Positions 1 to 33,073 of a stretch of 33,073 nucleotides of DNA are shown here, piece by piece. Where the stretch lies: the IMG/VR virus record IMGVR_UViG_3300042878_000954, positions 1-33,073 of that record. One strand, 5' to 3'. The notes beneath the pieces were generated by a model, which saw nothing but the letters and a program-made list of their open reading frames with translations, did not search any database and had not been told where the DNA came from. This DNA is from a virus. How positions within the stretch are numbered: the first letter of the stretch is position 1; the number at the start of each line of letters is the position of its first letter. Both the position numbers and the translations under genes were made by a program.

Positions 1-867
1 AAAGAGTCCTCACGAAAGAAGCACCGAGCGGACATCATCCGACTCGGTATTGATTTTGATGCTGTAATGGATGACAATGTATCCGCAATCGGTACCCTTG
101 CTATCGCCTCATGGCGCCAGTGGGAGACCCATACTTTTGGGGGCTATGACCCTATGAATGACGATGACGAACAAGAGATCAGTAGCACCGAGGATGGGTC
201 AATAATTGCTATTGACCCTAAACCACATACCCCCACTTTAGCGGTTTCAGGGGGGTCATCTATTGCTATCAACGTCCCAAACAAGCGGCACGAGAGTGAC
301 CGTGTATTGCTACCAGTAATGGGCATAGAGACGATGACCTCATTTGGCTCGCAAACCGTTGATGGGCAAGGGGAATCAATAGAAATTGACCCTGAAAAAG
401 TGAATGTAATTCGTTACAATGCGAACCCTTTACGCCAATGCAATAATTGCTATTTGAGCAGTAGATGTCCTTCATTTAAAGAAAACACAGAATGTGCATT
501 TAACTTGCCGATTGAGATCCGTACAAAGGATCAGTTACAGGCGGCGATGCGTGCATTGTTGGAGATGCAAGTAGGTCGTGTGATGTTCGCTCGCTTTGCA
601 GAAGAACTGGAAGGTCAGGGTCTTGACCCAGCGTTGTCCAACGAAATGGATCGCTTGTTCAATTTGATTGATCGCTTCAAGAACATCTCAGACACCCGTG
701 ACACCATCCGTTTAGAGATGGAAGCACGAGGATCCAGCGGAGTTTTATCTAGATTATTTGGAGCCAAGGCTGGAGAATCAAATCGCATGCTAGAAGGTGG
801 CGGAATGGGACCAAATGCGACCAATTCCATGTACTCAGATATCTTGGATCTATCCGAAGATAATTGA
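1..867 (+). CDS. C-terminal part of a phage protein with a Cys4 cluster (5' end outside window)
   Basis: The frame is open from base 1, so the gene starts upstream; the ATG at 67 is probably internal. About 288 codons are visible. The middle (window codons 28-135) is acidic and low in complexity. Four cysteines follow at codons 147, 150, 156 and 165 (CxxC-x5-C-x8-C), a likely zinc or Fe-S site, and then a helical part with many charged residues ending near SGVLSRLFG. The layout resembles DNA-binding packaging proteins I associate with terminase genes in actinophages, but I cannot confirm this and do not assign a function. The TGA stop lies inside the TTGACA box of the next promoter. Confidence 0.75.
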   Translation, partial: KESSRKKHRADIIRLGIDFDAVMDDNVSAIGTLAIASWRQWETHTFGGYDPMNDDDEQEISSTEDGSIIAIDPKPHTPTLAVSGGSSIAINVPNKRHESDRVLLPVMGIETMTSFGSQTVDGQGESIEIDPEKVNVIRYNANPLRQCNNCYLSSRCPSFKENTECAFNLPIEIRTKDQLQAAMRALLEMQVGRVMFARFAEELEGQGLDPALSNEMDRLFNLIDRFKNISDTRDTIRLEMEARGSSGVLSRLFGAKAGESNRMLEGGGMGPNATNSMYSDILDLSEDN

Positions 868-893
868 CAAGACCGCTCACGCACCTATATAAT
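864..893 (+). promoter_or_regulatory. Sigma70-type promoter, TTGACA-N18-TATAAT
   Basis: A perfect -35 box TTGACA (864-869) and a perfect -10 box TATAAT (888-893) are separated by 18 bp. Transcription would start near 900, about 20 nt before the DUF6378-like gene at 921, leaving room for its GAGGTG ribosome binding site. It overlaps the stop codon of the preceding gene. Confidence 0.8.
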
Positions 894-920
894 TCCCGCA
901 ACATAACAGCGAGGTGCACC

Positions 921-1238
921 ATGACTAGTAACCCCACCAACCGTACCAACATCTTGGCGGAAGCCGATCACCTAGTAAACGGTGTTCGTGACGCCGACTA
1001 CGGCGATCCCATTGATGACTTTGCCACTACAGGAGACCTGTGGAGCACATACCTTCGGCGCATCATTGACCGCCGTCAAGAGGTACAGATCAAACCACAT
1101 GATGTGGCTGTCATGATGATGCTCCTTAAGATCGCCCGCCTCTCTTGGACTCCTGAGAAGCGTGACCACTGGACTGACGCTATTGGTTACGGCGCATGTG
1201 GTTGGGATTGCGAAGTGCAGGAAGAGGGTCTTAAGTGA
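921..1238 (+). CDS. DUF6378-like phage protein
   Basis: The protein has 105 residues. The ATG at 921 is preferred because GAGGTG lies just upstream and because the alternative start at 864 falls inside the promoter. The N-terminal pattern ILAEADHLVNGVRDADYGDP matches the ILxEAxxLVxGxRxxxYGDP signature of DUF6378, a small helical family common in actinophages with no known activity. The central segment has DVAVMMMLLKIARL, also typical. It is the first gene after the strong promoter and its stop overlaps the next start (TGATG). Confidence 0.75.
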   Translation: MTSNPTNRTNILAEADHLVNGVRDADYGDPIDDFATTGDLWSTYLRRIIDRRQEVQIKPHDVAVMMMLLKIARLSWTPEKRDHWTDAIGYGACGWDCEVQEEGLK

Positions 1239-1669
1239 TGTACAACAACAACGACTATTACAATGAATGGATGTCAAAAAAAGATCCCCGTTACATTTTT
1301 AATCCAAGTGAGCCAAACCATTGGACGATGCAACAGGAGTTAGAGCGTGAGCGCAAGCGTATGTCTTATGCCCTCAGCATGATTCCACAGATAGTAAAGC
1401 AAGAAACAACACCTACATTGGAAGAGTTCTCTGCTCAGGCTGAGTTGTCCATGGCGGAGATCTTGCTAGATAACTGGGACAACATCCTTCAGTTGGCAGT
1501 AGACAACAAGCGCCTAGCAGGTGAGGTTGTTTCTCTTCTTGGACAGATTGAGAAGATGAATGAGCAGGTAGAGCGCATGAGTACAGCAATCTATACTGCT
1601 ATTGAAAACACTATTCGTCCGATTCGTGACAAGCGCATTCACGATGAAGTTCCAACGGAAGAGTTTTAA
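1238..1669 (+). CDS. Hypothetical protein with coiled-coil segment
   Basis: The 143-residue product is not recognised. The start at ATG 1238 overlaps the upstream TGA; a GTG three bases earlier is possible. Residues 1-40 are rich in Asn, Tyr and charged residues. From about residue 60 the sequence is helical with heptad-like spacing (LAVDNKRLAGEVVSLLGQIE and the stretch after it), suggesting a coiled coil of 50-60 residues. It is joined to the upstream gene by translational coupling and to WhiB 1 downstream by a TAA-TTG junction with no gap. Confidence 0.65.
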   Translation: MYNNNDYYNEWMSKKDPRYIFNPSEPNHWTMQQELERERKRMSYALSMIPQIVKQETTPTLEEFSAQAELSMAEILLDNWDNILQLAVDNKRLAGEVVSLLGQIEKMNEQVERMSTAIYTAIENTIRPIRDKRIHDEVPTEEF

Positions 1670-2086
1670 TTGCCACAGTTCGCAGAAGACTGGCGTGTTG
1701 ACGCACTCTGCAAAGACCGAGCCATTGATCTTTGGTACCCGCCACTAGACACTGACGTTCCAGAGAATTACTACATAATCTCTAGAGCAGTATGTCACCA
1801 GTGCCCAGTCTGGAAAGAATGTCTAGACGATGGAGTGGAAGAGAAGTGGGGAATGTGGGGCGGTCTGACGCCACAAGAGCGCACAGCGCTTACTGTAGAG
1901 CATCCTAAAGCCAGCGTGATGCGCCAGCATGGTACATGGGTGCGTTATAGGCAAGGTTGTCGTTGCCCTGAATGTGAGACTGCGGAGTCAGCAGAGATTA
2001 ATAAAATAAATATTGAAGAGATTCCTAAAATGGGTGCAAAAGAGATTGATTTAGAGATGCTTAAGTTTAGGTTGATTCAGTCTTAA
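1670..2086 (+). CDS. whiB: WhiB-family Fe-S transcription regulator with extra C-terminal Cys cluster
   Basis: The 138-residue product has the WhiB cysteines C14, C42, C45 and C51 (CHQCPVWKEC), which bind a [4Fe-4S] cluster in this family, followed by the turn motif GMWGGLTPQER at 61-71. The start is TTG, directly after the previous TAA. A second unit, HGTWVRYRQGCRCPEC (87-102, C97/C99/C102), resembles a small Cys motif that occurs alone or fused in actinophage proteins. Phage WhiB proteins are known to act on host transcription or on superinfection; the target here is unknown. The tail (103-138) is helical and charged. Confidence 0.9.
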   Translation: MPQFAEDWRVDALCKDRAIDLWYPPLDTDVPENYYIISRAVCHQCPVWKECLDDGVEEKWGMWGGLTPQERTALTVEHPKASVMRQHGTWVRYRQGCRCPECETAESAEINKINIEEIPKMGAKEIDLEMLKFRLIQS

Positions 2087-2092
2087 CACCTG

Positions 2093-2098
2093 TAAACT
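2093..2098 (+). promoter_or_regulatory. Extended -10 promoter (TG-TAAACT) whose start falls at a hairpin
   Basis: TAAACT preceded by TG forms an extended -10 box. Transcription would begin around 2105, immediately before the hairpin at 2107-2144, so the transcript of the transglycosylase-like gene would carry a 5' stem-loop. Confidence 0.5.
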
Positions 2099-2106
2099 AG
2101 AAGGGT

Positions 2107-2150
2107 AACGCCCATAGAGTTCTTTACAGAATCCTGTGGGCGTTTTGCTT
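2107..2150 (+). terminator. Hairpin terminator or 5' leader hairpin
   Basis: An 8-bp stem AACGCCCA/TGGGCGTT (2107-2114 with 2137-2144) encloses a smaller hairpin TTCT-TTAC-AGAA and is followed by TTTTGCTTT. It fits an intrinsic terminator for the WhiB operon. Because a -10 box lies 9 bp upstream, it would also form the very 5' end of the next transcript. Confidence 0.65.
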
Positions 2151-2174
2151 TATCCACCTATCAAGGAGAATCTA

Positions 2175-2672
2175 TTGTTAGATCGCACGCTAGTAGTAGT
2201 GGGGACAGCCCTGTACTCAATAATGACATTGGTACTCGGGATCTCTTCACAATCACCAACGCCCGAAGTAACAGCAATACAAGTAACCCCTCTAGTGCAA
2301 TCGGTATCACTTGAGGTAATAAATGCAAAGGAATTGGCACCCGAAGAGATGGCAGTGCCTAAAGGAATACCGAAAGATCCAACGAAGCGATGCCCTAAGT
2401 GGGAAGCAAAGTTTCGTGAGTACAAACTGCCAGTCGTTACGTTTTCGTATATAAGTTGGCGTGAGTCCCGTTGCTCAGTTTCAGCACACAACACCACACT
2501 CAACCGCAACGGCTCACAAGACCTCGGTCTCGTTCAGATTAATTCCTCATGGCGGACAGTCACGAGGAACATATGCGGAACAGAAATAAAAGGATTATTC
2601 AATGTGGACTGCAACCTGTCGGTAGCGAAGTATCTCTACGAAAACGGCGGACTACGGCACTGGAGCCTGTAG
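2175..2672 (+). CDS. Secreted lytic transglycosylase/lysozyme-like protein
   Basis: TTG 2175 is chosen as start because AAGGAG lies 6 nt upstream and the next residues form a signal anchor (LVVVGTALYSIMTLVLGI, about residues 6-23). The 165-residue product has a linker to about 65 and then an SLT-type lysozyme-fold domain: SYISWRESRC, with the predicted catalytic Glu at residue 97, then GSQDLGLVQIN and a late segment DCNLSVAKYLY ending in W. Cys 73, 100, 134 and 146 could form disulfides. The role would be peptidoglycan cleavage, either for entry or in release. It lies far from the fibre genes and close to regulators. Confidence 0.75.
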   Translation: MLDRTLVVVGTALYSIMTLVLGISSQSPTPEVTAIQVTPLVQSVSLEVINAKELAPEEMAVPKGIPKDPTKRCPKWEAKFREYKLPVVTFSYISWRESRCSVSAHNTTLNRNGSQDLGLVQINSSWRTVTRNICGTEIKGLFNVDCNLSVAKYLYENGGLRHWSL

Positions 2673-2692
2673 CAACAACGTACACAACACGG

Positions 2693-2698
2693 TAGGAT
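2693..2698 (+). promoter_or_regulatory. Leaderless -10 element (TAGGAT-N6-ATG)
   Basis: TAGGAT sits exactly 6 nt before the ATG at 2705, the geometry of leaderless transcripts in actinobacteria. No ribosome binding site is visible between them. Confidence 0.6.
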
Positions 2699-2704
2699 GT
2701 AAAC

Positions 2705-2914
2705 ATGACAAATCAACTACAACCCGAACACTTAGCAGGCACTAGCGAGATCGCTGTAATACTTGGAGTAACCAAACAGCGAATCCATGCACTGCGTAAG
2801 CAGAAGAAGTTCCCACAACCAATCGCTCACCTAGCATCAACACCCATTTGGGACAAGCGTGACATTCAGGCGTTCCTTGCTGAGTGGCGTCCATGGAAGG
2901 TGGCACAGCAATGA
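2705..2914 (+). CDS. Small helix-turn-helix DNA-binding protein (excisionase/MerR-like fold)
   Basis: The 69-residue product reads as one winged-HTH domain: TSEIAVILGVTKQRIHALRK (13-32) gives helix-turn-helix, followed by FPQPIAHLASTPIWDKRDIQ, the wing and final helix seen in HTH_17/excisionase-like proteins. It has a leaderless promoter and no effector domain. It could regulate a nearby operator or act as a recombination directionality factor; no integrase is present in this window, so the first is more likely here. Confidence 0.75.
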   Translation: MTNQLQPEHLAGTSEIAVILGVTKQRIHALRKQKKFPQPIAHLASTPIWDKRDIQAFLAEWRPWKVAQQ

Positions 2915-3048
2915 GCGAGAAGCGCCACTACGAATGCCCACAGTGCGGAAAAGTACTCACCGTATATGTAAAGCCTTCGGTACCACCAACATGCACCAAC
3001 CCTGAGAAACACACCAGCCTCACAGTTGAAATGGTGGAGAAAAAGTGA
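2911..3048 (+). CDS. Small zinc-ribbon protein
   Basis: The 45-residue product starts MSEKRHYECPQCGK, with CxxC at 9/12 and a third Cys at 28 in TCTN. It overlaps the HTH gene by ATGA and the glycosyltransferase by GTGA, so the three are translationally coupled. It may be a zinc-binding stub; only three cysteines are seen, so a His (H34) would have to complete the site. Function unknown. Confidence 0.65.
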   Translation: MSEKRHYECPQCGKVLTVYVKPSVPPTCTNPEKHTSLTVEMVEKK

Positions 3049-4109
3049 GAGTAGGTATTGCCAGCGGTGACTACATTGACGCCAAGCGAGCACAAGACAA
3101 CAAAGAACACTGGGGTGGCTCAGGATGGGCACGCCTAGGTCAGTATGTGGATCGCCTAGAGCATGTCACCATCACGGGAACGCTCACATGGCAAACAGAC
3201 CGCTTCTGTATTCGTGACGCTGATGACATTCTGCATGCTGTGGACATGGTGATCATGCAACGACTCATGCACGCAACGCTTGCCGATCACATCCTCAAGG
3301 CTCGTGCTATCGGTCAAGTGATCGTGAATGACTTGGATGACTGGTACTGGGGGCTTGATCCGTCTAATGATGCTTTCATGTCTTCACACCCAAAGACAAA
3401 CCCAAAAGAGAACCGAGATCACTACAAGAAGGTAATGTCGTCCAGCACGCTAGTAACAGTCTCCACCAAGTATCTTGCTGACCGCATCAAGTCCTTCGTG
3501 CATTGCCCAATTCTTATACTGGAGAACACCGTGGACATAGAACGGTTTACACCGCATGTGCACACTGATAGTTCTGTTCCTGTAGTTGGTTGGGTTGGTG
3601 CCACGAGCCATCGCTCAAGTGACTTGGAAGTTATGCGTGGGATTATTAACCCACTATTGGCTAATGGTGACATCACCTTTCAGCACAGTGGTAATCATCT
3701 AAACGCTCCATCGGTAGCCAGCCTTCTTGGGCTTCACGATGATCAAGTAAAGACTCTAGGTGCGGTTGATGCTTTGCTGTATCCATCGCTGTTGACCATG
3801 GATGTCGGGATTGCACCATTGCGTGACACGCCGTTTAACCACGCCAAGAGCGACATCAAATTGTTGGAGTACTCCGCTTCGGGGATTCCATGGATTGGTT
3901 CATCGCTGTCGGCGTATGAGAGTTTGCGTAAAGAGTGGGGTGTTGGTCGTACTGCGAGTAAACCATCGCAGTGGCTCAAGCATCTGAAGGATCTCAAGGA
4001 TCCAGTCAGGCGAGCAGACGAGGGAGAGGCTTTAAGAGAAGCAGTGCGCTCACGAGACATCAGCCTCGGAGCACACCGCCTCAATTCACTTATTGACAGT
4101 CTTACTTAA
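3045..4109 (+). CDS. Glycosyltransferase, GT4-like (GT-B fold)
   Basis: The 354-residue product starts at GTG 3045, overlapping the zinc-ribbon stop. The N-terminal half contains IASGDYID, a Gly-rich turn GGSGWARLGQY and VIVNDLDDWYWGL, as in phage group 1 transferases. The C-terminal half has VVGWVGATSHRSSD, then DVGIAPL and the sugar-nucleotide site region KSDIKLLEYSASGIPWIGS, where KLLEY fits the E-x7-E region of GT4 enzymes. It probably transfers a sugar to DNA, a virion protein or a host glycan. Its 3' end overlaps the opposing WhiB gene by 24 bp. Confidence 0.85.
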   Translation: MRVGIASGDYIDAKRAQDNKEHWGGSGWARLGQYVDRLEHVTITGTLTWQTDRFCIRDADDILHAVDMVIMQRLMHATLADHILKARAIGQVIVNDLDDWYWGLDPSNDAFMSSHPKTNPKENRDHYKKVMSSSTLVTVSTKYLADRIKSFVHCPILILENTVDIERFTPHVHTDSSVPVVGWVGATSHRSSDLEVMRGIINPLLANGDITFQHSGNHLNAPSVASLLGLHDDQVKTLGAVDALLYPSLLTMDVGIAPLRDTPFNHAKSDIKLLEYSASGIPWIGSSLSAYESLRKEWGVGRTASKPSQWLKHLKDLKDPVRRADEGEALREAVRSRDISLGAHRLNSLIDSLT

Positions 4110-4478
4110 CTTTCGTTCTTTGCGTTCAACACGCTGTCGTAATACCTCACGCTCTGTCGGCTTGAGGTCATCCATTTCATAACCAGCCCATATACCATCT
4201 CTGAAGTCATTCAGAACGGCATAGCGCAGGCATTCGTATTGCACTGGGCATGAACCACAGATTCGTTGTGCACGCTTCCTACGGCTGTTAACAGTCTTCC
4301 CTCTAGCGGATGAGTTGTTAATGCCCTTTGGCTTACTGGCGAACCACATTGATGAATCTTCTTCTCTGCACTTGGCTTGTAGTCTCCACTTAGCGTTTAC
4401 TTCGGGGAACGGAAGCGGTGTGATGTCCATGTCTAAAACAGAGGTGGGGGATTTCTCCCCCACCACCGCTTCGGTCAT
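4086..4478 (-). CDS. whiB: Second WhiB-family Fe-S transcription regulator
   Basis: The 130-residue product has C37, C74, C77 and C83 (CGSCPVQYEC) and GIWAGY at 95-100, the complete WhiB signature. The region 60-72 is basic (KTVNSRRKRAQR). The C-terminal tail (106-130) is Lys/Arg-rich, as in DNA-contacting WhiB tails. Its start overlaps the DUF932 stop (ATGA), so it depends on upstream translation. A strong 8-bp inverted repeat lies in codons 5-12 (4443-4464) and could modulate that coupling. Sequence similarity to WhiB 1 is low outside the motifs, so it is not a recent duplicate. Confidence 0.9.
   Translation of the reverse strand: MTEAVVGEKSPTSVLDMDITPLPFPEVNAKWRLQAKCREEDSSMWFASKPKGINNSSARGKTVNSRRKRAQRICGSCPVQYECLRYAVLNDFRDGIWAGYEMDDLKPTEREVLRQRVERKERKLSKTVNK
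4443..4464 (-). promoter_or_regulatory. GC-rich hairpin inside the first codons of WhiB 2
   Basis: GGTGGGGG (4443-4450) and CCCCCACC (4457-4464) form a perfect 8-bp stem with a 6-nt loop, 14 nt after the WhiB 2 start. A stem this strong in a coding start is unusual and may slow ribosomes entering from DUF932. Confidence 0.5.
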
Positions 4479-5500
4479 ACCAGCACCACGTCATTCATGA
4501 TGCGAAGCACCTGACGGTCAAACTCATCGGTCTTGCCGTTAAGTGCATTCATTGCGTTGCGCTCCACACGGGATTCGTCCTTGCCACTGAAGTGGTGAGT
4601 CCATGTGTTGAATGCCTGCAACACTCCGAGACCCGTTCCAACCCATGGGGCACAGCGTGGGTCATTCTTGTAGAGGTGACGGATCAACTCTTGCTTGTTC
4701 TGAGCACGGCTCACGGCTTGTGGGCGAGCATCGTCACCAATACTTACTGGCACCAAGCGCTCCACGATGGCGTCCCATTCAGACTGGGTGACTGTCAATG
4801 ATGACAAGCGCTCAATCTCAAGGCTGACTTCGTCTGCCATGGTGTGGATGATTCCGAGAGCATCACGGATGTCTTGGATGCGTCCATTGCTGAACTTGCT
4901 GTGGCGGGTCTTGAACTCTGATCCACTCTCACCAAGTGCTCCAGCAAGCGTGTTGTCGCAGACCACCGCAGTGACTGTGCGCTTGAAGGTGGTGGCAAGT
5001 GTGCCGTTGTGGCTCGTAGTTCCGAGTAGGTGAGGGCGGAACTCAAAGCCCGCCTTGGTCTGAACTGTCTCAGGCATTTCAATGCTGACCCAAGCCACAC
5101 CACCGTTGCGGAGCAAGCCCGCAGAGCCGATCTGAAGGTTGCTGTCATCAATGATGTTGCTGACGGTTCCGATCAACCACTCGTTGTACTGGTGGATCTG
5201 ATACGAGTCCTTGAACATTCCGAGGGTGTCGTAGGTGTCGTTGCGCACGATTGCCTTGCGGTCGGTCTGCTCAATGTAACGATTGACTCCAGCGTTGTCA
5301 GGGACTTGAACGAACACTGGTGCTTCAACAGCCTGCCAGTTGAACAAGCGCCTGCGCACATCTTCAACAGGGATCGCCTGCTCGTAATGGTTTGGCTCAA
5401 TGCCCTGATCGGTTGCTTTGTAGTGCCATGCGTTTCCACGCTTGGATGTAAAGCCCACCAGAACATTCTGGTTGAGCCACTGGCTGGTTTCTTTTGACAT
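4475..5500 (-). CDS. DUF932 (phage/plasmid-like) protein
   Basis: The 341-residue protein has the length and segments of DUF932/TIGR03299: an N-terminal part with a repeated turn and VRRRLFNWQAVEAPVFV, then TYDTLGMFKDSYQIHQYNEW, the ...FRPHLLGTTSHNGTLATTFKR core with VVCDNTLAGAL, and a C-terminal Trp-rich helix region. The family is widespread on phages and plasmids; its biochemical role is not established. AAGGAG lies 6-7 nt before the ATG at 5500. It is the first gene after the palindromic promoter region and is coupled to WhiB 2. Confidence 0.88.
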   Translation of the reverse strand: MSKETSQWLNQNVLVGFTSKRGNAWHYKATDQGIEPNHYEQAIPVEDVRRRLFNWQAVEAPVFVQVPDNAGVNRYIEQTDRKAIVRNDTYDTLGMFKDSYQIHQYNEWLIGTVSNIIDDSNLQIGSAGLLRNGGVAWVSIEMPETVQTKAGFEFRPHLLGTTSHNGTLATTFKRTVTAVVCDNTLAGALGESGSEFKTRHSKFSNGRIQDIRDALGIIHTMADEVSLEIERLSSLTVTQSEWDAIVERLVPVSIGDDARPQAVSRAQNKQELIRHLYKNDPRCAPWVGTGLGVLQAFNTWTHHFSGKDESRVERNAMNALNGKTDEFDRQVLRIMNDVVLV

Positions 5501-5540
5501 GTCTATCTCCTTGTTGGTTAATTGGTTTATTTGACTTCTT

Positions 5541-5583
5541 GTACCACGGCAATAAAACTATCACCGTGGTACGGGAATAACAA
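5541..5583 (-). promoter_or_regulatory. Promoter overlapped by a 9-bp inverted repeat (candidate operator)
   Basis: Reading the minus strand, TTGTTA (5583-5578), a 17-bp spacer and TAGTTT (5560-5555) form a promoter candidate for DUF932-WhiB 2. A perfect inverted repeat GTACCACGG/CCGTGGTAC (5541-5549 with 5564-5572, 14-nt loop) covers the spacer, -10 and start region. The placement suits a repressor operator, or a hairpin at the 5' end of the transcript. Confidence 0.55.
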
Positions 5584-5592
5584 CTTCTGTTC

Positions 5593-5877
5593 TTATTTTG
5601 TGGGAAGGTCAATGACCTGCCCGTTTTGGATGGTTGACCCGTAGGTCTCTACTAGGTCATTGACGGCGGACTCTATGTTGCCCGAGCAGTTGCTCTGAGC
5701 GATCTCCCATAGGGTCTCTCCGTATGACACGGTGTGCTGTCTCGTATTGCAGACATATGAATCCATACGCTCCGCAGACTCATTAAACAAGAAGTACACA
5801 AATGCTGTTACGAGCACCGCAAGGTACACATTGAACGCCCATGTGACTCTGCTGTTGATGGCTGTGTAATCCTTCAC
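5593..5877 (-). CDS. Membrane-anchored LysM protein
   Basis: The 94-residue protein has one N-terminal membrane segment (VYLAVLVTAFVYFLF, about 18-32) followed by an outside domain. Residues 48-92 read as LysM: HTVSYGETLWEIAQSNC, a middle helix and GQVIDLP at the end. LysM binds peptidoglycan or chitin-type glycans. Two Cys (42, 63) may pair outside the cell. It overlaps the next upstream gene by 4 bp. It might guard the cell wall during infection or help in lysis; no enzymatic domain is present. Confidence 0.75.
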   Translation of the reverse strand: MKDYTAINSRVTWAFNVYLAVLVTAFVYFLFNESAERMDSYVCNTRQHTVSYGETLWEIAQSNCSGNIESAVNDLVETYGSTIQNGQVIDLPTK

Positions 5878-6188
5878 TCTGTCTCCTCCATTGGTAGTTC
5901 TTTTCCTTTGTAATTAAAGTTTGCAATGTGTAACCACTGCGATGTGTCCGTTTCCAACCTGTGCTTCAGGTATGGGTACGCAACGACATGGACTACATCG
6001 GGTTCACCATTTGAGTAAAAGTTGATGTCCCAATTTTTGCTGTATGCGTACCACTCATCCCATCCATCGTGGAATACATCTCTGTCAACTAGCCCAGTGA
6101 TGTACCCAGTTGCCCATAACTTAATCTGATCGTATTCAGATTGATCCATCAATGGTGTGATGTCGCTTTCCATTGCTCTACTTCTCAT
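5874..6188 (-). CDS. Hypothetical acidic protein
   Basis: The 104-residue product is rich in Trp, Tyr and Asp (for example DGWDEWYAYSKNWD) and has no recognised motif. The start at 6188 is set by an ATGA overlap with the preceding gene, although the internal Met at residue 6 is an alternative. No membrane segment or Cys cluster is seen. It belongs to the tightly overlapping early-type gene train. Confidence 0.6.
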   Translation of the reverse strand: MRSRAMESDITPLMDQSEYDQIKLWATGYITGLVDRDVFHDGWDEWYAYSKNWDINFYSNGEPDVVHVVAYPYLKHRLETDTSQWLHIANFNYKGKELPMEETE

Positions 6189-6397
6189 TGCTCTACCTCC
6201 ACGATCTCCACGATCTCTATGAATGACCCCAGTGTCAACAGCGCCTCAACGAGACGAATTGCATCGGGAGCATTGGTTGGTTCATCCAAGTCGGAGCGCT
6301 TGCGCACTGTGACTTGAAGTGTGAATGTTGAGTCATCCTCGCCAGTTCGCCACGCTGGCTCGGTTGTGACCCACTTGTCGTACTCGGACATCTTCAT
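6185..6397 (-). CDS. Hypothetical small protein
   Basis: The 70-residue product overlaps both neighbours by ATGA. It has a predicted beta strand (STFTLQVTVRKR) and ends in a repeated IEIVEIVEVEQ, encoded by two copies of GATCGTGGA, a small tandem duplication. No family is recognised. Confidence 0.6.
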   Translation of the reverse strand: MKMSEYDKWVTTEPAWRTGEDDSTFTLQVTVRKRSDLDEPTNAPDAIRLVEALLTLGSFIEIVEIVEVEQ

Positions 6398-6945
6398 GAC
6401 AGCGCTCCGTAGAGTGTCTCAAAGTCTCCGTTGATCCATTCCTTAAGTTTGGCTGGCTCAGGTGTGAGCACCGAGATACCCATGCTGAACACATTGCTTG
6501 TAGGGTCAGCCACGATGGCTACAGGAACGGGCGGTACCAAGTCACCTGTCATTAGTGACTCAGCCCATTCATTGAATGTCTGCTTGCGTTCAGCAATTGG
6601 GTCACCCCAGCCTCCCGTAGTCCAACCGTCCATGACCTGTGTCCAGCCTTCAATCGTGGTGTTGAAGTAACCACGCCATGCACTGGAGTGCACATACTCA
6701 CGATTGACCGTGATGTTGGTGCGAAACATGTCATCTCCATACTCGTCCATGCGTACATGATCTCCGATGTAGTACTTGAGCACTGCACCATCGTCAATGA
6801 CATGGAGAGTTGAAGCATGGTTCTGATCCGATTCGTAGCAACCCCAGCAGAGGTAATCCTCTTTGACGGTGCTCCAGCCGTAGTCACCTTCGGTGTCCAC
6901 GATCTCCTCGCATTCACAGCACTTGTTCTCTGTGTCTTCGCTCAT
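6394..6945 (-). CDS. Zinc-finger hypothetical protein
   Basis: The 183-residue product opens with a zinc-ribbon-like pair: C9/C10-x-C12 and, after a turn, CWGCYES (two CxxC-type knuckles within the first 40 residues). The remainder is rich in Trp and acidic residues, with no recognised fold. Start and stop overlap neighbours (TAATG and ATGA). Confidence 0.6.
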   Translation of the reverse strand: MSEDTENKCCECEEIVDTEGDYGWSTVKEDYLCWGCYESDQNHASTLHVIDDGAVLKYYIGDHVRMDEYGDDMFRTNITVNREYVHSSAWRGYFNTTIEGWTQVMDGWTTGGWGDPIAERKQTFNEWAESLMTGDLVPPVPVAIVADPTSNVFSMGISVLTPEPAKLKEWINGDFETLYGALS

Positions 6946-7148
6946 TACTTTGCCTCCATTACTTTGAGCACTTCGTTGGTTGTGGTGTTCTGCAATTCAA
7001 TGCGACCCTTTGCCCACATCTCTTTGGTCTTTGCCTGATCAAGGATGTAGAAGATTGCTTTGAATGTTGCTTCATGATCATCCACCTCAGTGAATGAATG
7101 CTTTTGCACTTTGCCTAAGCGCTGTGCGGTCAGTTGGTACTCGTTCAT
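6945..7148 (-). CDS. Hypothetical small protein
   Basis: The 67-residue product begins MNEYQLTAQRL; this ATG (7148) overlaps the preceding TAA as TAATG, which is the reason for preferring it to the ATG 12 nt upstream. It is helical and charged (EATFKAIFYILDQAKTKEMW), with no recognised family. Confidence 0.6.
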   Translation of the reverse strand: MNEYQLTAQRLGKVQKHSFTEVDDHEATFKAIFYILDQAKTKEMWAKGRIELQNTTTNEVLKVMEAK

Positions 7149-7444
7149 TAGAAGCCCCATTCCTCTTCGCTGATGTCAATGAATGCTTCAAGGTGGTGTG
7201 CGTCTACCACTGCCCACGCTGGAGCAACTGGCTGACCTCGCCACAAGATTCCGTCGGGAAGCGAGACATTGCTGTCGTGTTCACCTTCGGTGACTAACTG
7301 AATTGCCACTACACATGGATCAACCATGTTCAGTGGTACTGCTGGGTAGTGATTGCTCTGCAGGTGCCATGCGAGCGCCTGTCGTAGTTCAATCATCCCG
7401 TCCCCTACGGCTTCCGCCATGCCTAGTGCGTTGATGTGTCCCAT
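7148..7444 (-). CDS. Hypothetical protein
   Basis: The 98-residue product starts MGHINALGMAEAV at 7444, where TAATG joins it to the 44-residue membrane protein gene and GAAGG lies upstream; a longer frame from 7525 would cover that gene and is rejected. The N-terminal helix is followed by a beta-rich half ending in acidic residues (ISEEEWGF). No motif is recognised. Confidence 0.6.
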   Translation of the reverse strand: MGHINALGMAEAVGDGMIELRQALAWHLQSNHYPAVPLNMVDPCVVAIQLVTEGEHDSNVSLPDGILWRGQPVAPAWAVVDAHHLEAFIDISEEEWGF

Positions 7445-7578
7445 TACTTTGCCTTCCTTCTGTCTCTGAACATGTCTACTGCCCGTGTTAATACGATCCC
7501 ATAAGAGACCCCAATTACAAACCACACAAAGCAGTCAATGAAATGCTCGCTTATGTGAATGGTGAATCCGTTATCCAT
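7444..7578 (-). CDS. Small single-pass membrane protein
   Basis: The 44-residue product MDNGFTIHI... carries one hydrophobic segment (CFVWFVIGVSYGIVL, about 16-30) and a basic C-terminus (RDRRKAK), which predicts the C-terminus inside. TTTAGGAGGG lies just before the ATG. TAATG couples it to the next gene. Small membrane proteins of this type in phages can be holin or superinfection factors, but nothing here decides the role. Confidence 0.7.
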   Translation of the reverse strand: MDNGFTIHISEHFIDCFVWFVIGVSYGIVLTRAVDMFRDRRKAK

Positions 7579-7586
7579 GTGCCCTC

Positions 7587-7793
7587 CTAAAGGCTCTTTG
7601 TTTGAATGTTGTTTGCTTTTCTGTACTCATCGCACGCATGTGCGAAGAACGCCTTGACATCAGCCACTGAGGCTTCAGTCTTTAACTTCTGCATGTCGGG
7701 ATACATCTCTGTGTCCCAGCAGAAGTTGTGTACTTGCTCGGCTTCCATATCGGTAATGCCGAGCAACATGACCATCATGTCTCGGAGCCTCAT
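7587..7793 (-). CDS. Hypothetical helical protein
   Basis: The 68-residue product starts MRLRDMMVMLL at 7793, overlapping the TGA of the preceding gene by ATGA; a start at 7811 is possible but less coupled. The sequence is mainly helical with a DVKAFFAHACDEYRK segment. No family is recognised. Confidence 0.6.
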   Translation of the reverse strand: MRLRDMMVMLLGITDMEAEQVHNFCWDTEMYPDMQKLKTEASVADVKAFFAHACDEYRKANNIQTKSL

Positions 7794-8035
7794 ACTGCAT
7801 CTCCGAGCCATACACGATCCTCATCGTCAAACCGCACGGTACGACCGTCCAGTGTTTGTACTTCTTCCACTACCCAGTCCAGTGTTGCTTGACCTGATTG
7901 CAATTGAGCAATCAATGCCGTGACCACATCGCTGTAGTTGAGATCGCCTGCGATCAATGTCGCAGGGTCGCTCGCACTGACTCCTTCTAGATACACGCCC
8001 GTTTGGAGCGAGATACTTACATTCCATTGCTTCAT
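7790..8035 (-). CDS. Hypothetical beta-rich protein
   Basis: The 81-residue product opens MKQWNVSISLQTGVYLEGV and has an acidic C-terminal half (VEEVQTLDGRTVRFDDEDRV). GAGGAGGTC precedes the ATG, within a weak hairpin (GATCT/AGGTC) like those of the downstream operon. Alternating polar and hydrophobic residues suggest a small beta sheet protein. Function unknown. Confidence 0.62.
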   Translation of the reverse strand: MKQWNVSISLQTGVYLEGVSASDPATLIAGDLNYSDVVTALIAQLQSGQATLDWVVEEVQTLDGRTVRFDDEDRVWLGDAV

Positions 8036-8322
8036 GATGACCTCCTCAGATCAGTGTTGTTGATAGGTGTTACAGGGTTACTTAGTGATGTTTCAATCCA
8101 ATCCAAGTCAATGTTGTACAGGTATACGACATGACCCTCAGGTGCGTAGAACTTGATGTAAGCGCCCGAATCGTCATCCTCAAACTGCTCATTGACACTG
8201 CCGATGTACTTCATCTTGGACAGTTGCTCTTGCCCGTAGTACTCGTTGGTATTGACGGAGGGGATCAAGAGATCCGCCTCCACCAAGTCCCTGCGCACTA
8301 CTGGATAGCCACCGAGGATCAT
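8032..8322 (-). CDS. Hypothetical protein
   Basis: The 96-residue product starts MILGGYPVVRRDLVEADLL at 8322, set by an ATGA overlap with the preceding gene rather than the longer frame to 8385. It contains LYNIDLDWIETSL and has a net acidic charge. No family is recognised. Confidence 0.6.
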   Translation of the reverse strand: MILGGYPVVRRDLVEADLLIPSVNTNEYYGQEQLSKMKYIGSVNEQFEDDDSGAYIKFYAPEGHVVYLYNIDLDWIETSLSNPVTPINNTDLRRSS

Positions 8323-8519
8323 TGCTCGCCCCCACAACGGCAGTTGCCATTGCATGGTGCGTACTGGGTCTGCTGGCTGTCCCAACCGTTCTCAGCGCAC
8401 TTGACACACCTCCACACATCGGAAGGTAGGTCAGACGCTGGACGGAAGTCGTGGTTACATGCGATTACCGCTGAAGGAACCGTCCCCTCGCTTTTGAAGT
8501 ATTGCGCCACGCTGTGCAT
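8319..8519 (-). CDS. Small zinc-binding protein
   Basis: The 66-residue product has two cysteine clusters: VIACNHDFRPASD followed by WRCVKCAENGW, and CNGNCRCGGEQ at the C-terminus. The first could form a treble-clef or ribbon of the type found in phage zinc proteins (CxHDF...WRCxKC). Start overlaps the upstream stop (TAATG). Confidence 0.65.
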   Translation of the reverse strand: MHSVAQYFKSEGTVPSAVIACNHDFRPASDLPSDVWRCVKCAENGWDSQQTQYAPCNGNCRCGGEQ

Positions 8520-8737
8520 TAGAAGATGTCCAGTTCAATGATCTTGGATAGTGAAATGTCAATCTCACGCTCGTTCTCGTAGGTGTCGTACGGGCTGTCT
8601 GTAGTCCACATTGACAACTCGGTGTCACTGACTCGTGAAACAATCCCTGTGTACGGGAATGTCTCCCTCGGGGATATCTGCACGAGTACTTCTACCTCGG
8701 TACCTTCATCCACATTGTCAAAATTGATCTTGCTCAT
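8519..8737 (-). CDS. Hypothetical beta-barrel-like small protein
   Basis: The 72-residue product begins MSKINFDNVDEGTEVEVLVQ and continues with alternating strands (YTGIVSRVSDTELSMWT), resembling a small SH3-like or OB-like barrel. This is a reading of strand pattern only. GAAGGAGG lies before the ATG. It overlaps the downstream and upstream genes. Confidence 0.6.
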   Translation of the reverse strand: MSKINFDNVDEGTEVEVLVQISPRETFPYTGIVSRVSDTELSMWTTDSPYDTYENEREIDISLSKIIELDIF

Positions 8738-9093
8738 TGGTTGCCTCCTTCAAGGTCTAACGCTGTTTGGTAATAATCCTCATTGCTTATTACTTGAATT
8801 TCGTACTTGGTGTTGAAGTCATCGTCCCACTGGTTCTCAGTTATGAAATAACCGATGCGGTTAACGATGTGTCGTCCAGCGATGATGTATGTGCCTTCCT
8901 CGCCGTCCACATATGTCCATGTGTAATGCAATGGCTGATCAAACACATGGTCAACTTCGGCACCGTATGTTTCAAACATGATGCCGTTGCCTTCATCGTC
9001 TGACCACGATGCATCTGCATCTAGGTGATTGACGATGGGCTTGTACTGCTCTTCCCATTCCTCAACTGACATCTTGATTACTGGCTCTAACAT
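8734..9093 (-). CDS. Hypothetical acidic protein
   Basis: The 119-residue product is rich in Asp, Glu, Trp and Tyr (VEEWEEQYKPIVNHLD, HYTWTYVDGEEGTYI) and has no recognised motif. The strong Shine-Dalgarno lies in a hairpin with stem GACCT/AGGTC. It is the first gene of the overlapping train that follows the leftmost structured RNA element. Confidence 0.6.
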   Translation of the reverse strand: MLEPVIKMSVEEWEEQYKPIVNHLDADASWSDDEGNGIMFETYGAEVDHVFDQPLHYTWTYVDGEEGTYIIAGRHIVNRIGYFITENQWDDDFNTKYEIQVISNEDYYQTALDLEGGNQ

Positions 9094-9142
9094 AAGACCT
9101 CCTCAGGTCATAGGGATTAACTAATCTATCGGGCACTATGTA

Positions 9143-9202
9143 CCCTCACAACCCACAAACAGAATTTATGGGCTGTGAGGGCACCACGAGCCGTAGCCCG
9201 TG
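9143..9202 (-). promoter_or_regulatory. Type II structured RNA element, copy A
   Basis: In the minus-strand transcript a first hairpin CACGGGC-UACG-GCUCGUG (9202-9185) contains a UNCG tetraloop and one G.U pair, and is followed by a long stem CCCUCACA-G-CCCA / UGGG-U-UGUGAGGG (9181-9143), again with a G.U pair. Both wobbles would be A.C mismatches on the other strand, so the minus RNA is the folded one. It fills the gap between the genes at 9213 and 9093. Confidence 0.75.
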
Positions 9203-9212
9203 ATGTTCCCAA

Positions 9213-9470
9213 TCAAGCGACATCCTCCCACCATGCCTGTGGCATGTAGAGGTACCCGCCCTCGTGCCAGCCGAATGAGTGACCGTCAGTAGCGACTTGA
9301 TCATTCAGCCATTCCGTGGCTACCTGTTCTTGATACCACGAGTCCTCAATGTCGGTGGGCTGGCGCCCATCCCACCCGAGTTCTCGTGCGAGCCTGCACG
9401 CTTCCATGGCGCTGTAGACGCCGTAGTGGTTGTCTAATAACAACCCAGTACCGAGCATTACTTTGCTCAT
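9213..9470 (-). CDS. Hypothetical protein
   Basis: The 85-residue product has a helical middle (AMEACRLARELGWDG) and several Trp in the second half (WYQEQVATEWLND). The start at 9470 overlaps the preceding stop. No family is recognised. Its stop is followed within 11 bp by the type II RNA element. Confidence 0.6.
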   Translation of the reverse strand: MSKVMLGTGLLLDNHYGVYSAMEACRLARELGWDGRQPTDIEDSWYQEQVATEWLNDQVATDGHSFGWHEGGYLYMPQAWWEDVA

Positions 9471-9763
9471 TGGTCTACCTCCATGTCAGCGAGTACCAGT
9501 GGAATCTTGTAGTCAATGTCGTACGACAAGACCACGAAGTCTTGTCCGTTGTTGTCTACATGGTTGCCTACGAGCGACTTGAGTTCTTCTTCGCCGTCTT
9601 CGCAGTAGAAGAAGACCTCATCGTCTCGGTTGCCCAGCGAGTCATACTCGCCGTTCCACTCGTTCTCATTCCATGTGCCAAACGAGATGTACACCTCGCT
9701 TTCGTCTTGCGTGTCCTTCCATTGGATGATTGCCCACGCACCTATTGGTGTTCCGATTGACAT
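9467..9763 (-). CDS. Hypothetical beta-rich acidic protein
   Basis: The 98-residue product starts MSIGTPIGAWAIIQW at 9763, joined by TAATG to the preceding gene; the longer frame to 9808 is rejected. Repeated acidic turns (TQDESEVYISF, YCEDGEEELKSL) alternate with strands. Function unknown. Confidence 0.6.
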   Translation of the reverse strand: MSIGTPIGAWAIIQWKDTQDESEVYISFGTWNENEWNGEYDSLGNRDDEVFFYCEDGEEELKSLVGNHVDNNGQDFVVLSYDIDYKIPLVLADMEVDQ

Positions 9764-9999
9764 TAGAACTCTCCTTCTTGTTTGATGTCGTAGTTGAGGT
9801 AATCCCAAACCAACTGGTTAACACTGTCGTAACCACCGTTGGCGTCAAACACTGCGACTGCACTGAGCCACAGTTTTGAGTCTGCCAACAGTTTGTTGTT
9901 GTCTTCGTCAGTGAACAAGTTTGATTCCCACCAAGAGATAGCGATCTCTTCGTCAGGATCAATCTCACTCAATAACTTGATTGCTTGACTTACTTTCAT
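9763..9999 (-). CDS. Hypothetical small acidic protein
   Basis: The 78-residue product begins MKVSQAIKLLSEIDPDEEIAI, a pattern shared by many small phage proteins (an N-terminal amphipathic helix followed by PDxEI and a Trp-rich strand). No function is known for that pattern. Its Shine-Dalgarno hairpin has stem GCCT/AGGC. Confidence 0.62.
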   Translation of the reverse strand: MKVSQAIKLLSEIDPDEEIAISWWESNLFTDEDNNKLLADSKLWLSAVAVFDANGGYDSVNQLVWDYLNYDIKQEGEF

Positions 10000-10028
10000 G
10001 GTGCCTCCTCAGGCTTTGTTTACTTGTA

Positions 10029-10087
10029 GTGAACGGGTGTTCACAGTCCCTAGTTGCGATTGAACGCCACGCCCGAGGCGCTAGGGG
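10029..10087 (-). promoter_or_regulatory. Type I three-way-junction RNA element, copy 1
   Basis: Minus-strand fold: P1 CCCTAG/CTAGGG (10048-10053 with 10081-10086) encloses P2 CGCC-TCG-GGCG and P3 GCG/CGC with loop UUCAAU; the P4 hairpin GTGAAC/GTTCAC (10029-10044, loop ACCC) follows. It lies between the stop at 10096 and the Shine-Dalgarno of the gene at 9999. Confidence 0.8.
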
Positions 10088-10095
10088 AATCTCAA

Positions 10096-10311
10096 TTAGA
10101 AGCCGTTCTTAGAACAGATCTCTCCGAGAGCATTTTGAATCTTCCGCTGTACAGCGACATATTGCTCCACAGTTCCCCATGGATAAATGCCATCGTCACC
10201 GAGTCGGTTGTAGATGGCTTCCATGCCCTCTTCAACCAACTGGTACAGGATGTCCAGTTCGGATCCACGGCGATCAATGCCTCCGCTGAGATTTATATTT
10301 AAGTTGTACAT
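10096..10311 (-). CDS. Hypothetical small protein
   Basis: The 71-residue product MYNLNINLSGG... has a helical second half (LVEEGMEAIYNRLGDD). Its Shine-Dalgarno AAGGAGGG lacks a clean hairpin, and there is only a 10-bp gap to the upstream gene, so no RNA element lies in front of it. Function unknown. Confidence 0.62.
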   Translation of the reverse strand: MYNLNINLSGGIDRRGSELDILYQLVEEGMEAIYNRLGDDGIYPWGTVEQYVAVQRKIQNALGEICSKNGF

Positions 10312-10321
10312 GGTGCCCTCC

Positions 10322-10558
10322 TTAGGCGCTTACTTGGTTGTCACGCTTGCGCAGAAACACTGCTCGGCTGATGTCTGCCAGCATCTCAATTAGATCGCCG
10401 TACTGGCTCTCGTTGATGATGTTGACTTCATTTCCTAAAGCAATCGTGTAAACACGACCGCTATAAGAGTGTGTGATGCCGTCAGCGTTTAAAGTAACAG
10501 TCTGTTCAACGAACAGGTTGTCACGATCTCTGACATGCGTGAATGTGTTTTCTTGCAT
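10322..10558 (-). CDS. Hypothetical protein
   Basis: The 78-residue product is beta-rich in its first half (QTVTLNADGITHSYSGRVYT) and helical in its second (YGDLIEMLADISRAVFLRKR). No family is recognised. Its start is preceded by a Shine-Dalgarno hairpin (GACCT/AGGTC) and by a type II RNA element. Confidence 0.62.
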   Translation of the reverse strand: MQENTFTHVRDRDNLFVEQTVTLNADGITHSYSGRVYTIALGNEVNIINESQYGDLIEMLADISRAVFLRKRDNQVSA

Positions 10559-10585
10559 GGCTTGACCTCCTCAGGTCGCTTACTT

Positions 10586-10662
10586 GAACATCGGATGATG
10601 TTCTGACAATACACAAGCGGTGTGCCAATGTACTGTCAGAACATCACGGGCTTGCGCCCGTG
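10586..10662 (-). promoter_or_regulatory. Type II structured RNA element, copy B
   Basis: Minus-strand order: hairpin CACGGGC-GCAA-GCCCGTG (10662-10645, GNRA loop), then a long stem ATGTTCTGACA-G-TACA / TGTA-T-TGTCAGAACAT (10644-10598). The 3' strand of that stem can instead pair with a second ATGTTC at 10591-10586, so two folds compete. Confidence 0.78.
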
Positions 10663-10746
10663 ATGCACTGTGATGGGTTCTCGTGAGGACAAGAACGCAC
10701 CGTCTGTCGCTACTGGCGCCGACCATGAGGCGCCGAGCGCCCACGA

Positions 10747-12279
10747 TCAAACCCCGTTGCCGATGATGCCTTCAATGAGCGATTGAGTGATGCTTGTCGC
10801 ACCCTCGGCGCCCATGTCCTCACCGTGCCCCGTCAAGACAGCCGAGACTGTCTCGTGTTTGGCATTCAGTAGCGCCCACATGCGATCGTCCACTGTTGGG
10901 ATCTCGCTTGTGTTGTCTACAGCCAGTAGCCACCATGCCACCACAGCGTTGTCTTGACCGATGCGATGCGCACGGTCTTCGGCTTGTACTGCGGAGGCTG
11001 GCTCCCATGGCAATTCAGCGAACACGACATGCGATGATGCGGTCAATGTGAGACCAACACCAGCGGATTGAAATTGTCCGATGAACACCTTGGCGCTACC
11101 AGTTTGGAATGCGTCAACTGCTTCCTGCTTCTGCACATCGCTGAGTCCGCCAGCCACCTTGACTACGCCGTGCTCATGAAGAGCACTGCTTAGTTGTGCG
11201 ATGACTTCTTTGTGATGTGCGAACACGATGACCTTCTCGCCTTGTGCGACAAGTTCTTCTACATGCTCCACCACATACGGGATCTTTGCGACACCGAGCA
11301 GTCTGCGCAGTGCATTCAGGCGTGTGATCACTTCAGCCTTAGAGGCTCGCTTCCACGCTTCAACACCGCCATTGGCGATGACAAAGTCACGGAAGTTCTC
11401 TTCGGCAGAGCGATATGCCACGAGATCGGTGTTGCTGATCTCGGTAGCAACCTGAGCACGGCGCTTGGCAGGTAGTTCCTTCAACACATCTGACTTGTTA
11501 CGCCTCACATAGCAGGTGCCACGCAATTTGTCGTTCAACTCAGTGGTGTTGGTTGCTCCGTTGTACACATAACCCCAGCCGTTGTGGATCGGGTCACAGT
11601 AACGAAACAGGAACGCTGACTTACCACCGAACACTCGGTCAAGCCTGTCAATGATTGACAATGGCGAGATCAATTCGTTCGGGCGGTTCACGATGATCGT
11701 TCCGCTCAAGAGCGTCACATAACCCTCAGTCGGGATTGACTTTGCGATATGTGAGATGCCCTTGGTGCGTCCCGACTTCGCATTCTTCGCACGGTGCGCC
11801 TCGTCCACGATCAGTGCGCCGAATTTGGCGCCAGCAAGTCTCACTGACCAAGTGTCAATGATGCTGTCACCAATAATGAGCACATCTGCTTTGGGAAGAG
11901 CCGTCACTTTGTTGCCCGACACAATGGCTGTTGTCAGCCACGGTGCGAACAGTGCGAAGGAGCGTTGCCAGTTGATGCGGAGCGATGGTGGCACTACAAC
12001 GAGGACTTTGTGTCCCTCCTTGTGTGCGTGCACTGCTACTGCGATGCCTTGTGGAGTCTTACCCAGCCCCATCTCATCTCCGATGATGGCACGGCGTTGC
12101 TTGAGGGCATACGCCACACCAGCACGCTGGAATGGGAAGAGAGGCTGGGCGAGGTCTACAGCGACTTCGCCATCGTGAGCACTGCTTAACGCATGGAGCG
12201 CAGGGTCAGCCGTGATGGCTGGCGCTACACGCTCAACACGACCAAGCAATGCGCTTAGTTCTCCTAGTTGTGTATTCAT
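10747..12279 (-). CDS. SNF2-family DNA helicase/translocase
   Basis: The 510-residue protein has both SF2 RecA lobes. Q-region FPFQRAGVAYAL at 48-59, motif I GDEMGLGKT at 67-75, motif Ia VLVVVPPSLRINW, motif II DEAH at 159-162, motif III LLSGT at 190-194, then lobe 2 with VIVFAHHKEVI, GLTLTASSHVVFAELPW and motif VI RAHRIGQ at 436-442. It is a compact SMARCAL1-like translocase without extra DNA-binding domains. In phages such enzymes are thought to act in replication, fork repair or displacement of host proteins. It is the largest gene of the RNA-element operon. Confidence 0.93.
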   Translation of the reverse strand: MNTQLGELSALLGRVERVAPAITADPALHALSSAHDGEVAVDLAQPLFPFQRAGVAYALKQRRAIIGDEMGLGKTPQGIAVAVHAHKEGHKVLVVVPPSLRINWQRSFALFAPWLTTAIVSGNKVTALPKADVLIIGDSIIDTWSVRLAGAKFGALIVDEAHRAKNAKSGRTKGISHIAKSIPTEGYVTLLSGTIIVNRPNELISPLSIIDRLDRVFGGKSAFLFRYCDPIHNGWGYVYNGATNTTELNDKLRGTCYVRRNKSDVLKELPAKRRAQVATEISNTDLVAYRSAEENFRDFVIANGGVEAWKRASKAEVITRLNALRRLLGVAKIPYVVEHVEELVAQGEKVIVFAHHKEVIAQLSSALHEHGVVKVAGGLSDVQKQEAVDAFQTGSAKVFIGQFQSAGVGLTLTASSHVVFAELPWEPASAVQAEDRAHRIGQDNAVVAWWLLAVDNTSEIPTVDDRMWALLNAKHETVSAVLTGHGEDMGAEGATSITQSLIEGIIGNGV

Positions 12280-12310
12280 GGTCTAGTTACCTCCTCAGGT
12301 AATTGTTAGT

Positions 12311-12376
12311 GGACTTGCGTCCTCACAACACACCAGTTGCCCGATGTGCTGTGAGGACGCCATGGCTTGCGCCATG
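12311..12376 (-). promoter_or_regulatory. Type II structured RNA element, copy C
   Basis: Minus-strand order: hairpin CATGGC-GCAA-GCCATG (12376-12361), long stem GTCCTCACA-G-CACA / TGTG-T-TGTGAGGAC (12358-12319) with one G.U pair, and an alternative hairpin GGAC-GCAA-GTCC (12322-12311) that uses the same GGAC strand. It sits directly before the Shine-Dalgarno hairpin (TTACCT/AGGTAA) of the SNF2 gene. Confidence 0.8.
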
Positions 12377-12387
12377 ACATCCTTGGG

Positions 12388-13113
12388 CTACATGCCCAAC
12401 CTGCTTGCGCAGTCATTGCCGATGCCTCGCTTGCGTGTTGCTTCATCAGTGAGATGACGCCCGCACACACCACACCGTCCGATCTCTTGACCGTACAGTG
12501 CTCGTGCCTGCACACGCTCTGCATCGTTGAGCGCTACGAGACGCTTGACAGCGTTCACGCCACGCTCACCAGTGAGTCGCTCGTCCTTGTGTCCACCTAC
12601 GATCAAGTAGATGGAGCGGTGACCCTTGAACTTCGGATCATGAAAACCCTTGTTTGTCTTCACCGCATAGAACACGAGGTCATTGGTGCCCGTTGACTTC
12701 ATTGCATAGAAGCCATCAGGCAATGTCCCGAACAACTCATTGCTCACACGCTCAGGCGCTACAGCAGTTTCGCTGGAGCACTGACCGAGTGCGTGATATG
12801 TCTGCCACTTACCACCGATGAGCAGTGCATGCCCAGCACCAACAGGTACTGGGTGCCCGCACAATGTGCACGGGTTCGCATACTTGTTGACGATGGTGCG
12901 CTCTGCCTTCGGCAAGTGATCGGTGCCCACACGCTTGATCTCAATGCGTTTGATCGCATCAATAACGGTGGACGCAGACTTGTTTGACAACTCATTCACC
13001 TTCTGATCAATGATGTACTGATCAACGCCAGCCTCATCTAGACCGAGTGTTGAAGCACGCTCTAAGAGCATCGTGCGAATGAATGCCTGTTGCTTTGGTG
13101 TTATTGCACCCAT
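12388..13113 (-). CDS. DUF6011-like zinc-binding protein
   Basis: The 241-residue protein has three parts. Residues 1-60 are helical (ITPKQQAFIRTMLLERA). The middle contains a CTLCGHPVPVGAGHALLIGGKW zinc knuckle, with the Gly-rich turn typical of proteins that mark their own cysteines, and then a domain with strands (NDLVFYAVKTNKGFHDPKF). The C-terminal CGVCGRHLTDEATRKRGIG then DCA fits DUF6011, a zinc domain frequent in actinophage genomes and often found near SNF2-type helicases. It probably binds nucleic acid, perhaps with the adjacent helicase. Confidence 0.8.
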   Translation of the reverse strand: MGAITPKQQAFIRTMLLERASTLGLDEAGVDQYIIDQKVNELSNKSASTVIDAIKRIEIKRVGTDHLPKAERTIVNKYANPCTLCGHPVPVGAGHALLIGGKWQTYHALGQCSSETAVAPERVSNELFGTLPDGFYAMKSTGTNDLVFYAVKTNKGFHDPKFKGHRSIYLIVGGHKDERLTGERGVNAVKRLVALNDAERVQARALYGQEIGRCGVCGRHLTDEATRKRGIGNDCASRLGM

Positions 13114-13154
13114 GGTAAGAACCTCCTCAGATTCTGTTTTGTGTTACTAAGTAT

Positions 13155-13222
13155 GGACTTGCGTCCTCGGAATGCACCGATGGGGGTCAGTGCACTCCGA
13201 GCACGCCATGGCTTGCGCCATG
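13155..13222 (-). promoter_or_regulatory. Type II structured RNA element, copy D
   Basis: Minus-strand order: hairpin CATGGC-GCAA-GCCATG (13222-13207), long stem CTCGGA-G-TGCAC / GTGCA-T-TCCGAG (13201-13166) with a G.U pair, and an alternative hairpin GGAC-GCAA-GTCC (13166-13155). The stem sequence differs from copy C but its shape is the same. Confidence 0.78.
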
Positions 13223-13241
13223 ACTGCCCATTGCTCATTAC

Positions 13242-13496
13242 TCACGCATTGGCAAGGTCGGAAGTGAGATCTGCGATCGCCTTCCACAACACTGTCTCAA
13301 GATCAGCGGTGTCACTGATAAAGAGTGTGATCGTTGACTCCAACTTTGCGTAACCGAATGACTCGTTGTCCTGCTCCCACTGGGGACGGCTGAACGCCAA
13401 GTCTTCGTACTCAATCACGAGATCAATCGTGTGGAGTCGTGAGTCACCAGTCTTCTCAATCCGAAGCCCAGTTACTTTGTGAATAGTTGCATCCAT
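13242..13496 (-). CDS. Hypothetical protein
   Basis: The 84-residue product has strand-rich halves (LHTIDLVIEYEDLAF, YAKLESTITLFI) and a helical C-terminus. No family is recognised. Its Shine-Dalgarno hairpin has stem GACCT/AGGTC. It is flanked on both sides by type II RNA elements. Confidence 0.62.
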   Translation of the reverse strand: MDATIHKVTGLRIEKTGDSRLHTIDLVIEYEDLAFSRPQWEQDNESFGYAKLESTITLFISDTADLETVLWKAIADLTSDLANA

Positions 13497-13533
13497 GGTG
13501 ACCTCCTCAGGTCTTATTAGTTAGGTTTGGGTT

Positions 13534-13604
13534 GGGCATTGTACTGCCCTCAGTACACACCGACAACGCCGATGTGTACTGAGGGCACCACGGCTTGCGC
13601 CGTG
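13534..13604 (-). promoter_or_regulatory. Type II structured RNA element, copy E
   Basis: Minus-strand order: hairpin CACGGC-GCAA-GCCGTG (13604-13589), a perfect 14-bp stem GCCCTCAGTACACA/TGTGTACTGAGGGC (13586-13546), and an alternative hairpin GGGCA/TGCCC (13549-13534) that competes for the outer end of that stem. This is the longest uninterrupted stem of the five. Confidence 0.8.
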
Positions 13605-13627
13605 ATGCTCCCGACTACCACTTACGA

Positions 13628-13951
13628 CTAGTTGTCGCTGTCTTCGTCCTCCTCCACATAGCCTGCTGGCATTGTGATGGATGGGAAGTAGACAACTGTC
13701 TCGTCACGACCCATGCTGTCGGTGCGCACCTCACGAAGAAGTTTCCTTGTCAGTGCTTGACCTTTACTGCCTGCGTCAGCAAGTGATGATCCGAGGATCA
13801 AGAATGCTGATGCCACATCTTCAGTCACAATGCCGAGGCATTGAGCGCCGTACATTGCACGACCCGAGTACTCCATTATGGAACCCGCTTCGTGGATGTC
13901 CAGTGTGTCAGTGATCTGTTCTAGATCCCAGTCTGTCAGTTGGTAACTCAT
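13628..13951 (-). CDS. Hypothetical protein
   Basis: The 107-residue product is helical for most of its length (LTDWDLEQITDTLDIHEAG, LSSLADAG region) and ends in an acidic tail (VEEDEDSDN). No family is recognised. Its Shine-Dalgarno hairpin uses TACCT/AGGTA, a compensated change from the usual GACCT/AGGTC. Confidence 0.62.
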   Translation of the reverse strand: MSYQLTDWDLEQITDTLDIHEAGSIMEYSGRAMYGAQCLGIVTEDVASAFLILGSSLADAGSKGQALTRKLLREVRTDSMGRDETVVYFPSITMPAGYVEEDEDSDN

Positions 13952-13980
13952 GGCTATACCTCCTCAGGTATTTGTATTCA

Positions 13981-14042
13981 CGACACTGTTGTGTCGCTAG
14001 TCCCTAGTCCGAATTGAATCGGCACGCCCAAGGCGCTAGGGG
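13981..14042 (-). promoter_or_regulatory. Type I three-way-junction RNA element, copy 2
   Basis: Minus-strand fold: P1 CCCTAG/CTAGGG (14002-14007 with 14036-14041), P2 CGCC-TTG-GGCG, UG linker, P3 CCGA-UUCAAU-TCGG, then P4 CGACAC-AACA-GTGTCG (13981-13996). Confidence 0.82.
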
Positions 14043-14052
14043 AACCACTCAC

Positions 14053-14433
14053 TCACCCGTAGACAATGTCACCGAGCACTGCGTACTGCATGATGTTGTC
14101 AGCACCGCATGCGTCAAGGTCTTCGTGGTTGACATCCCAACCAAGGGACACGAGCGCACCGTACGCCATAGCGATGTCATTCATTGACAACTTGGCGCTT
14201 TTGATGCTGGCTGGTGTTGGGAATGTGTCCCGATCGTAACGATCAGGATTCTCAACACCCACCAAGATGAACTTCTCACTTGGGTCAGTTGGCAAATTGT
14301 CATCGCTGTAGTCGTTCAGGTATCCGAACGCCTTCCACCAAGTCCATCCCAACCACCCTGATCCGAGAACTGCGGACATGAACTCTTCCGCATCCAGTCG
14401 GACGGTGACTGTAAGTGTTGTTGCTGTTTTCAT
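14053..14433 (-). CDS. Hypothetical protein
   Basis: The 126-residue product has a beta strand start (TLTVTVRLDAEEF), a Trp-rich segment GWLGWTWWKAFGYL, then a helical half ending in DIVYG. The pattern (long N-terminal strand, WW motif) resembles small phage proteins of unknown role. Its Shine-Dalgarno hairpin is the common GACCT/AGGTC form. Confidence 0.62.
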   Translation of the reverse strand: MKTATTLTVTVRLDAEEFMSAVLGSGWLGWTWWKAFGYLNDYSDDNLPTDPSEKFILVGVENPDRYDRDTFPTPASIKSAKLSMNDIAMAYGALVSLGWDVNHEDLDACGADNIMQYAVLGDIVYG

Positions 14434-14461
14434 GGTGTGACCTCCTCAGGTCTTATCGTCA

Positions 14462-14524
14462 CGACACCAATGGTGTCGCTAGTCCCGTGTTGACATTGAA
14501 GTCACACGCCCAAGGCGCACGGGG
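14462..14524 (-). promoter_or_regulatory. Type I three-way-junction RNA element, copy 3
   Basis: Minus-strand fold: P1 CCCGTG/CACGGG (14484-14489 with 14518-14523), P2 CGCC-TTG-GGCG, P3 TGAC-UUCAAU-GTCA, P4 CGACACC/GGTGTCG (14462-14478). The P1 sequence differs from other copies at paired positions on both strands. Confidence 0.82.
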
Positions 14525-14530
14525 AACCAA

Positions 14531-15088
14531 TCACACCCGTGAAGGTGTGTAGTTGTGTACAAGCATTTTCAAAGTGTCAATGCTGAGTCTGTCCAATTCA
14601 TTGTTTAGGTGATCCCAGCGCTTGTCAGTGGCTTCATCACCCACACTCAACACGATTCCGAAGTCGTTGAGAATTCGGTTGATCAGTTGTTGCTTGGCAC
14701 CAGCACGCTCAATCTTTTCTTGGTGATAAGCCTTCACCTCGGCGTCCTGTTGAGCGACCCATTCTTGAATGGTGGTCGCTTCCCAGTGAGCCATGTGAGA
14801 CTGGATCTCCCGTGCTGACACCTTGCGAGTTGCCAAGCCGTACGCAGGCACCTGATCTGAGTAGTCACCATCACTGCGCAAGTAACCACGGGAATATGTG
14901 TGGTGACTCACAGCGAAGACGAACTCAATGCGGGTGCCTGTCTGCCTGTAGTTGTCGTACACGGGAACCTCACGCTCAATCACTTCCGTGATTGATCCGT
15001 AACTCGTGCCACGACCGAAGCGTTGCTTGATCACGAATATTGCGTTCGGATCCTTGGCAATGATCTGCTTGATGTCTGTTGTTTTCAT
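14531..15088 (-). CDS. Hypothetical protein with coiled-coil region
   Basis: The 185-residue product has a beta-rich first half (IFVIKQRFGRGTSYGSITEV, with basic residues) and a helical middle (residues about 100-150, AQQDAEVKAYHQEKIERAGA) that could form a coiled coil. It ends TLKMLVHNYTPSRV. No family is recognised. It begins MKTTDIKQII, similar in style to its neighbours, and is preceded by a type I RNA element. Confidence 0.62.
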   Translation of the reverse strand: MKTTDIKQIIAKDPNAIFVIKQRFGRGTSYGSITEVIEREVPVYDNYRQTGTRIEFVFAVSHHTYSRGYLRSDGDYSDQVPAYGLATRKVSAREIQSHMAHWEATTIQEWVAQQDAEVKAYHQEKIERAGAKQQLINRILNDFGIVLSVGDEATDKRWDHLNNELDRLSIDTLKMLVHNYTPSRV

Positions 15089-15118
15089 GGTGTGACCTCC
15101 TCAGGTCGTTGTTATTCA

Positions 15119-15180
15119 CGACACTTGCGTGTCGCTAGTCCCCAGTCGGAATTGAATCCGCACGACCTAGTCGCTGGGGG
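15119..15180 (-). promoter_or_regulatory. Type I three-way-junction RNA element, copy 4
   Basis: Minus-strand fold: P1 CCCCAG/CTGGGG (15140-15145 with 15174-15179), P2 CGAC-TAG-GTCG, UG linker, P3 CGGA-UUCAAU-TCCG, P4 CGACAC-GCAA-GTGTCG (15119-15134) with a GNRA loop. This is the cleanest copy of the family. Confidence 0.85.
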
Positions 15181-15198
15181 AATGCGTTGCGGGATTAC

Positions 15199-15411
15199 TT
15201 AACGCAATTTGTACTTGACGCAACTTGGGCACAAGGCTCGCTGTGCCCTTGTGGTTGATGACGGCACGAATCTCCAGTTGCCTGTGAATGGATTCTTGCG
15301 GGTCATGTCCTCTATCAACGATGTCACCGTTGTGTAGGTGTGGACTCCAGTTGCTGTGCACCCGTTGCAATGTGCTCGGTATGCAGTACTTCCGTGTTCC
15401 CTCTTAATCAT
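15199..15411 (-). CDS. Small zinc-ribbon protein
   Basis: The 70-residue product has HCNGCTATG near residue 14-20 and CPSCVKYKLR at the C-terminus, forming a CxxC/CxxC ribbon. The ATG at 15411 is supported by a Shine-Dalgarno hairpin (GCCT/AGGC). A frame overlapping it from 15370 has no such site and is rejected. Nucleic acid or protein binding is possible. Confidence 0.7.
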   Translation of the reverse strand: MIKREHGSTAYRAHCNGCTATGVHTYTTVTSLIEDMTRKNPFTGNWRFVPSSTTRAQRALCPSCVKYKLR

Positions 15412-15435
15412 GGTGTGCCTCCTCAGGCATTTGTA

Positions 15436-15495
15436 GTGAGCGGACGCTCACAGTCCCCAGTGCTCATTGAAGAGCCACGGCTGAACCGCTGGGGG
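15436..15495 (-). promoter_or_regulatory. Type I three-way-junction RNA element, copy 5
   Basis: Minus-strand fold: P1 CCCCAG/CTGGGG (15455-15460 with 15489-15494), P2 CGG/CCG with a 5-nt loop, UG linker, P3 GCTC-UUCAAU-GAGC, P4 GTGAGC-GTCC-GCTCAC (15436-15451). Confidence 0.8.
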
Positions 15496-15500
15496 AACAC

Positions 15501-15902
15501 TCACTTGAAGTACGAGTAGATCGGTGCAACTCCTGCATCACCGAGCACCTTGTTGGCGCTGTTTAATGCGGTCACACACTGCTTGATCAGCGAGCGATAC
15601 GCCGAGACAACATCGTCTCGGTCTTCGTCCCGCAGTTGAATCTTGGCACTGTAGATGGCGTAAGCGACCTCCCTAGCGAAGGCGATCACACCGTCCACTG
15701 ACAGATGCACTGCATATGTGCTGTTGTGCTCACGATTGATCACGACATTCTTCGGAGCGACCACGAATTCGGCAAGTGGATGCTCGCTGTCTTCCGTATC
15801 TCCATTTTCAATCGCTGAAGTGATGCTCTCAAGCATCGGCTCCAACTCACACAACACATCGTGCGAGAACCGAACTTCGTACAGTTTGGTGGATGTTTTC
15901 AT
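15501..15902 (-). CDS. Hypothetical protein
   Basis: The 133-residue product begins MKTSTKLYEVRFSHDVLCEL and is largely helical with an acidic middle (ENGDTEDSEHPL) and a late helical segment AYRSLIKQCVTALNSANKVL. No family is recognised. The start is fixed by a GACCT/AGGTC Shine-Dalgarno hairpin. Confidence 0.62.
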   Translation of the reverse strand: MKTSTKLYEVRFSHDVLCELEPMLESITSAIENGDTEDSEHPLAEFVVAPKNVVINREHNSTYAVHLSVDGVIAFAREVAYAIYSAKIQLRDEDRDDVVSAYRSLIKQCVTALNSANKVLGDAGVAPIYSYFK

Positions 15903-15928
15903 GGCTTGACCTCCTCAGGTCTATTTGA

Positions 15929-15989
15929 GTGAGCATGATCGCTCACAGCCCCTACTGCGAATTGAATCGCCACGCCTCAAGCGGTAGGG
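15929..15989 (-). promoter_or_regulatory. Type I three-way-junction RNA element, copy 6
   Basis: Minus-strand fold: P1 CCCTAC/GTAGGG (15950-15955 with 15984-15989), P2 CGC/GCG with a 5-nt loop, UG linker, P3 GCGA-UUCAAU-TCGC, P4 GTGAGC/GCTCAC (15929-15946). The P1 change to TAC/GTA is compensated on both sides. Confidence 0.8.
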
Positions 15990-16009
15990 CGAGTGACTGG
16001 GTCACTCAA

Positions 16010-16297
16010 TCATTCATCACCGTGCAAGTGCGAGCAGTGCTCGTAGCAGTGCTCACCATTGGCTCCGATGAATGTGTCACCTGCGTAGAAGTAACGCTTG
16101 CACCCGTCACACTGGTAAACCTCAGTGTTGTCAAATTCAAGCGACTCGGCTACTTGTAGCAAGGTGCCCGCATACTCATCACCGATCCAGATGTCGGCTT
16201 GCGGGTGTATCTCATCTACGAGAAGTTGGGCGGGTGTGGAATTGTTGTGATATCCGTAACCGTCCTTGTATTCCCAAGTGATGTCGTACATGTGCAT
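16010..16297 (-). CDS. Hypothetical zinc-finger-like protein
   Basis: The 95-residue product has QCDGCKRYFYAGDTF followed by HCYEHCSHLH near the C-terminus: CxxC and a C/H-rich second half, compatible with one zinc site. The N-terminal half contains an aromatic strand region (ITWEYKDGYGYHNN). The ATG at 16297 follows a Shine-Dalgarno hairpin (GCCT/AGGC). Confidence 0.65.
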   Translation of the reverse strand: MHMYDITWEYKDGYGYHNNSTPAQLLVDEIHPQADIWIGDEYAGTLLQVAESLEFDNTEVYQCDGCKRYFYAGDTFIGANGEHCYEHCSHLHGDE

Positions 16298-16321
16298 GGT
16301 GTGCCTCCTCAGGCATATTCA

Positions 16322-16384
16322 CGACACTTGCGTGTCGCTAGTCCCCAGTCCCGATTGAACGGGCACGACCTAGTCGCTGGGGGG
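16322..16384 (-). promoter_or_regulatory. Type I three-way-junction RNA element, copy 7
   Basis: Minus-strand fold: P1 CCCCAG/CTGGGG (16343-16348 with 16377-16382), P2 CGAC-TAG-GTCG, UG linker, P3 CCCG-UUCAAU-CGGG, P4 CGACAC-GCAA-GTGTCG (16322-16337). It differs from copy 4 mainly in P3, where both strands change together. Confidence 0.85.
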
Positions 16385-16391
16385 AACTCAA

Positions 16392-16727
16392 TCACACAGT
16401 TTCTGATCGGTCACGCTCAATGCTTGCGATGTGCTTCAAGATCTCACGCTTGGCTTTGCGCAATGCGTAAAGTTCCGTGAAGTCTTTGGTGAAGTCATTC
16501 AACTTCTGCGTGGCGAACGGAAGGCTCCAATTGATCTTCCAATCGGCGTCATCGTTGCTGGCGTCAATCGTGACTGGCTCCAGTTGGGTGAGCAGTTCGG
16601 CAAAGTGCTTGGCGTAATCGGAGACAATTCCGATGTAGTTGAGCGCCCGAAGTCTGTCCTCCGTCTGTTTGATCTGCCAGTCAAGAAACATAAGTGCTAC
16701 TTGATCAGGTGTTGATGTGGTGTCCAT
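16392..16727 (-). CDS. Hypothetical helical protein
   Basis: The 111-residue product starts MDTTSTPDQVALMFLDWQIK and is mostly helical, with charged repeats in its second half (NDFTKDFTELYALRKAKREIL) that could form a coiled coil. It resembles small phage proteins with an N-terminal Q-rich helix, but no family is recognised. Confidence 0.6.
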   Translation of the reverse strand: MDTTSTPDQVALMFLDWQIKQTEDRLRALNYIGIVSDYAKHFAELLTQLEPVTIDASNDDADWKINWSLPFATQKLNDFTKDFTELYALRKAKREILKHIASIERDRSETV

Positions 16728-16752
16728 GGTGTGACCTCCTCAGGTCGTTGTA

Positions 16753-16813
16753 GTGAGCATGATCGCTCACAGTCCCGCATCGGCATTGAAGCCCACGACC
16801 GAGTCGTGCGGGG
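16753..16813 (-). promoter_or_regulatory. Type I three-way-junction RNA element, copy 8
   Basis: Minus-strand fold: P1 CCCGCA/TGCGGG (16774-16779 with 16807-16812), P2 CGAC-TCG-GTCG, P3 GGC/GCC with loop UUCAAU, P4 GTGAGC/GCTCAC (16753-16770). Confidence 0.82.
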
Positions 16814-16821
16814 AGGCTGTG

Positions 16822-17220
16822 TCAGCCCTTGATGAATTGCAACTTCCGCCTCCGTGGGTAATCACGGGTGGTGTGGTTGTAGAAAACGATCTCAACCTCC
16901 ACCGCCGTACGACCGTCACGCTTGCGGATCTCCCGCACTTCCGTGACAATGCCGACCTGACCGCCTAGATCATCGTCATTGCTCCAGCCGATGTCGTGAC
17001 CTCGGATGCTGAAGTCCTTGACGATGTCCAAGCGCTTGGCATCGGCGCCGATCTGAGGGACTGAAGCCCATAGTGCTCGGTCAGCCGATGAAGCCTTGCG
17101 CTTGGTGATGTCAGCCAAGATTCCAGCGAAGTACTTTGCGACCTTTGCAGGGTCAAAGTGTGGGCGGGAATTGTCCGTGTAGTTGATGAAGTTCTTGAAT
17201 TGCTCATCTTTGATGTTCAT
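16822..17220 (-). CDS. Hypothetical protein, first gene of the RNA-element operon
   Basis: The 132-residue product starts MNIKDEQFKNFINYTDNSRP, has a Lys/Arg-rich middle and a strand-rich C-terminal half (VGIVTEVREIRKRDGRTAVE, then YNHTTRDYPRRRKLQFIKG). The basic C-terminus suggests nucleic acid contact. No family is recognised. Its Shine-Dalgarno hairpin is GTCCT/AGGAC, again compensated. Confidence 0.63.
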   Translation of the reverse strand: MNIKDEQFKNFINYTDNSRPHFDPAKVAKYFAGILADITKRKASSADRALWASVPQIGADAKRLDIVKDFSIRGHDIGWSNDDDLGGQVGIVTEVREIRKRDGRTAVEVEIVFYNHTTRDYPRRRKLQFIKG

Positions 17221-17260
17221 GGTGTGTCCTCCTCAGGACTGCGAAGGCTGTGTGCCATCG

Positions 17261-17358
17261 GAGCGTGTGTGACGCTCAATCAGCGCTGGAGTCAGGGGGT
17301 GTGCCCCAGCGCTCATTGAGCGCCACGAGCAAGCCGAAGCCCGCCCGTGACGCTGAGG
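17261..17358 (-). promoter_or_regulatory. Diverged type I RNA element in the operon's 5' leader (copy 9)
   Basis: Minus strand: CCUCAGCG (17358-17351) pairs with CGCUGGGG (17311-17304) with one U.G pair as P1; an enlarged P2 is closed by CACG/CGTG (17346-17349 with 17324-17327); P3 is GCTC/GAGC with a shortened loop; a P4-like hairpin GAGCGT/ACGCTC (17261-17277) lies before the Shine-Dalgarno. It precedes the first gene, so these elements are not strictly intercistronic. Confidence 0.5.
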
Positions 17359-17770
17359 AATTTTGAACCATGTTTGATTCTGATTGGCAGGAACGACAAA
17401 AGCGCAGGGCGAAGCCTGCGTGCCGTGCGTGCCAGTTGTCAAGGAACCTGCGGAGGGGACTAGCGCCTCCACCCCCAGTCTGCCATCTGGGGTGTACATC
17501 TGTCAACCCCCAATTAAACAATTCTTGAGAATTCTTTTGAGCCATGCCCCGTATGGGCTGGAGCGGTGCGGGGGCTGGAAAAGGGCGCCCCCAACGACCA
17601 GCCATCCATCGGATGGAGGAGGAGATAGAGGGAGAGAGAGGCATGCAGAGGCTCAGAATTCAATTAGTCAATGAATACGCAGGATGCCCTGAGAGGGGTC
17701 TAGGAGGCTCTGTGTTGCGTGCAGGTGCCGATATGGAGCGATGGTGCAGTGGATAGCAATTGGGGCGATC

Positions 17771-17880
17771 CTGAGGGTACTTTGTAACCTACCCATACCC
17801 CGCAAACCCTTACCCAGCAAGGCTTATAGCCCCATTCGTAGGTGTATGAGAGCCTCTCTGAGGGTACTTTGTACCTACCC
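17771..17880. repeat. Two-copy operator-like repeat (core GGGTACTTTGTA)
   Basis: CTGAGGGTACTTTGTA followed by (A)CCTACCC occurs at 17771-17794 and at 17858-17880, the second one base shorter. Each copy contains an inverted repeat GGTAC-TTT-GTACC (perfect in the second copy). Two spaced copies in the divergent region suggest a regulator binding site. Confidence 0.6.
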
Positions 17881-18046
17881 CCGCCCTATGGTGCCAAAAC
17901 GCCCCTGCGCCTCTGAGAACGCATCCTGACGCTTCTCGTGCCAATTGCGAGTTGTCAAGGGTTGGGGGCACATTGTCATGCACTTGTAACAATGGGTGTG
18001 ACGAACGACACATGTGACGATCGTCATACGAACAAGGGTTCGCCCC

Positions 18047-18149
18047 CAATGTTCCACAGCAATGTTCCACAGTATCCACAGGATATACACAGGGGTGCCT
18101 GTGGATAACTCAGCAAAGCCTTATGGGGTATGGAGTACCCTGTGGATAA
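18047..18149. other. Candidate replication origin: tandem 13-mers and DnaA-box-like sites
   Basis: The 13-mer CAATGTTCCACAG occurs twice end to end (18047-18059, 18060-18072). It is followed by GTATCCACA (18072-18080, one mismatch to the DnaA box TTATCCACA) and by two perfect boxes on the opposite strand, TGTGGATAA at 18100-18108 and 18141-18149. The cluster lies in the only long noncoding gap and between diverging operons. No classical AT-rich unwinding stretch is obvious. Confidence 0.5.
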
Positions 18150-18275
18150 CCCCCCCATGGTTAAGTGCGGACGGGTGTCCGAGTCGGGGGTAGGCTAGAG
18201 GCCCCACCCAATGCTCAATTGCCCAATAGCCCCATCCAAAAATCCGACCGACCACCCAACTCGCCCAAATAGCCC

Positions 18276-18281
18276 TATACT
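18276..18281 (+). promoter_or_regulatory. Leaderless -10 element (TATACT-N6-ATG)
   Basis: TATACT lies exactly 6 nt before the ATG at 18288. No ribosome binding site is present. It would start the plus-strand block of tagged small proteins. Confidence 0.7.
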
Positions 18282-18287
18282 TGAAAT

Positions 18288-18593
18288 ATGCCTGAGTACA
18301 CCTTTCAGTACGGCCCGTCTGACGAAGATGTGCCACATGAAGTCATTGCGAAAGAGGATAACAAAGTTGTAGGTCGTTTATCGTGGCACCCACAGATTGA
18401 AAATGTCTTTGTTGAAGAAAACCACCGTAGGAAAGGTATCGCTACAGGAATGTACCGTCATGCCCAGCACATTTCTACCCAATTTGACGATGTAGCACCG
18501 CCCCAACACAATCCAATTCGCACTGTAGAAGGCGACGCTTGGGCTAAATCTACGGGTGACACACTTCCTCCACGTATTACCCCACGTAAGTAA
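18288..18593 (+). CDS. GNAT-family acetyltransferase (small)
   Basis: The 101-residue product has the acetyl-CoA loop of GNAT enzymes: VFVEENHRRKGIATGMYRHA, with RRKGIA (47-52) as the R/Q-x-x-G-x-A/G site, preceded by strand VVGRLSWHP. It is short, covering motifs A and part of B, so it may be a minimal enzyme. Substrate unknown. It is the first of three GNAT-like genes in this block and, unlike later ones, lacks the shared N-terminal tag. Confidence 0.75.
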   Translation: MPEYTFQYGPSDEDVPHEVIAKEDNKVVGRLSWHPQIENVFVEENHRRKGIATGMYRHAQHISTQFDDVAPPQHNPIRTVEGDAWAKSTGDTLPPRITPRK

Positions 18594-18598
18594 CCCTC

Positions 18599-18604
18599 TA
18601 TACT
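18599..18604 (+). promoter_or_regulatory. Leaderless -10 element (TATACT-N7-ATG)
   Basis: TATACTTGAAACC precedes the ATG at 18612, almost the same as the sequence before 18288, one nucleotide longer. No Shine-Dalgarno is seen. Confidence 0.65.
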
Positions 18605-18611
18605 TGAAACC

Positions 18612-19025
18612 ATGGCTAAAAAGCACCTAAGTAAGCAGTTTGACTCTATTACTAATTATGGTATTAGTGACACTGCACCTGAAAACTTCCCAAATGGTAA
18701 AAGACCAATGTTTAAAGAACACTTTACTAAGGTGGTTAATTCTGGAACTAGCCAGGTTGATCTAGGAACTACAAAGTTTTTTAGTAGAGCACAAACTGAT
18801 CTAAGCCCAAATACGGTCAACATGTACCGACAGGCAGGAACAGAGCGTAAATCAGAGGCTTGGGGTGAAGACATTGACCCAGACTACGAGCACCTGGAAT
18901 ACCCACAGTTGTACATGCATGGAGATACTGCTGAGATCCTAGATGGACATCACCGTATTGCTGCTGCTCTAGCCGACAAGCGTCCAAGTATTGAGGCTTA
19001 CGTTATTAAAGCAAAGAATAAATAA
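18612..19025 (+). CDS. ParB-like (ParB/Srx fold) protein with N-terminal tag
   Basis: The 137-residue product begins MAKKHLSKQF, a form of the shared tag. The C-terminal half carries AEILDGHHRIAAALADK (108-123), where DGHHRIAAA is the core of ParB-type NTP-binding/nuclease domains. The upstream ParB segment is short. The domain is used by phages for nuclease, CTPase or kinase-like (sulfiredoxin-fold) activity, so the reaction cannot be named. Two other ParB-like genes lie at 19346 and 25353. Confidence 0.7.
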   Translation: MAKKHLSKQFDSITNYGISDTAPENFPNGKRPMFKEHFTKVVNSGTSQVDLGTTKFFSRAQTDLSPNTVNMYRQAGTERKSEAWGEDIDPDYEHLEYPQLYMHGDTAEILDGHHRIAAALADKRPSIEAYVIKAKNK

Positions 19026-19029
19026 CCTC

Positions 19030-19035
19030 TATACT
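19030..19035 (+). promoter_or_regulatory. Leaderless -10 element (TATACT-N6-ATG)
   Basis: TATACT followed by AGATAA leads to the ATG at 19042. The same string TATACTAGATAAATGGC recurs before 19346. Confidence 0.7.
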
Positions 19036-19041
19036 AGATAA

Positions 19042-19329
19042 ATGGCTCTCAATCCTGACCAATTTTCGGTGGAATACCCTTACCCACGGCTTAGAGAGTC
19101 ATATGCACGGCATTGGGCTATTGAACTCGCAACTTCTCCAAGCGAGGATGCTGGGGAGGCTCCTATACATCCCATAGAAGCACTACATAATGGCAGGTGG
19201 TCAGCAGATCAAGTTGTGAAAATGCATTTGATGGACCCTAACAAACCAGCGGCAAAGAAGTTACTGATTGAAAAAGGCTTTAAAACTAGACATGATATGA
19301 GGAAACAGTATTCCTCATGGTTTAATTAA
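19042..19329 (+). CDS. Tagged protein of unknown function
   Basis: The 95-residue product begins MALNPDQF, matching MALSPDQF of the protein at 25012. The rest, with PRLRESYARHWAIELATS and a helical C-terminus (AAKKLLIEKGFKTRHDMRKQ), is not recognised. It has its own leaderless promoter. Confidence 0.65.
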   Translation: MALNPDQFSVEYPYPRLRESYARHWAIELATSPSEDAGEAPIHPIEALHNGRWSADQVVKMHLMDPNKPAAKKLLIEKGFKTRHDMRKQYSSWFN

Positions 19330-19333
19330 CATC

Positions 19334-19339
19334 TATACT
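19334..19339 (+). promoter_or_regulatory. Leaderless -10 element (TATACT-N6-ATG)
   Basis: TATACT plus AGATAA directly before ATG 19346; a copy of the element before 19042. Confidence 0.7.
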
Positions 19340-19345
19340 AGATAA

Positions 19346-19735
19346 ATGGCGGCTAACGAACACCTCAACCACGAACAGTTGCGTATGTTTGTACCTGCCA
19401 AAGAACTAATGACCTACACCGCAGGGCATACCGAAGGCTCTAACGAGGATTACCTACCTCTGTCTGAGTCTCCTGGTGTTTACCATAAAATGCTGTCAGA
19501 ATCTAAAAGTGGGTCTGCTCATGACACATGGGATTCAAAGAAAAAAGGCAAAGACAGTCTTTACGACAGTATTAAAAAAGAGGGTGTAAAGTCCCCAGTT
19601 GAATTGCGAGTATTCAAAAGACAGTGGTCTCAACCAGTCGGAGAAACCGTAACTCAGATTAACAATGGAAATCACCGAGTCGTAGCGGCTAATGACATCA
19701 ACCCAGACATGGAAGTACCAGTAAGGTATTCTTAG
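19346..19735 (+). CDS. ParB-like protein with N-terminal tag
   Basis: The 129-residue product begins MAANEHLNHEQLRMFVPAKELM. The domain at 70-129 has SLYDSIKKEGVKSPVELRVF and INNGNHRVVAANDINP, the ParB N-terminal pattern; here the core is NGNHR rather than DGHHR, so a catalytic or binding residue may be altered. It is a paralog of the protein at 25353, which shares the N-terminal LxxxQLxMFxPAxxLM and the C-terminal ANDINPxxE(V/I)PVxY. Confidence 0.75.
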   Translation: MAANEHLNHEQLRMFVPAKELMTYTAGHTEGSNEDYLPLSESPGVYHKMLSESKSGSAHDTWDSKKKGKDSLYDSIKKEGVKSPVELRVFKRQWSQPVGETVTQINNGNHRVVAANDINPDMEVPVRYS

Positions 19736-19738
19736 TAG

Positions 19739-20056
19739 ATGTCAGCACATGAGAGCCTCAGCCACCAGTTCATAGACAAGCGTGGCAAGGAGCACACGAT
19801 CCGTACGACCCCGTTTGGGGACGTGGAGGCACGCAGTGGTAAGACCACGACTGGTCGCTTAGGCGTCATGTTGAACTTCCAAGAAGGTGGAGAGCGTCCA
19901 CACATGGTGTTCGGTATCGCCACGAACAAACGGTATCAAAACAGAGGTGTAGCCACCGCAATGTTCAACGCCGCCGAGTCCCACTATGGTCCAATTGACA
20001 TTGGTCCGACTTCATCTGATGAAGGTGCAAACTGGAAAAAGAAGATGGGTCAATAG
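19739..20056 (+). CDS. GNAT-family acetyltransferase with N-terminal tag
   Basis: The 105-residue product begins MSAHESLSHQF (tag). Residues 56-80 read MVFGIATNKRYQNRGVATAMFNAA, with the acetyl-CoA site RYQNRGVA. It follows the previous gene after 3 nt with no ribosome binding site, so it should be translated by coupling. Substrate unknown. Confidence 0.78.
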   Translation: MSAHESLSHQFIDKRGKEHTIRTTPFGDVEARSGKTTTGRLGVMLNFQEGGERPHMVFGIATNKRYQNRGVATAMFNAAESHYGPIDIGPTSSDEGANWKKKMGQ

Positions 20057-20470
20057 ATGTCAGCCCAAGAACACCTCAGCCCGAAGTTGTTTCATGGCTC
20101 TGCCCATATGTTTACTCCAGGCGACACTGTAAATCCTGTACCAAAAAGCGAATGGCATCACGAAATGTTTGGTTCTTATGCGTATGCTACCAATAATGAT
20201 TTGTCTGCTAAATCCTATGCTGGACAAAAGGCTCAAGAACAAGGACAGTTGTTTGCCCCAGTGTATGAAGTAGAGCCAGTAGACCCGACAGAGCACACTG
20301 AGTACCCTGGTAACAATGGAGCCAACGCCAGTCCTAAAGAATTTGCTGAAAGAGGCACATCACATGCTGTACACAGCAAAAAAGGATTTAAAGTAGTTAA
20401 GCATCATGGTTGGGGTACTAATCCTGACGCTTGGGTTCACCCTGACCAACGACGATGGGACACACCCTAA
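20057..20470 (+). CDS. ADP-ribosyltransferase-like protein, Arr type, with tag
   Basis: The 137-residue product begins MSAQEHLSPK (tag), then LFHGSAHMFTPGDTV (11-25), a close fit to the FYHGTK...GD start of Arr-type ADP-ribosyltransferases, with YAYATNN (41-47) and VYEVEPVDP (69-77) at the places where Arr has its second and third sheet motifs. Arr enzymes move ADP-ribose from NAD to a small molecule or protein; the target here is unknown. It follows the GNAT gene without a gap. Its stop overlaps the next start (TAATG). Confidence 0.72.
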   Translation: MSAQEHLSPKLFHGSAHMFTPGDTVNPVPKSEWHHEMFGSYAYATNNDLSAKSYAGQKAQEQGQLFAPVYEVEPVDPTEHTEYPGNNGANASPKEFAERGTSHAVHSKKGFKVVKHHGWGTNPDAWVHPDQRRWDTP

Positions 20471-20739
20471 TGCCTCGCCTAGACGGACAGCAGTTCCGTA
20501 AGGTAGGAAACCATAAAATGTACCGTCACGGTACAGGTAACTGGGAGACCACCGACAACTACCACTTCCAGCAAGGCACCCCACCTACTAACTTGTGGAA
20601 CGTGCATGACCTCCGAGATGTGGATGCATGGGAACCAGTGTTTGAAACACAGCACGGTAACCTACAGAGTGCACATGCAGAGTTCAGGCAGTACCACCCT
20701 GAGCGTGAAGCGGGCAAAAAGCCGCTACTGGACTACTAA
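20470..20739 (+). CDS. Tagged protein of unknown function (MPRLDGQQF type)
   Basis: The 89-residue product starts at ATG 20470 by TAATG coupling. Its first nine residues MPRLDGQQF are identical to those of the 51-residue protein at 21119. The rest is rich in His, Trp and Asn (YRHGTGNWETTDNYHF) with no recognised family. Confidence 0.65.
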   Translation: MPRLDGQQFRKVGNHKMYRHGTGNWETTDNYHFQQGTPPTNLWNVHDLRDVDAWEPVFETQHGNLQSAHAEFRQYHPEREAGKKPLLDY

Positions 20740-21119
20740 TGGCGGCAAGAGACCACATTGGTGACCAATTCAAGGTAGTCCATCAGAAACTAGGTGAAGG
20801 TGTAGCCGCTAACAGGGGCTGGCATTCTCTAACGCTTCAAGACCCAAAAGAAGGTACAGACCTTGCTCGTGTGTCTTTTGAGCACTACAACGACCCACAT
20901 TCTGAACCATCGTCAAGAATAGACATAGATTACCTAAAGAGCAATGTTGAGGGACAAGGACATGCCCAGCGACTCATGGAGCACATGTACAACCGATACC
21001 CAAAATCACACATTGACTGGGGTTTGACAATCAACCCAACATCCACACACATTGCTTCAAAGTTTGAAGACAAGTACTATGACAGGACTTCATATCAACC
21101 AGAAGAGGGTATGGACTAA
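20739..21119 (+). CDS. GNAT-like acetyltransferase with N-terminal tag
   Basis: The 126-residue product begins MAARDHIGDQF (tag). Its middle has strand RIDIDYLKSNVEGQGHAQRL (60-79), where EGQGHAQRLM matches the GNAT acetyl-CoA loop, followed by a helix and strand. It is the third GNAT-like gene in the block, on low sequence identity. TAATG couples it to the neighbour on each side. Confidence 0.7.
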   Translation: MAARDHIGDQFKVVHQKLGEGVAANRGWHSLTLQDPKEGTDLARVSFEHYNDPHSEPSSRIDIDYLKSNVEGQGHAQRLMEHMYNRYPKSHIDWGLTINPTSTHIASKFEDKYYDRTSYQPEEGMD

Positions 21120-21274
21120 TGCCACGTTTAGACGGACAGCAGTTCAATGACTATGTGTGGATAGACGGTGAGCCTGTCGCCCGACAAGAGATCCACAAGG
21201 CCGCTGGATTCACCAAGCGTGACCCTGAGTACCTGCTAGAGAAGAATAAGCAAAAACAGGAACGGAAGAAGTAA
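21119..21274 (+). CDS. Tagged small protein (MPRLDGQQF type)
   Basis: The 51-residue product opens with MPRLDGQQF, exactly as in the protein at 20470, then VWIDGEPVARQEIHKAAGF and a basic tail (KNKQKQERKK). It may be a minimal tag carrier or a degraded relative of a longer protein. It is coupled by TAATG on both sides. Confidence 0.65.
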   Translation: MPRLDGQQFNDYVWIDGEPVARQEIHKAAGFTKRDPEYLLEKNKQKQERKK

Positions 21275-21528
21275 TGGCGGCGCATGAAGCCATTAACTGG
21301 GACCAACATTACGGTAAAGCATTCCGTATCGCTAAAGCCCCACGTGAGGCAGTGAACGGTCCTGGAGATGATGCATGGTCTATTGTGACTCCAGAGAACG
21401 GTGACTCATGGAACGAGTGGCCTGATGCCTCCCCAGAACACATTGCGTCTGCTAAAAAGAACTGGAGCACCATCCAGTCAGGGATTGCTGACTACAAAAT
21501 GGGTCAAATACGTAGGAGTATGAAGTAA
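21274..21528 (+). CDS. Tagged protein of unknown function (MAAHEAINWDQ type)
   Basis: The 84-residue product begins MAAHEAINWDQHYGKAFRIA; its first eleven residues match the ART-like protein at 22769 (MAAHEGINWDQ) apart from one change. The remaining sequence is short and polar, ending basic (GQIRRSMK). It may be a truncated relative or an independent small effector. Confidence 0.65.
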   Translation: MAAHEAINWDQHYGKAFRIAKAPREAVNGPGDDAWSIVTPENGDSWNEWPDASPEHIASAKKNWSTIQSGIADYKMGQIRRSMK

Positions 21529-21558
21529 CCTCTGCATAATTTTTCGGTGACAACCGTC

Positions 21559-21564
21559 TATAAT
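21559..21564 (+). promoter_or_regulatory. Leaderless -10 element (TATAAT-N6-ATG)
   Basis: A perfect TATAAT lies exactly 6 nt before the ATG at 21571, in a 42-bp gap. No Shine-Dalgarno is seen. Confidence 0.75.
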
Positions 21565-21570
21565 TGACCT

Positions 21571-21930
21571 ATGCAAGATCCTCGCAGACCACTTCCGCCT
21601 CGTGCTAAAGAGCGTGTAACTAACTACACCTCGTTAAGAGGCGACTCAGAGCCTCGTAAGCCTATGGGTAGATATACAGACGACGTAGAGCAGGAAGAAT
21701 ACGGAGACATCTCAATGGGTCCCCGTAATATGGGTCGTATTCGCCCTAATCAGGCTGAATGGGGCGACTATATCCAAGAGGCACAGACCGATTACCTGTC
21801 TGGTATTGCTTCGGGAGAGATTGAACTACCGAAAGTGAAGACCAAAGACGCTAGAAAAGCAGGATTTTCTGGTTTAGGGAACGTTTCTGGCGAAAGAAGG
21901 GCACATATGTCGGAGCAGTTCGGAGAATAA
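21571..21930 (+). CDS. Hypothetical basic protein
   Basis: The 119-residue product is basic and proline-rich at its N-terminus (PRRPLPPRAKERV), with a middle acidic stretch (DDVEQEEYGDIS). It lacks the tag. No family is recognised. Its stop lies 2 nt before the next gene. Confidence 0.63.
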   Translation: MQDPRRPLPPRAKERVTNYTSLRGDSEPRKPMGRYTDDVEQEEYGDISMGPRNMGRIRPNQAEWGDYIQEAQTDYLSGIASGEIELPKVKTKDARKAGFSGLGNVSGERRAHMSEQFGE

Positions 21931-21932
21931 CG

Positions 21933-22769
21933 ATGGCTAAGTACTATTCTGACAAAAATCCTTATGACGGAAACGAACGTTATGAGGAAGTTCACGCAAT
22001 TAGTGACCGTCCTAACGCTAGAGGTATGTACCCACGTGCACAAATGACTGTTAGACATTCAAAAGCCCGTGAGCATGCGAATTTCAAGCAACTAGAAGAC
22101 AACACCGACCTCACCCGAAGCCGAGCACATCAACAAGTCTATGACGAAACAGGCTATGACAGGGGAGAAGTCACAAGGGAACTAGGTGACTCTTACCATA
22201 TGGCAGTATCCGCCGCCCGCCAACTTAACGAATATCGTGATAATTCTACTGATCCCACAGCACAAGAATTTGCAAAGCATTACCGCCGTTACGCTGGGAT
22301 AAATTATGCACAAAACATCAGAGATATTAAAAGAGGAACATCCCAATTCTTTACACCTCAACCTGCAACCACAGAAATACGTGGGGCTTTTGCTCATACA
22401 TCCATGAAAGCCCATATCCCTGTTATGGGAGCGTACTTTCATCAGAAGTATGGTGAACTCACAGCATCTGAAGACCTGTCAGAACATAGTTCACGCATGA
22501 CTGAACATGCCGAAAAACTAGGACTTCCTGTAAAGCGCAGTGAAGATAACCCAGATCTAGACGTTACAAACTCTTACGACTTTAATAATAGCGATATGGT
22601 TGCTTCTGCTACACCGTTTAGTACATCTAGTACTACACGAATCCCTGACGAGACCATGAAATCCGCAAAGCAACACTACAAAGCACTCCGTGGTATTGGT
22701 AAGAGCACCCCTAAGCCGTTGAGTACTCAATTTACCCAGCCTCAACTCCCAGGAATGGAGGACAAGTAA
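21933..22769 (+). CDS. Hypothetical protein with C-terminal proline-rich tail
   Basis: The 278-residue product is not recognised. Residues 1-60 are polar and basic; from about 95 to 145 it is helical (SDSYHMAVSAARQL region, FAKHYRRYAGINYA). A second helical region (155-200) includes HIPVMGAYFHQKY. The tail from about 245 ends STQFTQPQLPGMEDK. Length and lack of tag set it apart from neighbours. It could be a virion or injected protein on context alone. Confidence 0.6.
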   Translation: MAKYYSDKNPYDGNERYEEVHAISDRPNARGMYPRAQMTVRHSKAREHANFKQLEDNTDLTRSRAHQQVYDETGYDRGEVTRELGDSYHMAVSAARQLNEYRDNSTDPTAQEFAKHYRRYAGINYAQNIRDIKRGTSQFFTPQPATTEIRGAFAHTSMKAHIPVMGAYFHQKYGELTASEDLSEHSSRMTEHAEKLGLPVKRSEDNPDLDVTNSYDFNNSDMVASATPFSTSSTTRIPDETMKSAKQHYKALRGIGKSTPKPLSTQFTQPQLPGMEDK

Positions 22770-23287
22770 TGGCGGCGCACGAAGGTATTAACTGGGATCA
22801 GTTTGATGAAAGTTACGAAAAGGGTCATGCTCCATACCTGCAAGGTACTGATGCAGAGGCTGACATGGAGCAGTGGTCACATGGAACCACTAAATGGCCT
22901 AAAACGTATCTACGAGAAGTAAGAGATAGGCGTAGTGAGCCATATCAAAACATGCAACAACATTTAAGGGATGAAGTCAACCTCCCCGATCAGGTGCAGG
23001 TAACCCACAGAGGCAGTGTCCCTAAGGGCGCTAAAGTAAAAAGTGGATCTATAAACCCTAGTTGGACGGGAAGTAACCCAGATAGTGAACTTGGGATACA
23101 TCACTACGGGCAAGACAACAAACTACACATTTACCTAGTTCCCCGTGAACACATTATCGGTGTAGGTCATCCAGGTGAAGACGAAGTATTCTTTGACCAG
23201 GGAAGCCCAAAGAAGAAAGCACCTGCTCCAGGTCTTGGTCAAAAGGGAAGAGCCAAAGCAAGAAACAACTTAAAGCGTCTTAAGTAG
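22769..23287 (+). CDS. ADP-ribosyltransferase-like protein, R-S-E type, with tag
   Basis: The 172-residue product begins MAAHEGINWDQF (tag). Residues 76-82 read VQVTHRG, giving the first ART Arg (R81); PSWTGS near 97-102 could supply the middle Ser/Thr; and GEDEVFF (136-142) has the E-x-E pair (E137, E139) of arginine-specific enzymes, just after HIYLVPREHIIGV. The order R...S...ExE and strand pattern match this fold. The C-terminus is basic (KKKAPAPG, then ARNNLKRLK). Substrate unknown. Confidence 0.65.
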   Translation: MAAHEGINWDQFDESYEKGHAPYLQGTDAEADMEQWSHGTTKWPKTYLREVRDRRSEPYQNMQQHLRDEVNLPDQVQVTHRGSVPKGAKVKSGSINPSWTGSNPDSELGIHHYGQDNKLHIYLVPREHIIGVGHPGEDEVFFDQGSPKKKAPAPGLGQKGRAKARNNLKRLK

Positions 23288-23289
23288 GT

Positions 23290-23295
23290 TAATCT
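23290..23295 (+). promoter_or_regulatory. Leaderless -10 element (TAATCT-N6-ATG)
   Basis: TAATCT is exactly 6 nt before ATG 23302. Confidence 0.55.
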
Positions 23296-23301
23296 CTACT
23301 C

Positions 23302-23943
23302 ATGCTCCCTTTAGAAGCCTTCAAAGACCTCTATAAAGGTAAAACCATCTGGGTCCTAGGTTCTGGTGGCTCATTAGATTTCTTAACACCATCCTTCTTT
23401 GATGACAAGGTATGCGTCGGAGTAAACTTTGTCGGCAAAACGTTCAATCTATTGAACTACTACACGTTTTCGCATTATCACGGCGATTCGTTGGAGATGT
23501 CAGAATGTTCAAACTACGTGTTTGCGCCTAAGAAACAACACGGTAACGCTGAAGAGTGGGTCGGAGACGTACCCGACAACGTTGTGCTGTTTGAAACACA
23601 CACAGGACAGCCTGGAGAGAGTTTTGACCCTTTCGGTAAAGACGACCCAGTAGATGGTCTGATAATCGGCGCATCCAGTATCCACGGCTCTATGCACCTA
23701 GCCGCTTACATGGGAGCCAAGCACATCGTGCTAGTTGGTGCGGACTGTGGCAAGTTGAACGGTAGAGACCGTTTCGGCGCTTATGTTGAAGGTGACAACC
23801 CTTGGGAACTGTACAACAAGCAATTAATTGTTATGAAGCGATGGTTAGCAGAGAGGTTTGGCTGCACCGTGTACTCGCTGAACCCTTTTGTCAATTTCAA
23901 CCTAGAAGGCGTGAACTTCACAGGCACTGCCAACATCAACTAG
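23302..23943 (+). CDS. MptE-like/DUF115-type protein
   Basis: The 213-residue product opens with GKTIWVLGSGGSLDFLTPSF, a nucleotide-binding Gly-rich turn, then VCVGVNFVGKTF, and a C-terminal part GASSIHGSMHLAAYMGAKHI followed by VLVGADCG. This order fits DUF115 proteins (6-hydroxymethylpterin pyrophosphokinase MptE-like), a fold also used by glycan-modifying enzymes. In phages the family often lies near glycosyl- and methyltransferases, and here a methyltransferase lies 2 kb downstream. A sugar-related role is the best guess; it does not carry the tag. Confidence 0.75.
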   Translation: MLPLEAFKDLYKGKTIWVLGSGGSLDFLTPSFFDDKVCVGVNFVGKTFNLLNYYTFSHYHGDSLEMSECSNYVFAPKKQHGNAEEWVGDVPDNVVLFETHTGQPGESFDPFGKDDPVDGLIIGASSIHGSMHLAAYMGAKHIVLVGADCGKLNGRDRFGAYVEGDNPWELYNKQLIVMKRWLAERFGCTVYSLNPFVNFNLEGVNFTGTANIN

Positions 23944-24024
23944 AAACTTAGTTTAACTGCCAACCAACATGTGTACGAAATATACATATGTAATTTTTCG
24001 CTAAATTGGGTAAACAGAGATCGC

Positions 24025-24050
24025 ACTAAATTTGGTACTAAATTTAGTAC
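24025..24050. promoter_or_regulatory. Palindromic operator-like site
   Basis: GTACTAAATTTAGTAC (24035-24050) is a perfect 16-bp palindrome. Its left neighbour ACTAAATTTGGT (24025-24036) is a near copy that overlaps it by two bases. The pair lies 28 bp before a TTGACA box, a position where a dimeric regulator could act. Confidence 0.6.
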
Positions 24051-24077
24051 TAACCACAAATAAACCACTAAAAGGTC

Positions 24078-24105
24078 TTGACAACTCGTATACATCAGTG
24101 ATACT
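24078..24105 (+). promoter_or_regulatory. Sigma70-type promoter, TTGACA-N16-GATACT
   Basis: TTGACA (24078-24083) and GATACT (24100-24105) are 16 bp apart. It precedes the separate leaderless element at 24137 and comes after the palindrome at 24035. Confidence 0.6.
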
Positions 24106-24136
24106 TTGGGGGTGAGCGGGTAATTTTGTTTAGTTG

Positions 24137-24142
24137 TACAAT
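24137..24142 (+). promoter_or_regulatory. Leaderless -10 element (TACAAT-N6-ATG)
   Basis: TACAAT is exactly 6 nt before the ATG at 24149. Confidence 0.6.
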
Positions 24143-24148
24143 CAGTAC

Positions 24149-24379
24149 ATGGCAAAACGCAACGTAAATAAGAACAACCCTGATCCAAGTTCCCCACCGT
24201 CTGCTCCGACTAGTATTTCTGCCGACCGTATTGGTGCATCTGACCAACCAAACCCTACAACTCGCCCTATGCGTCAGGCGGCTTTCCTTGGTGCAGTAGC
24301 AGGTGACTGTGGTTGCCCACGCTGTTCTGGTTACCGTGACATCGCACATATGGTCATGAACCCAGGATCAGAATACTAA
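24149..24379 (+). CDS. Hypothetical small protein with C-terminal CxCxxC site
   Basis: The 76-residue product starts MAKRNVNKNNPD; ATG 24149 fits the leaderless -10 box better than the TTG at 24134. The first half is proline/serine-rich and looks disordered (SSPPSAPTSIS), the second has AGDCGCPRCSGYRDIAHMV with C-x-C-x-x-C, a possible metal site. No family is recognised. Confidence 0.65.
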   Translation: MAKRNVNKNNPDPSSPPSAPTSISADRIGASDQPNPTTRPMRQAAFLGAVAGDCGCPRCSGYRDIAHMVMNPGSEY

Positions 24380-24382
24380 ACT
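24377..24382 (+). promoter_or_regulatory. -10 element, weak (TAAACT-N9-ATG)
   Basis: TAAACT lies 9 nt before the ATG at 24392; spacing is longer than in the other elements of this block, so it is less sure. Confidence 0.4.
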
Positions 24383-24391
24383 AGACAATCA

Positions 24392-25012
24392 ATGTCAGCG
24401 CCACTTAATAACTATCTATTTGGCGAGCATTTTAAAAGAATGCATGGAATGAGTGTTGAAGACGCACTATCTGGCAAAGTTGCCAAAATCAATGACACTC
24501 TATTAACTCCAGAAGAATATGACGATGCATGGTCTGGATCTCGTATCGGAAAAGGTATGCGACCTTTTGCTGAATCTCACGCTGAACTAACACAACCAAC
24601 AGACGTCAGCGCAACTATCCACCAGTTTCAAAGAGAACGTGGGGAACATCTAGTTGGAAACCCTCATCGTGTTGCCGCTGGGTTGCGTGACCTCACACAG
24701 GCTGTGCGTGGTGCTAGTCGTGAAAACGAATCCACTCTGTATCGTGGAGCACGGCGGGCACCTTCACTAGATGTTGGTGAGTCTAAAGACAAGGCTCTGT
24801 CCTTTTCTTCTGATGTGAACGTTGCTCGTTCTTTTGCCGCACCTCGTGGTGGTTCTCGTGGCTCTATCTTTAAAGCCGCTCCAGGTTTAGTACGTGGCGT
24901 ACCCTTGGCTGAGTTAGGCGGTATGCCTAGAACTGTGGGAGAAAAGCGTCGCCCAGAGGCTGAATGGTTGATTGACCCAGCATCGGTTCCTACTGAATGG
25001 CCTAAAAAGTAA
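24392..25012 (+). CDS. ADP-ribosyltransferase, R-S-E type
   Basis: The 206-residue product shows the full R-S-E signature: LYRGAR (R118), LSFSSDVNVARSFA (SFSS at 137-140) and RRPEAEWLI (E189 and E191, ExE). This is the order and spacing of arginine-specific toxin-like ARTs. Residues 1-100 form a helical N-terminal part containing the start MSAPLNNYLFGEHFKRMHGM, a looser version of the tag. It probably modifies a host protein after entry or late in infection. The gene overlaps the Arr-like gene at 25012 (TAATG). Confidence 0.8.
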   Translation: MSAPLNNYLFGEHFKRMHGMSVEDALSGKVAKINDTLLTPEEYDDAWSGSRIGKGMRPFAESHAELTQPTDVSATIHQFQRERGEHLVGNPHRVAAGLRDLTQAVRGASRENESTLYRGARRAPSLDVGESKDKALSFSSDVNVARSFAAPRGGSRGSIFKAAPGLVRGVPLAELGGMPRTVGEKRRPEAEWLIDPASVPTEWPKK

Positions 25013-25356
25013 TGGCTTTAAGTCCAGACCAATTTCCATCAACCTTTTACCATGGTTCAAAATCTCCAGATATGGCAGTTGGTTCGTTTATTGTACCTGC
25101 ACCTCCAACACGAAATCGCTATCACGAAACATGGGCAACTGATAATCCTGATGCGGCACATGCAGAAGCATCAATAAACAGTGAAAATAAACATTTAGAA
25201 AGTCCTGTAAGAATATGGGAAGTAAAACCTATGCGAGGTGGTCAGGATCTCTACGGTCCAACATCTAGTGAACGCCATCCCACTGCAAGAAATTACGCAT
25301 CTCGTCATGGTTGGCGTGTTGTTAGGGAACACCAAGATCAGGGAGGCGCACAATGA
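25012..25356 (+). CDS. ADP-ribosyltransferase-like protein, Arr type, with tag
   Basis: The 114-residue product begins MALSPDQF (tag), then TFYHGSKSPDMAVGSFIVP (11-29), matching the FYHGTK...GD opening of Arr enzymes, ATDNPDAAHAEA in the middle, a strand VRIWEVKPM and a late SSERHPTARNYASRHGW. It is close in length to compact Arr-like proteins. It overlaps the following ParB-like gene by 4 bp. It is a relative of the protein at 20057 by fold but with low identity. Confidence 0.75.
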   Translation: MALSPDQFPSTFYHGSKSPDMAVGSFIVPAPPTRNRYHETWATDNPDAAHAEASINSENKHLESPVRIWEVKPMRGGQDLYGPTSSERHPTARNYASRHGWRVVREHQDQGGAQ

Positions 25357-25721
25357 CTAAAAGGAAGCACGTCCTTAACGAAGCCCAACTGGCTATGTTC
25401 ATTCCTGCACATAAGTTGATGGATATGATCCCACTAGATCAGCCAGAAACGGATAAGCCACAAAAATACAAAGATCTTCCTCAAGTAACTTCTCGTAAAG
25501 TACAAGAAGCAAAAACTGAAGGTTTATACAACGAAATTAAGAGTGAAGGTGTACAAGACCCAATCACAATAGGTCAACACCCTTTCCGTGTTCGTGGTCG
25601 TACTTACGACTACTTTCCTGGAGCCGACTATAAAGGCCCTGTCATTGAAGATGGTCACCACCGCATTGCGGTTGCCAATGACATCAACCCCAACGCAGAA
25701 ATCCCTGTTCAATACGACTAG
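25353..25721 (+). CDS. ParB-like protein, paralog of the gene at 19346
   Basis: The 122-residue product begins MTKRKHVLNEAQLAMFIPAH, a weak tag. Residues 57-70 GLYNEIKSEGVQDP and 100-108 DGHHRIAVA form the ParB-like core, with the intact DGHHR that the paralog at 19346 lacks. The C-terminus ANDINPNAEIPVQYD matches its paralog. Overlap by ATGA couples it to the Arr-like gene, so the two may act together. Confidence 0.75.
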   Translation: MTKRKHVLNEAQLAMFIPAHKLMDMIPLDQPETDKPQKYKDLPQVTSRKVQEAKTEGLYNEIKSEGVQDPITIGQHPFRVRGRTYDYFPGADYKGPVIEDGHHRIAVANDINPNAEIPVQYD

Positions 25722-25724
25722 ACT
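25719..25724 (+). promoter_or_regulatory. Leaderless -10 element (TAGACT-N6-ATG)
   Basis: TAGACT overlaps the stop codon of the preceding gene and is exactly 6 nt before ATG 25731. Confidence 0.6.
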
Positions 25725-25730
25725 TTTGTT

Positions 25731-25904
25731 ATGCCAACATATGCTTATAAATGCGGTAATGACCACCGTCATGAAGAAACCCGTAGTATCTATGACGAAC
25801 AACAAGTAATCAATTGTCCAGACTGCGGTGAGCAGTTACGCCCCGTCTACTTCTCCCCAGCAGTCAATCTGGTCGGTCGTGGATTTTATTCCAACGGAGG
25901 ATGA
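25731..25904 (+). CDS. FmdB-type zinc-ribbon protein
   Basis: The 57-residue product MPTYAYKCGNDHRHEETRSI... then CPDCGEQLRPVYFSP and GRGFYSNGG fits the FmdB/CxxC-SSSS putative regulatory family closely, although the first knuckle is C8-x4-H rather than CxxC. Function of the family is not established, though some members bind zinc. It is the small gene between ParB-like and membrane proteins, with its own leaderless promoter. Confidence 0.8.
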   Translation: MPTYAYKCGNDHRHEETRSIYDEQQVINCPDCGEQLRPVYFSPAVNLVGRGFYSNGG

Positions 25905-25907
25905 ATC

Positions 25908-26117
25908 ATGACCAAATCGGTTATACTTAAACCCCTTATGACTACATTTATCATTGCCGCCATTATCATATTCGCTATTCGTTCATTTCACCGTTTGGTT
26001 ATGCGCTCTGTGGAATCTTATGACTATGTTCCGCACCCTCCCGCAGAAGACCCACATCAAGACACTTACGCATACCTTGGTACCCACACGGACTTCAAGA
26101 GGCGTCATAAAGTCTGA
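25908..26117 (+). CDS. Small single-pass membrane protein
   Basis: The 69-residue product has a hydrophobic segment (TTFIIAAIIIFAI, about 12-24) followed by a basic stretch and a soluble Pro/Asp tail. GGAGG lies 8-9 nt before the ATG. Topology by the positive-inside rule puts the tail in the cytoplasm. No family is recognised. Confidence 0.68.
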   Translation: MTKSVILKPLMTTFIIAAIIIFAIRSFHRLVMRSVESYDYVPHPPAEDPHQDTYAYLGTHTDFKRRHKV

Positions 26118-26128
26118 CCGTCTGTAAG

Positions 26129-26158
26129 TTAGTTGTTTTTAAACTAATCTTTATTTTT
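26129..26158. terminator. Weak bidirectional terminator between convergent genes
   Basis: TTAGTT/AACTAA (26129-26134 with 26142-26147) forms an AT-rich 6-bp stem, followed by TTTATTTTT on the plus strand. It lies where the plus-strand membrane protein gene and the minus-strand methyltransferase gene converge. The stem is weak, so termination may be partial. Confidence 0.4.
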
Positions 26159-26719
26159 AAACCTAAAGGCTAGTTGCCAATCGTCAATACCAATCGTGTG
26201 CCAAATCAAATCTGGAACGTACTTATCTTTCCATGAGTTGTTTTTAGGTATCTCATGGATAACATTTTCTATATCTACAAACTTTAAGTCTCTAAGTAAC
26301 GTCTCTACACGCTTCTCATGAGCATTCCAATGATGTGGTGCGTTATCCCACCATGGGTTATCTCCGATATCGTCTGGCTTCATATGTTGGTGCTCCAACA
26401 CCGCCTCAACTAACCACCATGGTATTTTTCCTTCATGCCACAACTTGATGGACTTGTAAGCATCAGGACAAACAATGAGCATTGGAGCGCCTGGTTTAGC
26501 CACACGAGACATATCTTTAAGGAATGCAGGAACCTCTGCCCACGCAATATGTTCTAAAACATGACTCATCAGTACAGCGTCAAAGGTGTTTTCTTCAAAC
26601 GGGTATGGTTCACCTGGCTTAAGAAGCACGTCGGGGCGTGTCTCCTCATTTTGCCAAACGTCAGTATTTACCCAACCAGCGGCATAATGGGTGCCGCACC
26701 CTGCATTTAAGAGTTTCAT
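26144..26719 (-). CDS. Class I SAM-dependent methyltransferase
   Basis: The 191-residue product has motif I LLNAGCGTHYAAGWVNTDV (3-21), motif II region EENTFDAVLMSHVLEHI, and a post-motif segment APMLIVCPDAYK. This is the methyltransferase_11 layout used for sugars, small molecules or proteins rather than the DNA-methylase motif DPPY. It is the only minus-strand gene in this block, which points to separate regulation or late gain. With the glycosyltransferase and the DUF115-like protein it may belong to a glycan-modifying set. Confidence 0.82.
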   Translation of the reverse strand: MKLLNAGCGTHYAAGWVNTDVWQNEETRPDVLLKPGEPYPFEENTFDAVLMSHVLEHIAWAEVPAFLKDMSRVAKPGAPMLIVCPDAYKSIKLWHEGKIPWWLVEAVLEHQHMKPDDIGDNPWWDNAPHHWNAHEKRVETLLRDLKFVDIENVIHEIPKNNSWKDKYVPDLIWHTIGIDDWQLAFRFKNKD

Positions 26720-26724
26720 TGATG

Positions 26725-26731
26725 TAAACTA
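26725..26731. promoter_or_regulatory. Bidirectional overlapping -10 elements
   Basis: On the plus strand TAAACT (26725-26730) is 6 nt before GTG 26737. On the minus strand TAGTTT (26731-26726) is 6 nt before ATG 26719. The two boxes share five base pairs, so polymerase can occupy only one direction at a time. Confidence 0.65.
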
Positions 26732-26736
26732 TACAT

Positions 26737-26895
26737 GTGATTGTTACTTACCCGATTCATACCCCTGGAATGCAGGATGCCATTGATCAAGCAATGCGTC
26801 TCGCCAAGGCTCATGGCTACAAATCGTCTGTTTTATTAAACATTCGGTCTGTAGGAGTAGGTGCATGGGAAGTAAAACTTCAAGTACTGAAGTAG
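26737..26895 (+). CDS. Small hypothetical protein (GTG start)
   Basis: The 52-residue product reads MIVTYPIHTPGMQDAIDQAM and ends WEVKLQVLK. It has a strand-helix-strand-strand pattern with a Gly-rich turn (RSVGVGAWEV), consistent with a small alpha-beta protein. GTG is supported by the leaderless -10 element. No family is recognised. Confidence 0.65.
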   Translation: MIVTYPIHTPGMQDAIDQAMRLAKAHGYKSSVLLNIRSVGVGAWEVKLQVLK

Positions 26896-26904
26896 AACTT
26901 GGAT

Positions 26905-26910
26905 TAAAAT
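26905..26910 (+). promoter_or_regulatory. Leaderless -10 element (TAAAAT-N5-ATG)
   Basis: TAAAAT is 5 nt before ATG 26916, one less than in the other elements; no ribosome binding site is seen. Confidence 0.55.
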
Positions 26911-26915
26911 AGATC

Positions 26916-27677
26916 ATGGCAAAAAAGAAACCCCAACAAGAACAATTGCCATTGGACTATGGTCCAGGTGGGGACACTTTGCGGTATGGTACGCCCGTAC
27001 AAGAATTGTCTGATGTTGCTAGTCATTTTGCTTCCCGTATAGGTCGCACCCACAACCCAGCCCAATTTGCCAACATCCGTGCAGGGGAGTCACACTACAC
27101 ATCTGCACTGGCTGTACGCCCTGCATATGCATCTCCAAAACCTTTAACTCGCCCAATGCGCCGCAGTTATGATGCCCTAACTAACATTATTAATGAGCAA
27201 TACACACATTTGACTACCCCTAAAGAACAAGGTGGTGCAGGTCTTACTGTTGAAGTAACCCATGAAAACCCCTACGAGCACCCACGAGAGATGCACGAGG
27301 ACATTGCTAAAAACCGCAGACTGCGTGTTTTATCCACTGAATCAACAGGTGGTCATAGTTTATGGACAAATGAACAGAATGATAAATTCCGTGCTGTACA
27401 TGACGCTCTTGGTCACCTTGCTATCGGTCGTGATTTCTCACGGCATGGTGAAGAAGCCGCCTATGAGAGCCATGCGACAACAATGCCAAAGCAAGCACAT
27501 CGTGCCCTTGCCGCTGAGACTCGTGCTCAGAATGCTTACATGATCCATGATCCTAATAAAGATTTCCCGCCTAATGCCGCAATTAACGTCCCATCATGGA
27601 TGACGAGCACCAAAGGTATCCCTAAGCCTAAAAAAAGTAAACAAGCACGTAGCGAACAACCAGAACTACCTTTCTAG
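26916..27677 (+). CDS. Phage protein with VHDALGH / HGEEAAYESH domain
   Basis: The 253-residue product has a basic, proline-rich N-terminus and a C-terminal half with VHDALGH (161-167), HGEEAAYESH (177-186) and ETRAQNAY (201-208). This His/Glu-rich helical motif recurs in phage structural and polyvalent proteins; its biochemical role is not established, but the H-x5-H/E pairs look like a metal site. It ends QPELPF. It is the last gene of the effector block before the tail genes and is a candidate injected protein. Confidence 0.7.
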   Translation: MAKKKPQQEQLPLDYGPGGDTLRYGTPVQELSDVASHFASRIGRTHNPAQFANIRAGESHYTSALAVRPAYASPKPLTRPMRRSYDALTNIINEQYTHLTTPKEQGGAGLTVEVTHENPYEHPREMHEDIAKNRRLRVLSTESTGGHSLWTNEQNDKFRAVHDALGHLAIGRDFSRHGEEAAYESHATTMPKQAHRALAAETRAQNAYMIHDPNKDFPPNAAINVPSWMTSTKGIPKPKKSKQARSEQPELPF

Positions 27678-27696
27678 TACATCGTTAATTTTCATG

Positions 27697-27702
27697 TACA
27701 AT
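27697..27702 (+). promoter_or_regulatory. -10 element upstream of a stable hairpin
   Basis: TACAAT precedes, by about 21 bp, the hairpin at 27724-27749. Transcription would start near 27709 and the RNA would carry the hairpin in its 5' part. Confidence 0.4.
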
Positions 27703-27723
27703 GTATTACCGAGACTCAACGAG

Positions 27724-27759
27724 GACGGGTTGCCTGCGGGCGGCCCGTCTTTCGTGTTT
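27724..27759 (+). terminator. Stable hairpin with U-rich tail
   Basis: GACGGGTTGCC (27724-27734) pairs over 11 bp with GGCGGCCCGTC (27739-27749), including two U.G pairs and a TGCG loop. TCTTTCGTGTTT follows. It fits an intrinsic terminator of the effector block; it lies immediately before an AAGGAG site and a small open frame. Confidence 0.65.
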
Positions 27760-27770
27760 AAGGAGTCACA

Positions 27771-27815
27771 TGAGTAAAAGTGTCTTTATAAAAAACAACG
27801 ACTCCGTAGAGTAAA
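27771..27815 (+). CDS. Possible 14-residue leader peptide
   Basis: ATG 27771, 5 nt after AAGGAG, opens a 14-codon frame (MSKSVFIKNNDSVE) ending at TAA 27813-27815, which overlaps the -10 box of the next gene. A strong ribosome binding site for so short a frame is unusual. It may be a leader peptide or chance. Confidence 0.35.
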
Positions 27816-27817
27816 CT
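27812..27817 (+). promoter_or_regulatory. Leaderless -10 element (TAAACT-N6-ATG)
   Basis: TAAACT is exactly 6 nt before ATG 27824 and would start the tail-gene operon. Confidence 0.65.
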
Positions 27818-27823
27818 TATTAC

Positions 27824-30717
<2,894 letters not shown>

Positions 30718-30718
<1 letters not shown>

Positions 30719-31077
30719 TGGCACATTACGCTTTTCTATACAACAACATCGTTACCGAAGTGATTGTTGGTATTGATGAAACGGAACTTATTGAAGGTTT
30801 GCCACCAGAGCAATGGTATGGCAATTTCAGGAAACAGCCTTGTGTTCGCACCTCATACAACGGCAACATTCGCAAACAGTACGCAGGCATTGGCTACACT
30901 TACAATGCGGATTCCGATGTTTTTATTAGTCCGCAACCATATCCATCGTGGTCTTTAGATGAAAATTATGATTGGCAACCTCCGACACCAATGCCAGAAG
31001 ACGGTATAGGCTATGACTGGGATGAACTGAGCCTATCTTGGCAAGCCTCAATGGTTGAAGAAACAGAGAGTGAGTAA
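30718..31077 (+). CDS. Small tail-associated protein ([17 protein letters not shown] family)
   Basis: The 119-residue product starts at ATG 30718, sharing a base with the previous TGA. Segments [66 protein letters not shown] and [11 protein letters not shown] are the hallmark order of a protein common near tail fibre genes of cyanophages and pelagic phages. Its role is not known; association with the virion or fibre is likely. Confidence 0.82.
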
Positions 31078-31082
31078 ATAAC

Positions 31083-33073
<1,991 letters not shown>

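Follow-up and report, generated by a model that had tools for sequence, protein, structure and literature searches.

A putative compact bidirectional promoter between two divergent, leaderless or nearly leaderless genes of an uncultured phage

Results

The stretch of DNA analysed here (the window) is an uncultured virus record of 33,073 bases. In the window, 17 nt (26720-26736) separate the ATG (26719-26717) of a methyltransferase (MTase) gene on the minus strand from the GTG of a gene for a 52-aa protein (P52) on the plus strand, and the two start codons are 18 bp apart start to start (Table 1). In an alignment of 22 MTase loci, 14 have an ATG or GTG at the codon of the window ATG, and six more (L009-L014) start one codon later. 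The N-terminus of P52, MIVTYPIHT, is unchanged in all eight aligned P52 rows. Because the homologue starts agree, both start codons of the window are credible, and the 17-bp divergent gap described in the first-pass annotation is confirmed by these starts together with the ORF coordinates. The 253-aa ORF next to P52 is possibly co-transcribed with it, the basis being the 20-nt gap between the two. At 26735-26740, an ATG-TGA start-stop pair overlaps the P52 GTG out of frame. This ATG, 4 nt past the plus -10, is present in the records of the window type (in the window with TGA directly after it) and of the L026 type and absent from those of the L029 type, and transcription might begin there instead.

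Table 1. Features of the window and of related loci (coordinates are those of the window unless a locus is named)
Feature	Position	Strand	Remarks
WhiB-family transcription factor gene	1691-1891	+	match over cut-off
WhiB-family transcription factor gene	4173-4388	-	match over cut-off
MTase gene	26144..26719	-	SAM-dependent, Methyltransf_11/23/25; 191 aa; ATG first base 26719
Promoter core (putative) TGATGTAAACTATA	26720..26733		14 bp; conserved
Near-palindrome ATGTAAACTATACAT	26722..26736		12 of 14 non-central positions symmetric in the window
Plus -10 TAAACT	26725..26730	+	6 nt before GTG 26737; matrix score 8.87
Minus -10 TATAGT (on balance preferred)	26733-26728	-	8 nt before ATG 26719; matrix score 5.65
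TAGTTT, minus hexamer of the first-pass annotation	26731-26726	-	6 nt before ATG; matrix score -4.36
P52 gene	26737..26895	+	52-aa protein; GTG start at 26737-26739
253-aa ORF	26916..27677	+	downstream of P52; phrog_3170
Minus neighbour: window-type MTase (window, L024, L025, L028)	8 nt from TATAGT	-
Minus neighbour: PhyH, then MTase (L026, L027, L029-L032)	7 nt from TATAGT	-
Minus neighbour: MTase of another lineage (L034)	9 nt from TATAGT	-
Minus neighbour: PhyH of PhyH-MTase operon (L194)	GTG 28 nt from TATAGT	-	PhyH 68% identical
Minus neighbour: 231-aa gene (L033, L197)	31 nt (L033), 30 nt (L197) from TATAGT	-
114/118-aa gene	L034 2648-3004; L033 2660-3004; L197 2148-2504		stop overlaps P52 ATG

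The fold predicted for P52 is beta-alpha-beta-beta with a mean pLDDT of 95, and its codon changes in five relatives comprise 8-17 synonymous versus 0-6 nonsynonymous ones. P52 had no match in Pfam or PHROG, none in the PDB at E 0.001 (best 0.057) and none among named phages at E 0.1, and BFVD holds two 52-aa proteins of uncultured phages that match it. Among the named phages, the MTase matched at only 28% (two records of Streptomyces phage KimJongPhill), and window 20001-33073 had no megablast match. Elsewhere in the window, the segment 20057-20470 matches the rifampin ADP-ribosyltransferase Arr-ms weakly (E 0.0009, below the curated cut-off), and 25012-25356, which has no Pfam match, resembles it by eye.

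The host is likely an actinobacterium, as the two WhiB matches and the Streptomyces-phage-like tail sheath and RecA suggest. WhiB proteins are not known outside actinobacteria and the phages that infect them, and the WhiB search matched one of 14 control genomes, a Corynebacterium. The tail sheath (34%) and RecA (42-44%) of the relative G002 have their closest counterparts in Streptomyces phages, BRock and LuckySocke among them. Streptomyces phages make up, or are among, the six best named phages for RecA; for the tail sheath, 122 named-phage records match, mostly Erwinia and Pseudomonas phages by name, and the six best are Streptomyces phages. A prophage search of genome contigs with the tail sheath found no relative, and a search of these contigs with the MTase alignment returned 16 distant MTases (24-39% identity) from planctomycetes, proteobacteria and others, with no host signal.

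To place the two putative -10 boxes in context, strict -10 hexamers in the window and four relatives of 95-97 kb were counted by their distance (gap) from candidate starts, 4,002 in all, using mechanical ORFs with at most eight candidate starts each. Gap 6 had 35 hexamers, and no other gap between 0 and 19 had more than eight (range 0-8), in genomes that are related and not independent, and in the same five sequences the Shine-Dalgarno (SD) cores peaked at gaps 5-9. This phage group therefore has a genuine class of leaderless genes in which the -10 lies exactly 6 nt ahead of the start codon. In the window, six other plus starts have a gap-6 hexamer (18288, 19042, 19346, 21571, 25731 and 27824), and one further plus start within 18.3-27.8 kb has a hexamer at gap 7. 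Gaps 7 and 8 had six hexamers each, including the locus studied here and its orthologues, with no peak, so that a TATAGT lying 7-9 nt from an ATG could give a 1-2 nt leader or be a weaker promoter.

We then scored the boxes with a -10 matrix built from 27 leaderless sites of the window and four relatives (P52, being below the length cut, was left out). The plus score, which includes the G before the hexamer (GTAAACT), is matched or beaten at 0.02% of window positions, and that of TATAGT is equalled or exceeded at 0.06%. TAGTTT is below background, its score being equalled or exceeded at 16% of window positions; since strict hexamers made up its training set, the matrix disfavours TAGTTT partly by construction. 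On this score TAGTTT was judged the less likely minus -10. The first-pass annotation had described -10 boxes that share five base pairs, both exactly 6 nt from a start codon. A TANNNT pair with 26726-26730 in common (TAAACT and TAGTTT) is indeed present, and the 6-nt distance holds for TAAACT; the preferred pair of TAAACT and TATAGT has only 26728-26730 (3 bp) in common, and TATAGT lies two nucleotides farther from its start codon. Thus the plus -10 is convincing, and the minus -10 is on balance TATAGT, with an overlap of 3 bp. In the TAGTTT register, TAGTNT is retained in all 14 P52-linked records described below, at a distance of 5, 6 or 7 nt from the ATG where the record is of leaderless type; this retention is largely a consequence of TATAGT together with the plus box, whose A and T force part of it.

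By chance, a loose TANNNT pair is expected in about 0.6% of 17-nt divergent gaps, and a pair of stricter hexamers (gaps 6-7 / 6-9) in 0.03%. Among 678 CAY-N17-RTG strings in the window and the four 95-97 kb relatives, two have TANNNT on both strands, namely the window site and its orthologue in L037. Opposed overlapping -10 elements, one of the features of a bidirectional promoter, are present and retained in relatives. The reciprocal -7T/-11A pattern fits starts at 26737 and 26719, with 26730 T and 26726 A serving both strands, which is the TAGTTT register; the TATAGT register lacks this pattern and would place the starts nearer 16-17 bp apart, off the published mode of 18. For the same two starts, the plus strand has a T at -18 (26719 T), and the minus strand has none because of the plus start codon GTG. 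As for leaderless anatomy, the plus gene has a gap of 6 and no SD motif; the minus gene has a slightly long gap with TATAGT, and a gap of 6 only with the weak TAGTTT. A consensus -35/-10 scan of 25900-27900 found three promoter-like sites versus 3.8 expected and none at the 17-bp gap, as expected for a -10-only promoter.

A scan with the P52 protein gave 11 loci and one with the P52 alignment 13, which together with the window make 14 P52-linked records, or ten sequence types at 98% identity over 250 nt. The 14-bp core is present in every one of them (ten exact, three with one mismatch, one with two), just upstream of P52 or of a 114/118-aa gene preceding P52. TATAGT is invariant in the 14 records, and TARACT is found in 13; L194 has TACACT 9 nt before P52. 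L033 and L034, which were found by P52 protein similarity, have all 14 core bases at third-codon identities to the window of 40% and 34%. Among 19 MTase loci with no P52 nearby, none has the core within one mismatch (the best, L015, has two mismatches within 4 kb), so the core travels mainly with the P52 operon and not with the MTase; two such loci, L004 and L005, have a TATACT-N6-ATG of their own. With A or G allowed at its variable base, the core is present as a single copy in the window and in each of the four 95-97 kb relatives, and G011 has a second core-like site (one mismatch) before a one-way leaderless gene (L048).

Scanning for a core with a start codon after it yielded 112 stretches, of which 80 were given as loci and filtered for an adjoining ORF, of 40 aa if on the plus strand or 50 aa if on the minus strand. 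Among those 80, ten filtered loci are of the phage group, nine known records and L076, and the others seem by eye to be chance matches inside genes. L076 is a partial exception, with the core beside the 231-aa gene and a 7-codon ORF, and with a distant P52 homologue (35%) at some 1.5 kb from the core. In L076 (core at 3482, reverse strand), the stop of the 7-codon ORF (MTKEYRN) overlaps the ATG of a further gene, and this ORF is possibly a leaderless mini-ORF with coupled translation.

The genes on both sides of the core have turned over (Table 1). On the plus side the core is followed by P52, or by the 114/118-aa gene and then P52; the L034 copy of the 114/118-aa gene has no Pfam match. On the minus side, the genes that start 28-31 nt from TATAGT have an SD-like motif in the leader, AGGAG in L033 and L197 and the weaker GAGAGG in L194, and these leaders support TATAGT as a promoter independently of a leaderless start. 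In the MTase tree, which gives no direction and has 10 of 17 inner branches open, the window MTase groups with those of L003-L006 (100/100), apart from the MTases of the sister loci L026, L029, L031 and L194. Since the window has the core in common with these sister loci, we infer that its MTase was probably exchanged next to a promoter that persisted; alternatively, the sister loci changed their MTase instead. A PhyH dioxygenase gene lies directly upstream of the MTase gene, with adjacent or overlapping ends, in L008-L020 (13 loci), L026, L027, L029-L032 and L194.

Discussion

Taken together, the anatomy of the locus and its relatives agree with the earlier proposal of divergent genes that use common -10 bases and are leaderless or nearly so, which we regard as well supported. 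The two start codons, the two -10 boxes, the conservation of these boxes and the turnover of the flanking genes can all be read directly in the DNA; from these we infer where transcription would start and how polymerase would occupy the site. Very probably, the 17-nt segment is a compact bidirectional sigma-70-type promoter whose two starts, 16-18 bp apart, fall on the start codons or right next to them. Its 14-bp element would combine two overlapping opposed -10s, TAAACT on the plus and TATAGT on the minus strand, with no evident -35, and host RNA polymerase would bind it in either orientation, never in both together. Rightward transcription would start at or adjoining the G of the GTG at 26737 and produce a leaderless P52 mRNA, and leftward transcription would start at 26721-26719 and produce an MTase mRNA with a 0-2 nt leader. 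The predicted spacing of 16-18 bp falls inside the published range of 7-25 bp (mode 18). Both genes would be co-expressed at a low level, with interference only upon activation of one side.

The promoter type itself is known. Bidirectional promoters, as described by Warman, Grainger and colleagues, have divergent starts around a common -10, 7-25 bp and mostly 18 bp apart (PMC10268837, PMC12825309), and the phage locus resembles them in its common -10 bases, its predicted divergent mRNAs and its expected start spacing. It differs from them in being a phage locus with putative starts on or touching the start codons and no evident -35, in a -10 overlap that is likely 3 bp instead of the reciprocal 18-bp layout, and in neighbours that vary around a constant core. 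Leaderless TANNNT promoters are standard in Actinobacteria, and in M. tuberculosis they have no conserved -35 (PMC3898074, PMC3160421). In such promoters, and as proposed for the phage site, the -10 sits some 12 bp ahead of the start codon, at which the transcript begins; the phage site would overlay two of these units in opposite orientations. In the M. tuberculosis transcriptome, divergent promoters lying close to one another are reported to be common (PMC3898074). The divergent neighbours prpD (Rv1130) and Rv1129c are both mapped as leaderless there, but their starts (1254630 and 1254510) are 120 bp apart and so have no common -10 (PMC3898074); closer pairs may exist in that data set. In EcoRV-type restriction-modification control regions, an MTase gene also diverges from its partner over overlapping polymerase sites (PMC5333194). 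However, the phage enzyme belongs to families of the Methyltransf_11 type, and the EcoRV C transcript is described as not leaderless (PMC5333194). No restriction enzyme or C protein was matched among the eight window ORF products scanned. It appears that the head-to-head leaderless arrangement is an unusual variant. A literature search of titles and abstract starts, with little subscription literature, recognised no superposition of leaderless and bidirectional promoters; the 2021 Nature Microbiology paper of Warman, Grainger and colleagues may already contain leaderless cases.

Could the plus promoter alone be real, so that the MTase is reached by read-through or transcribed from some other site, and TATAGT simply reflects the near-symmetry of -10 elements? 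The plus hexamer does outscore the minus one and sits at the modal 6-nt gap, and -10 elements are described as inherently near-symmetric (PMC10268837). Yet TARACT alone does not require a TATAGT that is invariant in all 14 records, in L033, L197 and L194 TATAGT is followed by a leader that gives the minus gene an SD-like motif, and the minus ORFs upstream of the window MTase look by eye like antisense to plus genes. We therefore consider a plus-only promoter unlikely. Operators over divergent promoters are common in phage control regions, and the near-palindrome, with its symmetry at most non-central positions, could be the operator of a dimeric repressor that silences both genes, the symmetry then coming from protein binding. 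In relatives, however, the outer arm TACAT becomes TAGCC, TACCC, TATAC or TACAC while the -10 bases stay constant, and a core present once per genome makes no operator series, G011 having one more at one mismatch. Since the symmetric arms are not kept among relatives, we set this reading aside as improbable.

The first-pass annotation had further held that the two genes cannot fire at the same time, giving a built-in mutual exclusion, which is too strong. A regulatory switch, in which polymerase competition at the common element imposes a strict either/or choice of MTase or P52, is consistent with the steric exclusion of opposed polymerases at bidirectional promoters (PMC12825309). But little competition was reported at basal activity in the five E. 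coli bidirectional promoters tested, where transcription was too low for competition and losing one direction barely helped the other; competition, or repression of one side, appeared once the other side was strongly activated (PMC12825309). Moreover, the minus partner varies (MTase, PhyH or the 231-aa gene), so there is no fixed pair to be kept apart, and we regard such a switch as very unlikely. The common -10 bases are not the cause of the exclusion, which would arise between any promoters whose polymerase footprints overlap. If the E. coli result can be applied to a phage of another phylum, which is our extrapolation, the two orientations of the proposed bidirectional promoter would exclude each other per DNA molecule, and either/or expression could arise only with strong activation of one side.

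More tentatively, and with more doubt than confidence, the 14-bp promoter may act as a gene-docking junction, at which genes are swapped on either side and their start codons land at a leaderless distance from the fixed -10s, or bring a leader and SD of their own. If so, promoter symmetry would set divergent leaderless starts some 16-18 bp apart, possibly in any genome that uses leaderless genes, and divergent leaderless pairs would cluster at about 16-18 bp start to start, which can be checked in annotated actinobacterial and Deinococcus genomes. One core that serves both leaderless and leadered genes would also offer a natural series for measuring the effect of leader loss on expression.

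Across the window, two start regimes are seen. On the minus strand, from 8.0 to 17.2 kb, CTGAGGAGG precedes an ATG as a strong SD sequence in 12 places, ten of them at listed ORF starts, and TATACT-N6-ATG marks leaderless starts on the plus strand between 18.3 and 27.8 kb. The two regimes may reflect different expression phases. Between the SD-led minus genes and the leaderless plus genes, near a change in AT skew, window 18072-18149 contains three DnaA-box-like 9-mers, two of them exact TTATCCACA and one with a single mismatch, and this cluster is a possible replication origin.
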